From NCBI GenBank assembly GCA_001281695.1, contig LJIE01000001.1, forward strand, positions 2,999,521 through 3,063,520: a stretch of 64,000 nt of DNA, written 5' to 3'. The DNA comes from a bacterium 336/3 (GTDB taxonomy: Bacteria; Bacteroidota; Bacteroidia; Cytophagales; Thermonemataceae). Below are positions 1-64,000 of the stretch, piece by piece. Every line of letters starts with the position of its first letter. Position 1 is the first letter of the stretch. A program made the translations under genes and the position numbers. Below the pieces are notes generated by a model that was given only the letters and a program-made list of their open reading frames with translations, was not told the origin of the DNA and did no database searches.

Positions 1-41
1 CATAAAGCAAAATTAAAAAACGTAGTTTGTAAAAAACTACC

Positions 42-878
42 TTGAAAAAGCACCATAAAACAATCATCATTTCGGATGTACATTTAGGGACATCAGGCTC
101 AAAAGCGAAACAGTTAGTTCGTTTTTTAAAGCAAAATACTTGTGAAAACTTGATTTTGAATGGAGATATTATAGATGGTTGGCAGTTACAGCGTTCATCG
201 GGCAAGTGGAAAAGAAAGCACACTCGTTTTTTTAAGCTGATTTTAAAAATGGTTGATAAATATAAAACGAAAGTTATTTATCTGAGAGGTAACCATGATG
301 ATTTTTTAGACCAAATTCTGCCTATACGCATTGGTAAAATCTCTATCATGCGAGATTATATCTATGAAAGTGCAGGAAAACGTTTTTACATTACACATGG
401 AGATATTTTTGATAGTATCACAACAAAACTAAAATTCATTGCCAAATTGGGCGATATTGGTTATACTTTCTTGTTGTGGTTGAATAAATGTTACAACCAA
501 TACCGAGCCAAACGAGGCTTGCCTTACTACTCACTTTCACAAAAAATAAAAGCAAAAGTAAAGTCGGCTGTTTCGTATATTGATGATTTTGAAAAAGAAC
601 TAGCTAATTTCGCTCGTGTTAAAGAGTGTGATGGGATTATTTGTGGGCATATTCATCAGCCCGCCATCAAAGAAATAGATGGCATTATATACATGAACTC
701 AGGCGATTGGGTAGAATCGCTGACTGCACTTACTGAGGATTTTAAAGGCAATTGGGAACTTGTTCATTATATCAAAGACATAGACATGCATGCTGAGTAT
801 GCCAAAGAGGAAGATAAAGATGATGAATTAGACGAATTAACTGACTTTGATATTCAAGATTTAATTAGCCAATCGTAA
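42..878 (+). CDS. LpxH-like metallophosphoesterase (UDP-2,3-diacylglucosamine diphosphatase family)
   Basis: A 278-residue calcineurin-like phosphoesterase. The metal-binding motifs are all present: SDVHLG (11-16), GDIIDG (41-46), GNHDD (83-87), HGD (119-121) and GHIHQP near residue 202. Family knowledge places such proteins with LpxH (COG2908), which cleaves UDP-2,3-diacylglucosamine in lipid A synthesis. The longer, acidic C-terminal tail differs from classical LpxH, so a related phosphodiesterase role is possible. The start is a TTG codon: an in-frame stop lies at 30-32 and there is no ATG before the first motif. It is followed by an intrinsic terminator, so it is probably the last gene of its transcript. 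Confidence 0.85.
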   Translation: MKKHHKTIIISDVHLGTSGSKAKQLVRFLKQNTCENLILNGDIIDGWQLQRSSGKWKRKHTRFFKLILKMVDKYKTKVIYLRGNHDDFLDQILPIRIGKISIMRDYIYESAGKRFYITHGDIFDSITTKLKFIAKLGDIGYTFLLWLNKCYNQYRAKRGLPYYSLSQKIKAKVKSAVSYIDDFEKELANFARVKECDGIICGHIHQPAIKEIDGIIYMNSGDWVESLTALTEDFKGNWELVHYIKDIDMHAEYAKEEDKDDELDELTDFDIQDLISQS

Positions 879-907
879 AGATTTTACTCTTATATCAATT
901 GAATCAG

Positions 908-939
908 AAAAATTGTAGCACTTTGTTACAATTTTTTTT
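908..939 (+). terminator. Intrinsic terminator after the LpxH-like gene
   Basis: Perfect inverted repeat AAATTGTA (910-917) / TACAATTT (927-934), with the inner pairs GCA/TGT extending the stem, followed by a T run to 939. It lies 30 bases after the stop codon of the phosphoesterase. Confidence 0.75.
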
Positions 940-996
940 ATTTTTTGTTGTTATTTTAATGATCATTCAATAAATTAGCAAATAATATTTCCAATT

Positions 997-1845
997 ATGC
1001 AAACGATCAACATACCCACTTCTGACGGTTATACACTTTCAGGAAGTATCTATCATTCTGATTTAAAACCAGATAAGATATTACTTATCAATCCTGCAGT
1101 TGCTGTACCTCAGCGTTATTACTCCGAATTTGCTCAATTCATGGTTCAGAAAGGCTATACGGTTTACACCTACGATTATAGAGGTATTGGTGCTTCCAAA
1201 TACTCAAAATTAAAAGGTTTTAAAGCTGATATGCAGGATTGGGCAACCAAAGATTTGACAGGAGTTTTATCGTTTATTCAAGAAAAGCATCCAAACACCT
1301 CTCTTTCTGTGGTAGGGCATAGTTTTGGTGGAAACTGTTTGGGACTCAACGAAAAATCAGAAAATGTATTTGATAAGATAGTAATGGTAGGCTCACAACA
1401 TGGATATTATGGCCATTATTGGGCAAGTAAAAAACCTCTTTTATTTGCGTTATGGAACATCTTTATCCCTACTTTTAGCCATTTATATGGATACTTCCCA
1501 TCTCAGTATTTTGGAATGGGTGAACAACTTCCCAAAGGAGTAGCTTTGGAATGGGCTAAAATATGCCGAAACCCACAATGGCTCTTTGCATACTTGCCTG
1601 AAAATAAAAATTATTACGGAAAAATAAAGCAACCCTTGCTTGCTATTAGTATAGAAGATGATTGGTATGCCCCAAAAAAAGCTGTAGAAAAACTTTTTGA
1701 AGATGGTTATAAAAACGCTCAAGCCAAACGTTTACACTTATATCCAAAAGATTTTGGCATGAAAGAAATTGGACATTTTGGCTTTTTCAAGAAGAAAAAT
1801 AAAGAACAATTATGGCATTTAGTAAGTGATTTTTTGAATGACTAG
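997..1845 (+). CDS. Alpha/beta hydrolase (COG4757-like)
   Basis: A 282-residue cytoplasmic alpha/beta hydrolase without a signal peptide. The nucleophile elbow GHSFGG puts the catalytic serine at 109; the likely acid is Asp221 or Asp222 in EDDWYAP and the histidine is His260 in IGHFGF, so the triad looks complete. The fold and length match serine hydrolases of the S33/COG4757 type; the substrate cannot be read from sequence. It starts with ATG and is followed after 15 bases by a TetR regulator on the same strand, then by small membrane proteins and two hotdog proteins. That context suggests acyl or lipid ester chemistry under TetR control, which is inference. Confidence 0.85.
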   Translation: MQTINIPTSDGYTLSGSIYHSDLKPDKILLINPAVAVPQRYYSEFAQFMVQKGYTVYTYDYRGIGASKYSKLKGFKADMQDWATKDLTGVLSFIQEKHPNTSLSVVGHSFGGNCLGLNEKSENVFDKIVMVGSQHGYYGHYWASKKPLLFALWNIFIPTFSHLYGYFPSQYFGMGEQLPKGVALEWAKICRNPQWLFAYLPENKNYYGKIKQPLLAISIEDDWYAPKKAVEKLFEDGYKNAQAKRLHLYPKDFGMKEIGHFGFFKKKNKEQLWHLVSDFLND

Positions 1846-1860
1846 TAAAATTTTTAACCT

Positions 1861-2427
1861 ATGACTGAACCTGCAAAAAAATATAGCAAGAAAGAGGAAA
1901 TCATGTGGATAGCATCCGATATTTTCAGGCAAAATGGCTACCATAATACCAGTATTTCGGATTTGGCAAAAGCTTGTGGTTTACACAATGCTCATTTTTA
2001 TTACTATTTCAAAGATAAAGAAAATCTTTTGGAAGAAAGTTTAGACTACATTACCAATTATTTCAATAAGAAAGTTTTTCAAATTGCTTTTCAAGAGGGT
2101 TTATCTCCAAAAGAAAAAGTGACCTTAATGCTTGAAACCACTAAAAAAATATTTTTATACAAACAAGGAGGCTGTATTATGGCTAATATCACTCTTGAAA
2201 CAGCTCAATACGATAGCCGTTTTATCCCTGTGATTCAGAATTTTTTTAATAAATGGACAGATTCCTTAAAACATATTTACCAAGAAATGTATCAGCCTCA
2301 AAAAGCTCAAGAAAAAGCAGAGCAGGCCATTCAAGATATAGAAGGAGGTATTTTATTGATGCGTTTATATAAAAATGATAAGTACTTTTTGAATGCTTTG
2401 CAAAGAGCCTCAGAAGTTTTAAACTGA
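1861..2427 (+). CDS. TetR/AcrR family transcriptional regulator
   Basis: A 188-residue repressor-type protein. The N-terminal 60 residues form the TetR DNA-binding domain: a helix with ASDIFRQNGYHNTS, then the helix-turn-helix ISDLAKACGLHNAHFYYYF and KDKENLL. The C-terminal half is all-helical ligand-binding and dimerisation sequence without a specific signature. The gene lies 15 bases behind the alpha/beta hydrolase and 54 bases ahead of a small membrane protein, so it probably controls this local transcript. Its ligand is unknown; the acyl-handling neighbours make a lipid-like effector plausible (inference). Confidence 0.88.
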   Translation: MTEPAKKYSKKEEIMWIASDIFRQNGYHNTSISDLAKACGLHNAHFYYYFKDKENLLEESLDYITNYFNKKVFQIAFQEGLSPKEKVTLMLETTKKIFLYKQGGCIMANITLETAQYDSRFIPVIQNFFNKWTDSLKHIYQEMYQPQKAQEKAEQAIQDIEGGILLMRLYKNDKYFLNALQRASEVLN

Positions 2428-2481
2428 TTGATGACTTAAATTTTGTTGTCATCATAACTCTTACATTTAAAAATTAAAAAG

Positions 2482-2862
2482 ATGGAATTAATCTTCAGAA
2501 TAACTCTTTTTATTACAGGAATCATAAACTTACTTCCATTCACATTGGTGTTCTTACCTGAAAAAATGTCAAAAAGTTATGGTATAGATATTTCTAACCC
2601 AAATTTAGAACTTTTATTAAGGCATAGAGCTGTACTTTTTGGTATTGTAGGAGGATTAATGCTGTATGCAGCGTTGATGAAAACCCATTATTATCTATCA
2701 ACAGCTATTGGACTCATGAGTATGATTTCTTTTGTTGTTTTATACTTTCATATTGGAGGGATAAACCAAGAATTAAAAAAAGTTATGATGATTGATGTAA
2801 TAGCATCTATTATATTACTATTGGTAGCAATTATTTACTTTGTTCATTCAAAAAATAAATGA
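2482..2862 (+). CDS. Small four-helix integral membrane protein
   Basis: A 126-residue hydrophobic protein with four predicted transmembrane segments (about 5-27, 48-66, 70-90 and 99-120). The loop between the first two segments contains LPEKMSKSYGIDI and LLLRHRAVLFG, a pattern common in small Bacteroidota membrane proteins of unknown role. No catalytic motif is visible. It sits between the TetR regulator and a DUF2798 protein, 7 bases upstream of the latter, so the two are very likely co-transcribed. Confidence 0.75.
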   Translation: MELIFRITLFITGIINLLPFTLVFLPEKMSKSYGIDISNPNLELLLRHRAVLFGIVGGLMLYAALMKTHYYLSTAIGLMSMISFVVLYFHIGGINQELKKVMMIDVIASIILLLVAIIYFVHSKNK

Positions 2863-2869
2863 ATAAGAC

Positions 2870-3085
2870 ATGAAACAACGACTTATTTTCGCCCTTTTGA
2901 TGGGCATTATTACCACAGGTATTATCTCTTTTACCCTTATCAGTATTAATGTTGGTTTTACAGAGAAATTTCTACAAATATGGCTCAAATCGTGGATAAT
3001 AGCTTATTTGGTTGTTATTCCAGCTATTTTATTTATTGCACCAAGAGTACAAGCATTTGTCAATAAGCATTTTACAGATAATTAA
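2870..3085 (+). CDS. DUF2798 family two-helix membrane protein
   Basis: A 71-residue protein with two transmembrane helices (about 6-27 and 38-57) separated by a short polar stretch with FLQIWLKSW, ending in the basic tail PRVQAFVNKHF. Size, topology and the final motif match DUF2798, a family of unknown function often found beside TetR regulators. It begins 7 bases after the preceding membrane protein and is followed after 23 bases by a DUF4442 gene. Confidence 0.75.
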   Translation: MKQRLIFALLMGIITTGIISFTLISINVGFTEKFLQIWLKSWIIAYLVVIPAILFIAPRVQAFVNKHFTDN

Positions 3086-3108
3086 AATTTGCTTCAACCA
3101 GTTTTTTT

Positions 3109-3636
3109 ATGAAAATAGATTTTTTAAAAACAGATAAAAAAGAATCATTCAAGATGTGGCGTTTTAGAACACTCATGAATTGGTATCCGATGTACTTTGG
3201 TACTGGCGGAAAGATTTTATTTTGGTCTGATGATAGCCAAGAAGTTCATTTAAGACTCAAATTAAGCCTTTGGACATACAATTATGTAGGGACTATTTTT
3301 GGGGGCAGTATGTTTGCAGCCTCAGACCCTTTTTACATGATTATGCTGATGAATAATCTCGGAAAAGATTATGTAGTTTGGGATAAATCTGCTCAAATAC
3401 GTTTTAAAAAACCTGCTAAACAAACTTTATATGCTAAATATACTTTAGATACTCCCCTACTTGACTCCATCAAGCAAGAAGTTGCTGAAAAACAAGAAAT
3501 TGATAAAATTTTTAAGATACAATGGGTTGATCAGAATGGCGTAGTTCATTCAGAAATTGAAAGAGCCTGTTACATTGCCAACAAACAGTTTTATCAGCAA
3601 AAAAAAGGATTTATACAAACAGCCAAATTTGCTTAA
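3109..3636 (+). CDS. DUF4442 hotdog-fold thioesterase-like protein
   Basis: A 175-residue protein matching the DUF4442 group of hotdog proteins, several of which are described as tetrameric acyl-CoA thioesterases. Recognisable family features are the LRLKLSLWTYN strand, GTIFGGSMFAASDP at the start of the central hotdog helix, MMNNLGKDYVVWDK and IRFKKPAK. No signal peptide is present. It is the first of two adjacent DUF4442 genes. Acyl-thioester hydrolysis is a family-level inference; no substrate can be named. Confidence 0.8.
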   Translation: MKIDFLKTDKKESFKMWRFRTLMNWYPMYFGTGGKILFWSDDSQEVHLRLKLSLWTYNYVGTIFGGSMFAASDPFYMIMLMNNLGKDYVVWDKSAQIRFKKPAKQTLYAKYTLDTPLLDSIKQEVAEKQEIDKIFKIQWVDQNGVVHSEIERACYIANKQFYQQKKGFIQTAKFA

Positions 3637-3657
3637 ACCTTTAAATAATAACCAGCT

Positions 3658-4161
3658 ATGAAGAAACATTGGTATCGCATGAAGTTCAATTGGTGGCTTC
3701 TGTTACATCGGAAAAATGCTTGGATTAGCTCTCTTTCAAGCAATTATTGTGAGCTTTCCCTTAAGATTCTCATGAATCGGTTTACACCTCAATATTATGG
3801 TTCTATGGCTCCTGTAGCTATGTTAGAAGCAACAGATGTGATTTATGAATGGCTATTACTCAAAAATTTGGGCAAAGAATATGTTGTTTTTAGTAAAGAA
3901 ACCCATATCAAAAATATTAGACCAGCCAAACAATCTCTATATGCTCATTTTATTATCAATCCTTTTTTGGTATTTGATATTATTGAGAAGGTAGAACATT
4001 GGCAAGAACATGAATTTAGCTTCTGGATTACCCTTAAAGACAAGCAAGATAAAATCTATGCCCAAATTGAAAAAACAGTTTATGTAGCCAGAAAAGATTT
4101 TTATAAAATTCGTCAGGCTCATGTTCAATACGAAAATACTCTCAGCAAACTGATTAGTTAG
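3658..4161 (+). CDS. Second DUF4442 hotdog-fold protein, diverged paralogue
   Basis: A 167-residue paralogue of the preceding protein. It shares the order of blocks: MNRFTPQYYGSMAPVAMLEATD in place of the hotdog-helix segment, LLLKNLGKEYVVFSKE, HIKNIRPAKQ and a C-terminal KIYAQIEKTVYVA strand. The glycine-rich helix start (GTIFGGSMFA in the first copy) is changed to YYGSMAPVAM, which suggests altered or lost activity in one copy. It begins 21 bases after the first copy. Its last 8 bases overlap the end of the convergent haem lipoprotein gene. Confidence 0.72.
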   Translation: MKKHWYRMKFNWWLLLHRKNAWISSLSSNYCELSLKILMNRFTPQYYGSMAPVAMLEATDVIYEWLLLKNLGKEYVVFSKETHIKNIRPAKQSLYAHFIINPFLVFDIIEKVEHWQEHEFSFWITLKDKQDKIYAQIEKTVYVARKDFYKIRQAHVQYENTLSKLIS

Positions 4162-4675
4162 TTTCTTTGATATTGAGTTTTTTAATTTTTTTGATAGGCC
4201 CAGGGCAATGGCTCTGATGGCATGCAACACAGTTTTGAATCACAATATCAAACTGTTTGATACGTTTTTTTTCATCTTTTTCTTCATAAAGCCTATTGAG
4301 ATTATCCTCGAAGGCTTTTGCCATATCAGGATATGCTTCTGTTTTGGTATCTTTATCTGTGGGGGTTGCCGCATGCAAATACCTGAATTTTTCTCTGAAA
4401 TCAGGGGGTAATTTGCCTTCTAACACAGCTTTTTTAATCATTTCAGAATCATCATACATTTCACGCATCAAAACAGAAAGCTCACTGCCTCCATTGGGAT
4501 AAATAGTAGAATCGGTGTATTTTGCGTAATTAAGTGTAGGTTTTGAGATTTCCTGTTTTTTCTCAGTTTGGATAGAATCTTTTTTGACTGTTTCCTTTGT
4601 TTCGGTTTGTTGTTGACAGTTATGAAATACTGCCAAACTAAAAATCCCGAATGCTAAAATGTATAGAAATTTCAT
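4154..4675 (-). CDS. Cytochrome c'-like haem lipoprotein
   Basis: A 173-residue exported lipoprotein. The N-terminus is a lipoprotein signal ending at Cys20 (VFHNC), followed by a charged linker of about 30 residues. The rest is helical with one haem c site, C149-V-A-C152-H153, near the C-terminus, which resembles the four-helix cytochrome c' layout. An extra cysteine follows closely (CVACHQSHC). Family knowledge suggests a periplasm- or surface-facing electron-transfer or gas-binding role; the partner is unknown. The upstream DUF4920 gene on the same strand is separated by a terminator. Confidence 0.75.
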   Translation of the reverse strand: MKFLYILAFGIFSLAVFHNCQQQTETKETVKKDSIQTEKKQEISKPTLNYAKYTDSTIYPNGGSELSVLMREMYDDSEMIKKAVLEGKLPPDFREKFRYLHAATPTDKDTKTEAYPDMAKAFEDNLNRLYEEKDEKKRIKQFDIVIQNCVACHQSHCPGPIKKIKKLNIKETN

Positions 4676-4687
4676 AAAAAAATATTT

Positions 4688-4722
4688 AAAAAACCTTTAC
4701 AGATTTGTTCTATAAAGGTTTT
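4688..4722 (-). terminator. Intrinsic terminator after the DUF4920 gene
   Basis: Inverted repeat AAAACCTTTA (4690-4699) / TAAAGGTTTT (4713-4722). Read on the minus strand the stem is followed by six T. It lies between the DUF4920 stop and the start of the haem lipoprotein gene. Confidence 0.7.
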
Positions 4723-4746
4723 GATGAGATTAAACGTTCCTTAAAA

Positions 4747-5190
4747 TTATTTGATAATTACACCTTTTGCTTCAAAAGAAAGTTCTTCTTTGGATTGAGT
4801 AATTTTTGCAATTTCTTCTTTTGATTTTTTAGCATCTTCAGCATAATGCTTTTGTGTAGCAACATCAATAGTTTCTTTAGAAGCAACTCCTTCAATGATT
4901 ACTTGCTTGCCTGCTGCATCTTTAGGAACAAAGAAAGCATAATCTTTAAATTTTACTCTCATTTTTTGTCCATTTCCTAGGTCTAATTGCATCCAACAAC
5001 CTTTTTTCTGACAAACAGATTCGATTTTTCCTGTAAGTTTGGTATCTAAAGTTTTTTTACCTTGCATCAGTTTAGGGAGTTCTGATACAGCTACTGCATT
5101 AGCTTCTGTAATTTTTTCTCCATATTGCTTCTGAGCCATTACCCAAGAAGACACTAAAAATAAAGCGAAGGCAACTACTAATTTTTTCAT
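4747..5190 (-). CDS. DUF4920 domain exported protein
   Basis: A 147-residue protein with a clear signal peptide (MKKLVVAFALFLVSSWVMAQ). The mature part shows the DUF4920 pattern: a beta-rich domain with TKLTGKIESVCQKKGCWMQL, then KMRVKFKDYAFFVPKD and GKQVIIEGVA. The conserved CQKKGCWM cysteine pair suggests a redox or metal site, though the family has no established function. An upstream in-frame ATG at 5220 would place ten polar residues before the signal peptide, so the start at 5190 is preferred. A terminator follows it. Confidence 0.82.
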   Translation of the reverse strand: MKKLVVAFALFLVSSWVMAQKQYGEKITEANAVAVSELPKLMQGKKTLDTKLTGKIESVCQKKGCWMQLDLGNGQKMRVKFKDYAFFVPKDAAGKQVIIEGVASKETIDVATQKHYAEDAKKSKEEIAKITQSKEELSFEAKGVIIK

Positions 5191-5440
5191 GGTAATAAAT
5201 AATTTTTTTAGTTTGGACATCTGTAACTTTAACGTGATTCGTTTCTAAAAAATTCTTAAAAAAATAAAAACTTCTGAAATTTGGAACTATTCTAAATCTA
5301 CACAACTTATGTACCAATTTTGTTTATAGCTAATATATGCCTTTTCATAAACTTAAACCTACTATTAATGAAAAAGTGGCTTTATATTTGATTGAATAGG
5401 TTAGTTTTGTAATTCTCTAATTTTTTTAATTTTTATACTG

Positions 5441-6289
5441 ATGCTTAGATTTTTTTCATGTTTTTTATTTATTCTTTTGATAAGTAGCTGTTCTGAGACG
5501 AAAGAGCAAGATGCTCAAGGAAAAGAAGATACTATTGCCTCTAACTTATCCACTGACAGTTCCTCTTCTAAAACGGAAGACCCTGAATTGGAGGAATTTA
5601 AGGTAAATGATGCTCAAAAGAAAGGCATCATGCTCAATATTGTTAGGCAATATTGCCAAAGTATCGCTGAAAAAGATTATAAAAAACTTGAATCGTTATT
5701 TGCTGATTCTGTAAATCAATACGCTTTTTTAAAAAATACAACCAAAGAGCAAATTGCTTTGGAAATGAAGCGTTTTTATGCAGGTAAAAAAGATATTCGT
5801 TTGGTGGCAGACTATGGCGAAATGAAGATTAAAGATTATACACTTAATATTCCTATTTTTATTTCTTGGGAAAAATATAAAGCTGATACTCAAGCAGAAA
5901 TCATCTTTGATAAAGCTTTTAACATGGTTTCATTTACAGAAAAGCCTTATATCAAAGCCAAAGAAGGCGATAAAGTAAAAAATTGGGCAGGTAAATATGT
6001 AATTGAAGGTGGCAGACAAGAAGAAGCTTTTTTAGAAATTACTGCCATAAGTGCCAAAAAATTGGAGTTTAGTATTCGCCTTGCTGAAAATGGTGATTGC
6101 AAAGGAACAAAATTTGAAGGCACAGCTATTATTTTATCTGATACAGAGGCTTCTACAACAGAATCGGAGGACTGTAAAATGTCTTTTATACTCGAAAAAG
6201 AACAAATTACACTTAAAGAAGTGCCTGGTTGCACTGCACACAAAATAGCTTGCAGTTTTGAAGGTATTTATACTAAAAAAAGTAAATAG
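5441..6289 (+). CDS. Lipoprotein with an NTF2-like domain and a cysteine-rich C-terminal beta domain
   Basis: A 282-residue lipoprotein with the lipobox LISSC (Cys17) and a serine- and acid-rich linker. Residues about 60-170 look like an NTF2/SnoaL-like fold (IVRQYCQSIAEKDYKKLESLF and a following beta sheet). The C-terminal part, from about 183, starts GKYVIEGG and has cysteines in GDCKGTKF, SEDCKMSF, PGCTAHKIACSF, ending FEGIY; this spacing recurs in small Bacteroidota lipoproteins. No enzyme motif is seen. It is monocistronic, with a terminator after it. Confidence 0.65.
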   Translation: MLRFFSCFLFILLISSCSETKEQDAQGKEDTIASNLSTDSSSSKTEDPELEEFKVNDAQKKGIMLNIVRQYCQSIAEKDYKKLESLFADSVNQYAFLKNTTKEQIALEMKRFYAGKKDIRLVADYGEMKIKDYTLNIPIFISWEKYKADTQAEIIFDKAFNMVSFTEKPYIKAKEGDKVKNWAGKYVIEGGRQEEAFLEITAISAKKLEFSIRLAENGDCKGTKFEGTAIILSDTEASTTESEDCKMSFILEKEQITLKEVPGCTAHKIACSFEGIYTKKSK

Positions 6290-6323
6290 AGAAAGTTTTA
6301 AATATAGTTTTGTAGTGATAGAA

Positions 6324-6352
6324 AAGCATTTCCTCTTGGGAAATGTTTTTTT
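6324..6352 (+). terminator. Intrinsic terminator after the NTF2-like lipoprotein gene
   Basis: Stem CATTTCC (6327-6333) / GGAAATG (6339-6345) with a five-base loop and seven following T. Confidence 0.75.
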
Positions 6353-6434
6353 GTTTTGAGTGGAAATATTCATTGATAAATAGGCTTATATTTACATAAT
6401 ATTATTGATGTGCTTAAACCTTTCAAAAATGCTC

Positions 6435-6836
6435 ATGAAACAAATTATAAAATGGGGACATCAACATCCAAAAGAATTATTTAAAATAGATGGTATAGGA
6501 GCTATTATCTCAGCAGTATTATTAGGATTTGTATTGGTGCATTTTGAAGAATTATTTGGTATACCCAAATCTACTCTATATTTTCTTGCTCTATTGCCTT
6601 GTTTTTTTGCTTGTTATGATTTTTACTGTTATTTTAGAGTTGATAAGAAATTAAAATACTTTCTGAAAGGCATTGCTTTTGTAAATCTGTCATATTGTTT
6701 TTTATCTATAGGATTAACCTTTTATCATAAAAACAGTGTAACAGCTTTGGGTTGGGTATATATTTTTGCAGAAAGTTTTATTGTCATTTTACTTGCCGTT
6801 CTAGAGTTGAAAATTGCAGAAAGTCAAAATATATAA
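6435..6836 (+). CDS. Small four-helix membrane protein
   Basis: A 134-residue protein with four hydrophobic segments (about 21-38, 44-66, 76-94 and 105-124 of this reading). The N-terminus MKQIIKWGHQHPKELFKIDG is amphipathic and precedes the first helix; similar WG-x-x-x-P-x-x-LF-x-IDG starts are familiar in small Bacteroidota membrane proteins of unknown function. TTG and ATG codons farther upstream (6405, 6408, 6429) are possible starts, but the ATG at 6435 gives the cleanest N-terminus. It precedes the TPR lipoprotein by 17 bases. Confidence 0.65.
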   Translation: MKQIIKWGHQHPKELFKIDGIGAIISAVLLGFVLVHFEELFGIPKSTLYFLALLPCFFACYDFYCYFRVDKKLKYFLKGIAFVNLSYCFLSIGLTFYHKNSVTALGWVYIFAESFIVILLAVLELKIAESQNI

Positions 6837-6853
6837 ACGAAAATGTATATACA

Positions 6854-7831
6854 ATGATGCCACATAAGTTTCATTTATTCTTCATATTTCTCTTAATCTC
6901 TTTATGTGCTTGTGGGCAATTAGATAAAGAAACAAATATTCATTTTGAAAAAGCTACAAAACTTTTCAATAATAAAGAATATGAAAGTGCTTTAATTTAC
7001 GTTGATAAAGTGATAGAAAAATATCCTACTGACTATTTTTCTTGGACATTGAAAGGGCGTATTTTATTTAATCTTAGAAAAGATGCTGAAGCTCTGAAAG
7101 CTCTCGATAAGGCTATAGAACTCAATCCAAAGTATTATGAAGCTTATGGACACAGAGCCGTTTTATGTAGCTCTATTGGAAAATGTAGTCAAAATCAAAT
7201 TATCAATGACTTTGATATGGCTCTTATTGGCAAACCCAACGATACGAAACTCATTGAGAGAAAAGCCTATTACCTTTATAAGTCAGGATTATTTATTCAA
7301 TGTATTGAAGAATGCAATAAGATTTTTAAGTTTGAGCCTAACAATTACTATGGTTTTATGCTAAGAGCACCAGCATATAAAAAACTTGGTAAGAATGAAT
7401 TAGCTCTCAAAGACTACAATCAAGCTATTGATATAAATCCCAAAGAAAACTTTGCTTATGCAGAAAGAGGACTTTTCTTTACAGAACAAGAAAAATATGA
7501 TGAGGCTGTTAAAGATTTTGATAAATCTCTTGAACTAATATCTAAGAAGAATAATGACCCTGATTTTTTAATACTGAAGGCTTATGATCTAAATAACAGA
7601 GGCTTTGCTTATTTTAAATTAGGTAATGCTGAAAAAGCCTTGATTGATATGAATACTTCTTTAGAATTACTCTCAACAAATTCTTATGCCTATAAAAATC
7701 GTGCTTTGGTGTATTTGAGTAAAAGAGAAAAAAACAAAGGATGTGCAGACTTGCAAAAGGCTCTTGAATTGGGATATACACAAAAATATGGGGATGAAGT
7801 AGAAGTATTAATCAAAAAATATTGTAAATAA
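6854..7831 (+). CDS. TPR-repeat lipoprotein
   Basis: A 325-residue lipoprotein with tetratricopeptide repeats. The signal peptide ends in the lipobox LCAC. The mature protein carries about eight TPR-like helix pairs, for example NKEYESALIYVDKVIEKYPT, KDAEALKALDKAIELNPK, NELALKDYNQAIDINPK and KYDEAVKDFDKSLEL. TPR proteins act as scaffolds; the partner is unknown. An open frame extends upstream into the membrane protein gene, but that part reads as out-of-frame overlap, so the ATG pair at 6854/6857 is taken as the start. The next gene begins 5 bases after the stop. Confidence 0.82.
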   Translation: MMPHKFHLFFIFLLISLCACGQLDKETNIHFEKATKLFNNKEYESALIYVDKVIEKYPTDYFSWTLKGRILFNLRKDAEALKALDKAIELNPKYYEAYGHRAVLCSSIGKCSQNQIINDFDMALIGKPNDTKLIERKAYYLYKSGLFIQCIEECNKIFKFEPNNYYGFMLRAPAYKKLGKNELALKDYNQAIDINPKENFAYAERGLFFTEQEKYDEAVKDFDKSLELISKKNNDPDFLILKAYDLNNRGFAYFKLGNAEKALIDMNTSLELLSTNSYAYKNRALVYLSKREKNKGCADLQKALELGYTQKYGDEVEVLIKKYCK

Positions 7832-7836
7832 GAATT

Positions 7837-8376
7837 ATGAGAAAGATAGTTTATTATGTTGCCAGTTCATTAGATGGGTTTATTGCTGGTTTTAATGATG
7901 ATATAAGCGGTTTTGTAGGAGCAGGTAATGGTGTTGACAAGTATTTAGCAGATTTGGCAAATTTTGATACTGTTGTTATGGGTAGAAAAACCTATGAATT
8001 TGGTTATCAGTATGGACTACAAGCTGGGCAACCTGCTTATCCTCATATGAAGCACTATATTTTTTCGGAAAGTTTAAAGTTTGAAAATCAAGACCCTAAA
8101 GTTCAAGTGAGAAGAATGGATATTGGTGAAATTGAGACTCTAAAAAACCAAAATGGAACAGATATTTATTTGTGTGGTGGTGGATTGTTTGCTGGCTGGC
8201 TTTTGGATAATCAAAAAATTGATATTCTCAAACTTAAACTCAATCCTCTGATTTTGGGAAGAGGTATCAAATTGTTTGGAGAATCCTCTAAAAAATATAG
8301 CCTAAATCTTTTAGATACAGAATCTTATGAAAATAACTTACAGATTATGACCTATCAAATTCGATATGAACGCTAA
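7837..8376 (+). CDS. RibD C-terminal / dihydrofolate reductase-like protein
   Basis: A 179-residue protein of the stand-alone RibD C-terminal family (YyaP/YwjB type). Typical blocks are present: IVYYVASSLDGFIAG at the N-terminus, TVVMGRKTYEFG, YIFSES, IYLCGGGLFAGWLL and LNPLILGRGIKLFG. These build a dihydrofolate-reductase-like NADPH-binding fold, but stand-alone members mostly have no proven substrate. It is cytoplasmic and starts 5 bases after the TPR lipoprotein gene. Confidence 0.85.
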   Translation: MRKIVYYVASSLDGFIAGFNDDISGFVGAGNGVDKYLADLANFDTVVMGRKTYEFGYQYGLQAGQPAYPHMKHYIFSESLKFENQDPKVQVRRMDIGEIETLKNQNGTDIYLCGGGLFAGWLLDNQKIDILKLKLNPLILGRGIKLFGESSKKYSLNLLDTESYENNLQIMTYQIRYER

Positions 8377-8403
8377 AACTAATTTATTTCAACCTATCCA
8401 ATT

Positions 8404-8871
8404 ATGAACACGAATATAAAAATTGATGGATTCAAAATTATTTCAAGAAACTTATCAACTGTATTTCAGTATGTTGCCAATCTTGAAAATGATCAATTTT
8501 GGAGAAAAGAGATAAACTCTACATCCATGAATGCCAAACCTCAAATCAATACCTTGGCAGTTGAGGACTCTTTTTTATCAAAAAAAGTACCTCATCATAT
8601 ATTAAATCTTATTTGTACTGAGTATATTGAAGAGAATAAAATCATTTATCAAACTGTACCAGACTCCCCATTCTTTCTAAAAAGTATTAGAATTGTAGAA
8701 GCTATTTCAGAGCAAGAAACTAAGTTTTTGTACCATATTGAGTTTGACAAAAACATTGTAAAACATGGGTTGGGCTTCATGTTACCTGCCTTTATAATCC
8801 GATATGTAGCCAAACAGGATATGAAAAAGTACCTGAATAAATTAAAAACAATTCTTGAAACACCTCATTAA
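8404..8871 (+). CDS. SRPBCC (START/polyketide cyclase-like) protein
   Basis: A 155-residue protein with the helix-grip pattern: an initial strand with FKIISRNLSTVFQYVANLENDQFW, a central antiparallel sheet, and a long C-terminal helix (KQDMKKYLNKLKTILE). SRPBCC proteins bind hydrophobic ligands; no catalytic signature is visible. Two other SRPBCC proteins occur in the window, at 16221-16658 and 17370-17792. It follows the RibD-like gene by 27 bases and precedes the Arr gene by 40, all on one strand. Confidence 0.68.
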   Translation: MNTNIKIDGFKIISRNLSTVFQYVANLENDQFWRKEINSTSMNAKPQINTLAVEDSFLSKKVPHHILNLICTEYIEENKIIYQTVPDSPFFLKSIRIVEAISEQETKFLYHIEFDKNIVKHGLGFMLPAFIIRYVAKQDMKKYLNKLKTILETPH

Positions 8872-8911
8872 AACATTCATCACAAGCTATTCATTTATAA
8901 AATAAACATCT

Positions 8912-9319
8912 ATGGAAATTGATTATTCACAAACGTTTTATCATGGTACAAAAGCTCATTTGCAGGCTGGTGATACAATAGAAATAGGTTTCCAATCTAA
9001 TTATGGAGAACGCAAACAAGCTAAATATGTGTATCTTACAGCCACTTTGGATGCTGCTATTTGGGGAGCTGAACTAGCTTTAGGTGAAGGAAAAGGCAGA
9101 GTGTATGTTGTAGAACCCGCTGGCGTTATAGAAGATGACCCCAATTTAACGGATAAAAGATTCCCTGGAAATCCTACCAAATCATATCGAACGAAAAGTC
9201 CTCCTAAAATTGTCGGAGAAGTGACAGATTGGCAAGGACATAGCCCAGAACAACTCCAAACCATGCAAGAAAACCTCAAACGACTCAAAGAACTTGGTAT
9301 TGAAGCGATTGAAGATTAG
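8912..9319 (+). CDS. arr: NAD(+)-rifamycin ADP-ribosyltransferase (Arr family)
   Basis: A 135-residue protein with the Arr fold. The catalytic triad matches the spacing known for the mycobacterial enzyme: His11 in YHGTKA, Tyr41 in VYLTATLDAA, and Asp76 in the EDDPNLTDKRFPGNPT block, with intervals of 30 and 35 residues. Family members move ADP-ribose from NAD to rifamycins and so inactivate them. The gene sits among small stress-type genes without transposase or integron signals nearby, so it looks resident. Rifamycins or another small molecule could be the natural target. Confidence 0.88.
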   Translation: MEIDYSQTFYHGTKAHLQAGDTIEIGFQSNYGERKQAKYVYLTATLDAAIWGAELALGEGKGRVYVVEPAGVIEDDPNLTDKRFPGNPTKSYRTKSPPKIVGEVTDWQGHSPEQLQTMQENLKRLKELGIEAIED

Positions 9320-9361
9320 ATAAAAGTGATTATCTTGCATATATCATTATCTAAATTTTTA

Positions 9362-9841
9362 ATGAAAAAGGTATTATTATTATTTACTTTACTGCCTTTA
9401 TTTTGTTTTTCTCAAAATATAACAAAAAGAGAATTAAGAAAGATTATTAAAGAATGTATTAGGATTAATAAGGCTCGTTTTATTTCTGATAAAGATTTAA
9501 TTTTGGTTGCTAATAATACTGATAGCTCTTTTTTTAATACTATTAATCTAACAGTATATACTGATAGACAGTATGATTTTTGCAAATGGATAGAATTTTG
9601 TTTTTTAAACAAAAAAAATGCCTACTTTAAAGATTGTCAAGCTTGTAAAGAGCCTTCAACATGTTACTCTACAACTGAAAAAAATATATATAATTATAAA
9701 ATCATAAAAGAGAATAAAGAACTGACTATTGAGTTCAAAAACAAATTTGAATGCAGACTGTTTCAAATTTTAGAAACTAAAAGAGATAAATCAAAAAGAA
9801 TTACGGAAATTCTAATAACTCAAACTATTAATAAGATTTAA
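9362..9841 (+). CDS. Exported protein of unknown function
   Basis: A 159-residue protein with a signal peptide (MKKVLLLFTLLPLFCFSQ, cleavage expected after Ser-Gln). The mature part is lysine- and asparagine-rich and holds several cysteines (FCKWIEFC, CQACKEPSTC) that could form disulfides after export. No family is recognised. The start at 9362 is chosen because the signal peptide begins there; an upstream ATG at 9326 adds 12 residues without purpose. A long hairpin follows directly after its stop codon. Confidence 0.6.
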   Translation: MKKVLLLFTLLPLFCFSQNITKRELRKIIKECIRINKARFISDKDLILVANNTDSSFFNTINLTVYTDRQYDFCKWIEFCFLNKKNAYFKDCQACKEPSTCYSTTEKNIYNYKIIKENKELTIEFKNKFECRLFQILETKRDKSKRITEILITQTINKI

Positions 9842-9846
9842 ACCAA

Positions 9847-9879
9847 AACCTTTGGAAAGTTTAAAACTTTCCAAAGGTT
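9847..9879. repeat. Perfect 14-bp inverted repeat
   Basis: Arms AACCTTTGGAAAGT (9847-9860) and its exact complement ACTTTCCAAAGGTT (9866-9879) flank TTAAA. It begins 6 bases after one stop codon and ends 17 bases before the next start. No T run follows, so it is a poor intrinsic terminator; it may be an mRNA stabiliser, attenuator or a member of a dispersed hairpin repeat family. Confidence 0.8.
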
Positions 9880-9895
9880 AGCGAAAGTAATTATT

Positions 9896-10327
9896 ATGCA
9901 GATAAAGAATTTCTCAATTAATGATGATTTCATCAGCCTCAATTATCAAGGAAAGCATTTTGACTTACACAATAATTTTGAACTTACTAACATAATATCC
10001 AATCAAGAACAAAAAACTATTTGTTTTATCTTTACAAAAGGAAATGGAAACTGGATTCGTGAAAATAGTCCAAATTGCTTGATGTTATTATTTAAAAATG
10101 TTACTCAAGTGTATTACAAAGATCATGATATAAATTATCCATTAGAATGTATCCCTCAAGACCAATTTACTATTAATATGTTAGGTTTTTCGTTTGGTGA
10201 TAGTAATATCATGAACGGTGTAACTGATAATGTTCCCAAAGAAGATTTGCCAGCATTACTTTTTGTATTGGAAACAGGAAAAGCTATTAAAATTGTAGCT
10301 GAAAGTGTAGAATTGTTTATAGAGTAG
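9896..10327 (+). CDS. Small cytoplasmic protein of unknown function
   Basis: A 143-residue acidic protein without signal peptide or membrane helix. It begins MQIKNFSINDDFISL and looks like an alternating beta-rich fold; conserved-looking blocks are FIFTKGNGNWIRENSP and MLGFSFGDSNIMNG. No family is recognised. Small proteins of this kind in Bacteroidota accessory regions are sometimes immunity-like, but no toxin gene adjoins it, so that is only a possibility. Confidence 0.55.
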   Translation: MQIKNFSINDDFISLNYQGKHFDLHNNFELTNIISNQEQKTICFIFTKGNGNWIRENSPNCLMLLFKNVTQVYYKDHDINYPLECIPQDQFTINMLGFSFGDSNIMNGVTDNVPKEDLPALLFVLETGKAIKIVAESVELFIE

Positions 10328-10473
10328 TATAAATTATCTCATATTTACAATTTACTCTTCCTCTTTTATCTCTAAATCTCATTTCTTACATCTCAAATCT
10401 TCTAATATTTTGAACTTTAAAATAAAAACCTTTAATTTACGGCTGATAATTTTAGACTAAAAAAATATTTCAA

Positions 10474-11499
10474 ATGGAATTATACTTAGATTCTGCAGAC
10501 ATCAAAGAAATTGAAGAAGCATTCAAATTGGGCTTCTTGACTGGGCTTACTACTACTCCTACATTTATGCACAGAGAGGGCGTTACGGATGTGGATGCTA
10601 TCATGCTTAAACTTTCCAAAATAGTTCCTGTATTGCAAGTAGAAGCTCTTGGCGATAATGCTGATGAAATTGTAAAAGAAGCAAAAAGATTGGTTAAAAT
10701 TGGTTTACCTAAAGACAAAACGGTTTTCAAGATACCTGTATCTTTAGAGGGTGTAAGAGCTTGTAAACGTCTTACAGATGATGGTTTCATGGTAAACATT
10801 CACTTGGTTTATACTTTACAGCAGGCTTATATGGCGATGGCTGCTGGGGCTACTTATGTTTGCCCTTTGGTGGGTCGTTTGCAAGATCAAGGACATGACG
10901 CTTTGAGCTTGGTACAACAATGTGTAGAAGCTGTCAATTATTATGGTTATAACTCAAAAATCATGTTTTCTTCTGTTCGTAACGTGGAGCATGTACGCAA
11001 CGCTATCAATGTGGGTGTACATACTGTTACTGTGCCTTGGAAAATCATGAAGCAACTTACTGAAAACCACTTCACTACATTAGGCACACAACAATTTGAA
11101 GAACATACCAAATTGATGACTAAGAAAGTGAAAGAGATTATCCGTAAAGATAACCCTATCGTAAAACTTTCTGAAACTGTATTAGATGCTGTGGTACAAA
11201 TGACAGAGTCTGGTTTTGGAGCTGTTTCGGTAGTAGATGCTAAGAAAAACTTGGTAGGTGTTTTCACAGATGGCGATTTACGCAGACAGTTGAAAGAAAG
11301 TGGAAAAGATTTACTCAAGAAAAAAATGAGTGATTTTGAATATAAAACTCCTCTGACTATTGATTCTGAGGCTCTTTTAAACGATGCCTTACAAATATTT
11401 AAGCAGAAATCAGTAGATAACATCATCGTAACAGAGAAGGGAAAATTGAAGGGAATGGTTGATGTACAAGATTTTATTGATTTAGGTTTAATGGGTTAA
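10474..11499 (+). CDS. Transaldolase/fructose-6-phosphate aldolase-like domain fused to a CBS pair
   Basis: A 341-residue two-part protein. Residues 1-220 form a transaldolase-type barrel (MELYLDSADI, Schiff-base Lys86 in FKIPVS, Arg135, SS at 166-167), the length of fructose-6-phosphate aldolase. Residues 227-340 form two CBS motifs, with GVFTDGDLRR (262-271) and GMVDVQDFIDLGL, the style seen in KdsD/KpsF sugar-phosphate isomerases. The usual TTNP site motif reads TTTP (residue 28 is Thr, not Asn) and the strand equivalent to NxT reads NIH (His110), so substrate or reaction may differ. CBS pairs usually bind nucleotides, which suggests allosteric control. It is monocistronic with a strong terminator after it. 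Confidence 0.85.
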   Translation: MELYLDSADIKEIEEAFKLGFLTGLTTTPTFMHREGVTDVDAIMLKLSKIVPVLQVEALGDNADEIVKEAKRLVKIGLPKDKTVFKIPVSLEGVRACKRLTDDGFMVNIHLVYTLQQAYMAMAAGATYVCPLVGRLQDQGHDALSLVQQCVEAVNYYGYNSKIMFSSVRNVEHVRNAINVGVHTVTVPWKIMKQLTENHFTTLGTQQFEEHTKLMTKKVKEIIRKDNPIVKLSETVLDAVVQMTESGFGAVSVVDAKKNLVGVFTDGDLRRQLKESGKDLLKKKMSDFEYKTPLTIDSEALLNDALQIFKQKSVDNIIVTEKGKLKGMVDVQDFIDLGLMG

Positions 11500-11514
11500 A
11501 ACGATTAACTACTG

Positions 11515-11553
11515 CTTTCCGAAAGGCTCACCCCTTTCGGAAAGTCCCTTTTT
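11515..11553 (+). terminator. Intrinsic terminator after the transaldolase-CBS gene
   Basis: Perfect 12-bp stem CTTTCCGAAAGG (11515-11526) / CCTTTCGGAAAG (11533-11544) with a six-base loop, followed by TCCCTTTTT. Confidence 0.82.
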
Positions 11554-11589
11554 ATATATTTTCTTTGCCACTAAGCAACCTTATACACT

Positions 11590-12174
11590 ATGAAAAATGT
11601 TTTAGCCCTCCTACTCTTTTTCTGTGGTCATAGTTTATTGGCTCAAAACAAAGAAACTGTTTATACCCTCCAAAATGACGAACAGATTGCTGTTTATGAA
11701 AGTGCTTTAGGCGTTTACCAATCTCGTTTGGGCTTTGCTGTTGTTATAGAAAACACTAAAAAAAATACTCGAAAATATTGCGTCAATAAAACGATTTATG
11801 AAACTTTCAATCGTAAATCTATTGAGCATCCTATCATTACCAACGAACATTGGGGCATTGTAGATACACGAGCAGATAGCAATTTGGTTATTTTTGATGG
11901 CTATCGAGTTGCCAAATATCCCAATACCAAAAGAACTTTTGACCTTCGTATTACAAAGCGTTTATATGGCTACATTGTTTACGATGAGCCTTCAGCAGAG
12001 TACAATGTAATTGTGAATGGTTTTACGTATGGTCCGTATGTAAATCTACTCAATTATTATTTAAGTCCTGATGGAACAAATTGGGCTGTAAGTTATTACG
12101 AAAATGTCGGTACACATTACAATTATTATGTCCGTTTCAATGACAAAAAATTATTGGGATACCCAAATCCATGA
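11590..12174 (+). CDS. Exported protein of unknown function, 5' part of a frameshifted gene
   Basis: A 194-residue reading with a signal peptide (MKNVLALLLFFCGHSLLAQ) and a repetitive beta-rich body (YESALGVYQSRLGFAVVIEN, NYYLSPDGTNWAVSYYE) that ends abruptly at LLGYPNP. The +1 frame opens at once and continues the same style of sequence to 12973. Removing one C from the CCC run at 12162-12164, or one A from the run at 12145-12150, would join the two into a protein of about 461 residues. It is therefore probably the N-terminal half of one gene, broken by a one-base insertion or a sequencing error. No known family is recognised; the repeats resemble beta-propeller blades. Confidence 0.6.
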   Translation: MKNVLALLLFFCGHSLLAQNKETVYTLQNDEQIAVYESALGVYQSRLGFAVVIENTKKNTRKYCVNKTIYETFNRKSIEHPIITNEHWGIVDTRADSNLVIFDGYRVAKYPNTKRTFDLRITKRLYGYIVYDEPSAEYNVIVNGFTYGPYVNLLNYYLSPDGTNWAVSYYENVGTHYNYYVRFNDKKLLGYPNP

Positions 12175-12973
12175 TTTTACGCTCTTAAATGGTAATCAAT
12201 GGGTTTTGGTAGCAGAAAAGAAAGACCAAGAAGATAAAATCTATGTAGCTCATCATAAAGGAGATATAGGTTTTTTTGATAAAAAATTACAAACTCAGGA
12301 TGTAGAAATCAAATTGGTGCATACCAATCAAAATTATGCCATGAATCTTGTAAAAGACCAAAAAATTTATTTTATGGTCAATGGCGATTTGTTTGGACCT
12401 TATGAAGAGTTTGTAAAACAAACCGATTTGGGTATCAAGCCTGAACGTTTTAATTATGTGGTAGGTAAGAAAAACACTCTTCATTTCAAAGATAAGCCTA
12501 TTTCTGACAATGTCAGGAAGTTTACGGTTAGTGATAGTCGTAATACAATAGCAGTAGTTTTTAATGATGACAAGCTTCAAATTAATAATAAAACGAATTT
12601 AGGAACATTCAAGAATATCGAAAAAATTGATTTTCCTGCTAATAAAGAAGATTTTTATTTTTGGGCAAAAGAGTCTGAAAATACTTATGCTCTTTATGCT
12701 TATATCGAACAAAAAGTTTCGCAATTAGGCTCTTACAAATTTTCTAATGCTATCAAAACGCTTCCTGATGTCCATTTTGCTCCAAGCGAAAAAAATTGGG
12801 GTTTTTCGTATCTCAATGATAAGCAGGAATCTAAAATTGTGATAGATGGAAAGGAATACGATACTAATTTTATCAATGAGGTTTCTTTGTATGCTCAGGA
12901 AGGAAAAGAATACGCCTCATGGCTTAGTTTGGAAGGAAAAAACATCATTTTGAATAAAATCGCATTTGAATAA
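12104..12973 (+). pseudogene. 3' part of the frameshifted exported-protein gene
   Basis: An open frame of 289 codons lying +1 relative to the preceding one. It lacks any signal peptide and its first 23 codons overlap the upstream frame; genuine-looking sequence begins at QIHDFTLLNGNQWVLVAEKK. Beta-strand repeats continue to the end (VSQLGSYKFSNAIKTLP, SEKNWGFSYLNDKQ, KEYASWLSLEG). It is best read as the C-terminal half of the exported protein that starts at 11590. A strong terminator follows it. Confidence 0.6.
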
Positions 12974-13001
12974 AGAATTTATCTTATAAATATATTATTC
13001 T

Positions 13002-13038
13002 CACCTTGAACTGTTTATCTTGTTCAAGGTGTTTTTTT
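13002..13038 (+). terminator. Intrinsic terminator after the frameshifted gene
   Basis: Perfect 10-bp stem CACCTTGAAC (13002-13011) / GTTCAAGGTG (13022-13031) followed by seven T. Confidence 0.85.
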
Positions 13039-13112
13039 ATGTCAAAAATTTGGATTTCATTTTGTTTTTTGATAATATTACAATATCATTTTAATATCAA
13101 ATATATACTATT

Positions 13113-13982
13113 ATGACACAAGAAATCTTGATTAAACCGAAAGCAGGTTATGGTATGTTGTTTTTATTGTTGTTTGGGATTGTTGCTACCGTAACAAGTT
13201 TTGTCTTGGCAAATGAGTTTCCAATATTGCATTTATTAGGCTTATTGCTCGCCATTGCTACATTTTTAGGCTTATTTGGCTTTATTGTCGTAAACCCTAA
13301 TGAATCAAGGGTAATGACCTTATTTGGAACATACAAAGGTACTGTAAAAGATAGTGGTTTTTATTGGGTGAATCCATTTATATCCAAAAAGAATGTTTCT
13401 TTGAGAGCAAGAAACTTAGAAAGTAAAACCATCAAAGTCAATGACAAAGTAGGTAACCCTATTGAAATTGGGATGGTATTGGTTTGGAAGGTAGAAGAAA
13501 CTGCTCAAGCAGCTTTTGCCGTAGATGATTACATCAAGTATGTTGAAGTACAAAGTGAAGCAGCTTTGAGGCATCTGGCTGGTTTGTATGCTTACGACCA
13601 CTTTGAAGATGATACCACCAACAGTATAACATTGAGAGATGGTGGAGAAACCATTAATCATCTGCTTGAAGAAGAACTTACAGAAAGGCTTAAAATGGCT
13701 GGTATTAATGTTGTAGAGGCTCGTATTACACATTTGGCGTATGCCCCTGAAATTGCAAATGCTATGCTCCAACGCCAACAGGCAATGGCAATAGTAGCTG
13801 CTCGTACCAAAATTGTAGAAGGTGCTGTAGGAATGGTAGAAATGGCTTTGGATAAACTCAACAAACACAAAATAGTAGAATTAGATGAGGAACGCAAAGC
13901 AACAATGGTAAGCAATTTGCTTGTAGTATTATGTTCTGAAAGAGCTGCCTCACCTGTTGTGAATACAGGTAGCCTGTATTAA
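13113..13982 (+). CDS. SPFH/Band 7 domain membrane protein
   Basis: A 289-residue stomatin/prohibitin-type protein. Two hydrophobic segments (about 14-33 and 38-60) are followed by the SPFH domain starting at [20 protein letters not shown], with [31 protein letters not shown] and the coiled region [26 protein letters not shown] proteins oligomerise into membrane microdomain scaffolds and are often linked to proteases. A 57-codon Arc-like ORF follows after a perfect hairpin and is probably co-transcribed. Confidence 0.87.
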
Positions 13983-13984
13983 TC

Positions 13985-14008
13985 TTTTGGGGAGCATACT
14001 CCCCAAAA
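13985..14008. repeat. Perfect 10-bp hairpin between the SPFH and Arc-like genes
   Basis: TTTTGGGGAG (13985-13994), loop CATA, CTCCCCAAAA (13999-14008). It starts 2 bases after the SPFH stop codon and ends 15 bases before the next ATG. No T run follows, so it probably tunes expression of the second gene or protects the upstream 3' end rather than ending transcription. Confidence 0.75.
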
Positions 14009-14023
14009 TAACCTTGAACAATA

Positions 14024-14197
14024 ATGAGTGATAAAGAAAAAGAGAAAAAGAAAAGTTTTGTATTGCGTATGGATGCTAAGATGATGGAGAAGTTGGAACA
14101 ATGGGCTAATGACGAATTCAGGAGCATCAATGGGCAAATAGAATACCTTTTACATCAGGCTCTTAAACAAAGTGGCAGATTAAAAGAAGATAAGTAA
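14024..14197 (+). CDS. Arc-like ribbon-helix-helix small protein
   Basis: A 57-residue ORF. After a lysine-rich start (MSDKEKEKKKS) comes a ribbon-helix-helix pattern: strand FVLRMDAKM, helix MEKLEQWANDEF, turn RSINGQ and helix IEYLLHQALKQSG. The strand residues and the S-x-N-x-x-I-E-Y-L-L block match Arc/MetJ-type DNA-binding proteins. It follows the SPFH gene by 41 bases on the same strand. It may regulate the SPFH gene or be a structural partner; no toxin gene is adjacent. Confidence 0.75.
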   Translation: MSDKEKEKKKSFVLRMDAKMMEKLEQWANDEFRSINGQIEYLLHQALKQSGRLKEDK

Positions 14198-14257
14198 ATT
14201 GGCAAAAAAAGAAAAATGATTTAACTTTGAAAAACCACGTTTTTAAGAAAATAATTT

Positions 14258-14722
14258 ATGAAAAAAGTTCTTCTCTTAGCTTTCCTGATTGTATTATCTA
14301 TTCAGTCTATTGCACAAGATAGTGTAAAAACCATTATCTATAACCGTTCTGCCAAAAATATTTACGTTTCCTTGGCATATTATACCCGACTTCCCGAAAG
14401 TGATGTGGCTTTGTGTACATATGGCTGGTTTGAGGTAAAACGAAGTAGTTCTAAGACTATTTGGACAAAAGCTATAAAGGAAAAAGGTATTTTTTATCAT
14501 GCTCATAACATCATCAATAGAAATGATAACTGGGGTGGAAGTTTGTTCTATATGGTACATCCTTCTATCCCTTTTCATATTTCGTATGCCAACAATTCGG
14601 CTCTTGCCACTTCGTTAGATGGTGATTTGAAGCCCGAAGAATTACAACAATTGGAAGCTTATCCATTCAGGGAGCTGAAATGGAATCCGAAAGGCTTTTT
14701 TCAATTGAATTTATTAGATTAG
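14258..14722 (+). CDS. Exported DUF1036-like protein
   Basis: A 154-residue protein with a signal peptide (MKKVLLLAFLIVLSIQSIAQ). The mature part starts with the strand VKTIIYNRSAKNIYVSLAYY and contains YGWFEVKRSSSKTIW, reminiscent of the GWW-x-x-x-PG strand of DUF1036 proteins, then YHAHNIINR and a C-terminal WNPKGFFQLNLL. Assignment to DUF1036 is tentative because the motif is degenerate. It is probably periplasmic or surface exposed; its role is unknown. Confidence 0.6.
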   Translation: MKKVLLLAFLIVLSIQSIAQDSVKTIIYNRSAKNIYVSLAYYTRLPESDVALCTYGWFEVKRSSSKTIWTKAIKEKGIFYHAHNIINRNDNWGGSLFYMVHPSIPFHISYANNSALATSLDGDLKPEELQQLEAYPFRELKWNPKGFFQLNLLD

Positions 14723-14781
14723 ATAGTTTTATACCTTATTTACCATAATATCATAAACAACTAACTATCAAGAAATTATTT

Positions 14782-15729
14782 ATGGAGAACAACATCGAAA
14801 CTCTCTTAAAAAAATTAGAAGAAAAATACAGTCAAACAGGTCAAAGCCTTGCTGCCAATCTGGAAGGACTTTTATACAACGATTATTTAAAATATTGGGA
14901 TTACATTCAAGTAGAAACACTCTTAACGCTTCAAAAACCTAAAACCAGCATTCCTGATGAAATGATTTTTATCATGTATCATCAAATTACAGAATTGTAT
15001 TTCAGACTTATCTTGTGGGAAATAGAACAAATTGGTAATCAAAGAGATATAGAAGCAGCTTGGTTTTTAGATAAAATTCAACGCATAAACAGATATGTAG
15101 AAACTCTTGTAAATTCGTTTGATGTGATGAGTGTAGGCATGGAGGCAGAACAATTTAAGAAATTCAGAATGGCATTGTTACCAGCCAGTGGATTTCAGTC
15201 TGCTCAGTTTAGATTGATTGAAATTTCATCTACAAATTTTATAAATCTTACCCATCAAGATTTTAGAGATAAGTCCAATGCAAATACCACTATTCCTGAG
15301 ATTTATGAACATATTTATTGGAAACGTGGGGCAACAGAAACAGCCACAGGCAAAAAAACGATTACACTTCAGCATTTTGAAGAAAAATATTCTGAAAGTT
15401 TTATGCAATGTGCTTATGAGTACAGAGATAAAAACATTTGGGAGAAATATAAAGAATTGGAGAGAAAAGGTGTAGATGTATCAGCAATACAACAAGCTCT
15501 TAGGAATTTTGATTACCTATTCAATGTAGAATGGGCTTTATCTCACTTAAAATCGGCTGTGAGATATTTGAGAGAGAGTGGCAAGCCAATTGATGCCACA
15601 GGAGGCACCAACTGGACAAAATACCTCCCTCCCAATTTCCAAAGAATTATATTTTTCCCCTCATTGTGGACAGAAGAAGAACGCCAAGAATGGGGACGAA
15701 AAAAAGTAGAAGCTTTGTTGCAATCCTAA
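14782..15729 (+). CDS. kynA: Tryptophan 2,3-dioxygenase family protein
   Basis: A 315-residue haem dioxygenase. The distal histidine is His67 in MYHQITELYFR, Arg144 in SGFQSAQFRLIE matches the carboxylate-binding arginine of the family, and His255 in WALSHLKSAVRYL fits the proximal haem ligand, followed by the DATGGT loop (272-276 region). Family members open the indole ring of L-tryptophan to N-formylkynurenine. No other kynurenine-pathway gene lies nearby. Divergence from the canonical GTGGS loop leaves room for a related indole substrate. The stop codon lies inside the terminator hairpin. Confidence 0.87.
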   Translation: MENNIETLLKKLEEKYSQTGQSLAANLEGLLYNDYLKYWDYIQVETLLTLQKPKTSIPDEMIFIMYHQITELYFRLILWEIEQIGNQRDIEAAWFLDKIQRINRYVETLVNSFDVMSVGMEAEQFKKFRMALLPASGFQSAQFRLIEISSTNFINLTHQDFRDKSNANTTIPEIYEHIYWKRGATETATGKKTITLQHFEEKYSESFMQCAYEYRDKNIWEKYKELERKGVDVSAIQQALRNFDYLFNVEWALSHLKSAVRYLRESGKPIDATGGTNWTKYLPPNFQRIIFFPSLWTEEERQEWGRKKVEALLQS

Positions 15730-15752
15730 CTCTAATGAGTTAGGATTTTTTT
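15723..15752 (+). terminator. Terminator shared by the convergent kynA and lipoprotein genes
   Basis: Stem ATCCTAACTC (15723-15732) / GAGTTAGGAT (15737-15746) followed by seven T on the plus strand. The kynA stop (15727-15729) and the end of the opposite gene (15740) both fall inside the hairpin. Confidence 0.75.
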
Positions 15753-16174
15753 CTTGAATATGTTTTTTTAGTAATGGTTTCAGAACCTACTACTTTTCCC
15801 AATTCTTTGAAGCCTAATTCTTCTATTTTCACAGTTTTATGCTTTTTTCTGATTTCTTCAAATTTATCAGCAATTCCCTCATAACCCTTTGTATTAAAGT
15901 ATTCTACAGCTACAATATAATCCCATTTTGCCAAGCTATCTGTACTTTGGTTTTCATAAAGTTCGTATTGAGCTATCAGTTTTTGTTTTACGGCTATACT
16001 ATCCATTACAAACCAGTTTTTTTCTAAATACTTTTTCAATCTATCTTTCTGATTATCAACAGATTTAACATAAGTAAACGTCCAGATTCTTTCTTCATTC
16101 TTTCCAGACTTAAAACGGGGGCTGCATCCCCATAGAAACAGAAATAGTATTCCGATATAAAATAGTTTTTGCAT
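15740..16174 (-). CDS. Small lipoprotein of unknown function
   Basis: A 144-residue lipoprotein with a short signal peptide ending in LWGC. The mature part is charged and helical (KKYLEKNWFVMDSIAVKQKL, DKFEEIRKKHKTVKIEE). No family is recognised. An upstream ATG at 16207 would add 11 residues before the signal, so 16174 is preferred. It lies downstream of an SRPBCC gene by 46 bases. Confidence 0.65.
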   Translation of the reverse strand: MQKLFYIGILFLFLWGCSPRFKSGKNEERIWTFTYVKSVDNQKDRLKKYLEKNWFVMDSIAVKQKLIAQYELYENQSTDSLAKWDYIVAVEYFNTKGYEGIADKFEEIRKKHKTVKIEELGFKELGKVVGSETITKKTYSRKKS

Positions 16175-16220
16175 AATTATATTTTTCTTTATTAAGCAAA
16201 CGTTCAAAAAATATAACTTA

Positions 16221-16658
16221 TTATGCTTTTTCAGCCAATTCTTTAATCTTCTGATTCATCAGGTTGAACCCATTTCGAGTATTTTTATCTAACATTTTAG
16301 AAAACAAAGGAACTAAAATCCCTCCAAACTGCTCACTGTGTTTGAACATCGTTGTACCATCTTGATTATCAATAATCTGGAAAATATGTTCTCCATCAAA
16401 AAGACCAGCAAATAATAGATGCCCCAACCAACGAAATTCTTTATTTTTCTCAAAAACAAGCACTTTTGGTTTGAATGTCATGGCATTGCTATCTGGAGGG
16501 TGTATTTTAGCCTTGAAAGTATTACCTGTCTTTACCTCTCCTTCAATAGATTTAATGAATGGATTCCATTCGGGATATGCCTTGAAATTGGTAAGAATGC
16601 TCCACACTTTTTCAGGTGTTGCATGAATGAGTATTTGTGTTTCAATGGTCTTTTTCAT
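16221..16658 (-). CDS. SRPBCC domain-containing protein (AHSA1/polyketide cyclase-like)
   Basis: A 145-residue protein with a canonical SRPBCC start: IETQILIHATPEKVWSILTNFKAYPEWNPFI. The middle strands include GNTFKAKI and FRWLGHL, and the C-terminal helix is NTRNGFNLMNQKIKELAEK. It is probably a small hydrophobic-ligand binder in the cytoplasm. A Crp-type regulator gene lies 73 bases upstream on the same strand and may control it. Confidence 0.85.
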   Translation of the reverse strand: MKKTIETQILIHATPEKVWSILTNFKAYPEWNPFIKSIEGEVKTGNTFKAKIHPPDSNAMTFKPKVLVFEKNKEFRWLGHLLFAGLFDGEHIFQIIDNQDGTTMFKHSEQFGGILVPLFSKMLDKNTRNGFNLMNQKIKELAEKA

Positions 16659-16731
16659 AAAACTTTATGTTTAGAATCTGTTTCAAAGGTCTATGTTTGA
16701 AAGCATATCTCTCTTGATAAAAATCAAGAAT

Positions 16732-17304
16732 TTAGGAGAGTTGTTTTTTTCTGATTCGGCTGAACGTTTCGGGTGTCATGCCCAACATTGAAGCAATGTA
16801 TTGGAGGGGTACTTGATGAAAAAGTTCTTTGTTATGTTCAAAAAAATGTTCGTAGCGTTCTTCTGCTGACATAGAAAGGTGACTAAAAATTCTATCTTCT
16901 AAGAAAATAAAGCATTTGGCTATGAATAGTTTCTCTAAAATATGCCATTGAGGTACTATTTCACCCAATTTTTGATAGTTTTCTTTACTAATTGTAAAAA
17001 CTTCTACCTCTGTAAGAGCTTGGATATTCCAACGAGCAGGCGTTTCAAAAATAAAACTTGCCAAATCTGTTACAAAATAGCCCTTTGAAGAAATCCATTG
17101 GGTAACTTCCTTTCCATCAGTGTTTACAAAAATTCGTAACAAACCTGACCGAATGAAACTCATTTTATTACAATATTCTCCTGTTTTCAGGTAAAAATCT
17201 CCTTTGGCTAATTTTGCTGGTTTAAACAACTGACTCATCGTTTGAAGTACATCCAAATGGGCAATTCCAAAATAAGATTCTATATATTGTTCTAATTCTT
17301 TCAT
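16732..17304 (-). CDS. Crp/Fnr family transcriptional regulator
   Basis: A 190-residue protein with an N-terminal cyclic-nucleotide-binding beta-roll (about 25-115: LAKGDFYLKTGEYCNKMSFI, GLLRIFVNTDGKEVTQW) and a C-terminal winged-helix region ending YIASMLGMTPETFSRIRKKQ. This is the short FNR-like type common in Bacteroidota. The PRBC pocket residues are not conserved, so cAMP binding is doubtful. It is divergent from the SRPBCC gene at 17370 across 65 bases and upstream of another SRPBCC gene, both plausible targets. Confidence 0.85.
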   Translation of the reverse strand: MKELEQYIESYFGIAHLDVLQTMSQLFKPAKLAKGDFYLKTGEYCNKMSFIRSGLLRIFVNTDGKEVTQWISSKGYFVTDLASFIFETPARWNIQALTEVEVFTISKENYQKLGEIVPQWHILEKLFIAKCFIFLEDRIFSHLSMSAEERYEHFFEHNKELFHQVPLQYIASMLGMTPETFSRIRKKQLS

Positions 17305-17369
17305 AAGACAAATAAAAAAATTATTTCATTTCACAATAAAAAACTATTTTGGTGAAAATTTATTGCTTT

Positions 17370-17792
17370 ATGATACTATATTACAAATTGAACAAATCTA
17401 TTGCACTTATTTACACTTATCTTACAGATATGCAGAAGTTTGCGTCTGTACATCCTATTATCTCTAAGATAGAAAAAACAAATGAAAATACTTATTTGGT
17501 GTATGAAACACTTCGAGTAGGTTTTATCCCTTTTTCTTTTACATATCCTGTTCATATTCAGGCAGATGAATCTACAAGATGTGTAACTATGAAAGCCAAA
17601 GTTTTTGGGATGGTAGAAATTGAAATGATGTTTAGGTTATTTGAAACACTTGGACAATCTCCTCAAGATGAGTCTATGACAAAAATAGAGGAAACAATTA
17701 AGTTTAAGAGCCTTTTTCCAATAGCTTCTTTTGTCAAATCTATTTTTAAAACACAACACAAAAAATTATTTCAAAATATTGAAGCAGCTTAA
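17370..17792 (+). CDS. SRPBCC-like protein
   Basis: A 140-residue protein that reads as a helix-grip domain: MILYYKLNKSIALIYTYLTDMQKFASVHPIISKIEK-type start, central strands (YETLRVGFIPFSFTYP, VTMKAKVFGMVEIEM) and a C-terminal helix (KSIFKTQHKKLFQNIEA). An upstream TTG at 17349 could extend it by 7 residues; ATG at 17370 is preferred. It is divergent from the Crp-type regulator gene. Confidence 0.68.
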   Translation: MILYYKLNKSIALIYTYLTDMQKFASVHPIISKIEKTNENTYLVYETLRVGFIPFSFTYPVHIQADESTRCVTMKAKVFGMVEIEMMFRLFETLGQSPQDESMTKIEETIKFKSLFPIASFVKSIFKTQHKKLFQNIEAA

Positions 17793-17803
17793 TACAATCA
17801 TTA

Positions 17804-19108
17804 TCAAGCACTTTGACCTTGCTCTAAAGGCAGGTGCTTGTTTTTGTATTCTGTAGGTGTGAAGCCTGTAATCTTTTTGAAAGCAATATTAAACGCTGAT
17901 TTTGAGTGAAATCCAACAAGATCAGCGATGGCTTCTATTTTGTAATTTTTGATAGAAGTATCAATCAATTTCTGTTTGGCTTCTTCGATACGATAGGTAT
18001 TGATAAAGCTTGCAAAATTCATGTTAAACTCCTGATTGATAAGCTTTGAAAGATATTTATAATTGGTAGAAGCCTGTTCTGCCAAATCGTAAATGGTTAG
18101 CCTTGAGTTTAAATAAGGCTTATCCATTTCCATGATTTGAATCAATGTACTTTTTAATTCATTAAATTTATCTTCCTGAATATCAAACTCTTCAATTTCT
18201 ATCTCTTCATCTTCTAATACATTATCTTGTTCATTTTCAATTATTTGCTCAAAAACCTCTACAGGTTTTTCTTGTATTGTAGGAAGGTTTAGATTTTGCT
18301 CTTCTTTTTTAATTTTATGAAAATCTGTAATTGTACTAGAAACTACCTGATAATGAACGGCTTTCATACCTATGTAAACGATAAAAGCCAGCAAAACCAA
18401 TTCAAAAGAATACATAAATATTTTATCGAACCCTGGCAGACTTACAATAATAATCCCTATGATAAATGCTAAGTATCCGTAAATTAAGTTTTTGAGCCAC
18501 TTTAAGCTTACTCCCTCTTCAAAACTATAAAAACTTCCCAACTTTTTTTCGTGTATATTAATGATTTTGAATAATTTATATAAAAAATAGATATTCTGAC
18601 CAATAAAAACGACTGTCACTCCTCCCATATTCACAACCCACAATGCATAATATACTACATTGAAAGCTACTTGTTTCTTTGGCAAAAAGGGCATGATAGA
18701 AAGTAATACAACATCCAAACCTGCTACTACAAAAGCCAGATAAAAAAGTCTCAAAGGTTTATCAATCTTCTTACCAACATAATTATATACAGCCAATTTA
18801 ATAGTAGGTGCTAATGAAAGCGTTACACCCAAAAGCAATGCTAAAGAATAATATACATATTTACCTTTGATATTTTGAGCAATAAGACTAAAAGACACAA
18901 TACCCATGAACAAAAACAGAAGCAAAGCTATGTAGTTTTTGCCTTGTGAGGAAGCCTTCTGAAAAGTCAGAAGTCGGATGGCATAGAACAAACCAACTCC
19001 CATGGGGAGCAAATTGAAAATTTGTTCTATGGTAAGATTATAGTTCAAGGTGAGCAATTTTTGTTGTTTTATTTCAAAAATAAGGGATTTTTCCCTAAAT
19101 CCAAACAT
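17804..19108 (-). CDS. Membrane-anchored AraC family regulator
   Basis: A 434-residue protein with about seven hydrophobic helices between residues 30 and 250, an acidic linker (about 290-325, QENEQDNVLEDEEIEIEE-like), and a C-terminal AraC DNA-binding domain (about 335-427). Both helix-turn-helix units are visible: LTIYDLAEQASTNYKYLSKL and IEAIADLVGFHSKSAFNIAF, ending GFTPTEYKNK. This layout is typical of Bacteroidota signal-responsive AraC proteins with a sensory membrane part. The exact start is uncertain; a TTG near the NYNLTIEQIF block is an alternative. It is divergent from the secreted-protein cluster at 19206-22508. Confidence 0.83.
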   Translation of the reverse strand: MFGFREKSLIFEIKQQKLLTLNYNLTIEQIFNLLPMGVGLFYAIRLLTFQKASSQGKNYIALLLFLFMGIVSFSLIAQNIKGKYVYYSLALLLGVTLSLAPTIKLAVYNYVGKKIDKPLRLFYLAFVVAGLDVVLLSIMPFLPKKQVAFNVVYYALWVVNMGGVTVVFIGQNIYFLYKLFKIINIHEKKLGSFYSFEEGVSLKWLKNLIYGYLAFIIGIIIVSLPGFDKIFMYSFELVLLAFIVYIGMKAVHYQVVSSTITDFHKIKKEEQNLNLPTIQEKPVEVFEQIIENEQDNVLEDEEIEIEEFDIQEDKFNELKSTLIQIMEMDKPYLNSRLTIYDLAEQASTNYKYLSKLINQEFNMNFASFINTYRIEEAKQKLIDTSIKNYKIEAIADLVGFHSKSAFNIAFKKITGFTPTEYKNKHLPLEQGQSA

Positions 19109-19205
19109 CTAAAAGATTGTTTTTCCTTGTATCAGAACAGCATATATTTTAATTCTTGGTTATCTCGAAATTATATTTGCATCATCATTTTTAAAGCAAA
19201 ATTTT

Positions 19206-19529
19206 ATGAAGCAAATCATTTTGGTTACCATATTTTTTACGGCTTGCTCTGTAAAACTCATGGCACAAGAGTCACAAATACCTCAGCCTTCGGTGAAGGT
19301 TACTTTCAAAACTTCTCAGAAAATTTCGCCTATCATAAAACACCTTAAAGAAATGTCTCTTGATGATACCACCATCGAAGAGGTTGTCAGAGAATTGAAT
19401 ATTCGTGGTTATCAGCAAATCAAAGAAGTCATTTCTGATGAGCAGTTTCAAGCTTTAACTGATTCTCAGAGAAGGGCTTATGTTCGCAAAACAGAAGTAT
19501 TAGAAATTATTCAAAAAATTCAAAAATAA
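19206..19529 (+). CDS. Small exported protein of unknown function
   Basis: A 107-residue protein with an N-terminal export signal (MKQIILVTIFFTACSVKLMAQ); cleavage after Ala-Gln is likely, although FTAC could serve as a weak lipobox. The mature part is helical and charged (LKEMSLDDTTIEEVVRELNI, SDEQFQALTDSQRRAYVRKT). No family is recognised. It lies 7 bases upstream of the large secreted protein gene and is probably co-transcribed with it. Confidence 0.65.
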   Translation: MKQIILVTIFFTACSVKLMAQESQIPQPSVKVTFKTSQKISPIIKHLKEMSLDDTTIEEVVRELNIRGYQQIKEVISDEQFQALTDSQRRAYVRKTEVLEIIQKIQK

Positions 19530-19536
19530 TGCTATC

Positions 19537-21225
19537 ATGAAAAAATTATTGCTTATTATTATTCTGTCTATCAATCTTCTACATAAAAATAAAATTGTTG
19601 CTCAAGTCATCACTTTAGGTACTCAGGTTACTCAAAGTGGAACATCTGGTAGTTCGCCATACAATTATTTTTATGAGAGTAGAAGAGTTCAGTTTGTATA
19701 TACTCGTACTGAAATTGTGGCAGCAGGAGGTTCAGCAGGTCTGATTACAGCCATTGCTTGGGATGTATCTCAGGTGAATGGAGGTAACTTATCCAATTAT
19801 GCCATTAAAATGGCTCACACATCTGCCGCAGATGCATCAAGCCATAATGCAGCCTCTCTGACTACCGTTAAAAATGCTCATACACTTACCCCTGGTGCAA
19901 CAGGTTTTAGAACTATTACCTTTGATAATAATTTTTGTTGGAATGGTTCTGATAATATACTCGTAGATGTTTGTTGGGGAGTGAATGGAGGTTTTGCTTC
20001 AAACGGTCAGGTTTGGATGTATAATAACGTTGCCAACCAGACAAGAGCTGTAAATTCCTCTGGCACAAGCCAGTGTGGTAACAATACTACTACAGCTCGA
20101 AACCATAAGCCAAGAGTTCAATTCACTATCTCTCCGATTACAATTCCTACTGCTACCATTACAAAGACTTGTGACCCTGATTATCAGAGTTATAGTCTTT
20201 CTGTACAAATCACAAACTTAGGAAGTTTTACAAGTGTAGATATTACAGATGGAGTTACTACTTACCAAAGCAATGTAGGCTTAGGAACTTATACAATCAC
20301 AGGCCTAACTGGCTCAAAAAACATTAGTATTATTCAGCATGGAGGGGGAACATGTGGTTATCAGCAATCTTTTACAGCCTGCGATATCTGTACATCTCCC
20401 ACCCTGCCTGCCAATGAGTGTGTGGGAGCTCCTACAATCGATTTATCTCAGCCATTTGCTGGTAGTACAAATTGTTCGTACACAGCCAGTGCAGGTAGCC
20501 CAAGTGTTTGTGGTATGACGATTGAAAATGACTCTTGGATGAGTTTCATTGCAGGCAGTACCACTGTAGAACTCGAATTTGAAGTAGGGGATTGTAGCAG
20601 TAATTTTGGTATTCAGCTTTCAGTCTTTGGAGGCTCTTGTGGGTCTTTATCTTTGATTACAGGCTCTTGTGTAAATCCAACAGGCGAAAATACAACAGGA
20701 ACTTGGAATTTCTCAGGATTGAGCATTGGGGCTCGTTATTACATCCGTATTGATGGTTATGCTGGAGACTTATGTAACTATTGGTTTACACCTATCTCTG
20801 GAATCGTAATTGTACCCAGTAATGATTTATGTGCCAATGCCATTACACTTTCTTGTGGACAAACCAATGTTGCAAGCAATATTTTAGCTACAGCAACAGA
20901 TGCCCCAGTCGCTTGTACAGGAGGTGGAACTACCTCTAAAGGAGTTTGGTATAGATTTGTGGGTAGTGGCAACAACATAACAGTTAGTACAGCTAATCCA
21001 CAAACCAATTTTGCAACAAACCTAAATGTCTATACAGGTACTTGCGGAAGCCTCACATGTGTAGCAGGTGCCTCACCAAGTGGTGGTAGTACAAGTCTTA
21101 CCATTCCAACCACCAATGGAACGATTTATTATATCTATGTAGATGGTGATGGTGCTTCTCAAGGAACATTCGAAATAAGTCTTACCTGCCCTCCATGCCC
21201 TGCTAATGCTGGTGCTTGGGATTAA
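19537..21225 (+). CDS. Large secreted multidomain surface protein without visible sorting domain
   Basis: A 562-residue protein with a signal peptide (ending IVAQ). The first 200 residues are a beta-rich domain with RRVQFVYTRTEI and TARNHKPRVQFTI. Later there are two related cysteine-containing domains starting near NECVGAPTIDLSQPF and NDLCANAITLSCGQ, each with a W-x-x-F/Y-x-G strand (DSWMSFIAGS, GVWYRFVGSG) and a VYTGTCGSL-type core; these are common in Bacteroidota secreted proteins. It ends CPPCPANAGAWD without the YPNP-type sorting domain that its downstream neighbour carries. It may be a truncated member or use another export tag. Confidence 0.75.
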   Translation: MKKLLLIIILSINLLHKNKIVAQVITLGTQVTQSGTSGSSPYNYFYESRRVQFVYTRTEIVAAGGSAGLITAIAWDVSQVNGGNLSNYAIKMAHTSAADASSHNAASLTTVKNAHTLTPGATGFRTITFDNNFCWNGSDNILVDVCWGVNGGFASNGQVWMYNNVANQTRAVNSSGTSQCGNNTTTARNHKPRVQFTISPITIPTATITKTCDPDYQSYSLSVQITNLGSFTSVDITDGVTTYQSNVGLGTYTITGLTGSKNISIIQHGGGTCGYQQSFTACDICTSPTLPANECVGAPTIDLSQPFAGSTNCSYTASAGSPSVCGMTIENDSWMSFIAGSTTVELEFEVGDCSSNFGIQLSVFGGSCGSLSLITGSCVNPTGENTTGTWNFSGLSIGARYYIRIDGYAGDLCNYWFTPISGIVIVPSNDLCANAITLSCGQTNVASNILATATDAPVACTGGGTTSKGVWYRFVGSGNNITVSTANPQTNFATNLNVYTGTCGSLTCVAGASPSGGSTSLTIPTTNGTIYYIYVDGDGASQGTFEISLTCPPCPANAGAWD

Positions 21226-21251
21226 TTTAAACATTATTTAGCTGAATATTT

Positions 21252-22508
21252 ATGCTTATGTTATTTATCCGATATATAAGATTTGTTTTGATAAATCTCT
21301 TTTGGTTATCTGCCAGTTTATCATTTGCTCAATGTGACTTTTATGCAAACATAACCGTCAGTGCATCAGGGTTCAATGCAGGTTTTAACCAACAATATGT
21401 TTTAGTGTCCAATAATACTGGTTCTATTGGAAGAATACAAAGTATCAATACCACAGGAGAGTTTATAGCAGTAACAGCAGGTAGCTATTTTGTTTATTGT
21501 GTAAATTATCAAGGGGCTCAACCTGCTGCTTTAAACGTAGGAAATTTATGGGATGGAGTAACTACTTATGCATCAAGCAATTGTTTTGCTGTATCGGCTG
21601 CTTATCTTAACAGAGCTATTACGATTTGTAACATAGACCAAAATGTCTGTTTAACCAATAATATTCAAGTAAATACTTCAGGACATACCACAAGTGCTGG
21701 ATTTTCACAAACTTTTATTTTAGTAAATAATACAAATACTGTGCTGGCAGCCAATACAACAGGTTCTTTTACTCCTACTCAGTATGTAAGTTCAGGTATC
21801 TTTAGTATTTATGCTGTCAATACCAACAATACAAATGTGACTAATACATTTTTAGTAGGAAACTCTTTCAACAATATCAGAAGTGCTTGTACATCCAATT
21901 GTGCATCACTCTTAGGACCTAGAATTATTTCTGTGAATGCTTGTACCCCCCTGCCTGTAGAGCTAGTATATTTTAATGGGCAAAAACAAGGCTCTTCTGA
22001 TTTATTGGAGTGGAGTACTCAATCTGAAGTTAATAATGATTATTTTGATATAGAAGCTTCTACAAATGGGTTAAATTTTAGCAGAATTGGCAGAGTAAAA
22101 GGAAGTGGCAACTCTTCGCAGATCAAAAAATATCAGTTTTTGAACCAGAACCCTTTGGCTCTTACCACCTATTATCGTCTCAGACAAGTTGATTATCAAG
22201 GAAATTATAAATACTCAAAAATCATTAGTTTATCAAGAAAACAGGAAAAAACTGATATCCTGATATATCCTAACCCTGCTCAGCATGATTTCAGCATCAA
22301 TATTCTTTCTGAATTTGAGTTCGACAATGCTTCTATTGAAATTACTGATTTATTAGGTAAAAGGATAGATTTTCGTTTGGTTACACTCAAACAAGGTTCA
22401 AATCAGTTTACATTTAATACATCTGTTTATCCTTCAGCTACTTATTTGGTAAAAGTTTATAGCCAAAAAACTATTTATGCTCCCATCAAATTGGTTATTG
22501 CCAAATAG
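21252..22508 (+). CDS. T9SS-secreted surface protein with C-terminal sorting domain
   Basis: A 418-residue protein with a signal peptide (ending SLSFAQ). Two related repeats of about 100 residues follow (CDFYANITVSASGFNAGFNQ and CLTNNIQVNTSGHTTSAGFS). Next comes a linker domain from about 235 (LPVELVYFNGQKQGSSDLLEW, YYRLRQVDYQGNYKYSKI) typical of T9SS cargo, and finally the type A sorting domain from about 338 (ILIYPNPAQHDFSI, ITDLLGKRI, TYLVKVYS). Family knowledge: such domains direct export through the type IX system and surface attachment. It follows the large secreted protein by 26 bases. Confidence 0.87.
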   Translation: MLMLFIRYIRFVLINLFWLSASLSFAQCDFYANITVSASGFNAGFNQQYVLVSNNTGSIGRIQSINTTGEFIAVTAGSYFVYCVNYQGAQPAALNVGNLWDGVTTYASSNCFAVSAAYLNRAITICNIDQNVCLTNNIQVNTSGHTTSAGFSQTFILVNNTNTVLAANTTGSFTPTQYVSSGIFSIYAVNTNNTNVTNTFLVGNSFNNIRSACTSNCASLLGPRIISVNACTPLPVELVYFNGQKQGSSDLLEWSTQSEVNNDYFDIEASTNGLNFSRIGRVKGSGNSSQIKKYQFLNQNPLALTTYYRLRQVDYQGNYKYSKIISLSRKQEKTDILIYPNPAQHDFSINILSEFEFDNASIEITDLLGKRIDFRLVTLKQGSNQFTFNTSVYPSATYLVKVYSQKTIYAPIKLVIAK

Positions 22509-22538
22509 CTTAAATTATTCACTTTTAAATTTATTTCC

Positions 22539-22940
22539 ATGAAATCGCAAACTAAAAGATTCTGTATTATTGATGATGATGATATTCAGATATTTATTAC
22601 TCAAAAAATGTTGGAAGCCTCAGGTGTTTCCACAAAAGATTCTATTTTAGTTTATAATGATGGAAAAGAGGCTTTTGATGATTTAAAAAGCCGATTTGAA
22701 GAAAATCGAGAACTTCCTGATGTCATTTTGCTGGATGTCAATATGCCTATCTGGAATGGTTGGAATTTTTTGGATGAGTTTAACAAGATTAATCAGGAAA
22801 AGCCTATTGATGTTTTTATGGTTTCGAGTTCTATTAGTTTCAAAGAAATCCTGAAATCACAAACTTATCCCAATGTATTTGGCTTTTTTCCAAAACCACT
22901 CAATGTAAATATTATACAAACAAAAATGATTCACTTATAG
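22539..22940 (+). CDS. CheY-like response regulator receiver protein
   Basis: A 133-residue single-domain receiver. The acidic pocket is IIDDDD (11-15), the phosphoacceptor is Asp66 in ILLDVNMP, the switch serine lies in MVSSS and the lysine in FFPKPL. There is no output domain, so it probably acts by protein contact in a phosphorelay. No histidine kinase adjoins it; it follows the surface-protein gene by 30 bases and may share its transcript. A strong terminator follows. Confidence 0.88.
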   Translation: MKSQTKRFCIIDDDDIQIFITQKMLEASGVSTKDSILVYNDGKEAFDDLKSRFEENRELPDVILLDVNMPIWNGWNFLDEFNKINQEKPIDVFMVSSSISFKEILKSQTYPNVFGFFPKPLNVNIIQTKMIHL

Positions 22941-22963
22941 AGCAAAAAACGCCACTATGCTCC

Positions 22964-23005
22964 AAACGGTTATAGCAAGATTTTTTCTTGCCTATAACCG
23001 TTTTT
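22964..23005 (+). terminator. Intrinsic terminator after the response regulator gene
   Basis: Long stem CGGTTATAG-CAAGA / TCTTG-C-CTATAACCG with one bulged base, closed by a T-rich loop and followed by five T. Confidence 0.8.
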
Positions 23006-23033
23006 ATTATATTTGTTTATATAATTGGCTTTT

Positions 23034-23372
23034 ATGAAATTAAAACTTGTTATGATTAGGACTCAGTATTTAGAAGATGCTGTAAATTTTTATTCTTTAC
23101 TTGGTTTAGTTTTTCAATATCATCAACATCAAAATTCTCCATTTCATTATTCTACTACTATCAATGGAACTATTTTTGAGATATATCCATTGGCAAAAGG
23201 TCAAGAAAACGCTGATAAATATACAAGGCTTGGCTTTGAAGTAGAAGATTTACAGAAAACAATTAAGAAACTCAAAGAAGCCAATTTTGATGTTTCACAA
23301 CCTCAACAAACAGAATTTGGAATAATTGCTATTGCAATTGACCCTGATGGTCGTAAAGTGGAAATTTATTAG
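23034..23372 (+). CDS. VOC (glyoxalase/bleomycin-resistance-like) protein
   Basis: A 112-residue single-module vicinal-oxygen-chelate protein: KLKLVMIRTQYLEDAVNFYSLLGLVF at the start, a central strand FEIYPLA, RLGFEVEDLQKTIKKLKE and the final strand AIAIDPDGRKVEIY, where the last Glu is a usual metal ligand. The substrate is unknown. A TTG at 23025 lies in frame but the ATG at 23034 gives the usual start. Confidence 0.85.
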   Translation: MKLKLVMIRTQYLEDAVNFYSLLGLVFQYHQHQNSPFHYSTTINGTIFEIYPLAKGQENADKYTRLGFEVEDLQKTIKKLKEANFDVSQPQQTEFGIIAIAIDPDGRKVEIY

Positions 23373-23411
23373 AAGTGAGTTATTGAAATTGTATATCAAG
23401 AATTTAAGTTT

Positions 23412-24803
23412 TTAAAACCAAAAACCAGTTGATATAAGCCACTCTGTTCTATAAGTTCTATCCATACCCTGATAACGGAAAATAGTTGCTCCATTCAAAG
23501 TTTGGATGTATCGACATTCTGCACGAATATATGACTTTTCTGTGGGTTTTATTTCACCTCCAATACTCGTACCTGTGGCATTCAAACCTACAATTTGATG
23601 TGTAGTATTAAAGATAGGTCCAGTAAGCATATCATCGTTATCTTGGAAAATTTCTGAACGCCCAAAAACACCTATATTCTTTTTAAATTTATACTTTCCA
23701 ATCAAGCTTGTACTGAACATAAACGCCGTTTGGGTGCTATCTTTCAAACGTGAATTGGTTTGTACACCAAAATTTAATTCAAAAGCAATATCAACTTTAG
23801 GCTTTTTGTAAATAAAAAAGAAATCTTGATAAAATCTCGTTTGTTTTATTTCCTGATTATCAGGGCTTTCATGTGATAAAAGTGCATTATAACTACACAT
23901 AAAGTTTTCATTGGCTTCATAAACCATGGTTGCTCCATAGGTTTTACGATTGTTAATTTGCACAAAAGTGTTGTAGCCATTAAAAGCATTCAATTGTAGC
24001 ATCAAATTTTCAGTAGGTTTATAGCTCAGTTTCACTCCACTCAAAAAATAAGGGTCGTAATAAGTAGTAAGAGCCACACCAGCATTGATATTTTCACGAG
24101 GTTGTATAGATTCGCAACCCAAATGTGTTCTAAAAAAGCCTGCATCTATCCATAAATCTTTTACAATTCGAATACCTACGTTTGCTTCTTGTAGAAAATT
24201 GTATGTGGGTGACCATGCACTGGCAGGTATATCTCCATAATGAAGTGTAAAGATCCCTCTTACTTTTTCAGAACTATATCGAGCTGATAACTGGACAATA
24301 TTTATCCCAAAAGTTCCACTCCTAGGAGCAATTGTAGGAAATTTCTGAAAATTATTATTACCAACTGAATCTGTATAAAACCCATAATAAGCATCCACAT
24401 ATCCACCAATAATCAAAGAGCGATTGGTACTATCTTTTTTGAGCCCTGCATTGAATAATAAAAAACGTTCTTCAAAGCTAATATCAAGCATTTTATTAAT
24501 TTTTTGCTTAATACTCGCACTATCTAAAAAATTGGGTTGAGTATTAATAAATTGTTTATTTTTATAATACACATAACCAATAATAAGCTGGCTGGGTATA
24601 GGTTGGTCTGTTTTGAGTTTATTCCAATCTATCAGTTGTTGAAGAGAAATTTGATATTTGGTGCTGATAGTCAATAAAGTTTCATTTTGTTTGACAACAT
24701 GATATTGTGGTACTGCTATCAAACTATCACTTTGAGCCTTGGCTTGGTAGATAAATATCAAGCTAAAACACACTAAAAATAAAATTTTATAGGCTTTTTT
24801 CAT
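23412..24803 (-). CDS. LysM domain fused to an outer-membrane beta-barrel (BBP2/OmpL-like porin)
   Basis: A 463-residue protein with a signal peptide (MKKAYKILFLVCFSLIFIYQ, cleaved after AKAQ). Residues about 35-80 form a LysM motif (YHVVKQNETLLTISTKY, LQQLIDWNKLKTDQPI, QLIIGYVY), a peptidoglycan-binding module. From about 130 the rest is a beta-barrel resembling BBP2/DUF1597 porins, with alternating strands and a terminal aromatic (STGFWF). The fusion would let the barrel hold the cell wall. An ATG at 24818 adds five residues; 24803 suits the signal peptide. It lies just downstream of the tRNA-Asn terminator. Confidence 0.8.
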   Translation of the reverse strand: MKKAYKILFLVCFSLIFIYQAKAQSDSLIAVPQYHVVKQNETLLTISTKYQISLQQLIDWNKLKTDQPIPSQLIIGYVYYKNKQFINTQPNFLDSASIKQKINKMLDISFEERFLLFNAGLKKDSTNRSLIIGGYVDAYYGFYTDSVGNNNFQKFPTIAPRSGTFGINIVQLSARYSSEKVRGIFTLHYGDIPASAWSPTYNFLQEANVGIRIVKDLWIDAGFFRTHLGCESIQPRENINAGVALTTYYDPYFLSGVKLSYKPTENLMLQLNAFNGYNTFVQINNRKTYGATMVYEANENFMCSYNALLSHESPDNQEIKQTRFYQDFFFIYKKPKVDIAFELNFGVQTNSRLKDSTQTAFMFSTSLIGKYKFKKNIGVFGRSEIFQDNDDMLTGPIFNTTHQIVGLNATGTSIGGEIKPTEKSYIRAECRYIQTLNGATIFRYQGMDRTYRTEWLISTGFWF

Positions 24804-24821
24804 TCTTGTAAGTATCAAAAC

Positions 24822-24853
24822 AAAAAAACACCTACAAGTCTTGTAGGTGTTTT
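24822..24853 (-). terminator. Intrinsic terminator of tRNA-Asn
   Basis: A 13-bp perfect stem AAAACACCTACAA (24825-24837) / TTGTAGGTGTTTT (24841-24853). On the minus strand it follows the tRNA 3' end and is trailed by a T run. Confidence 0.82.
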
Positions 24854-24854
24854 G

Positions 24855-24928
24855 CTCCCGAAGCTGGGCTCGAACCAGCGACCCTCTGATTAACAGTCAG
24901 ATGCTCTAACCGACTGAGCTATTCGGGA
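24855..24928 (-). tRNA. tRNA-Asn (anticodon GTT)
   Basis: 74 bases on the minus strand. The acceptor stem is TCCCGAA / TTCGGGA with discriminator G; the D arm starts AGCTCAGTCGGTTAGAGC; the anticodon stem-loop CTGACTGTTAATCAG carries GTT; and the T arm CTGGTTCGAGCCCAG is perfect. CCA is not encoded. It has its own promoter and terminator. Confidence 0.95.
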
Positions 24929-24937
24929 ATCGTGGTG

Positions 24938-24969
24938 CAATGATAGTGGGTTTTTAGATACTGTGCAAA
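24938..24969 (-). promoter_or_regulatory. Bacteroidota-type promoter of tRNA-Asn
   Basis: On the minus strand TTTG (24966-24969), a 20-base spacer, and TATCATTG (24938-24945), which differs from TAnnTTTG at one position. The tRNA 5' end lies 9 bases further on, the expected distance for a short leader. Confidence 0.6.
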
Positions 24970-25038
24970 TATTTCTGCAAATATTTTTTATTTTTTTCTT
25001 AAAAATTTTACAAAAAATTAATTTTCAGATATTTATAT

Positions 25039-25743
25039 TTATACTAAATCGAATAAATTTTTCACACCCAACATCCTTGTTTTGGTAAAACCCTCTCCAT
25101 AACGAACCCCAATTTGGTGTCCAAGTTCTTTAGATCTAGCTTCAATAGCATCAAAAAATTCGGGTGTAGAAATATAGGTTTGTGGCTCTGAGTCGTTGGG
25201 GTTGGCATTAAACTGTGTTCCATAAGCCAAAATAGCTTGTTTCTTGATTTCCCAATAATCCGAAATATCTACCACCACATCAGGAACAATATAACGGTCT
25301 TGAATAAAATGATACAAAAACTGTGGGCGATAAGCTTCTTGGTCTGTTTCTATTTTACGCAATCCTGCCAAAAAAAATGCATCTCTTACAAGCTCCGCCC
25401 CTTTTCCATGATCAGGGTGTCTATCTGTAATGGCATTGGCTATTACAATTTTAGGTTGATATTCTCTTATTTTCTTGATAATTTCTATTTGATGCTCTTT
25501 ATCATTTTTAAAAAACCCATCTGCAAAACCCAAATTTTCTCTAATAGTCAATCCCATAATTTGTGAAGCAAGTTCTGCTTCTTTTTTACGGGTTTCAGGT
25601 GTACCACGAGTACCCAATTCGCCTTGTGTGAGGTCTATTACACCTACTTTTTTACCTTGAGCCAAATGAGAAGCAATTGTACCCGAACATGAAAGTTCTG
25701 CATCATCAGGGTGTGCAGCAAATACCAAAATATCTAATTTCAT
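25039..25743 (-). CDS. bshB1: Bacillithiol biosynthesis deacetylase BshB1
   Basis: A 234-residue zinc-dependent LmbE-like deacetylase. The metal motif AHPDDAEL (10-17) and the second motif RHPDHGKG (108-115) are intact; GELGTRGT and the C-terminal VRYGEGF are hallmarks of BshB1. The enzyme removes acetate from GlcNAc-malate to give GlcN-malate in bacillithiol synthesis, so the organism probably uses bacillithiol as its low-molecular-weight thiol. Neither bshA nor bshC is in the window. It lies downstream of the dehydrogenase gene but is separated from it by a terminator. Confidence 0.92.
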   Translation of the reverse strand: MKLDILVFAAHPDDAELSCSGTIASHLAQGKKVGVIDLTQGELGTRGTPETRKKEAELASQIMGLTIRENLGFADGFFKNDKEHQIEIIKKIREYQPKIVIANAITDRHPDHGKGAELVRDAFFLAGLRKIETDQEAYRPQFLYHFIQDRYIVPDVVVDISDYWEIKKQAILAYGTQFNANPNDSEPQTYISTPEFFDAIEARSKELGHQIGVRYGEGFTKTRMLGVKNLFDLV

Positions 25744-25765
25744 AATTTATGATGTTATTCAAACA

Positions 25766-25794
25766 AAAACAAAAGCCTTGAGGGCTTTTGTTTG
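25766..25794 (-). terminator. Intrinsic terminator after the short-chain dehydrogenase gene
   Basis: Stem ACAAAAGCC (25769-25777) / GGCTTTTGT (25783-25791). On the minus strand it follows the gene ending at 25806 and is trailed by a T-rich stretch. Confidence 0.7.
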
Positions 25795-25805
25795 TAAATT
25801 TAGTT

Positions 25806-26666
25806 TTATTTTTCGGTTTCTTCTTTCTTTTCTTTTTCGGGAACTGCTTCTTTAGAAGGTCTTCCTACAAAATTCGCCATAGAATTGTAGATATTCAGCC
25901 CTTTTCCTACTAACAAATCAAACATTCTGGTAGGCATAATTCCTCTTAAAATAGGTATCAGATGTACTGACCAAGGAGCTTTCACCTCAATATCATTACT
26001 CTTTACTGCCTTCATAATTTGGTCTGTAATATCATCAGGGTCAAGCAAAGGAGCTAAAATAGGAGCTTCTACACCTTCAAACATTCCTGTGTTGATATAG
26101 CTTGGGCAAACTGTTGTTACATGCAAATCACCTTCCATCTCCTCAAATTCAAGACGTAAAGACTCCGACCAACCCAAAACAGCCCATTTGCTACTTGCAT
26201 ACACGCTCATTTTAGGATTTGCCAGCAAGCCCGAAGCTGAAGCGATATTGACGATATGTCCACTTTTTTGCTTAATCATTTCGCCTGCAAAACAACGAGC
26301 CACATGCATTACCCCCAACACATTGATACGAATGGTTTTTTCAATTTCTTCATGAGAATGCTCATGGAAAAGTTTACCAACAACAATACCTGCATTATTA
26401 AACAAAATATCTATTCTACCCACTTCCGAAAGTGTAAGCGTGGCAGCTCTCTTAATATCTTCTAAGTCAGATACATCTACACTATACGGATGCACTATAA
26501 AACCTTGTTTTACAAACTCTTCAGTGGTTGCTTGTAGATTTTTCTCATTAATATCCCATATCACAAGCTCCGAAGCACCTTCTTTCAAACATTTTTCACC
26601 AAGTAGCTTGCCAATACCATTAGCACCACCAGTGATGAGAACCTTTTTATCGCGTATTTTTGTCAT
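25806..26666 (-). CDS. Short-chain dehydrogenase/reductase
   Basis: A 286-residue SDR. The nucleotide-binding motif is TGGANGIG (12-19), NNAG at 90-93, the catalytic residues are Ser145 region, Tyr156 and Lys160 in YASSK, and the PxxxxT block is CPSYINTG. The C-terminal extension with AVPEKEKKEETEK is charged and unusual. The proline-rich, long C-terminal part resembles the RDH-type SDRs that act on hydrophobic substrates near membranes (inference). The substrate is unknown. Confidence 0.87.
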   Translation of the reverse strand: MTKIRDKKVLITGGANGIGKLLGEKCLKEGASELVIWDINEKNLQATTEEFVKQGFIVHPYSVDVSDLEDIKRAATLTLSEVGRIDILFNNAGIVVGKLFHEHSHEEIEKTIRINVLGVMHVARCFAGEMIKQKSGHIVNIASASGLLANPKMSVYASSKWAVLGWSESLRLEFEEMEGDLHVTTVCPSYINTGMFEGVEAPILAPLLDPDDITDQIMKAVKSNDIEVKAPWSVHLIPILRGIMPTRMFDLLVGKGLNIYNSMANFVGRPSKEAVPEKEKKEETEK

Positions 26667-26762
26667 AGCTTTACCTAAGTTTTTTCTGCTAATTTAACAA
26701 TTTTTTAGAAGTAGTACAAGCTACTCGTTTTTTTGTTTTATTTGCATTAAAATATATTTTGT

Positions 26763-27995
26763 ATGAAACTTTATTATGCACGCATACTGCTTTTATTTGC
26801 ATTTTTTGCCTGTAAAAAGCAACCCAAAACTACACCCGATATTTCCAACATTCCAGAAAAAATCACCAAAGAAAATCCCAAAATAGAGAAAACAAAGACT
26901 CTTACACTTGGGATAGAACAGATTGGAGAGTATCAGTCTTTGCTAAAAGATAAAAAAGTGGCTTTGGTGGTTAATCATTCGTCTATTATTGTTCAAAAAA
27001 ATATAAAAACCCATCTGGTTGATACCCTTTTGAGCCATAAAGTTCAGATAAAAAGAGTTTTTGCCCCTGAACATGGTTTCAGAGGTGATGCAGATGCTGG
27101 TGAAACTGTAAAAAATGAAGTAGATACAAAAACTGGCTTGCCTGTAGTGTCTTTGTATGGAAAAAATAAGAAACCTACTGCTGAACAAATCGCTGATATA
27201 GATGTAGTTATATTTGATATTCAAGATGTAGGTGTTCGATTTTTCACGTATATTTCAACCATGCATTATGTGATGGAAGCTTGTGCTGAGAACAATAAAA
27301 TGTGTATTATACTTGATAGACCCAATCCCAATGGCGATTATGTGGCTGGTACTGTTCTCCAAAAAGGTTTTGAAAGTTTTATAGGCATGCATCCAATTCC
27401 TGTAGTACATGGGCTTACAGTAGGCGAACTGGCTCAAATGATCAATGGCGAACGTTGGCTCAAAAATGGTGTTCAGTGTAATTTAAAAGTCATACCTCTG
27501 AGAAATTATACCCACCAAACACCTTATATTTTACCTGTAAAACCTTCTCCCAACCTTCCAAATCCACAATCTATACGATTATACCCTTCATTATGTTTTT
27601 TTGAAGGAACGCCATTAAGCGTAGGCAGGGGTACAGATTTTCCGTTTCAGGTAATTGGTTATCCTTCAAAAAATATGGGAGAATTCACTTTTACGCCTGT
27701 AAGCAAAATAGGAATGGCTAAAAATCCATTGTTTGAAAACCAAGTGTGTTATGGTATAGATTTAAGAGAAATTAAAGCTCCAACCTTTACACTTTCATAT
27801 CTAATAGATTTTTATAAGAAATATCCTGAAAAAGATAAGTATTTCAGCCAGTTTTTTGATAAATTGGCAGGAAATTCGCTACTCAAAGAGCAAATTAAGA
27901 AAGGCATAAGCGAAGAAGAAATCAAGAAAACATGGCAAACTGATTTAGATGCCTACAAAAAACTCCGAAAAAAATATTTATTGTATGAAGAATAA
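26763..27995 (+). CDS. namZ: Exo-beta-N-acetylmuramidase NamZ (DUF1343) lipoprotein
   Basis: A 410-residue lipoprotein (lipobox FFAC at the end of a short signal) followed by a 30-residue linker and a DUF1343 domain. Diagnostic blocks are KKVALVVNHSSI, FAPEHGFRGDADAGE, VVIFDIQDVGVRFFTYI, LDRPNPNG and FEGTPLSVGRGTDFPF. Family knowledge: NamZ releases terminal MurNAc from peptidoglycan fragments (GH171). AnmK at 47934 could process the related anhydro sugar, so the window encodes two parts of MurNAc recovery. Its last 11 bases overlap the start of the PorD-family gene. Confidence 0.88.
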   Translation: MKLYYARILLLFAFFACKKQPKTTPDISNIPEKITKENPKIEKTKTLTLGIEQIGEYQSLLKDKKVALVVNHSSIIVQKNIKTHLVDTLLSHKVQIKRVFAPEHGFRGDADAGETVKNEVDTKTGLPVVSLYGKNKKPTAEQIADIDVVIFDIQDVGVRFFTYISTMHYVMEACAENNKMCIILDRPNPNGDYVAGTVLQKGFESFIGMHPIPVVHGLTVGELAQMINGERWLKNGVQCNLKVIPLRNYTHQTPYILPVKPSPNLPNPQSIRLYPSLCFFEGTPLSVGRGTDFPFQVIGYPSKNMGEFTFTPVSKIGMAKNPLFENQVCYGIDLREIKAPTFTLSYLIDFYKKYPEKDKYFSQFFDKLAGNSLLKEQIKKGISEEEIKKTWQTDLDAYKKLRKKYLLYEE

Positions 27996-28911
27996 CCTTT
28001 TTATATATCTCATTATCAGTTTTTTTTATTGTATTCAACCTGTTTTTAGTCAGGAATTGCTGTTTGAAGTAACTATTAATGATAAGCAGGTAGCCTCAGC
28101 ACAAGTGGGAACGAGCAACAAAGAAGCTGTGGCTGCTCTTCAAAAAAATATTTCAGATTTTTTAAATAATAGAAAATGGACAAATGATAATTATGAAAGC
28201 AGTGAGAAAATCACTTGTCGCATTCAAATTACACTTGTAAGAGCTGATTTTGCCTCAGGTGTGTATGAAACCAATGCTCAAATTCAAGCTTTAAGACCTA
28301 CTTATAATACCAAATATGAGTCTGTTTTATTCAGTTATGTAGATAGAAGGTTTAATTTTAACTTTTTACCAACTCAACCCCTAGACCTTAATTTCAATGA
28401 AAATGTCTATTTCAGTAATTTGAGTTCTTTATTGGGCTATTATGCCTATATTATTTTAGCCCTTGATTATGATTCTTTTGCTAAGGCTGGTGGTACTCCT
28501 ATGATTGAAAAAGCCTTTATTGTAGCGAACACTGCCCAAAGTGCTGGTGCTGATGGCTGGTCTCAAGGTGATATTAGAGATAGGTTTTGGCTTGTTGAAA
28601 ACCTTCAGAGTCAACAAATGCTTGCTGTTCGTGAAGCTATGTATAAATATTACAGAAAAGGTTTAGATATTTACCAAGACAAACGCCCAGAAGCAAGAAT
28701 AGTTACCTTAGATTTACTCAAAGAAATTGACAAAATAGCTCGTATCAAACCAAATGCACTGCTTTTAAATGTGTTTTTTGATGCTAAATTTCAAGAATTT
28801 ATTAATATTTTTAAAGATGGCTCTCAAACTGAAAAGCAAGAAGCCTATGCACTTTTAGGACGTTTAGACCCTGCCAGAACAAGTCTTTATAGCCGAATTA
28901 TCGCAAATTAA
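27985..28911 (+). CDS. porD: DUF4835 / PorD family type IX secretion-associated protein
   Basis: A 308-residue exported protein with a signal peptide (ending PVFSQ). The body matches DUF4835, the PorD family: ELLFEVTINDKQV at the start, RIQITLVRADFASGVYETNAQIQALRPTYN-type block, FSYVDRRFNFNF, LSSLLGYYAYIILALDYDSFA and WSQGDIRDRFWLVENL. Members are linked to the type IX system in Bacteroidota. An upstream frame start at 27949 is rejected because the signal peptide begins at 27985. The start overlaps the namZ stop, pointing to translational coupling. Confidence 0.85.
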   Translation: MKNNLFIYLIISFFYCIQPVFSQELLFEVTINDKQVASAQVGTSNKEAVAALQKNISDFLNNRKWTNDNYESSEKITCRIQITLVRADFASGVYETNAQIQALRPTYNTKYESVLFSYVDRRFNFNFLPTQPLDLNFNENVYFSNLSSLLGYYAYIILALDYDSFAKAGGTPMIEKAFIVANTAQSAGADGWSQGDIRDRFWLVENLQSQQMLAVREAMYKYYRKGLDIYQDKRPEARIVTLDLLKEIDKIARIKPNALLLNVFFDAKFQEFINIFKDGSQTEKQEAYALLGRLDPARTSLYSRIIAN

Positions 28912-28963
28912 AAACCAAAAAACTATTTTTTAAGTTAAATATATACGTACAACACTTAGATAT

Positions 28964-29851
28964 ATGATAGAACTCCCCGTTGTTACATCCGAGAAAGAAC
29001 ATAAAGTAAAAAAACCCAATTGGCTACGTGTAAAATTGCCCGTAGGTGCTGAATATGCCAAAGTTCGTAAATTAGTAGATACTTATAAACTTCATACCAT
29101 TTGCGAAAGTGGAAATTGCCCCAATATGGGAGAATGTTGGGGAGCTGGTACAGCTACCTTCATGATTTTAGGTAATGTTTGTACTCGTAGCTGTACTTTT
29201 TGTGCAGTAGCCACAGGAAAACCCAACGAATATGATACTGATGAACCTCGCAGAGTAGCTGAAGCCATTAAGCTCATGCAGGTAAAGCATGCTGTCATTA
29301 CTTCTGTAAATAGAGACGAACTCAAAGACAGAGGTGCCTTTATTTGGCATGAAACTGTAAGACTGACCAAAGAGTTAAGCCCTGAAACTACCATCGAAAC
29401 GCTCATTCCAGATGTAAAAGGAAATTGGGAAGCTCTTTATACCATGATTTCAGCAGGGCAAGAAGTAGTTTCTCACAACATGGAAACAGTCAAAAGCCTT
29501 TACAAACGTGTACGTCCACAAGCTCGTTATGAGAGAAGTTTGGAACAAATCAAACTCACCAAAGAATATGGTAAACGTACCAAATCTGGCATTATGTTAG
29601 GGGTTGGTGAAACCAAAGAAGAAGTTTATGAGTCTATGGATGATTTGGTACAAAATGGTCTGGACATTCTAACTCTTGGGCAGTATCTACAACCTACCAA
29701 AATGCACCTAGAAGTCGCTGAATATATCCACCCCGATTTATTTGAGCATTACAAAGAAGAAGGCTTAAAAAGAGGCTTAAAATACGTAGAATCAGGTCCT
29801 CTTGTAAGATCATCATATCACGCAGAAAAACACGTAAATGTGCCTATTTAA
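28964..29851 (+). CDS. lipA: Lipoyl synthase LipA
   Basis: A 295-residue radical SAM enzyme. The auxiliary cluster cysteines are Cys47, Cys52 and Cys58 ([12 protein letters not shown]) and the radical SAM cysteines are Cys73, Cys77 and Cys80 (CTRSCTFC). The C-terminal RSSYHAE carries the final cluster-binding serine of the family. It inserts two sulfurs into protein-bound octanoate for the lipoate of 2-oxoacid dehydrogenases and the glycine cleavage system. Full length, 52 bases behind the PorD-family gene, convergent with rpoC across a strong hairpin. Confidence 0.96.
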
Positions 29852-29883
29852 TACTAAAATCAAATATTTTGTAATTTAAAATA

Positions 29884-29910
29884 AAAAAAGCCCCTATTTC
29901 TAGGGGCTTT
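29884..29910 (-). terminator. Terminator of the rpoBC transcript (shared hairpin with lipA)
   Basis: Perfect 10-bp stem AAAGCCCCTA (29887-29896) / TAGGGGCTTT (29901-29910). On the minus strand a T run follows it, 6 bases after the rpoC stop. On the plus strand it lies 35 bases after lipA with a weaker T stretch, so it may serve both. Confidence 0.87.
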
Positions 29911-29915
29911 AATTT

Positions 29916-32900
29916 TTATTTTACTTTTTCTTTCTTCGTTCTACGTTTTGCAGGGATCATATCATCTTGTTCTTCTTTAGACTGAGTCATCAATTTCTGA
30001 TAGTGTCTAAAGCCTGTACCAGCAGGTACCAAGTGTCCTACAATTACGTTCTCTTTCAAACCTAACAAGTCATCCATTTTTCCACGAATAGCTGCTTCAC
30101 TCAATACTTTAGTCGTTTCTTGGAACGATGCAGCAGAGATAAAGCTATCAGTATCCAATGAAGCTTGTGTAATACCTTGTAGTGTAGGTTGAGAAACTGC
30201 AGGCTGAGCATCACGTACTTTTACAAGTTTTTTGTCTTGTCTACGCAAAGATGAGTTTTCATCTCTTAGCTCACGAGCAGTAACAGGTTGTCCTAATTTG
30301 AAGCGAGTAGAATCACCTATTTCTTCTACAATTTTAAGTTCCATGACACGGTCGTTTTCCTTACGGAACGTCCATTTGTCTACTACCTGTCCAGGTAAGA
30401 AGTCTGTGTCACCAGCATCAATTACTTCTACTTTCTGCATCATTTGGCGTACAATTACCTCAATGTGTTTGTCATTGATTTTTACACCTTGCAGACGGTA
30501 AACTTCTTGAATTTCATTTACAAGATATTCTTGTACGGCTGTTGGTCCTTTGATAGATAAAATATCATTAGGAGTAATCGCTCCATCAGAAAGAGGCATA
30601 CCAGCTCTTACAAAGTCTCCATCTTGTACCAAGATATGCTTAGAAAGAGGTACCATGTATTTCTTTATTACACCATCTTTCGATTCGATAATAATCTCTC
30701 TATTACCACGTTTTACAGTTCCATATGATACTATACCATCAATAGCACTTACAATTGCAGGATTTGATGGATTACGAGCTTCAAACAATTCTGTTACACG
30801 AGGCAAACCACCTGTAATATCTCTTGTTTTTCCGATAGCTCTTGGTAGTTTAGCAAGTACCTGACCAGCTTTGATCGTTTTACCAGCTTCTACTGCTAAA
30901 CGAGCTCCTACAGGAATATTATAAACTTTATCCTCACCATTGTTCATTCTTACAACAATTGCAGGGTTTTTCGTTTTATCTTTGGTATCAATAATTACTT
31001 TTTCACGGAAACCTGTTTGTTGGTCAGATTCCTCCTTATAAGTAATTCCTTCCTCAATTGCATCATACTCAATAACACCATCAATTTCAGATAACATAAC
31101 GGCATTATAAGGGTCCCATTCGCAAAGAACATGTCCTTTTTCTACACTTTCACCTGTTTTTACTTTCAAGAAAGCTCCATAAGGCATGTGATTAGAAATC
31201 AACACTTTACCAGTCTTAGCTTCTACAATTTTTACTTCAGAAGAACGAGTAATCACAATTTCGATAGGGTTACCATCATTATCTGTTGATTTTACAGTTC
31301 TCAAGTTTTCAAAATCTACCTGACCAGCAAATTTAGCTTTTACAGAAGGATCAACAGCAATGTTGGATGCTGCACCACCCACGTGGAATGTACGAAGTGT
31401 AAGCTGTGTACCTGGTTCACCAATGGATTGAGCAGCTATTACGCCTAATGCCTCTCCTGTATCTACAATTCTACCTGTAGATAAGTTTCTACCATAACAT
31501 TTCTTACAAATACCTCTACGTGTTTCACAAGTAAGCACTGAACGAATTTCAACATCTTCAATACTTGTTTGATCAATACGCTCTGCAATTGCTTCTGTAA
31601 TTTCCTCACCTGAAGATACTATTAATTCTTCTGTAAGAGGATCATAAACATCATGTAATGAAACTCTACCTAAAATACGTTCTGCAAGAGGTTCAACAAT
31701 ATCTTCGTTGTCTTTGAGGGCAGAAACTGTTATGCCACGCAATGTACCACAATCATCTTCCGTAACAATCACATCTTGAGCAACATCTACCAAACGACGA
31801 GTTAAGTAACCAGCATCCGCAGTTTTTAAAGCTGTATCTGCAAGACCTTTTCTAGCACCGTGTGTAGAGATAAAATACTCCAATACGTCCAAACCTTCTT
31901 TAAAGTTAGAAAGAATTGGGTTTTCTATAATTTCACCAACAGAACCTTGTACATTTTTCTGAGGTTTTGCCATCAGACCACGCATACCACCTAACTGACG
32001 GATTTGTTCTTTAGAACCTCTCGCTCCAGAATCCATCATCATGAATACAGAGTTGAAGCCTTCTTTATCACTAGTCATGTCAGAAATAAGCTTACCTGTC
32101 AATTTGCTGTTAATTTTTGTCCAAGTATCAATTACTTGATTATAACGCTCGTTGTCAGTGATAAGTCCCATCATATAGTTCTGATGGATATCTTCAATTT
32201 CTACTTTAGCTTCATTAATAAGTTTTTCCTTATCATCAGGAATTAAGATATCATTCAAACCAATAGATAAACCACCTTTATAAGCAGACTGGAATCCTAA
32301 GTCTTTAATATCATCCAAGAATTTAGCAGCTTTTGCCATACCTGCATTTTTAAATACAGAGCCAATTGCTTGCTGAATTTTCTTTTTGGTTAATAACTCA
32401 TTGATAAATCCTACTTCATCAGGAACACATCTATGATTGAAAATCACTCTACCTGCTACAGTATCAATGATTTTTTCAACAAGCTCTTCTCCTTCACGTA
32501 CTTTTGCTTTTACTTTGATATGTGCATGTTTAGAGAGTCTTCCTTCATCAAGTGCAATTACAACTTCTTCTGCACTATAGAAAGTTCTATTTTCTCCTAA
32601 ATCACCTTTTCTACCTTTTGTAATGTAATACAAGCCCAATACCATATCCTGAGAAGGTACAGTAATAGGAGCACCATTTGCAGGGTTCAAGATGTTATGA
32701 GATGCAAGCATTAACATAGAAGCCTCTAAAATAGCTTCCTGTCCTAACGGAACGTGAACAGCCATCTGGTCACCGTCAAAGTCAGCGTTGAAAGCTGTAC
32801 AAACAAGAGGGTGTAACTGAATCGCTTTTCCTTCAATTAGTTTAGGCTGGAATGCCTGAATACCCAAACGGTGTAATGTTGGAGCTCGGTTCAAAAGAAT

Positions 32901-34256
32901 TGGATGTCCTTTCAATACGTTTTCCAAAATATCCCAAACCACAGGGTCTTTTCTATCTACAATTTTCTTCGCTGATTTTACGGTTTTTACAATACCTCTT
33001 TCAATCAGTTTTCTAATAATGAATGGCTTAAATAATTCAGCAGCCATGTCTTTAGGTAAACCACACTCATGTAGTTTCAATTCAGGACCTACTACGATAA
33101 CCGAACGACCAGAATAGTCCACACGTTTACCCAATAAGTTCTGACGGAAACGACCTTGTTTACCTTTCAGCATATCAGAAAGTGACTTCAATGCTCTGTT
33201 ACCATCTGCACGAACAGCATTTACTTTACGAGAGTTATCAAATAAGCTATCTACAGCTTCTTGTAACATACGTTTTTCGTTACGTAAAATAACTTCAGGA
33301 GCTTTGATTTCAATTAATCTCTTCAAACGATTGTTACGAATAATTACTCTTCTATACAAATCATTCAAGTCTGATGTAGCAAAACGACCACCATCCAAAG
33401 GTACTAGAGGACGTAATTCTGGTGGAATTACAGGCACCATACGAATTATCATCCACGCAGGTTTGTTCTCAATTTTAGATTCTTGGAATGCACGAACTAC
33501 TTTCAAACGCTTCAAAGCTTCTGCTTTACGTTGCTGAGAGTTATCTGTTGCTGCTTGGTGACGTAAATCATAAGCCAATTTATCTAAACCAGTAGGGCTA
33601 GTAGGTATTTCATTGCCGTTTGCATCTCTTTCTTTTTCAGAAAGACGTTTCAAGAGCATTTCTAAAGCCTCTGCACCCATTTTAGCGATAAACTTATTGG
33701 GATCTTCGTCAGGTAATAATTGGTTTTCTCTTGGAAGTTTATCCAAAATATCCAAGTATTCATCTTCTGTTAAGAAGTCTAAATACCCACTACCATTACG
33801 ATTTTCTTCTGCTACCACACCTGCTTGAATTACTACATAACGTTCATAGTAAATCACTTGGTCTAATTTTTTGGTAGGTAAACCTAACAAATAACCAATT
33901 TTGTTGGGTAAAGAACGGAAATACCAAATATGAGCCACAGGAACAACAAGTTCGATATGCCCCATACGCTCTCTACGAACTTTTTTCTCTGTTACCTCAA
34001 CACCACAACGGTCGCAGATGATTCCTTTATAACGAATACGTTTATATTTTCCACAATGACACTCATAATCCTTCACAGGTCCGAAAATTCTTTCACAGAA
34101 CAAACCACCCATCTCAGGCTTATAGGTACGGTAGTTTATGGTTTCGGGTTGTGTAACCTCACCATAAGAACTTTCCAAAATAGACTCTGGCGATGCCAAA
34201 CTGATAGTGATTGAGTTAAAATCACTGGAAAGTTTTTTGCTTTTTTTGAAAGACAT
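29916..34256 (-). CDS. rpoC: DNA-directed RNA polymerase subunit beta'
   Basis: A 1446-residue beta' subunit in one piece. The N-terminal zinc site [19 protein letters not shown] is present, the catalytic magnesium motif NADFDGD spans 490-496 (Asp492, 494, 496), and the second zinc site is [16 protein letters not shown]. Trigger-loop sequence [18 protein letters not shown] is intact. Length and a C-terminal basic tail ([12 protein letters not shown]) are normal for Bacteroidota. It is the last gene of the block, 104 bases behind rpoB with hairpins in the spacer. Confidence 0.98.
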
Positions 34257-34300
34257 AGATTTATTTTTTAGCTTTTAACCTAAAATGCTTTATTCAAATG

Positions 34301-34350
34301 GCTTAGCTGACTAAGCAAGTTCAACATGTTCAGCCCTAAGGCTGAACATG
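34301..34350. repeat. Two adjacent hairpins in the rpoB-rpoC spacer
   Basis: GCTTAG/CTAAGC (34301-34306 and 34311-34316) and a perfect 11-bp stem CATGTTCAGCC (34325-34335) / GGCTGAACATG (34340-34350) with loop CTAA. No T run follows on the minus strand. They may be an RNA processing site or mRNA stabiliser between the two genes. Confidence 0.65.
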
Positions 34351-34360
34351 AGATATATTT

Positions 34361-37300
34361 TTAAGTAAGGGTTATTTCTAGAGCCAAACCTCTCAACTCA
34401 TGTACAAGTACATTGAATGATTCAGGGATATTAGGCTTCGGTAATAATTCACCTTTCACAATTGCTTCATACGTTTTCGCTCTACCAATTACATCATCAG
34501 ACTTCACAGTCAAGATTTCCTGTAAGATATGAGCTGCTCCAAACGCTTCAAGAGCCCAAACTTCCATCTCTCCAAAACGCTGACCACCGAACTGAGCTTT
34601 ACCACCCAAAGGTTGTTGTGTAATGAGTGAGTAAGGTCCAATAGAACGAGCGTGCATCTTGTCATCTACCAAGTGTCCTAATTTCAGCATGTAGATAACC
34701 CCTACTGTTACAGGTTGGTCGAATTTCTCACCAGTCAAACCATCATACAATTCAGTTCTACCAAATGCAGGGATATTTGCCTCCTTAATCTCATTGATAA
34801 CTTCTTCTTCACTTGCACCATCAAAGATAGGGGTTGCATATTTTCTCCCTAATTTCAAACCTGCCCATCCCAAAATAGTTTCATAAATCTGACCAATGTT
34901 CATACGAGAAGGTACACCTAGAGGATTCAATACAATATCCACAGGCAATCCAGTTTCTAAGAATGGCATATCTTCTTCACGAACAATACGAGCTACAACC
35001 CCTTTGTTACCGTGACGACCAGCCATTTTATCACCTACTTTTAGTTTACGTTTTTTAGCAATATAAACTTTAGCAAGTTTTACGATACCTGTTGGTAATT
35101 CATCTCCTACTTCCATTGCAAAACGCTCTCTTTTGAAGCGACCTGAAATTTCATTACGCTTTTTAAGATAGTTTTTTACAAGTTCGATAATCAAACCATT
35201 GGTTTTATCATCAGCTGTCCAGTTTTCTAATACTACATCTGCAATCAAATTCACTTCTTCAGGGATGTTGTAAGCACTTTCATCTCTGTAAGGGTTTTTA
35301 TCTGCAAATAAGTTTTTATCAATATTAGACTTATTAAATTTCATCCCTTTAGAGATTAATTCCTCTCCAAATTTATGACGAACACCTTGAGAAGCTTTAC
35401 CATCCAGTAATTGTGTCATTTTAGAAATAACATCACTACGTAAATCTGTAAGTTCTTTACCATAGTTTTTCATCAAAGTTTTTACGTCATCTTTCGATTT
35501 TTTACGTAAATCTTTATCTTTCTTAGGTCTTGAGAACAATTTAGTATCAATTACTACACCTTTGATAGAAGGAGGAACACGTAGAGACGCATCTTTTACA
35601 TCACCTGCTTTATCTCCAAAGATAGCTCTTAAAAGTTTTTCTTCAGGAGTAGGGTCTGTTTCTCCTTTGGGAGTAATTTTACCAATTAAAATATCACCTT
35701 CTTTTACTTCCGTACCTGTACGAACAATACCATTTTCGTCAAGATTTCTTACAGCTTCTTCACTCACATTCGGAATTTCAGAAGTTAATTCTTCTTCACC
35801 ACGTTTTGTATCACGAACTTCTAATTCGTACTCTTCAATATGAATAGAAGTGAACCAGTCTTCACGAACAACTTTTTCAGAAATTACAATCGCATCTTCA
35901 AAGTTATATCCTTGCCAAGGCATGAACGCAACCATCAAGTTTCTTCCAAGAGCAAGCTCTCCATCATTGGTTGCATATCCTTCACAAAGTGGCTGTCCTT
36001 TTTTAACAACTTCACCTTTGTTCACAAGAGGTACTAAGTTGATACAAGTATCTTGGTTAGTTCTTCTGAATTTAGTTAATTGATATGTTCTGGTATTTCC
36101 TTCAAAAGATACTAATAATTCATCTTCATTATATTCATAACGGATTACAATTTTATTAGCATCTACATAATCTACAATACCATCTTTTTCTGCTAAAATC
36201 AATGTTCTTGAGTCCAAAGCAACTCTTTTTTCTAAACCTGTACCAACAATAGGCGATTCAGGCTTCAATAAAGGTACTGCTTGACGTTGCATGTTTGAAC
36301 CCATCAAAGCACGGTTCGCATCATCATGTTCTAAGAAAGGAATCAAGGATGCTGCAACTGATACAATTTGATTAGGAGCAATATCCATATAAGCCACTTC
36401 TTCTGGTGACACCAAAGGGAAATCACCTTCAAAACGTACTTTTACAGCATCTACAAGTAGCTGACCTTTATCATCTATTTTTGCATTTGCTTGTGCAATG
36501 TGCTGACCATCCTCTTCTTCAGCAGATAAAAAGACCATGTCTTGAATGTCTATTTTACCTTCATTTACTTTAAAATAAGGTGTTTCAATGAAACCCATTG
36601 AATTGATTTTTGCGTGTACGCAAAGCGATGAAATCAAACCAATGTTTGGACCTTCAGGCGTTTCGATAGTACACAAACGTCCATAGTGTGTGTAATGAAC
36701 GTCACGAACCTCAAAACCAGCTCTTTCACGAGAAAGACCACCAGGACCAAGTGCTGACATTCTTCTCTTGTGCGTGATTTCAGCAAGTGGATTGGTTTGA
36801 TCCATGAACTGAGACAACTGATTTGTTCCAAAAAATGAGTTAATTACAGAAGACAATGTTCTTGCATTAATCAAATCTACTGGTTTGAAATCTTCGTTAT
36901 CTCTTACGTTCATTCTTTCTTTGATGGTACGAGCCATACGAGCAAGACCTACACCAAATTGAGCATATAGTTGCTCTCCAACTGTACGAACACGACGATT
37001 TGACAAGTGGTCAATATCATCCACTACAGCTTTCGAGTTAATCAATCCTATCAAGTATTTTACAATACTAATGATGTCTTCACGTGTAAGTACACGAGTG
37101 TCCATACTAATATCTAAACTCAATTTCTTATTCATTCTGTATCTTCCTACATCTCCTAAATCGTAACGTTTGTCAGAAAAGAACAAGTTCTGAATAATAT
37201 CACGAGCTGTTTGCTCATCAGGAGCTTCTGTATTACGCAACTGACGATAAATTTGCTCAACAGCCTCTTTTTCAGAATTTGAGTTATCTTTTTGTAATGT

Positions 37301-38215
37301 ATTGTATATGATTTGGTAATCTGTAATGTTGATGTCTTCTCTATGTACAATAATAGAAGTAACATTTGCATCTACGATTACATCAATATCTTCTTCTCTA
37401 ATAAATGAATCACGTTCTAAAAGAACCTCATTACGGTCAATAGACACAACCTCACCAGTATCTTCATCCACGAAATCTTCTGTCCAAGTACGTAACACAC
37501 GAGCAGCTAAACGTCTTCCAACAGCTTTTTTCAGATTTTTAGGGTTTACTGCTATTTCTTCAGAAAGTCCAAAGATGTCTAAAATTTCTTTATCTGTTCC
37601 AAAACCAATTGCTCTAAGCAAAGTAGTTACAGGAAATTTCTTTTTACGGTCAATGTAAGCATACATTACGTTATTTACGTCTGTAGCAAACTCTATCCAA
37701 GAACCTTTGAAAGGGATAATTCTTGCAGAATAAAGTTTTGTACCGTTAGTGTGTTTGCTCATCGCAAAGAACACCCCTGGAGAACGGTGTAACTGAGAAA
37801 CGATTACTCTTTCAGCACCGTTGATAATGAAAGAGCCTTTTTCAGTCATGTAAGGAATATTTCCTAAAAAGACTTCTTGCTCAATTGTTTGAAATTCTTC
37901 GTTGTCCTCATCATTGCAAGATAGCTTTAATTTTGCCTTCAATGGAACAGAATAAGTAAGCCCCCTATCAATACACTCTTCAATAGAATATTTGGGAGGG
38001 TCTATGGTGTAATCTATAAAATCCAGTACAAAGTTTTCACGAGAATCGCTAATAGGGAAATTCTCCATAAATACCTTATAAAGCCCCTCTTTAGCACGAT
38101 TTTCAGCAGGGGTTTCTAACTGGAAGAAATCTTGAAAAGATTGTAACTGAATATCAAGAAAATCTGGATAATCCACAATGTTCTTAACGGAAGCGAAACT
38201 AATTCTCTCAGCCAT
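34361..38215 (-). CDS. rpoB: DNA-directed RNA polymerase subunit beta
   Basis: A 1284-residue beta subunit. The rifampicin region carries [13 protein letters not shown] and [13 protein letters not shown]; Gln466, Asp472, His482, Arg485 and Ser487 equal the drug-sensitive residues 513, 516, 526, 529 and 531 of E. coli. The C-terminal blocks [12 protein letters not shown] and [22 protein letters not shown] are intact. Together with beta' it forms the RNA polymerase active centre. The 254-base spacer behind rplL holds several hairpins that may uncouple its expression from the ribosomal genes. Confidence 0.98.
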
Positions 38216-38272
38216 TTTTGGAAGGTTTGGGTTTATTTTTTTTCTGAAAATTTCAGAAGTTTTATGATACTA

Positions 38273-38444
38273 AAACCTGATAAAGTCATTGATTAAAATA
38301 AATTTTATTTTAGCAATTGGAGACTTCTATCAGGTTTCATATAATGTATAATGTTTAGTCTAATTTAATTATATGGCATTTATTGCCACAAACGGCAATA
38401 GACCTGAAATTCGAAAAGCATCTATTAGCTCCGAATTTCAGGTC
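38273..38444 (-). promoter_or_regulatory. Hairpin-rich rplL-rpoB spacer (candidate attenuator/processing region)
   Basis: Three inverted repeats lie between rplL and rpoB: GACCTGAAATTCG / CGAATTTCAGGTC (38401-38413 and 38432-38444, 13 bp perfect), TATTGCC / GGCAATA (38381-38387 and 38394-38400), and AAACCTGATA / TATCAGGTTT (38273-38282 and 38328-38337) with an inner AAAATAAA / TTTATTTT stem. None has a proper T run, so partial termination or RNase processing is more likely than full termination. The position matches the attenuator and RNase III site known in E. coli; function here is inference. Confidence 0.55.
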
Positions 38445-38469
38445 TCACTGCCTAGCAAATGAGTGTAGA

Positions 38470-38844
38470 TTACTTCACTTCTACTTCTGCACCAGCTTCA
38501 GTAAGTTGTTTTCTTAAAGCTTCTGCTTCGTCTTTGCTAACGCCTTCTTTGATAGACTTAGGAGCACCATCAACTACAGCTTTAGCTTCAGTAAGAGGAA
38601 GACCTGTTAAATCTTTAACTAATTTCACTACGTTCAATTTGTTAGGACCAGCTGCTTTTAAGATTACATCAAATGATGTTTTCTCAGCAACTGCAGCACC
38701 GCCATCATTTGATGCAGCCATCATCACAGGAGCTGCTGCTGCAGGCTCGATACCATACTCATCTTTCAAAATTTTAGCAAGCTCACTCACTTCTTTTACA
38801 GTCAAGTTCACTAATTGTTCAGCGAATGCTTTTAAATCTGCCAT
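38470..38844 (-). CDS. rplL: 50S ribosomal protein L7/L12
   Basis: A 124-residue stalk protein with an N-terminal dimerisation helix region ([26 protein letters not shown]), an alanine-rich hinge (about 34-50) and the conserved C-terminal domain ([38 protein letters not shown]). It recruits translation GTPases to the ribosome. It follows rplJ by 84 bases and is followed by the hairpin-rich spacer before rpoB. Confidence 0.97.
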
Positions 38845-38928
38845 TGTTGTATAAGTTTTGAAAATTAAAAACTAAATTTAAAATAAAAAGGGTTTGTTTG
38901 TTGATACAAAAACATTTTGTATCTGAAA

Positions 38929-39465
38929 TTATGATTTTTTCTCTTCCAAAGTTTGAAGAATACCAGCGATTTTGCTTCCCTGACCTTGCAAACCAGAAAT
39001 AACATTCTGTGCAGGAGACTGTAACGCACCAATGATGTCGCCCAGTAATTCCATTTTGGATTTAAGATTCGCAAGTGTATCTAATTGGGTATTTCCAATA
39101 AATAAACCTGTATCAATTGATGCACCTTTCAAAAGAGGTTTCTCTGTATTATTTTTCTTTCTGAAGTCTTTGATAAGACGAGCAGGTTTGTTACCTACTT
39201 CTGTAGAGAACATAATACCAGAATAACCTTTTAATACTTTTTCAGAAACGAATGGAGAATAATCTGCATTCAAGCCTTCCAAAGCTTTCTTGATTAGTGT
39301 ATTTTTTACAACTCTATATTCGATATCTGCATTGAAACATGTTCTACGCAAATCGTTATCTTGAGCCACTGAAAATCCACTTGCATCAACGATATAAAAA
39401 TAAGGGGTTTCAGCAAATTTTTGCTTTAATTCCTCAATGATGACTGTTTTTTCTTCTCTTGTCAT
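38929..39465 (-). CDS. rplJ: 50S ribosomal protein L10
   Basis: A 178-residue L10: [20 protein letters not shown] start, VVKNTLIKKALEG, then KPLLKGASIDTGLFIG and a C-terminal helix that anchors L7/L12 dimers. Its ATG overlaps the rplA stop by one base (TAATG), so there is no room for an L10 leader directly before it. The ORF is complete and followed by rplL. Confidence 0.96.
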   Translation of the reverse strand: MTREEKTVIIEELKQKFAETPYFYIVDASGFSVAQDNDLRRTCFNADIEYRVVKNTLIKKALEGLNADYSPFVSEKVLKGYSGIMFSTEVGNKPARLIKDFRKKNNTEKPLLKGASIDTGLFIGNTQLDTLANLKSKMELLGDIIGALQSPAQNVISGLQGQGSKIAGILQTLEEKKS

Positions 39466-40157
39466 TACGCTACAGTATTTTTATCGATTGACACTCCTGG
39501 ACTCATTGTAGTAGAAAGTGAGATAGACTTCACGTAAGTTCCTTTAGCTGAAGAAGGCTTCAATTTATTGATTACGTTGATAAGTTCTACTGCATTTTCC
39601 ATTATTTTTTCTGGAGAGAAAGAAATTTTACCAATAGAAGTATGAATAATACCAGTTTTATCAACTTTGAAGTCAATTTTACCAGCTTTTACTTCTGTTA
39701 CGGCTTTTCCAACCTCCATGGTTACCGTTCCTGACTTAGGGTTTGGCATCAAGCCACGAGGACCTAATACTTTACCTAAACGTCCTACTTTTGCCATTGC
39801 TGTAGGAGTTGTAATGATTACATCAATATCTGTCCAGCCACCTTCAATCTTTGTGATGAATTCATCCATTCCTACGTAATCAGCTCCTGCTGCTTTTGCC
39901 TCTTCTTCCTTATCAGGAGGACAAAGTACAAGCACGCGAACATCTTTACCTACTCCATGAGGCAATGCAACTACACCTCTTACCATTTGGTCTGATTTAC
40001 GAGGATCAACGCCCAAACGAACGTCAATATCTACAGATGCATCAAATTTAGTAAAGGTAATCTCTTTCAAGATTTTTGCCGCATCCAACAAAGAGTAGCT
40101 TTTGGTATTATCGAATTTGGCAACAGCCGCCTTCTGATTTTTTGTGAGTTTTCCCAT
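39465..40157 (-). CDS. rplA: 50S ribosomal protein L1
   Basis: A 230-residue L1 with canonical blocks [57 protein letters not shown] and [16 protein letters not shown]. It binds 23S rRNA at the L1 stalk and in many bacteria represses the rplK-rplA mRNA. It follows rplK by 15 bases and is translationally coupled to rplJ. Confidence 0.97.
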
Positions 40158-40172
40158 TTGCTTTATGCGATT

Positions 40173-40619
40173 TTAGTTGTTATCCCAAGGGGCTTTTCCA
40201 CTTACGGTGATACCTAAACTGCGGGCAGTTCCTGCAATCATTTTCATTGCCGACTCAATTGTGAAACAGTTCAAATCAGGCATCTTTATCTCTGCAATCT
40301 GTTTTACTTGCTCCCAGTTCACATCACCGACTTTTTTACGGTTAGGCTCAGCAGAACCTGTTTGTTTCTTGATAGCGTCTTTTAGTAATACAGCTGCAGG
40401 AGGTGTTTTGATGATAAAGTCAAAAGACTTATCCGTATAATACGTAATCAAAACAGGGACAACCTGACCTGGTTTATCTTGGGTACGGGCATTAAACTGC
40501 TTACAGAACTCCATAATGTTTATACCCTTTGAACCCAAAGCTGGTCCAATTGGTGGCGAAGGGTTTGCCTGACCGCCTTTTACTTGAAGTTTGAGGTATC
40601 CTGCTACTTCTTTTGCCAT
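40173..40619 (-). CDS. rplK: 50S ribosomal protein L11
   Basis: A 148-residue L11: [41 protein letters not shown], and the C-terminal rRNA-binding domain with [15 protein letters not shown] and [11 protein letters not shown]. It forms part of the GTPase-associated centre and is needed for stringent factor activation. A hairpin leader of 107 bases separates it from nusG. Confidence 0.97.
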
Positions 40620-40646
40620 TGTCTTGTTAGTTTTAAGCGTCAGCGG

Positions 40647-40685
40647 ATTTTAACAAATTGAGTTGGAAGCAAACTTTGTTAAAAT
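40647..40685 (-). promoter_or_regulatory. Leader hairpin before rplK (candidate L1 autoregulatory site)
   Basis: A perfect 11-bp stem ATTTTAACAAA (40647-40657) / TTTGTTAAAAT (40675-40685) with a 17-base loop, 28 bases upstream of the rplK start. In several bacteria L1 represses its operon by binding this leader; that role here is inferred only from position. Confidence 0.45.
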
Positions 40686-40726
40686 GTAGCCAACATTTAT
40701 ATATTTAAGTTATTGAGAGGCTTTAT

Positions 40727-41314
40727 TTAATCTATTTTTTCTACTTGTACATAGCTTAGTTCTAAAGGCGTGCTTCTGCCAAAAACTTTCACCATCACAT
40801 TGAGCTTCTTTCTTTCGTCAAATACTTGCTCTACGATTGCATCAAATCCGCTAAATGGTCCATCTATCACTCTGATGTGCTCTCCTACAATAAAAGAAGA
40901 TTCCATTTTTGCTACACTTTCTGCTTCTTCATCTACTTTACCAAGTATTCTGTTTACTTCAGATTGACGTAAAGGCAGTGGTTGTTTAGAATATCCTTTT
41001 TTGCCTTGTGTGTCTTGTTCATCTTCACGGGCAGTACCTTCTAAGAATCCAAGTACACCTGGTATATTTTTGAGTGTGTGCATTGCCTCTCCATGAGAAA
41101 GATCTGCATAAATCAAGATATACCCCGGGAAGAATGATTTTTCTCTAACTTTTTTCTTTCCATTACGTACCTCATAGACTTTTTCTGTTGGGATAAGTAC
41201 TTGGGGTACAAATTCCTCTAGTTTTTGGCGAGCTATCTCGTTGTCTATGTAGTTTTTCACTTTTTTTTCTTGCCCAGCTACTGCTCGCAAAACATACCAA
41301 TTCAGCTTGCTCAT
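40727..41314 (-). CDS. nusG: Transcription termination/antitermination protein NusG
   Basis: A 195-residue NusG with the NGN domain (LNWYVLRAVAGQEKKVKNYI, KSFFPGYILIYADLS, NIPGVLGFLEG) and a C-terminal KOW domain (GEHIRVIDGPFSGFDAIVEQ, GRSTPLELSYVQVEKI). It binds RNA polymerase and links it to Rho or the ribosome. It lies 18 bases behind secE in the usual order. Confidence 0.97.
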   Translation of the reverse strand: MSKLNWYVLRAVAGQEKKVKNYIDNEIARQKLEEFVPQVLIPTEKVYEVRNGKKKVREKSFFPGYILIYADLSHGEAMHTLKNIPGVLGFLEGTAREDEQDTQGKKGYSKQPLPLRQSEVNRILGKVDEEAESVAKMESSFIVGEHIRVIDGPFSGFDAIVEQVFDERKKLNVMVKVFGRSTPLELSYVQVEKID

Positions 41315-41332
41315 TTCGAAGAATTTTTAGGG

Positions 41333-41557
41333 TTACTTAGTAGGAGCTACTGTACTAGACTTATACCATAAGTTTAAGCCATTTTCTAATGATTTATCTA
41401 TTACAAAGCCTATCACCAGAGCAAATATTAGTGAAGCCACTAATACAAGGGTTGTTTGGTTTTGTAATGTACTATATTTGAGCCAAGTAACTTTATGTAC
41501 TAGCTCATCATAAGATTCTGCAAAAAAGTTTTTAACTTTTGTAAGGAAACCTGCCAT
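41333..41557 (-). CDS. secE: Preprotein translocase subunit SecE
   Basis: A 74-residue single-helix SecE: the amphipathic start MAGFLTKVKNFFAESYDELVHKVTW, the conserved WLKYSTLQNQT turn and one transmembrane helix (about 36-55). It clamps SecY in the Sec translocon. It sits directly between tRNA-Trp and nusG, an order widespread in bacteria. Confidence 0.95.
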   Translation of the reverse strand: MAGFLTKVKNFFAESYDELVHKVTWLKYSTLQNQTTLVLVASLIFALVIGFVIDKSLENGLNLWYKSSTVAPTK

Positions 41558-41571
41558 TGTCTTTGTTTTTG

Positions 41572-41642
41572 CACGGGTGGAGAGATTCGAACTCCCATCA
41601 ACGGTTTTGGAGACCGCTATTCTACCCTTGAACTACACCCGT
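41572..41642 (-). tRNA. tRNA-Trp (anticodon CCA)
   Basis: 71 bases on the minus strand. Acceptor stem ACGGGTG / CACCCGT with discriminator G, anticodon stem-loop GCGGTCTCCAAAACCGT with anticodon CCA, and T arm GGGAGTTCGAATCTCTC. CCA is not encoded at the 3' end. It precedes secE by 14 bases and probably shares its promoter; tufA, often upstream, is absent here. Confidence 0.95.
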
Positions 41643-41654
41643 AAAATTGGAGTG

Positions 41655-41686
41655 CAAATTTATATTTAAAAATAATTAAAAACAAA
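41655..41686 (-). promoter_or_regulatory. Consensus Bacteroidota promoter before tRNA-Trp and secE-nusG
   Basis: On the minus strand TTTG (41683-41686), a 20-base AT-only spacer, and TAAATTTG (41655-41662), a perfect match to the TAnnTTTG element. The tRNA 5' end is 12 bases downstream. It probably drives the whole tRNA-Trp, secE, nusG unit. Confidence 0.78.
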
Positions 41687-41704
41687 TATTCTTAATTATT
41701 TTTT

Positions 41705-42265
41705 TTACTTTTTATTTCCCTCTCCAGAAGATACTATTTCTATTAATACTTTTAATTCTACATAGAGCCTTTCCCTTTCATCATTACCTTGTGATAGTAT
41801 TTGATATTTTCCTCTTATAAAACCCTTGTTATCAATTATTAGAACATCATTCTTCCAATCCATACCTATATTCTTAGCATTGTTAACCGTTGTATCCAGA
41901 ACAATATGATTATTTACTTTTTGAAAGTTTTTGCTTAATAAAAGGTATTTGATTTGATAATCGGGAAGTTTAGTCTTTAGCAAAGTTTTCATATCCTCAT
42001 TTTGAGCCAAAGGCATCAAGATATTATAAAGTTGCTCAGATTTTTGATTATCTTCCCCATACCCCACTACCCAAAAAATACGATTTTGAGGTATTTGATA
42101 AAGGCTATTGTTTAAAGAAAGTGGTTGAGCTTTGCTTTCACCATTTACATTGATATAAGGTAATTTATAATAATTCTTGAATGATAATTGAAAAAATATA
42201 AATAAAAATGCTGGTATAATAAGGATAATGAGCAATAAGCCCACTTGTTTTTTGGTAGCTTGCAT
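41705..42265 (-). CDS. SCO1/SenC-like thioredoxin-fold protein lacking the copper motif
   Basis: A 186-residue membrane-anchored protein: one N-terminal transmembrane helix (about 8-28), then YYKLPYINVNGE and a thioredoxin-like core ending DVLIIDNKGFIRGKYQI, both typical of SCO proteins. Where SCO1 has the copper site CxxxC this protein reads FWVVGYGEDNQK, with no cysteine at all. It directly follows the oxidase subunit genes, where an SCO gene is expected, so it is probably a degenerate SCO with a structural or altered role. A normal SCO may exist elsewhere. Confidence 0.7.
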   Translation of the reverse strand: MQATKKQVGLLLIILIIPAFLFIFFQLSFKNYYKLPYINVNGESKAQPLSLNNSLYQIPQNRIFWVVGYGEDNQKSEQLYNILMPLAQNEDMKTLLKTKLPDYQIKYLLLSKNFQKVNNHIVLDTTVNNAKNIGMDWKNDVLIIDNKGFIRGKYQILSQGNDERERLYVELKVLIEIVSSGEGNKK

Positions 42266-42281
42266 AAGTTGAAATATATGG

Positions 42282-42317
42282 ATAAAACCTGTCGAGTAAT
42301 CTCAACAGGTTTTATCA
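42282..42317 (-). terminator. Hairpin after the oxidase subunit IV gene
   Basis: A 12-bp perfect stem GATAAAACCTGT (42282-42293) / ACAGGTTTTATC (42306-42317), with GAG/CTC pairing inside. It lies 20 bases after the subunit IV stop and 16 bases before the SCO-like start. The T run on the minus strand is weak, so it may only partly terminate. Confidence 0.55.
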
Positions 42318-42337
42318 TCAAAAGGTTTTATATTTTA

Positions 42338-42664
42338 TTACTTGTGGATGACATCATAAATAGCTCCACCCTCTATAAACATTGCTCCTATCAACCATAT
42401 TACAAATACGGTAGGGATGATAATTGCATAAATTAAGCCCTTTACTTCATGCTTTAAGTGCATAAACTCAGCTACAATATAAAAAGCCTTCACAAGCGTA
42501 AGGATGATAAATATAGAAGTTCTGAAAGCACCCGCAGGTACAGTAAAAGCCAAAATGAACTCAACTGCTGTGATTGCAAATAAAATCCAAAAGGTAACCC
42601 AAATAATTTTCGTTTGAGGTTTAGGGATTTCACCAGTTGCTATATTTTCATATGTATTTGCCAT
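42338..42664 (-). CDS. Cytochrome c oxidase subunit IV family protein
   Basis: A 108-residue protein with three transmembrane helices (about 21-41, 45-65 and 75-97). The blocks KIIWVTFWILFAITAVEF, LVKAFYIVAEFMHLKHE and FVIWLIGAMFIEGG match prokaryotic COX4 proteins. It is an accessory subunit of the haem-copper oxidase. It follows the subunit III gene by 42 bases. Confidence 0.87.
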   Translation of the reverse strand: MANTYENIATGEIPKPQTKIIWVTFWILFAITAVEFILAFTVPAGAFRTSIFIILTLVKAFYIVAEFMHLKHEVKGLIYAIIIPTVFVIWLIGAMFIEGGAIYDVIHK

Positions 42665-42706
42665 ATCTAAATAAATTATAAGTTAAAAATGATCAGTTTT
42701 TAAATA

Positions 42707-43516
42707 TTACACTAAATAGAAGAATGTAAATACAAACACCCAAACTAAGTCTACAAAGTGCCAGTATAAGCCTACTTTCTCCACCATTTCATAATTTCTT
42801 CCAGGTCTATCATAAATACCAATAGCAGAATTAAAGAATATGATAATATTTATCATTACTCCACTAAATACGTGAAAGCCATGAAAACCTGTAATAGTGA
42901 AGAAACTAAATGCAAAAGGAGCAGGACCATATTCGTTGGCAGTAAGATTTGCACCTTTAATTGTTTGTTTTACCCATTCGCCATTCATCCAAACATCTCT
43001 TACAACACCTTTGTCTGTACCTGTAATAAAGTGAGTCCATTCCCAAGCTTGGCAACCCAAGAAAGTAATACCACCCAAAATTGTCCAAAGCATCCATTTC
43101 TCTACATCTGCTCTATCTCTTCTGTGTCCTGCTTCTACAGCAAGTACCATTGTTACACTACTCATGATAAGAATGAAAGTCATCAAACCTACAAATATTA
43201 GAGGTAAGTGTTGTCCATGGAAGAACGGGAAAGCATCAAAAATGCGTTCGGGTATAGGCCAGTAGAATTCAGAGGGAACAAAGCCCGCTCCAGCTTCTTT
43301 GATGCTGGCAAATGTCTTTGCAAGAGGAGAATCGTAGTAACCTACTTCTTTGAAACGTAAAACAGCATAAGCTACTAATAGTCCTGAAAAAGAAAACGCA
43401 TCAGAGAGTAAGAAATACCACATCATGAGTTTGCCATAGCTGGCGTTCATGGGTTCTTTTCCACCGAACCAAGCTCCTGTTTTAGAGTTAGATACTGTTG
43501 TAGCAGAGTGTGCCAT
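42707..43516 (-). CDS. Cytochrome c oxidase subunit III
   Basis: A 269-residue subunit III with about seven transmembrane segments. Recognisable parts are SDAFSFSGLLVAYAVLRF, MSSVTMVLAVEAGHRRD, LGCQAWEWTHFI, FFTITGFHGFHVFSGV and the final VGLYWHFVDLVWVFVFTFFYL. An upstream ATG at 43564 would add 16 residues; the start at 43516 (MAHSATTVSNS) is preferred. It follows another subunit III gene by 95 bases, the usual Bacteroidota arrangement. Confidence 0.9.
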   Translation of the reverse strand: MAHSATTVSNSKTGAWFGGKEPMNASYGKLMMWYFLLSDAFSFSGLLVAYAVLRFKEVGYYDSPLAKTFASIKEAGAGFVPSEFYWPIPERIFDAFPFFHGQHLPLIFVGLMTFILIMSSVTMVLAVEAGHRRDRADVEKWMLWTILGGITFLGCQAWEWTHFITGTDKGVVRDVWMNGEWVKQTIKGANLTANEYGPAPFAFSFFTITGFHGFHVFSGVMINIIIFFNSAIGIYDRPGRNYEMVEKVGLYWHFVDLVWVFVFTFFYLV

Positions 43517-43611
43517 ATATATAATTTGCTGTGATAATTGATTACTAAATAATGAACCTTGCACAAATTAAAACGAACAAAACCAAAAATGCAAAGAAAT
43601 TATCGCATTTT

Positions 43612-44235
43612 TTATCTATTTAGTACTAAAAAGAAATAAAGGTATATCCATAAGCCACCTAGAAAGTGCCAATAAACTGTGCACATTTCCATTCTAACCA
43701 TTGATTTAGAATGTACTTGATAGCGAAAAGATGCAATAGTTACAAAAATTAAAAACAATAAACCTGTAATTAAATGGAAAGCATGAACCCCCATGAGTAC
43801 ATATACAAACGAGCCTGAAACATTCACTGGTTGCCCTGTTTTATCTACTCCACCTACATAAATACCCATTTCTACTAATTTTGTCCATCCTTCCCATTGC
43901 ATCACTAAAAATATGATGCCTAACACCATGGTAATGAGTAAGTTTATTTTAAGTTTTGCAACATCATTCTTTTTGGCAAAATAATAAGCCAATTGCATAG
44001 AAATACTGCTCAATGCTATTGATAATGAGCTATATCCTAAGATTTCGGGTAAATCGAAGGTAAGCCAACGAGTATCAGATTGTTTAAATATATAAGCACT
44101 TGTTAGTGAAGCAAATATCATGGCTATACTTACGATAAAGAGCCACATCATAAACTTCTTGGGGTGCATAGAGAACACTTGTTCGGGCTCTTCGTAAAAA
44201 TTGAGAGAACTTTGTTCGTTGGGTTGTTGATACAT
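43612..44235 (-). CDS. Second cytochrome c oxidase subunit III-like protein
   Basis: A 207-residue protein with five transmembrane helices. FMMWLFIVSIAMIFASLTSAYI, GVHAFHLITGLLFLIFV and the final MCTVYWHFLGGLWIYLYFFL match the short subunit III type that precedes the longer one in Bacteroidota oxidase clusters. The catalytic subunits I and II and cyoE are not in the window, so the cluster is split or only partial here. Confidence 0.88.
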   Translation of the reverse strand: MYQQPNEQSSLNFYEEPEQVFSMHPKKFMMWLFIVSIAMIFASLTSAYIFKQSDTRWLTFDLPEILGYSSLSIALSSISMQLAYYFAKKNDVAKLKINLLITMVLGIIFLVMQWEGWTKLVEMGIYVGGVDKTGQPVNVSGSFVYVLMGVHAFHLITGLLFLIFVTIASFRYQVHSKSMVRMEMCTVYWHFLGGLWIYLYFFLVLNR

Positions 44236-44383
44236 AACTATTTTTATCTAAAATACATGCTTTAAAACTGCAAAATAAGCCAAAATATACCTATCAAACT
44301 AATTAATTTGACAAAATGTTTTGTAGGAGAATTAAGTTGAAGCAAAAATGTGTAAGTCTTGTTTGAAGTTTATACATAGCTTA

Positions 44384-44950
44384 TCATTTGTTACGAAGTT
44401 TATTTATGATTTCATTTAAGTTAATTCCAAGCCCCATAATATTGGGTTTAAGTTCCAGATTGTCAATATCAAAAATTTTATTCCAAAAATTTCCCTTTTC
44501 TCTTAAGTTCATGTTTCTTTCTTTTTTTAAACTCTTTTTAATTTTGTCAAGCTTAAATTTATATTCTGGAGTATAGTTTAGTTTGTTTAGAAAGTTTACT
44601 TCAAAGTTTTCTATATCTTGAATAAAGTTCAAAGGGTTTGTTTCAATAATTTTTTTGCAAATTTCTAAATGCAACCAAATAGATAAATTATGCAACCTCG
44701 ATTGGTATCCTGTTAATTCCAAGTCTCCATCTTCTATTGCTAAATCTTCATTTTCAATAGCTAAATTGTTATCACTAACTTTATCAATGTCTTTTATAAG
44801 ATAATGAATGTCTTTATACAAAATTTCTATGAAGTTGTCATTTTCTTTTCGTAAAGGTTCTAAAACCTTATCAATGAATTCATCCATCGATTTTTTATCA
44901 GTGTTTCTGATTTCTTCAATTATGATTAGATATTCGTCTCGTTTAAGCAT
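44384..44950 (-). CDS. Protein of unknown function, asparagine- and lysine-rich
   Basis: A 188-residue cytoplasmic protein, largely helical and highly charged. Its middle part contains a short internal repeat (NLAIENEDLAIEDGDLEL), and the C-terminus is LGINLNEIINKLRNK. No family is recognised. An upstream ATG at 44974 is possible. Its amino-acid composition is richer in Asn, Lys and Ile than neighbouring genes, so it could be an acquired gene. It stands alone between the oxidase cluster and the AAA+ gene. Confidence 0.55.
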   Translation of the reverse strand: MLKRDEYLIIIEEIRNTDKKSMDEFIDKVLEPLRKENDNFIEILYKDIHYLIKDIDKVSDNNLAIENEDLAIEDGDLELTGYQSRLHNLSIWLHLEICKKIIETNPLNFIQDIENFEVNFLNKLNYTPEYKFKLDKIKKSLKKERNMNLREKGNFWNKIFDIDNLELKPNIMGLGINLNEIINKLRNK

Positions 44951-45033
44951 TATCTCTAAAATTACTCTCAACACCTAAATATACAATATTCGTTTATTTT
45001 TTCTTTATAATGAATGTTTAAGTGGGGTATTTC

Positions 45034-45071
45034 AAAAAAAATGTAGATACGCACCATAGTACGTATCTACA
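45034..45071 (-). terminator. Intrinsic terminator after the tandem AAA+ gene
   Basis: A 10-bp stem TGTAGATACG (45042-45051) / CGTATCTACA (45062-45071). On the minus strand eight T follow it, 22 bases after the stop codon. Confidence 0.8.
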
Positions 45072-45093
45072 AAAAGGAATATTATCTGTTTTT

Positions 45094-47757
45094 TTAAGCT
45101 TGTGGGTTATTGGTTTGTTCAGAATTGGTGCTATTGCCACCCAATTTAAAACCTATTCCACCTCCTTGATTGGCTGCTTCTAAGTTTTCATTAAACTCTT
45201 TCACATCATCCAAAGCCAAAGTATGAATCATTTCTTCTGTACGTTTTTCTTTTGAAATAGAAGCCATACGTAAATGTTGATTTTTGATAGCTTGAGAAAC
45301 TACCTTTCTAACAGTACGAGCATTTCCGAAGAATTTATCACGTTTTTGGTATAGATAATCGAAGTATGCTTTTAAATGTTGAATAGCATTATCATCTACA
45401 TTCAAATGTTCGTTTTTAAACATCCAAACAGCTATTTCTATCAATTCATCTACAGTATAATCTTCAAATTTAATTGTAATATCGAAACGAGAAGCTAAAC
45501 CGGGGTTTGCTTGTAAAAATTGTTTCATGTTATCAGGATAACCTGCCACAATTACAGCAAACTGACCACGTTTGTCTTCCATTTGTTTCAAAACAGTTTC
45601 AACTGCTTCTTTACCAAAATCGTTTTCGTGTCCTTGTGTAAGAGCATAAGCCTCATCAATAAATAATACTCCTCCCATAGCTTGGTTGATTTTCTCAGTA
45701 GTTTTAAGAGCTGTTTGTCCTACATAACCAGCTACCAAACCTTGTCTATCTGTTTCTACACAATGTCCACGTTCTAAAACGCCAAGAGATTTGTATATTT
45801 TAGAGATAATACGAGCTACTGTGGTTTTACCTGTTCCTGGGTTACCTGTAAATACAGTATGCAAAGAGAATTTATTAAGTACATCTCTACCTGTTTCTTT
45901 GTAGAAGCGTACTAATTTTACAAGTTCTATGACTTCTTCTTTTACAGAACTCATACCAATTAATCCGTTGAGTTCATCAAGAGCCTCATGAAGCATTTCT
46001 TCATCTACACTAATATCAGGTGTTTCTGATTTTTTAGTTTTGAAGATATTCTTCACATCATCCAAAATGATTGTTTTAAGGTTTTCGGTATTGATGTTAT
46101 CAATATTATCCCCTTTCATGATACGTAAACCCAAATTCATTTTGGCTTCTTCCACAAGAGAAGTTACCAAACGAGCATTTCCGAAAGTTTTATCTCTGTT
46201 TCTGTATGCTTCTGTAATTTGTTTTTTGATGTAATCTCTTGCTTCAGGGATAAATACTACATTTTTCTTTTCTGCTTTGGTATCCAAAATTTGTACCAAT
46301 TCCTGAGGAAGATAATCTGGGAAATTATACACTAAATTGAATCTTGATTTCAAACCAGGGTTTGAATCTAAAAAGATTTCCATTTCGGCAGGATAGCCTG
46401 CTACAATCACAGCCAAATCTCCTTTTCCATCAGACATTTCTTTCAAAAGCACTTCTATTACTTCTTTACCAAAGTCTTGACCATCTTGGTCACCTTTTCT
46501 GGCAAGTGAGTAAGCTTCATCAATAAATAAGATACCTCCACGAGCTTTTTCTATCATTTCTTGCACTTTGGGTGCAGTCTGACCAATAAATTTGCCCACT
46601 AATTCGGGTCTTCCTACTTCTAAAACTGTGCCTTTAGAAAGTAAACCCATTTTATGATAGATTTTGCCGAGCATCTTGGCAACAGTGGTTTTACCTGTAC
46701 CTGGGTTACCCATAAATACAGAGTGCAAACTGAGTTGTGTACTTTCTTCAAACCCTTGTTCTTGACGTAATTTCAAGAATTTGAGATAGTGCATATAATC
46801 TTTAATTTTCTCTTTCACGCTATCCAAGCCTATCATTTCTTGGAGTTCTTTCATTACTTCTTCCAAAGACTGTTCTCTGTCTTTGTTGGATGAAGAAAAA
46901 CCTGTGAAAATAGAACTTGATTCTGGTTTATGAATCGTAGGGATACCTTCTACAAAGCCATTGGCTACCTCGAAAGGTGCAACAGCAATGAGTTGATCCA
47001 TGAAATTAATTTCTAAACGATATTTATCAGCAAACCAAGTTCCTTTATTGGCTGCTCCCCAACCCGATGTCACCGTAAAACTTTGTTCGTTGGGTGCTAC
47101 ATAACGAAGTTCAGAAGTTTCACCTTTAAGTTGCCCTGCATCATTATAGAATTTGAAGAATACTTCAGCATACCAAGATTTAGTCTGCTTATTTTTCACA
47201 AGAAATTCTACAAAAACATACTGAGTATCTTGCACATCGAATTGAGTAACATACACTCGTTTATCTACAGGAAGTCCTTCGTAAGGTCCATTATAGAGTT
47301 TGATGCTATCAATTTCAAAATATGGATTATCTTGTCCTTGTACCAAGCCCCCTTCTTCTACATAAAATCTTTTGGTGCTTACTTTTTCGTTATCAATATA
47401 AGCTTCCCACTCGTAGTCACCTCTTGTCCAGAAAGTTCCAGGTTCATCACCTCCCCAACTTTCACGAACAATTACAATATTTTCATCTTTTTTGATAGTA
47501 CGTTTGATAGGCAAATTACAGAGTTCTTTTCTTCCTCCATCTGAATTGAGGCGATAAGCCTTGAGTGTTAGACTTGTTTCCCAATCTTCTTCGTCAAATA
47601 GTTTATTGAAAAAAGATAGCTCTACATAAATATAAGTAGTTTCTTTGTTTTCAAAAACACGACGATATTTCTTCTTATTCCCTTCAAAGCTCTCATTAGA
47701 AGAATATACCAATAAGTCTTTGAATTTATAGTTTTTATCTAATACTTTATCAGCCAT
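45094..47757 (-). CDS. Tandem CbxX/CfqX-type AAA+ ATPase with duplicated N-terminal beta domain
   Basis: An 887-residue protein. Residues 1-135 and about 145-265 form two related beta domains (each with a YVELSFF/FVEFLVK strand, a SWGGDEPGTFW/GWGAANKGTWF turn and a final beta strand). Two AAA+ domains follow: Walker A GNPGTGKT at 350-357 and 638-645, Walker B ILFIDE at 409-414 and VLFIDE at 697-702, both with GYPxxM and NPGLxSRF sensor blocks. The AAA+ units resemble CbbX/SpoVK, which remodel protein complexes. The client is unknown; the gene is monocistronic. The C-terminus is glycine- and asparagine-rich. Confidence 0.82.
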   Translation of the reverse strand: MADKVLDKNYKFKDLLVYSSNESFEGNKKKYRRVFENKETTYIYVELSFFNKLFDEEDWETSLTLKAYRLNSDGGRKELCNLPIKRTIKKDENIVIVRESWGGDEPGTFWTRGDYEWEAYIDNEKVSTKRFYVEEGGLVQGQDNPYFEIDSIKLYNGPYEGLPVDKRVYVTQFDVQDTQYVFVEFLVKNKQTKSWYAEVFFKFYNDAGQLKGETSELRYVAPNEQSFTVTSGWGAANKGTWFADKYRLEINFMDQLIAVAPFEVANGFVEGIPTIHKPESSSIFTGFSSSNKDREQSLEEVMKELQEMIGLDSVKEKIKDYMHYLKFLKLRQEQGFEESTQLSLHSVFMGNPGTGKTTVAKMLGKIYHKMGLLSKGTVLEVGRPELVGKFIGQTAPKVQEMIEKARGGILFIDEAYSLARKGDQDGQDFGKEVIEVLLKEMSDGKGDLAVIVAGYPAEMEIFLDSNPGLKSRFNLVYNFPDYLPQELVQILDTKAEKKNVVFIPEARDYIKKQITEAYRNRDKTFGNARLVTSLVEEAKMNLGLRIMKGDNIDNINTENLKTIILDDVKNIFKTKKSETPDISVDEEMLHEALDELNGLIGMSSVKEEVIELVKLVRFYKETGRDVLNKFSLHTVFTGNPGTGKTTVARIISKIYKSLGVLERGHCVETDRQGLVAGYVGQTALKTTEKINQAMGGVLFIDEAYALTQGHENDFGKEAVETVLKQMEDKRGQFAVIVAGYPDNMKQFLQANPGLASRFDITIKFEDYTVDELIEIAVWMFKNEHLNVDDNAIQHLKAYFDYLYQKRDKFFGNARTVRKVVSQAIKNQHLRMASISKEKRTEEMIHTLALDDVKEFNENLEAANQGGGIGFKLGGNSTNSEQTNNPQA

Positions 47758-47859
47758 AATATGAGCTATTTAATGTGAGATTCCTACTGAAATTTTAGCG
47801 AAAAATACGTTTTGTTATGATATTTAAAAACTTTTTTTCTTTTTTTAAAAAAGTTTGCA

Positions 47860-47892
47860 CAAATATATAAGTTTGTATTACTGTATATCAAG
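47860..47892 (-). promoter_or_regulatory. Candidate promoter of the tandem AAA+ gene
   Basis: On the minus strand TATATTTG (47860-47867) fits TAnnTTTG perfectly; 21 bases upstream is CTTG (47889-47892), one mismatch from TTTG. It lies about 100 bases before the start codon. Confidence 0.4.
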
Positions 47893-47933
47893 AAATTACA
47901 ATTAATTTATTTAATTATTTATATTCATAACGT

Positions 47934-49112
47934 ATGAACTACCTACAAAAATTATACAATATTAGTCAAAAGCAAACAAAAAACATTATTGGTCTGATGT
48001 CTGGTACTTCTTTGGATGGTTTGGATATTGCTTTCTGTCAAATAGAAGGCTATGGTCTGAAAACAAAAATTGAAGTAAAAAAATTTACAAGTATTCCTTA
48101 TGACACAACAATCAAAGATAAAATAAAAACAGTTTTTGCCCAAAAACAAGTGAATTTAGAACATCTTACTTTATTAAATAATTTTCTTGGAAATCTTTTT
48201 GCCAAGTGGGTACTCCAAACCCTTAAAGAGTGGCAAATATCTGCTTCTGAAATAGATTGTATAGCCTCACATGGACAAACTATTTTCCATGCTCCCAAAC
48301 GATTACATCAAAAAGAAGAATATGGAAATGCTACTCTCCAGATTGCTGATGCAGACCAAATAGCCGTAAAAACAGGCGTTATAACGATAAGTGATTTTAG
48401 ACAAAAGCACATTGCTGCTGGTGCTGAAGGAGCTCCTTTGGTGGTATATGGCGATTATTTATTGTTTTCTAATTCAGAGGAAGACCGAGTTCTATTGAAT
48501 GTTGGAGGTATTGCCAATATTACATTTTTATCTAAAACACAAAACCCTAAAGAAGTCTTTGCCACAGATGTTGGGGCTGGAAACACTTTGATAGATTATT
48601 TTACTCAAAAATTTTATAACACGCCTTTTGATGACAAAGGGGATTTGGCTCGTAGTGGAACATTAAACCAAGATTTGTTGGATAAATTATTAGATTTAGA
48701 TTTTTTCAGACAAGATTTTCCAAAAAGTACTGGGCAAGAAACCTTTAGTATTATGTGGATAGAAAGCATTTTAGCTAAAGAATTCCCTAGTATTTCTCCT
48801 CAAGACTTACTTTGTACACTAACTCATTTTACAGTACAAGGCATATTTAAAGCTTTGGATAAACTTCAAATATCAAAGTCATCTGTATATATAAGTGGTG
48901 GTGGAAGTAAAAACAAGTTTTTGGTAGATTTACTTGCTGAAAAACTACAAATTCAAGATTTTGAAGTATTAGGTATTTCTGCTGATGCTAAGGAAGCCGT
49001 TTTATTTGCATTACTTGCCAATGAAACCCTTTCGGGTAGTAGTTTTGAACTTGGGAAAGGGCAATACCTTAATCCTGCTGTTTGTATGGGCAAAATTTCC
49101 TTACCTTTTTAG
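47934..49112 (+). CDS. anmK: Anhydro-N-acetylmuramic acid kinase
   Basis: A 392-residue sugar kinase. The ATP/sugar motif GLMSGTSLDGLDIAF (20-34) is diagnostic; others are SHGQTIFHAP, LNVGGIANITFL, FATDVGAGNTLIDYF and YISGGGSKNKFL. AnmK opens anhydro-MurNAc and phosphorylates it to MurNAc-6-phosphate in peptidoglycan recycling. MurQ, the next enzyme, is not in the window. It complements namZ at 26763. It is divergent from the AAA+ gene and ends 3 bases before the convergent menF. Confidence 0.95.
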   Translation: MNYLQKLYNISQKQTKNIIGLMSGTSLDGLDIAFCQIEGYGLKTKIEVKKFTSIPYDTTIKDKIKTVFAQKQVNLEHLTLLNNFLGNLFAKWVLQTLKEWQISASEIDCIASHGQTIFHAPKRLHQKEEYGNATLQIADADQIAVKTGVITISDFRQKHIAAGAEGAPLVVYGDYLLFSNSEEDRVLLNVGGIANITFLSKTQNPKEVFATDVGAGNTLIDYFTQKFYNTPFDDKGDLARSGTLNQDLLDKLLDLDFFRQDFPKSTGQETFSIMWIESILAKEFPSISPQDLLCTLTHFTVQGIFKALDKLQISKSSVYISGGGSKNKFLVDLLAEKLQIQDFEVLGISADAKEAVLFALLANETLSGSSFELGKGQYLNPAVCMGKISLPF

Positions 49113-49115
49113 ATT

Positions 49116-50327
49116 TTAGTTTTCAAAAGCTTTCAAAAGCGTTTGTGTTTTATGAACTGTTTCATTCCACTCTTTTTCGGGGTTAGAATGAGCCGTAATG
49201 CCCCCTCCTGCATATACATAAGCTTTTTGAGGGTTAATAATCTGCATACAACGCAAGTTTACAAAAATATGTGTTTCTTTTTGGAAATTCACTTGTCCCA
49301 AGAACCCACAATAGAATTCTCTATTATAACCTTCATTTTGCAAAATAAAATCGAGGCTTTCGGGTTTGGGCATGCCACAAACAGCAGATGTTGGATGAAG
49401 CAAACCAAGCATTATTGTAAGCAAATCGGGGTATTGTACTTCGTTCAAATCAACCCAAAAATCTGTACGTAAGTGAATTAAGTTACCAGCTCTTACTGTT
49501 TTAGGTCCATCCTCTTCAAACTCTCTTAAACGAATCTTTTTAAAGGTATTGATGATATATCTGCTCACAAGGGCTTGTTCTTCAATTTCTTTTTGCGTCC
49601 AAACAGCTTGTGAAATCTCTAAATCAGGGTTATAGGCTTGCGTTCCAGCCAAAGCCATTGTTCTAAAAATATTATTTTTATCTAAACTAACGAGAATTTC
49701 GGGACTTGCACCTACCCACAAACCTATTTCAGGAATAAAAACCACCGAAACGAGTGCATTGGGGTACATTTTACAGAGTTTAGTAAACAAATCTGAAATT
49801 TTCCATTCGCCTTCAAGAGTCACCTCTTGTCTACGAGATAAAACAACTTTTTGAAAAGCTCCGCTTTTAATGGCTTCTACTCCTTTCTGAACTAAATTTT
49901 GATGGCTTTGAGAGAGTGTTTCAATTAAATGATATGATGGTAGCTCTGTTTGCTCTTCTGAATGATTTTGCAAATGATTTTCTAAAGTCTCAAAAAACTT
50001 CTTTTCTCTTTCAGATGCTCTAAAACTTGGTTCTTGAAGTTCTGAATTACTTGTAAAATACCAGTCAGCTTTGATAAAATAACCTAATAAATCAGTGCCA
50101 TCTTTGTTTTTATTTTGAAATGGGCTAAAAGCAAAACCTTTATCTGTTTGCTCCAATGAATAGGTTTGAAGTTCAAGTTTATCAGAAAAATCTACCACTA
50201 TACTAATTTCTGATTGATTTGGTAACCGCCAAATAGCTGTTGCAAAATTCAGCTGTTTAGCAGTTTCAAAGGCTGTAAGAATTATTTTTTTAGTTGATAT
50301 AGAAATATCATTCATCATCATGAACAA
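49116..50327 (-). CDS. menF: Isochorismate synthase
   Basis: A 403-residue chorismate-binding enzyme. The C-terminal catalytic domain shows KGVEAIKSGAFQKVVLSRR, GASPEILVSL, RTMALAGTQAYNP, LHPTSAVCGMPK, REFYCGFLG and GGGITAHSNPEKEW. In the context of the thioesterase gene just upstream and ubiE at 58565 the product serves menaquinone; a siderophore role is less likely because no ent-type genes are present. The N-terminus has several closely spaced ATG codons (50327 to 50315), so the exact start is open. Confidence 0.88.
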   Translation of the reverse strand: MFMMMNDISISTKKIILTAFETAKQLNFATAIWRLPNQSEISIVVDFSDKLELQTYSLEQTDKGFAFSPFQNKNKDGTDLLGYFIKADWYFTSNSELQEPSFRASEREKKFFETLENHLQNHSEEQTELPSYHLIETLSQSHQNLVQKGVEAIKSGAFQKVVLSRRQEVTLEGEWKISDLFTKLCKMYPNALVSVVFIPEIGLWVGASPEILVSLDKNNIFRTMALAGTQAYNPDLEISQAVWTQKEIEEQALVSRYIINTFKKIRLREFEEDGPKTVRAGNLIHLRTDFWVDLNEVQYPDLLTIMLGLLHPTSAVCGMPKPESLDFILQNEGYNREFYCGFLGQVNFQKETHIFVNLRCMQIINPQKAYVYAGGGITAHSNPEKEWNETVHKTQTLLKAFEN

Positions 50328-50347
50328 TTATCAATTGAGATATGATT

Positions 50348-50773
50348 TTATTTAGCCTTTTTCTCCAAAACTGCCATTGTTAGGCGACTTATACAAGTAA
50401 TTTTGCCTTCTTCATTACTCAATTTAATTTCCCAAATTTGAGTAGTTTTCCCTAAATGAATAGCAGAAGCTTTACCATATACCCAATTTCCTTTTGTAAC
50501 ACTTCTTACATGATTTGCATTGATTTCGAGTCCAACACAATAATAACGTTCCATATCCACAGCAAAATTGGCTGCCACACTTCCCAAAGTTTCGGCAAGT
50601 ACCACAGAAGCCCCTCCATGCAAAATACCTGCTGGTTGAATTGTACGAGCATCTACGGGCATTTTTCCACATAAATAGTTTTCCCCTACATCTGTAAATT
50701 CTATACCCAAGAATTCTGACATAGTACCTATTTGGCGTTCGTTAATAGCTTTGATAAGTGTTTCTTTATCCAT
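50348..50773 (-). CDS. menI: Hotdog thioesterase, MenI-like (1,4-dihydroxy-2-naphthoyl-CoA hydrolase)
   Basis: A 141-residue PaaI/YdiI-type hotdog thioesterase. The active-site block is AGILHGGASVVLAETLGS with His52 and catalytic Glu61, and the C-terminal strand is ISRLTMAVLEKK. It lies 20 bases upstream of menF on the same strand, so hydrolysis of 1,4-dihydroxy-2-naphthoyl-CoA for menaquinone is the best guess. The symbol rests on context. Confidence 0.83.
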   Translation of the reverse strand: MDKETLIKAINERQIGTMSEFLGIEFTDVGENYLCGKMPVDARTIQPAGILHGGASVVLAETLGSVAANFAVDMERYYCVGLEINANHVRSVTKGNWVYGKASAIHLGKTTQIWEIKLSNEEGKITCISRLTMAVLEKKAK

Positions 50774-50902
50774 TTTTGAAGATTTTATTTTATGTCAAAA
50801 CTAATGACAAAATAGCTTTGTTCAAAATTTTTGATTAAAAGCTCCTCTCAATTACTTAAAAATTCATAGTTTTGTACTGATTTTCATATTTTTAGTTTTA
50901 CT

Positions 50903-51805
50903 ATGCAATTTGAAGCTACAAGCTACAACGCTCACCAAGATTGGTTTGGCAAACAATATTCAGACGATGATAAACGCTGGGAAGCTATCAACTCTTGGAT
51001 GGAGCAAAAAAAGAATCATACCATCAATTATTATATTCAGAATAGGCTTCTTGAACTCATTCGTCCGTTGTTAAACACTTCTAATCAGTGGATTACAGTA
51101 GGTGATGGTTATGGATTTGATGCAAATTATTTGTTTGAAAATAAGCAAAAAGTAGTTGCTACTGATATTTCCCCCACTTTTCTGGAAATGAGTAAGCAAG
51201 CAGGTTTGTTGGAAGATTTTTCTATTGAAAATGCAGAAAAATTAAGTTTTGCAGATAATCATTTTGATTATGCTTTGTGTAAAGAAGCTTATCACCATTT
51301 TCCAAGACCCTACATGGCTGTTTATGAAATGCTCAGAGTGGTCAAAAAAGGCATTATTTTAATTGAACCCCACGACCCTTTATCCAAAATGCCTTTTTTA
51401 CTAGCGTTAAGGAATATTTTAGACAATTGGAATGTAAATACATTGCAGAAATACTGGAAAAATCGTTATTCGTTTGAAGAGGTTGGTAATTATGTATTTA
51501 AGCTTTCAGAAAGAGAATGCGAAAAAATGGCTATGGGGATAAACCTCCCAGCTATTGCCTTCAAAGGAATTAATAATAATTATTACAAAGTTTCTATTGC
51601 AAATGAATCATACCAATCATCTGCTTTCAAAAAACTACAACGAAAAATACGCTGGCATAATTTATTATGTAAATTAACTCTTATGCCCTATCAAGTACTT
51701 TCAGCCATTATTTTCAAACAAACTCCTGATGAACAAACCATTGCATCTTTAAAGAAAGATGGTTATAGGGTGTATATTTTACCTAAAAATCCTTATTTGA
51801 AATAA
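50903..51805 (+). CDS. Class I SAM-dependent methyltransferase
   Basis: A 300-residue protein with a Rossmann methyltransferase domain (about 65-165): motif I TVGDGYGFDANYLF, VVATDISPTFLEMSKQAG, the acidic motif II region ENAEKLSFADNHFDYALCKE and the post-motif RVVKKGIILIEPHDP. The C-terminal third is a helical extension of unknown role. The substrate cannot be named. It is divergent from menI and convergent with the glycosyltransferase gene. Confidence 0.85.
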   Translation: MQFEATSYNAHQDWFGKQYSDDDKRWEAINSWMEQKKNHTINYYIQNRLLELIRPLLNTSNQWITVGDGYGFDANYLFENKQKVVATDISPTFLEMSKQAGLLEDFSIENAEKLSFADNHFDYALCKEAYHHFPRPYMAVYEMLRVVKKGIILIEPHDPLSKMPFLLALRNILDNWNVNTLQKYWKNRYSFEEVGNYVFKLSERECEKMAMGINLPAIAFKGINNNYYKVSIANESYQSSAFKKLQRKIRWHNLLCKLTLMPYQVLSAIIFKQTPDEQTIASLKKDGYRVYILPKNPYLK

Positions 51806-51832
51806 TTTGAAAGCTTTTTTCTATGAGAAGTA

Positions 51833-52741
51833 TCACCAAATTTGGTATTTCAGAAAGTTTATACATTTTCGGTATAAACTAACATTATAAAATTTCTTAA
51901 AATTCTTTACAACTTCATTTGAGGCATCATAAAAGAGATTATCAGGCAAATGGTAGTCTCTTTCTGTGATAGATGTGATATATTTTTTAACTTCCTTAGG
52001 AAAATTTGTTCCAGAACCATCAGTGCCAATATTTGCTACTTTATTAAATCGTGGGTATAAACAATATGCATTATGCTTAAAATGAGCATAGTTCCAACGT
52101 ATCGCCCATGAATGAATAACTCCCAACTGTTGTTTTACAAGCATGGCTGTTACATCATTCCCTCCTCTTTCAAACATTTTCTGTTTTTCTTTATCTTTTA
52201 TAAAATCTTGAAAATCTTTTACTTCCCAATCCGATTTCAGCCATCTATCTTTCCATGTAGCCCAACCCCAAGATGAACAACGAGGAATTAAAAATACATC
52301 ATCTTCTATATAATTAGGTATTTGAATAGGAGGCATATATCCTGCTATAGAAAAGACATCTGATTTTTCTTTATATTTTATAAGACAATCATTCTGATAT
52401 TTAAGAAAATTAGAAGAAACAACCAAATCATCTTCAAGTACTATTACTTTTTCATAAGTATTGATAATCTGAGTTACTCCATCAATTACTGAGGTTGCTA
52501 ATCCTTTATTATTGGATTGTTCTATGATTTCTACTTCTCTAAACCCTTTTACTTGATGAAGTAGATTTCTTACTTCTTTTACCAAACTATTATCTGATTC
52601 ATTTTTAGGTGCATCTGAAAAGAAATATACTTTACTATTGATAGCTAAAGTATTATTCTTTAAATTTTCAATCGTCTTTTGTAAATGTATAGGTCGGTTA
52701 TAAGCAAATAATATAATTGGTGCCAATTCCATTTTAATCAT
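51833..52741 (-). CDS. Glycosyltransferase (GT-A fold, GT2-like)
   Basis: A 302-residue GT-A enzyme without membrane helices. The nucleotide-sugar site is APIILFAYNRPIHLQKTI at the start, SNNKGLATSVIDG, and the metal motif VIVLEDDLVVS. CSSWGWATWKDRW is typical of Bacteroidota sugar transferases acting on glycans. Donor and acceptor are unknown. The ATG at 52741 overlaps the end of the upstream glycoside hydrolase gene (ATGATTAA); ATG 52732 is an alternative start. Confidence 0.83.
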   Translation of the reverse strand: MIKMELAPIILFAYNRPIHLQKTIENLKNNTLAINSKVYFFSDAPKNESDNSLVKEVRNLLHQVKGFREVEIIEQSNNKGLATSVIDGVTQIINTYEKVIVLEDDLVVSSNFLKYQNDCLIKYKEKSDVFSIAGYMPPIQIPNYIEDDVFLIPRCSSWGWATWKDRWLKSDWEVKDFQDFIKDKEKQKMFERGGNDVTAMLVKQQLGVIHSWAIRWNYAHFKHNAYCLYPRFNKVANIGTDGSGTNFPKEVKKYITSITERDYHLPDNLFYDASNEVVKNFKKFYNVSLYRKCINFLKYQIW

Positions 52742-54299
52742 TCTCTAGAGTTCCTTCTTTGATGGGTGAAGCCATCGTAAGTTTACGAACAGTAGCTATT
52801 TTTACAACTGCTGACTGAGTACTTTCATTATGTAATTTGTCCATAGATTTAATTACATATACATAACGTTTATTGGCTTCAACTTCTTTATCTAAGATAA
52901 AATTATCTTTTTGGATAGCTATAATTTTGGATGCGTCATTCAAGTTCATCCCCAATTCGTTATCAAAACGGGATACTACATAATACACAGGTTTTTCTCC
53001 ATCTGTAGCAGCTTTTGGATGCGACCATTTGAGTACTACACTTCCTTCTACCAATGTAGCCCTCAAACTATCAGGAGGTAACGGAGGTATTGGGTCTTTC
53101 CAAGGCATAGCTGGTAAAAGAGCAGGGTATTTATAATATTTGATTTGAAGCGTATCCAATATTCTTAAAGGGTTTTTAATCAATGACTTAGCAGAAAAAA
53201 ACATACTCCCTTGTATATTTTTGTATTTTCTATTGAGCATAATTTGTCTGAAAATTTCTGAAGATTGTTGCCATGTACTTTCTTCATCAGGGCTTCCTAT
53301 TTTAAAAGCACCATGCCCTCCATAAATATGTCTCCCGAAATTATTTTCATTCCACCACTCAATTAAAACCTCATAAGGAGCATATTTTGATTGTGTACTC
53401 CAATAAATTTGTGGTGTCAGATAGTCTATCCAACCTTTTTCGAGCCATTTACGAGTATCTGCATACAAATGGTCGTAAGATGGTTGCCCTACTCTTGTAT
53501 CTGAGCCTCTTAAATCTTGAGTTTTATTTCTCCACCCACCTACAGGACTTATTCCAAACTTCACTTTAGGTTTGATAACACGAAGGCTATCAGAAATAGC
53601 TTGTATAAATAAATCAATGTTATTTCTTCTCCAGTCTTCAATATTTGTAAAATCTTTTCCAAATTTATCAAAGGTATCATCATCATTGATACTTTCACCT
53701 GTTATTTTGTATGGATAGAAATAGTCATCAAAATGCAAACCATCAATGTCATATTTTCTAACTATTTCCAAAGCTACTTTTACTAAGTAAGTTCTCACTT
53801 CAGGAATACCAGGGTTGAAATAAACCCTATCACCATACTTAAAAAACCATTTAGGTTCTTTTTTGGTAATATGGTCAGGGTGAATGCTACTAAAAGTTAC
53901 ACTGCTAATAGCCCTATACGGATTTACCCATGCATGAAACTCAAATCCTTTTTGATGACATTGCTCTATCATCCATGCTGTAGGGTCGTAATAAGGATTG
54001 GGTGGTGTTCCTTGTTTTCCTTGTAACACTTCTGACCAAGGCTCAAAACTGCTTTCATAGAGAGCATCGGCAGAGGGTCTGATTTGAGTTAGAATAGTAT
54101 TAAAGTTATGCTTTTTAAACTTTTCTAAGAGTTCTGTGTATTCTTTTTGTTGTGTTTCGGTATCTAAGTTTCTTCTTGAAGGCCAGTCTATATTACCTAT
54201 GGTAGTTATCCAAACAGCTCTCATCTCTCTACGAGGATAAAGTGTTTGTGCGTACGAAATTTCAATCAAGAAAAGTAAAATGAGATATAGTTTTTTCAC
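52734..54299 (-). CDS. Glycoside hydrolase GHL10-type (YngK-like, DUF187) with Fn3-like tail
   Basis: A 521-residue exported protein with a signal peptide (ending EISYAQ). Residues about 22-340 form the GHL10 barrel: YPRREMRAVWITTIGNIDWP, NFNTILTQIRPSADALY, GFEFHAWVNPYR, YDIDGLHFDDYFYPY and KFGISPVGGWRNK. A fibronectin III-like domain follows (about 405-505, with VEGSVVLKWSHPKAATDG). Similar proteins are thought to act on peptidoglycan or glycan chains. It is overlapped by the glycosyltransferase gene, so the two are probably co-transcribed. Confidence 0.85.
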   Translation of the reverse strand: MKKLYLILLFLIEISYAQTLYPRREMRAVWITTIGNIDWPSRRNLDTETQQKEYTELLEKFKKHNFNTILTQIRPSADALYESSFEPWSEVLQGKQGTPPNPYYDPTAWMIEQCHQKGFEFHAWVNPYRAISSVTFSSIHPDHITKKEPKWFFKYGDRVYFNPGIPEVRTYLVKVALEIVRKYDIDGLHFDDYFYPYKITGESINDDDTFDKFGKDFTNIEDWRRNNIDLFIQAISDSLRVIKPKVKFGISPVGGWRNKTQDLRGSDTRVGQPSYDHLYADTRKWLEKGWIDYLTPQIYWSTQSKYAPYEVLIEWWNENNFGRHIYGGHGAFKIGSPDEESTWQQSSEIFRQIMLNRKYKNIQGSMFFSAKSLIKNPLRILDTLQIKYYKYPALLPAMPWKDPIPPLPPDSLRATLVEGSVVLKWSHPKAATDGEKPVYYVVSRFDNELGMNLNDASKIIAIQKDNFILDKEVEANKRYVYVIKSMDKLHNESTQSAVVKIATVRKLTMASPIKEGTLEND

Positions 54300-54394
54300 T
54301 AAGAAAGAGTTTGTTCAAAATTTTGTAATTTTACTACTTGTAGCAATTTGTAACTTTTTTTGGTTACTGACAATATATTGATTAGAAAAATTTT

Positions 54395-55639
54395 ATGCAG
54401 TTATTCAAAATAGTATTTTTTTATTTTTTTTCAATGACTGTTTTTAGTCAGAATATAGAGGCTGAACTTACCAAAATCTATACTCAAAACAATTTGATTG
54501 GCATGTCTGTGATTGGTATTTGTAACAAAGAAATTAAAATCAATTTTCATAAGGGATTTGCTCATGAAAAACAAAAAGTTACCATTCAAAAAAACACAAA
54601 ATATAGAATAGCTTCTGTTTCCAAAACAATTACAACCATTGCTCTCATGCAATTATGGGAAAAAGGTCTTTTTAAATTAGATGATGACATCAATAAATAT
54701 TTAGGCTTTTCTTTAAGGAATCCTTATTACCCTGATATACCTATTACTTTTAGAATGCTTTTATCTCATACTTCTTCTATCACAGATGGGACAGGTTATG
54801 AAAATTTTACTAACAGCAGTTATCAGAATAATATCCCTTCTGTTTCAGCATTATTTACTACACAAGGAGATTTTTATACCCCTGATATGTTCTTGAATAA
54901 AAAACCTAATAGTTTTTTTACTTATTCTAATGCTACTTATGGTATAATAGGTACACTCATAGAAAAAATCTCAGGGATGCGTTTTGATATGTATTGTAAG
55001 AAAAATATTTTTTCTCCTTTGGGATTGGATGCGAGTTTCAATATTCAAGATATTCAGAACTTACACCAAATAGCTACTTTGTATAGAAAAAAAGATAATG
55101 AGTGGATTCCTCAGACTGATAATTTTTCAGAAAAAAAGCCTCAGAATAAAGATTTGAGCAAGTACATTGTAGGTAGTAATGGTTTTATTTTTGCCCCTCA
55201 GGGTGGACTTCGTATTTCAGCTCAAGATTTAGCAACTCTTACTTTTATGTTTATGAATCACGGCATATACAAAAATGTAAGAATATTAAAGCCCGAAACA
55301 GTTAAGACTATGTTTTCTCCACAATGGACATACAATGGTTCTAATGGAGATGATTATCATGGCTTATTTAAACAGTGGGGTTTGGGTTTGCATATTACCA
55401 CACAAACAACTAAAGGAGATATCGTTTTTCCTAATAAAAAAATGACTGGACACCCTGGTGAAGCTTATGGGCTTATTAGTGATTGGTATATGAATTTAGA
55501 AACAGGTGAAGCCGTTATTTTTATCACAAATGGCTCTGCAAATCCATATAAAACAGGCTCAAAAAGTGCATTTTATGCTCCAGAAGAAGAAATTTTTCAA
55601 GCAGTATATCAAGCTTTACAAAAAAAATGCTCCAAATAA
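54395..55639 (+). CDS. Serine hydrolase, beta-lactamase family (class C-like)
   Basis: A 414-residue exported protein with a signal peptide (ending TVFSQ). The SxxK motif is Ser74-V-S-Lys77, the YxN motif is Tyr177-S-Asn179, and HPGEAYG near the C-terminus replaces the KTG motif in the fashion of esterase-like members. It may be a D-alanyl-D-alanine carboxypeptidase, peptidase or esterase rather than a lactamase. It is divergent from the GHL10 gene and convergent with the cNMP-binding gene. Confidence 0.83.
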   Translation: MQLFKIVFFYFFSMTVFSQNIEAELTKIYTQNNLIGMSVIGICNKEIKINFHKGFAHEKQKVTIQKNTKYRIASVSKTITTIALMQLWEKGLFKLDDDINKYLGFSLRNPYYPDIPITFRMLLSHTSSITDGTGYENFTNSSYQNNIPSVSALFTTQGDFYTPDMFLNKKPNSFFTYSNATYGIIGTLIEKISGMRFDMYCKKNIFSPLGLDASFNIQDIQNLHQIATLYRKKDNEWIPQTDNFSEKKPQNKDLSKYIVGSNGFIFAPQGGLRISAQDLATLTFMFMNHGIYKNVRILKPETVKTMFSPQWTYNGSNGDDYHGLFKQWGLGLHITTQTTKGDIVFPNKKMTGHPGEAYGLISDWYMNLETGEAVIFITNGSANPYKTGSKSAFYAPEEEIFQAVYQALQKKCSK

Positions 55640-55642
55640 ATA

Positions 55643-56191
55643 TTATTCTTCTTCTCTGCTCTGAAAAGTTTTCATGTAGGCATCGCCTATTGAAAACAGT
55701 CCAATATGTGTACGATAAGCATTAAAAAGATTTTTCGTATTTTCATCATAAATTTCAGCCAATGCAGTCATCATTTTAGCTTGAATGGAAGGCTTGTATT
55801 TAAAAATTTCTAAAATATTTACTTGAGGAATCACATATAACCAACTCTCTTCTGAACGGACTACAGCATTATACACTCTTTCGCTCTCTAGAAGCAAAGC
55901 ATTTACCCCAATAGCAATATATCTTTTAGCAAAAGCCAAAGGTTCAAAATTTTCTTGTAAATCAAGGTTTAACTCTACCATACCAGATTGAATGATGTAC
56001 AGAGCTTGCCCTGGGTCGTTTCTAAAAAAAACCACCTCGTTTTGTTTATACTCTCTTAAATGAACGAAAGGAATGAATTCTTCAAGCTCTTTTTCATTGA
56101 GTTTCTCAAACAATTTTACTTTCCTGAAAAAAGCAAAAAACTCTAATTCTTTTCTTGTATAGACTTTTCGGAATGGGTTTGGGATTTTCAT
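55643..56191 (-). CDS. Cyclic-nucleotide-binding domain protein without DNA-binding domain
   Basis: A 182-residue protein with a CAP_ED beta-roll (about 25-130: LFEKLNEKELEEFIPFVHL, EVVFFRNDPGQALYIIQSGM) followed by helices without a helix-turn-helix. Typical cAMP-contacting residues are not evident. An upstream ATG at 56215 would overlap tilS; 56191 is preferred. It is the third gene of a compact set with a PAS sensor and tilS. Confidence 0.75.
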   Translation of the reverse strand: MKIPNPFRKVYTRKELEFFAFFRKVKLFEKLNEKELEEFIPFVHLREYKQNEVVFFRNDPGQALYIIQSGMVELNLDLQENFEPLAFAKRYIAIGVNALLLESERVYNAVVRSEESWLYVIPQVNILEIFKYKPSIQAKMMTALAEIYDENTKNLFNAYRTHIGLFSIGDAYMKTFQSREEE

Positions 56192-56201
56192 AGCAAGATA
56201 T

Positions 56202-57512
56202 TTATTGAAACTCAAATTCTACTTTTAATACTTTCTGGGTTTGAGAAGTAATTTTAAAAGCCTCACTACCCCTTAGACCTGCAATATACACTATTTTTTC
56301 GCCTGAAATTACAACAAAAATTCTGTTCTTAAGATTTTTTGGGATTTTCTGGTTGATAAGAAAATCGCTTACTTTTTGTTTTCCTTTCATACCCAATGGC
56401 TGAAAGCTATCACCTTGCTCCCAAACTCTAATTTTTAAAGGAAACTCTAGTTTTTCTACATCTAAATAAGCTATTGTATTATTTCTTTCAAAAATGATGT
56501 TTTGATTATCTATAACTTTACTTTTTAAGTAAAAAAAAGGTGTTTCAAGATTCTCATTGATATTTAGATAATACTCTGTTTTTGGTATTTCCTGAAAAAT
56601 TATGGGCGTTATTACAAGCCTATTTCTATCCCAAACAGCCCAGTAATTTTCAGAGTAAAAGTCTGCTCCTGTTTCCTTACAATCAGCTATTTGCTGGCAT
56701 TGTCGAAAAGAAAAATCGTACTCTTTGAGTATTTCATAAAGCAAAGGCATATCTATACTCTCATGCAATTGTAGATAAACTACTTGTCCTTTTATTTGTA
56801 AGTATTGCTCCTTGATAGATTGTACTTTTTCTTGATATACTTTTTCTACACTCTGCAAACGAACTGTTGTTTCTGAAAAAGTATCTAAAAGATTACTATT
56901 GAGCGTTTCTAAGGCTGGTACAATCTGATGGCGAATAAAATTTCGAGTATATTTATCAGAAGCATTGGAAGCATCCTCCATCCATACAATATCGCTTTTT
57001 TGAGCAAAATCTTCTATTTGTCTGCGTGTGGCAAAAAGTAAAGGGCGAATGATGCTTCCTTTTTTGGATAAAATACCTCTCAAACCTGCAATTCCTGTAC
57101 CTTTGGCTAAATTATAAAGTGTAGTTTCAAGGCTATCATTCAAATGGTGAGCTGTAGCAATGTAATGATAAGCATATTGCTCTCTTACTTCTTCAAAAAA
57201 ACTATAACGCAACTCTCTTGCAGCCATTTGAATAGAAACTTTATACTCTTTTGCATAAAGTTCTGTATCAAATTTTCTAAAATAAAAAGGTATTTGAAAC
57301 TTTTTAGCAAGGTTTTCTACAAAAATAGCTTCTTGATCAGCCTCTTCTCTTAAGCCAAAATGACAATGAATGATACCAAATTTGTAAGGAGATTGAGCAA
57401 ATACGTGAGCCATTACTATAGAGTCTATTCCTCCACTAATAGCAAGCAAGATTTTATCATTTGCTTCAAATAGTTGTTCTTTTTTTACAAATTGAATAAA
57501 ATCTTGATACAT
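56202..57512 (-). CDS. tilS: tRNA(Ile)-lysidine synthase
   Basis: A 436-residue TilS. The PP-loop motif SGGIDS (26-31) and HCHFGLR, the RxxR-type TRNFIRHQIVPAL block and the C-terminal TilS domain (IRVWEQGDSFQPLGMKGKQKVSDFL) are present. It converts the wobble cytidine of the ATA-reading tRNA-Ile to lysidine and is essential. It starts 1 base after the PAS-sensor stop and is 10 bases ahead of the cNMP-binding gene. Confidence 0.95.
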   Translation of the reverse strand: MYQDFIQFVKKEQLFEANDKILLAISGGIDSIVMAHVFAQSPYKFGIIHCHFGLREEADQEAIFVENLAKKFQIPFYFRKFDTELYAKEYKVSIQMAARELRYSFFEEVREQYAYHYIATAHHLNDSLETTLYNLAKGTGIAGLRGILSKKGSIIRPLLFATRRQIEDFAQKSDIVWMEDASNASDKYTRNFIRHQIVPALETLNSNLLDTFSETTVRLQSVEKVYQEKVQSIKEQYLQIKGQVVYLQLHESIDMPLLYEILKEYDFSFRQCQQIADCKETGADFYSENYWAVWDRNRLVITPIIFQEIPKTEYYLNINENLETPFFYLKSKVIDNQNIIFERNNTIAYLDVEKLEFPLKIRVWEQGDSFQPLGMKGKQKVSDFLINQKIPKNLKNRIFVVISGEKIVYIAGLRGSEAFKITSQTQKVLKVEFEFQ

Positions 57513-57513
57513 T

Positions 57514-58458
57514 TTAACTTTCTGTCTTTTTTACAATAGCATGGATTACAGTATCTAACTCTTGAGCAGCTTGTTTCATATATTCAAAGAGTTTGGCATT
57601 TTCATCATCCAATTTTGATTTATCTATAATATCTATTAAACCTAAAATAGAACTTAATGGACGACGTATAGTGTGTGATTGAATATAGGCTATTTCCTCT
57701 AAACTTGCATTTTGTCTTTTTAGTTTATCAATATTGGTATAATTGAATGAAACAGCCCAAACGCCTTGGTTATCATTGAATACAGGAAACATACGTGTTT
57801 GAACCCATAATTTTGTGCCATTTGGAAAATTTAGTTCTCTTTCAGAAGAAATGGGCATTCCATCTAAAACTTTCTTAAAATTATATTTTATGGTATCTAC
57901 TGCATCAGAAGAAGCATAATCGAATATATTTTGTCCTTCTTGCATTTCTTGGTTATAAAGAACTTTACAACTTTCCTGAGCTGCTTTGTTGAAAGATAGT
58001 ATTTTCCCATCGGTATCTACTAAAATGTTGATATCAGAAGTGCTATTTAAGATAGCCTTGAGCATTCCTTCTGATTTTCTTAGAATTACCTCTTGTCTTT
58101 TTTTATCTGTAATATCTCGCAACACAAATATATAACCAGCCTCAAAGGGATAGAGAAACACCCTAAACCACGTATCATTTTTTTCTAAGTAAAATACCTC
58201 TTCTTGGACTTCTTGGCTTCTTGAAGCTCTGTGAATCATATCTTTGTAAATACTTACCTTTTGAGGTTCAAGTGGTGAAAAAAGGCTTCTGCCCAATATT
58301 TCGTCTTCAGAGAATTCTAAATATTTTAAAAAGGTTTTATTAACTTTAATAACTTCTTTTTGGTGGTTGATAACTAAAAATCCTTCTTTGATAATATCTA
58401 ATACTTCGTTTGTGAGTCGTGTATAATTTATAAGGGAAGAGTAAAATTCTTGAGTCAT
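57514..58458 (-). CDS. PAS-PAS sensor protein with a histidine-kinase-like phosphoacceptor domain but no ATPase domain
   Basis: A 314-residue protein. Two PAS domains occur: about 15-125 (EGFLVINHQKEVIKVNKTFL, GYIFVLRDITDKKR) and 135-245 (ILVDTDGKILSFNKAAQ, LWVQTRMFPVFNDN). A dimerisation segment follows with SHTIRRPLSSILGLIDII (His near 272), the usual H-box, and then the gene ends. The catalytic ATPase domain is missing and there is no room for it, because tilS begins 1 base later. It may be a phosphoacceptor or a signalling partner for other kinases. It has its own good promoter. Confidence 0.78.
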   Translation of the reverse strand: MTQEFYSSLINYTRLTNEVLDIIKEGFLVINHQKEVIKVNKTFLKYLEFSEDEILGRSLFSPLEPQKVSIYKDMIHRASRSQEVQEEVFYLEKNDTWFRVFLYPFEAGYIFVLRDITDKKRQEVILRKSEGMLKAILNSTSDINILVDTDGKILSFNKAAQESCKVLYNQEMQEGQNIFDYASSDAVDTIKYNFKKVLDGMPISSERELNFPNGTKLWVQTRMFPVFNDNQGVWAVSFNYTNIDKLKRQNASLEEIAYIQSHTIRRPLSSILGLIDIIDKSKLDDENAKLFEYMKQAAQELDTVIHAIVKKTES

Positions 58459-58485
58459 TTCTTAAAAGTTTTGTCGTATATTTGC

Positions 58486-58516
58486 CAAAAATATGTTTTT
58501 TTTTATTTCAAACAAA
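58486..58516 (-). promoter_or_regulatory. Consensus Bacteroidota promoter of the PAS-tilS-cNMP unit
   Basis: On the minus strand TTTG (58513-58516), a 19-base spacer and TATTTTTG (58486-58493), a perfect TAnnTTTG match. The start codon is 28 bases downstream. A plus-strand TATATTTG (58477-58484) lies back to back and may belong to ubiE. Confidence 0.65.
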
Positions 58517-58564
58517 ACAGTAAAACTATCCGTTTTTTAGTTTTACAAGATTCTTTCTTTAATT

Positions 58565-59296
58565 ATGACTGTACTTCCTTATACCAAAGACAACAAAGGT
58601 AAAAAAGAACAAGTAGCTGAAATGTTTGATAACATTTCTCCTAAATACGACCTTCTCAATAGAGTTTTAAGTGTGGGTATTGATATTATTTGGCGAAAGC
58701 AAGCTCTTTCTTTCCTTAAAAAAGACAATCCAAAGTTTATGTTGGATATTGCAACCGGCACTGGTGATTTTGCGTTAGAAGCTTTGGCACAACTCAAGCC
58801 TGAAAAAATTATAGGCGTAGATATTTCGGAAGGAATGCTTGCTCAAGGAAGAGAAAAAATGAAAAATAAAAAGTTAGAGCATAAAATTGAACTCCAAAAA
58901 GGTGATTCGGAACGATTGTTGTTTGATGATAATACTTTTGATGCTGTAATCGTAGCTTTTGGTGTTAGAAATTTTGAAAACCTTGAAAAAGGGCTTTCAG
59001 ATATGTATAGAGTGCTAAAACCTGAAGGGAAAGTGGTTATTTTGGAATTTTCAAAACCGAAGGTATTTCCGATAAAGCAATTGTATAATTTTTATTTTAA
59101 GAATATTTTGCCGAATATTGGCAAAGCCATTTCCAAAGATGCAAGAGCTTACACGTATCTGCCCGAATCTGTTCAGGCTTTCCCAGAAGGAAACAGTTTT
59201 GTAAGCATTTTAGAAAAAGTTGGCTTTCAAGAAACACTTTGCAAGCCTTTGAGCTTTGGAATTAGTTCAGTTTATGTAGGAAAAAAGAAAGTTTAA
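58565..59296 (+). CDS. ubiE: Demethylmenaquinone methyltransferase (UbiE/MenG)
   Basis: A 243-residue SAM-dependent methyltransferase with the UbiE signatures: KYDLLNRVLSVGIDIIWRK near the start, LDIATGTGDFALEAL, GVDISEGMLAQGREKMK and RVLKPEGKVVILEFSKP. It performs the last step of menaquinone synthesis. It is followed by porT after 14 bases, a neighbourhood conserved across Bacteroidota. Confidence 0.95.
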   Translation: MTVLPYTKDNKGKKEQVAEMFDNISPKYDLLNRVLSVGIDIIWRKQALSFLKKDNPKFMLDIATGTGDFALEALAQLKPEKIIGVDISEGMLAQGREKMKNKKLEHKIELQKGDSERLLFDDNTFDAVIVAFGVRNFENLEKGLSDMYRVLKPEGKVVILEFSKPKVFPIKQLYNFYFKNILPNIGKAISKDARAYTYLPESVQAFPEGNSFVSILEKVGFQETLCKPLSFGISSVYVGKKKV

Positions 59297-59310
59297 ATAT
59301 TTAGTATTCA

Positions 59311-60000
59311 ATGAAATTTTTGCGTTTTTTAGTCTTAAACTTTATTTCTTGTGTATTTTTATTTCCATCAATTAGCTTTGCACAAGGGCATATCACTCAT
59401 TTAGACGATTATGATGAAAAACCCATTCATTATGGTTTTGTTTTAGGGCTGAATCAGTCTTGGTTTAACATGAAAACCAGTGATGCTTACGCTAATAGCA
59501 ATTTTATAGCAAAAACAAAGTTTTCAACAGGTTTTGCTGTTGGGCTTTCTATGAGTCTCCAGCCTACAGAACTTTTTGCTATCAGAATATCGCCTTCGGC
59601 TGTCTTTGGACAACGCATCATTACCTTCCAAGACCAAGCAACCAATGTAGTCACAGAAAAAGTGGTAGAATCTACAATTGGCGAAATCCCTATTACATTC
59701 AAATTCAAATCGCAACGCAGACACAATGGACGTATGTTTATGCTTTTGGGTATCAAACCTTCGTTTTCGCTTGCTACTAAAGCAGCTCAAGAAACCGAAC
59801 GCATTCGTGTAAAAACTACCGATTTCGCTATTGAATATGGATTTGGATTTGAAAAATTTAACGAAATGTTCAAATTTGCTCCTGAAATACGTTTTTCACA
59901 TGGTTTAGGAAATATTCTTGTCCCTGATGCCAATCAATTTAGTAGTCAAATCAGCAGACTTGTAAACCACAGCGTTTCATTCTATCTGTTTTTTGAATAG
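59311..60000 (+). CDS. porT: Type IX secretion system protein PorT
   Basis: A 229-residue outer-membrane beta-barrel protein with a signal peptide (ending SISFAQ). The body starts YGFVLGLNQSWFNMKTS and shows alternating strands (FSTGFAVGLSMSLQPTELFAIRI-type, GEIPITFKFKSQRRH) to a C-terminal aromatic (SFYLFFE). Sequence style and the position directly after ubiE identify it as PorT, an essential part of T9SS. The next gene starts 1 base after its stop. Confidence 0.88.
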   Translation: MKFLRFLVLNFISCVFLFPSISFAQGHITHLDDYDEKPIHYGFVLGLNQSWFNMKTSDAYANSNFIAKTKFSTGFAVGLSMSLQPTELFAIRISPSAVFGQRIITFQDQATNVVTEKVVESTIGEIPITFKFKSQRRHNGRMFMLLGIKPSFSLATKAAQETERIRVKTTDFAIEYGFGFEKFNEMFKFAPEIRFSHGLGNILVPDANQFSSQISRLVNHSVSFYLFFE

Positions 60001-60001
60001 C

Positions 60002-61069
60002 ATGTTAAAAGCTACACAAGACGTTTTAAATTATTTCAAAGAATCTCGTCAAGATTATAGTGTCATAAAAGCCTATTGTCGTACTATTTATCTCTTAGGT
60101 ACACAAGAAGATTTTCAAGTTATTGAGGCTTTTTTCCTTGAAAACTTTCAAAATTCATATACTCATGCTTTGGTGAATATACTCATCAAATCTGAAAATC
60201 CTCACAACACAGCCCAATTAATTTTAGACACTTGTTTTGAAAATAATTTGCTCAAAGAAAATGCTCCCAAAGAATTATTAAACCTATTAGGCTACTTTCG
60301 ATATGAGCCTGCCCTACCTATTTTAGAACATTATGTATTTCAAGAAAATAGTTATTATATCAACCAATCGGCTGTTTTAGGGATTTTATATTTCGATTGT
60401 AGCCATCTGCAAGACCAAATCAAGCAAGCTATAGAGGAATGTTATGGAAAGAATTTATTTAAAGAGTTTATGCCTGCTTTGGTAGCCAAGTTAGATGACA
60501 AAACAGAAATTTTAGAAAATTTATACACCTTAGGTGCTACCATTTGTTCCACAGACTGCAACGGAGGCATTGTATTGGGCTTTGCTCTTTCAGGTGCAGA
60601 GGGCGAAACATATTTCAGAAAAGTATATGCTGACCCATATTGGGAGCTTGATTCTGGTGCAACAGGCTCTGTATATTGGACTTATATGGGCTTTCAGCAT
60701 TTCGGCATTACATTTAAAAAATTATACCAAGAACTTAAAAATACACAAGACCCTAAAATTGAAAAGCATTTAACTAGACTTATACTTGGGTTTTTAAGGC
60801 TCAAAATTAATCTAAACCTTAAATCTGAGATGTTACCCATTCAAAATAATGTTTCTGAGAGTTTTTTGTCTATTTACAAAAGGCTGTATGGCTGGGAAGA
60901 CCCAAATAAAAGCAATAATATCACTGATTTTGCAAAAAAACATGATATAGATAAAAAATCTTATGAGTATGATTTACAAAAGGAAGCCTACGAATTAGAA
61001 CGGCTATTGGGACAAAAAGTCCAAGAAGAAATTTTATTACAGAATTTAAAGTCAGAAAATATTCATTAG
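60002..61069 (+). CDS. Protein of unknown function, helical repeat-like
   Basis: A 355-residue cytoplasmic protein. The first two thirds look like stacked helices in a HEAT-like pattern (FKESRQDYSVIKAYCRTIYL, KELLNLLGYFRYEPALPILE), then ICSTDCNGGIVLGFAL, a conspicuously different block, and a charged helical C-terminus. No family is recognised. The ATG at 60002 follows the porT stop by 1 base; an upstream TTG (59993) is rejected. Tight spacing makes co-translation with PorT likely. Confidence 0.65.
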   Translation: MLKATQDVLNYFKESRQDYSVIKAYCRTIYLLGTQEDFQVIEAFFLENFQNSYTHALVNILIKSENPHNTAQLILDTCFENNLLKENAPKELLNLLGYFRYEPALPILEHYVFQENSYYINQSAVLGILYFDCSHLQDQIKQAIEECYGKNLFKEFMPALVAKLDDKTEILENLYTLGATICSTDCNGGIVLGFALSGAEGETYFRKVYADPYWELDSGATGSVYWTYMGFQHFGITFKKLYQELKNTQDPKIEKHLTRLILGFLRLKINLNLKSEMLPIQNNVSESFLSIYKRLYGWEDPNKSNNITDFAKKHDIDKKSYEYDLQKEAYELERLLGQKVQEEILLQNLKSENIH

Positions 61070-61132
61070 CTATAAAATAAAGACTATTTTGCAAACGTTT
61101 ATTTTGCAACAACGTTTCAAAAATACAAACCC

Positions 61133-63238
61133 ATGAAAAAGTTATTTTTAATCATTGCTTTATTCTCATTTATGAAAGTAAAAGGCCAAACTACTCCCCC
61201 AAAAGCAACTATCAAGCCCAAAGAACTGATTACACATGGGCATAAACGTATTGACAACTATTATTGGCTCAACAATCGAGAAAATCCTGAAGTCATTGAG
61301 TATCTCAAAGCAGAAAATGCTTATTTGGATAAAATGATGTCTCCAAGTAAAAAGCTACAAGACAAGCTTTTTGATGAAATGAAGGCTCGTATCAAAGAAG
61401 ATGATGAGAGTTTACCTTACAAATCCAATGGTTATTTTTATTATACTCGTTTTGAGAAAGGAAAGGAATATGCTATCAGTTGTCGTAAAAAAGGCGATTT
61501 GAAAGCTCAAGAAGAAATTTTATTAGACCAAAACGAATTGGCTAAAAAGTCAAAATATTTTGCATTGGGAGCTTTATCAGTAAGCACTGATAACCAACTC
61601 ATTGCCTACGCTACTGATACTGTAAGCCGTAGAATTTATACTGTGTATTTTAAAGATTTGAAAACAGGTAAAAATCTACCTGATGTGATTAAAAATACAA
61701 CTGGCAATGTGGTTTGGGCAAATGACAACAAAACTTTGTTTTATAGTCGCCAAGACCAACAAACTTTGCGTGCTTTCCAAATTTATAAACATACTTTGGG
61801 TACAGATGCAAGCAAAGACGAATTGGTGTATGAAGAAAAAGATGAAACTTTTAGCTGTTATGTAAGCAAAACAAAATCAAAGAAATACATTATGATTGTC
61901 TCTGGTAGTACAGTAGCTTCAGAAGTTCGTTTCTTGGATGCTGACAAACCTGCTGGCAAATTTCAAATATTTTTACCTCGTAAAAGAGACCATTTGTATA
62001 GTGTGAGTCATTTTGGAGATAAATTTTATGTTGTAACCAACATGGATGCTCTTAACTATAAACTCATGGAAACATCTGTAAAGAAAACAGATGATATAAA
62101 GCTTTGGAAAGAAGTAATTGCACACAGAAAAGATGTTTTCTTAGAAGACGTTGAGATTTTCAAAGATTTCTTGGTAGTTGGTGAGCGTAAAAATGGCTTA
62201 CTTAATATGCGTGTGATTCGTTGGAAAGACAAACAAGAACATTTCTTAGATTTTGGAGAAGCTGCTTATTCTGCTTATGCCTCTGTAAACCCTGATTTTG
62301 ACACTAAGATCTTGCGTTATGGTTATACTTCGCTAACAACGCCCAACTCCACTTATGACTACGACATGGAGAAACGTACCAAAACCCTTATGAAGCAACA
62401 AGAAATTTTAGGTGGTAAATTTGATTCTAAAAACTACATCACCGAAAGAATTTATGTTACTGCTCGTGATGGGGCAAAAGTACCAATGTCAATAGTTTAC
62501 CATAAAAATACCAAAAAAGATGGCAATGCTCCCCTACTTCAGTATGCGTATGGTTCGTATGGGGCAACGATGGATGTATATTTTAGTTCTGCAAGATTGA
62601 GTTTGCTTGATAGAGGCTTCGTATATGCTCTTTGCCATATCAGAGGTGGACAAGATTTGGGTAGAGCTTGGTATGATGATGGTAAAATGTTCAACAAGAA
62701 AAATACTTTCTACGACTTTATTGATTGTTCCGTATATTTATTAGAAAACAAATATACCAACAAAGAAAAATTATTTGCAGAAGGTGGTAGTGCTGGTGGC
62801 TTATTGATGGGTGCTATTGCAAATATGCGTCCCGATTTGTATAAAGGTATTATTGCGGAAGTACCTTTTGTAGATGTCATTACAACCATGCTTGATGAGT
62901 CTATTCCTCTGACTACAGGCGAATGGGACGAGTGGGGAAATCCTAAAAATGTAGATAGCTATGTTTATATGCTTTCTTACTCTCCCTACGACCAAGTAGA
63001 AAAACGCCCTTACCCTCATATGCTTGTAACCACAGGTCTTTACGACTCACAAGTACAATATTGGGAGCCTGCTAAATGGGTAGCGAAACTTCGTACTCTC
63101 AAAACAGATAACAACATGCTTCTTTTGCATACCAATATGGATGCTGGACATGGTGGAGCTTCTGGACGCTTCCAAGCTCTGAAAGAAGTAGCTCTTAATT
63201 TTGCCTTTATGTTCCAAATTTTAGGTATTACAGAATAA
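61133..63238 (+). CDS. ptrB: Oligopeptidase B-type prolyl oligopeptidase (S9 family)
   Basis: A 701-residue serine peptidase with a signal peptide (ending KVKGQ). The N-terminal beta-propeller contains RIDNYYWLNNRENPEVIEYL and SYGYTSL-type strands; the catalytic alpha/beta domain begins near 440. The triad is Ser553 in EGGSAGG, Asp638 in GLYDSQ and His673 in AGHGGASGR. Family enzymes cleave short peptides after basic residues, probably in the periplasm here. A terminator follows. Confidence 0.92.
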   Translation: MKKLFLIIALFSFMKVKGQTTPPKATIKPKELITHGHKRIDNYYWLNNRENPEVIEYLKAENAYLDKMMSPSKKLQDKLFDEMKARIKEDDESLPYKSNGYFYYTRFEKGKEYAISCRKKGDLKAQEEILLDQNELAKKSKYFALGALSVSTDNQLIAYATDTVSRRIYTVYFKDLKTGKNLPDVIKNTTGNVVWANDNKTLFYSRQDQQTLRAFQIYKHTLGTDASKDELVYEEKDETFSCYVSKTKSKKYIMIVSGSTVASEVRFLDADKPAGKFQIFLPRKRDHLYSVSHFGDKFYVVTNMDALNYKLMETSVKKTDDIKLWKEVIAHRKDVFLEDVEIFKDFLVVGERKNGLLNMRVIRWKDKQEHFLDFGEAAYSAYASVNPDFDTKILRYGYTSLTTPNSTYDYDMEKRTKTLMKQQEILGGKFDSKNYITERIYVTARDGAKVPMSIVYHKNTKKDGNAPLLQYAYGSYGATMDVYFSSARLSLLDRGFVYALCHIRGGQDLGRAWYDDGKMFNKKNTFYDFIDCSVYLLENKYTNKEKLFAEGGSAGGLLMGAIANMRPDLYKGIIAEVPFVDVITTMLDESIPLTTGEWDEWGNPKNVDSYVYMLSYSPYDQVEKRPYPHMLVTTGLYDSQVQYWEPAKWVAKLRTLKTDNNMLLLHTNMDAGHGGASGRFQALKEVALNFAFMFQILGITE

Positions 63239-63263
63239 TTTTTTTAATATATTTGCATTTTCA

Positions 63264-63297
63264 AGCATCAGAGACTTTTCGTTTCTGATGCTTTTTT
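63264..63297 (+). terminator. Intrinsic terminator after oligopeptidase B
   Basis: A 12-bp stem AGCATCAGAGAC (63264-63275) / GTTTCTGATGCT (63281-63292) with one GU pair, loop TTTTC, and a following T run. Confidence 0.82.
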
Positions 63298-63314
63298 GTG
63301 AAAAATTAAAAATG

Positions 63315-63374
63315 ATGACTCAAGAAGAACGCCAACAAAAATTTGAGCTTTTTGTAGAAGCTATGAATGTACCT
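63315..63374 (+). repeat. Direct repeat, gene-head copy 1 (copy 2 at 63830-63889)
   Basis: The first 60 bases of the two tandem membrane genes differ at three positions only; the first 41 are identical. Beyond base 60 the genes are unalike. Confidence 0.85.
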
Positions 63375-63827
63375 TTAGAAATTAGAACAAATAAACTAGT
63401 TTCAAGATTTTCTATTCTACCATTATTAACATTTTTATTTATGCTAATAGGAATAGTCTTAGTTCCCTTTAGTATTATAAATATAAAATTTATTTATGGG
63501 AGCATCACTCTCATCATTTCTAGTATATTAATACTTGTTTGGTTCCTTTTCCAGAAAGGTGAAAAAGAAAAAAAGATTGAAATGATTATAAATTATAACG
63601 GTATTGATACACACGAAGTAGGTTTTTGGGGATGGGATGATATTTCTGATGAGCATATTAGATATGATAAAAGTACTGAACATCCAAAATCCTATTTATG
63701 CTATGAATGCCCTAATGGAAGTGTAAGGATTTTACTCTCAGATTATGAGGAATGTTCTGGTTTAGGTTTTTATTTAAAACAATATCGAGAATTTCATTAC
63801 ATCAAGAAAAATACTTTTAATTTATAA
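63315..63827 (+). CDS. Two-helix membrane protein with a PH-like C-terminal domain, first tandem copy
   Basis: A 170-residue protein. The N-terminal MTQEERQQKFELFVEAMN head is followed by two transmembrane helices (about 34-56 and 59-80) and a C-terminal beta domain with IINYNGIDTHEVGFWGWDDI, YLCYECPNGSVRILLSDYE and LKQYREFHY, reminiscent of bacterial PH-like domains. An earlier ATG (63288) lies inside the terminator and is rejected. The second copy begins 3 bases after the stop, sharing the same head. Confidence 0.7.
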   Translation: MTQEERQQKFELFVEAMNVPLEIRTNKLVSRFSILPLLTFLFMLIGIVLVPFSIINIKFIYGSITLIISSILILVWFLFQKGEKEKKIEMIINYNGIDTHEVGFWGWDDISDEHIRYDKSTEHPKSYLCYECPNGSVRILLSDYEECSGLGFYLKQYREFHYIKKNTFNL

Positions 63828-63829
63828 CT

Positions 63830-63889
63830 ATGACTCAAGAAGAACGCCAACAAAAATTTGAGCTTTTTGTGCAAGCTATGAATGTGCCT
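63830..63889 (+). repeat. Direct repeat, gene-head copy 2 (copy 1 at 63315-63374)
   Basis: Second copy of the 60-base repeat, again placed exactly at a start codon. Confidence 0.85.
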
Positions 63890-64000
63890 TCAAAGATTGA
63901 AATTTATAAGCCTACATACATATCTCTAAAAATAGCTGTCCTATTCTCAGTTTTTATATTGCTGATGATTATTACCTTGCTTGTAGATGGACATTATTTT
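63830..64000 (+). CDS. Second tandem copy of the membrane protein (cut by the window end)
   Basis: The first 57 codons of a gene that continues beyond the window. The head MTQEERQQKFELFVQAMNVP differs from the first copy by one residue in 20, after which the sequence diverges fully, going straight into a first transmembrane helix (ISLKIAVLFSVFILLMIITL). Its product is presumably a paralogue with the same topology. Confidence 0.75.
   Translation, partial: MTQEERQQKFELFVQAMNVPSKIEIYKPTYISLKIAVLFSVFILLMIITLLVDGHYF

Follow-up and report, generated by a model that had tools for sequence, protein, structure and literature searches.

The gene at positions 10474 to 11499 on the plus strand of the window (the whole 64,000-nucleotide stretch of DNA that was analyzed) encodes a transaldolase-fold barrel fused to a KdsD-type CBS pair, here called TAL-CBS. 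Based on its genomic context, we propose, with a probability of roughly three in four, that TAL-CBS is a nonhomologous replacement for KdsD that supplies arabinose 5-phosphate (A5P) to KdsA in the synthesis of Kdo or 8-amino-Kdo (Kdo8N). The pathway to Kdo, a key outer-membrane sugar, is usually essential and starts with the formation of A5P.

The open reading frame and its translation give a protein of 341 amino acids plus a stop codon. Residues 1 to 213 (10474 to 11112, plus strand) make up a transaldolase/FSA-type barrel, as defined by Pfam PF00923, alignment, and the predicted model; the TAL_FSA match itself spans residues 3 to 230 (4e-38). Two CBS motifs (PF00571, 2e-18) lie C-terminal to this domain, and residues 213 to 341 (11110 to 11496, plus strand) form a CBS pair that Pfam and the best PDB matches identify as KdsD type. 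The joining of such a barrel and such a pair in one protein, as read in the first-pass annotation, was confirmed by the open reading frame, both Pfam families, and the KpsF/GutQ/KdsD models. Structure prediction, which that annotation had suggested, yielded a full-length model with a pLDDT of 88 and a pTM of 0.59, in which the domains are good and their relative placement is uncertain. The barrel of this model is closest to TalC folds (1vpx and 3r8r, TM about 0.88 on the target; Foldseek E value, 4e-20). The gene is preceded by a 146-nucleotide gap and is directly followed on its 3' side by an intrinsic-terminator-like hairpin (11514 to 11545, plus strand; a 13-pair stem and then a T run), and TAL-CBS therefore looks monocistronic in the window; the hairpin is a consensus match only, with 1 found versus 0.6 expected. 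The plus strand of the window also carries genes for an Arr-type rifampin ADP-ribosyltransferase (8912 to 9319; PF12120, 1.4e-48) and a tryptophan 2,3-dioxygenase (14782 to 15729; PF03301).

TAL-CBS was aligned to Escherichia coli FsaA and TalB (sequences from MG1655) and to the TalC of its own genome. The residues that define the TAL/FSA family are retained, namely, the Schiff-base lysine (K86), the aspartate equivalent to Asp6/17 (D6), and the phosphate arginines (R135 and R169). At the donor and water sites of F6P aldolase and TalC, the asparagine (N28 in FsaA, N35 in TalB) is T28, the threonine (T109 in FsaA, T156 in TalB) is H110, and the aromatic residue (Y131 in FsaA, F178 in TalB) is L132. 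The position of A129 in FsaA and S176 in TalB is C130, with threonine in 7 rows, and E57 and R169 follow the transaldolase pattern and not that of FSA, residue 169 being lysine in FsaA. Across 87 aligned rows, D6, T28, E57, K86, N108, H110, L132, R135, S167, and R169 show zero variation, indicating that the substitutions are real and conserved. The first-pass annotation had reported that Lys86, Asp6, and Arg135 are kept and that Asn28 is changed to Thr and the NxT strand to one with His110. The comparison with FsaA and TalB that it suggested upholds these calls, and the possibility that Asn28 and the threonine are conserved after all falls away, both being replaced. The changes at C130 and L132 had been missed. 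In FSA, Asn28 and Asp6 contact the donor, while Gln59, Thr109, and Tyr131 hold the catalytic water and Tyr131 acts as the proton shuttle (PMC13259622). Since the water and shuttle positions are replaced and the lysine and arginines are kept, the proton-transfer site has been rebuilt with the Schiff-base and phosphate sites intact.

These data bear on whether TAL-CBS is an ordinary pentose-phosphate transaldolase or F6P aldolase that has acquired a CBS sensor, with A5P coming from another isomerase. Its family membership and the conserved Lys86, Asp6, and Arg135 would fit such a role. However, N28, T109, and Y131/F178 are all replaced without variation, and the barrel scores 160.6 bits with TIGR00875 (fsa_talC_mipB), below the cut-off of 245.95 for the F6P aldolase/TalC equivalog. 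The same genome also encodes an ordinary TalC with the TTNP motif, which covers the basal transaldolase. An ordinary enzyme would in addition leave the Kdo linkage and the exclusion of KdsD, described below, unexplained, and we consider this explanation decidedly improbable.

Among NCBIfam models, those for KpsF/GutQ/KdsD outscore every other CBS protein on the CBS part of TAL-CBS. TIGR00393 (KdsD/KpsF) matches through the CBS part alone (model positions 152 to 267) with 72 bits against a cut-off of 203.7, and the SIS catalytic domain of KdsD/KpsF is absent. By both sequence and fold, the best PDB matches are the CBS pairs of the A5P isomerase KdsD in 4o9k and 3k2v, which also rank first when the pair is predicted alone (pLDDT, 89); we take both structures to have been solved with CMP-Kdo. 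The first CBS copy carries GVFTDGDLRR, and GxFTDGDxRR is conserved across the aligned rows. In the second CBS motif (residues 328 to 333), TAL-CBS has D-x-Q-D, whereas KdsD has a conserved H-x-H-D. The ligand may therefore be CMP-Kdo or a variant, and the sequence change points to a change of ligand, for example, to CMP-Kdo8N. TAL-CBS is probably feedback controlled by CMP-Kdo or CMP-Kdo8N at this KdsD-type pair. Gating by AMP or ATP, the nucleotides named in the first-pass annotation, received no specific support.

A scan of GTDB genomes identified 80 TAL-CBS loci, all of them approximately full-length matches with about 63 to 87% identity, in Bacteroidota, Desulfobacterota, and a few others. 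The fusion is rare at the phylum level; the search across Bacteroidota suggested in the first-pass annotation found it in 5 of 296 genomes. The nearest named organism with TAL-CBS is Raineya orbicola (Cytophagales). The possibility that the gene in the window came from a prophage or a plasmid was considered and rejected, as 72,556 plasmid records contained no full-length match and the viral matches are without CBS motifs.

To describe the gene neighborhood, neighboring open reading frames were clustered at 79 readable loci. Kdo-pathway genes were found near TAL-CBS in 58 of these, with a KdsC-like HAD protein in 52, KdsA in 40, and KdsB in 14; KdnA, an aminotransferase, and KdnB, an iron alcohol dehydrogenase, were each present in 23. 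These are minimum values, since a large number of contigs stop near TAL-CBS. KdnA and KdnB, which function in Kdo8N synthesis, were identified via 5k8b (8e-121) and 5k8c (5e-128), respectively. KdsA lies directly upstream and the HAD gene directly downstream of TAL-CBS in 25 loci. In the window's genome, KdsA (L087), HAD (L088), and KdnB (L113) are scattered away from TAL-CBS. TAL-CBS is linked to the Kdo gene set and co-occurs with KdsA and KdsB and, as judged from this context, belongs to Kdo (8-amino-Kdo) synthesis, where it stands in place of KdsD. The expectation of a Schiff-base enzyme for sugar phosphates that has a new role and a CMP-sugar gate at its CBS pair holds in its direction; the pathway had not been identified in the first pass.

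Using the KpsF model, no SIS-domain KdsD was found in the window's own genome, which returned CBS-only matches and contains KdsA above the TIGR01362 cut-off. In the sample of 296 Bacteroidota genomes, KdsD was present in 211, and all five genomes that carry the fusion lacked it. Within the window's class, 67 of 73 genomes have KdsD only, 5 have the fusion only, none has both, and 1 (G041) has neither; G041 has no KdsA above the cut-off either. Expressed as a comparison, KdsD occurs in 0 of 5 fusion genomes versus 67 of 68 others in this class (Fisher p = 4e-7) and, in the Desulfobacterota class of one fusion-bearing genome, in 1 of 6 fusion genomes versus 128 of 140 others (p = 7e-5), with the p-values serving as guides because related genomes are not independent. 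KdsD was absent from 49 of 52 distinct fusion genomes tested, in a search that single-domain or other unrecognized A5P isomerases could escape. G305 and G311 have KdsD as well as the fusion, and both carry a canonical KdsA besides the fusion-linked KdsA subtype, so two systems or mixed bins are possible in these cases. G309 (L099 and L100; Desulfobacterales) has KdsD together with a KdsB-KdsA'-TALCBS-HAD operon and a single above-cut-off KdsA and is a true exception to the exclusion. Genomes with neither KdsD nor the fusion include 12 Desulfobacterota and 80 Bacteroidota, among which Kdo capacity was looked at in G041 alone. The occurrence of TAL-CBS in place of KdsD points to A5P as the product, and the genomic context argues strongly that A5P is what this enzyme would make.

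The KdsA linked to the fusion is a subtype, KdsA', with the motifs KDNRS, xMQT, and KHxQF versus KANR, xRQT, and mostly KKGQF in canonical KdsA. KdsA' was located at L087:1501-2328 and in L007, L017-L083, and L097, and its substitutions relative to canonical KdsA (D60, M119, H138, and others) are fixed in 47 of 47 rows; in Aquifex numbering, the changes include A47D and R106M. Because of these fixed changes, the aldose substrate of KdsA' might not be exactly A5P, and TAL-CBS could instead make a different aldose phosphate for this divergent enzyme, giving a variant octulosonate in place of Kdo. The HAD partner (L088:1483-2199) could be taken in the same sense, since it has no Pfam match and is distant from KdsC (44 bits against a cut-off of 107); it probably acts as the Kdo8P phosphatase and would represent a new subfamily. 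Yet KdsA' scores above the KDO8P synthase equivalog cut-off and retains the lysine, asparagine, and arginine that have been named as A5P/PEP-site residues for Neisseria KdsA (PMC6650799). Apart from the five fusion genomes, the only member of the 296-genome sample with KdsA' is G249, where KdnA-KdnB-KdsA'-HAD-KdsB follow one another, TAL-CBS is absent, and KdsD is encoded elsewhere. KdsD thus serves this subtype in G249, as TAL-CBS would, under the A5P reading, in the relatives of G249, and this counters the view that KdsA' by itself proves another product. KdsB, KdnA, and KdnB likewise imply Kdo or Kdo8N, and the phage homologues described below pair with a KANRT-type KdsA. We consider a variant octulosonate unlikely.

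Three viral contigs encode a 213-residue, CBS-less TAL homologue in which the active site is the same (TTTP and NLH motifs). In two of them (L114:6001-7382 and L116:6001-7370), where the homologue shows 63 to 66% identity and keeps T28 and H110, a KdsA gene starts a few nucleotides after the phage TAL and belongs to a different lineage, with canonical KANRT and KKGQ motifs; the third contains the phage TAL at L115:6001-6639. That the phage TAL forms a two-gene unit with a KdsA unrelated to KdsA' again points to a role in supplying the KdsA substrate. No TAL gene was found near other phage KdsA relatives (L121-L125), and a Foldseek search of viral structures yielded no full-length match that was informative. 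In the tree, the phage rows fall outside the TAL-CBS rows with only moderate support, and a very long branch separates both groups together from TalC/FsaA, a placement compatible both with CBS loss in phages and with the pair never having been present. A phage enzyme without the CBS pair would fit an escape from host feedback. The phage genes also bear on a noncatalytic role for TAL-CBS as a regulator or accessory, for example, an activator or scaffold of KdsA'. CBS pairs are regulatory and TAL-CBS often adjoins KdsA', but Lys86, Asp6, Glu57, and both phosphate arginines are fully invariant, the active site is complete in the phage version, which has no CBS motifs, and the loss of KdsD would have no explanation. 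This role is hardly credible.

In the mechanism that we propose for A5P supply, Lys86 would form a Schiff base with the aldose or its two-carbon fragment, and A5P would be made or rearranged at C2-C3, the bond at which E. coli FsaA acts on A5P, and with the same (2S,3R) geometry. His110, with Glu57, would replace the proton shuttle formed by the Thr and Tyr of FSA, Arg135 and Arg169 would hold the phosphate, and the CBS pair would probably provide the feedback. The (3S,4R) products of FSA with DHA correspond to (2S,3R) products with glycolaldehyde, that is, to D-arabinose, so A5P on this barrel needs no new stereochemistry. FSA-type A5P synthesis requires glycolaldehyde, which is scarce in cells in its free form, and an internal route from ribose 5-phosphate (R5P) is therefore favored. 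The likeliest net reaction would be C2 epimerization of R5P to A5P, in which an imine at C1 would be followed by a C2-C3 retro-aldol/re-aldol sequence or by imine/enamine proton exchange via His110. The second choice would be the formation of A5P from glycolaldehyde and glyceraldehyde 3-phosphate (GAP). E. coli FsaA converts A5P to glycolaldehyde and GAP with a KM of 0.65 mM and is reported to prefer it over F6P (PMC6900487). Provided that A5P is the product, we lean tentatively toward R5P epimerization, while the union of glycolaldehyde with GAP and transfer from another sugar phosphate are each conceivable at somewhat longer odds. The most specific form of the proposal, a Schiff-base R5P-to-A5P 2-epimerase that is controlled by CMP-Kdo or CMP-Kdo8N by way of a CBS pair taken over from the displaced enzyme and that is feedback free in phages, is speculative.

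If the A5P role is correct, TAL-CBS would be an undescribed way into the Kdo pathway, in which an unrelated enzyme carries the regulatory domain of the old one, that domain having moved from the displaced enzyme to its replacement. It would fill a gap in the pathway reconstructions of many Bacteroidota and Desulfobacterota and would assign a natural biosynthetic function to the A5P chemistry seen in the FSA family, which has no clear role in E. coli. KdsD has been discussed as an antibacterial target, and KdsD inhibitors would miss the organisms that use TAL-CBS. Searches of the open-access literature turned up no published description of a transaldolase-CBS protein or of a TAL that takes part in Kdo synthesis.

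Among known systems, the KdnA/KdnB pathway to Kdo8N neighbors TAL-CBS in 23 loci, and KdnB is also present in the window's genome; descriptions of this pathway do not include TAL-CBS. E. coli FsaA shares the fold, the Schiff-base lysine (Lys85/86), Asp6, and the phosphate arginine with TAL-CBS but is only 26% identical and differs by N28T, Q59E, T109H, A129C, Y131L, and the added CBS pair. TalC, represented by Bacillus subtilis 3r8r and Thermotoga 1vpx, is closest in both fold and sequence (about 33 to 34%), and Glu57, Asn108, and Arg169 are as in TAL. Relative to TalC, TTNP is changed to TTTP, NxT to NxH, Phe to Leu, and Ser to Cys, and TAL-CBS has both the CBS fusion and the linkage to Kdo genes. 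KdsD/KpsF/GutQ, composed of a SIS domain and a CBS pair, resembles TAL-CBS in its CBS pair and in the A5P supply step proposed here, and the two occur in a mutually exclusive manner, as seen in the 49 of 52 fusion genomes without KdsD. They differ in the second CBS motif (H-x-H-D in KdsD and D-x-Q-D in TAL-CBS) and in the catalytic domain, which is a SIS isomerase in KdsD and a TIM-barrel Schiff-base aldolase fold in TAL-CBS.
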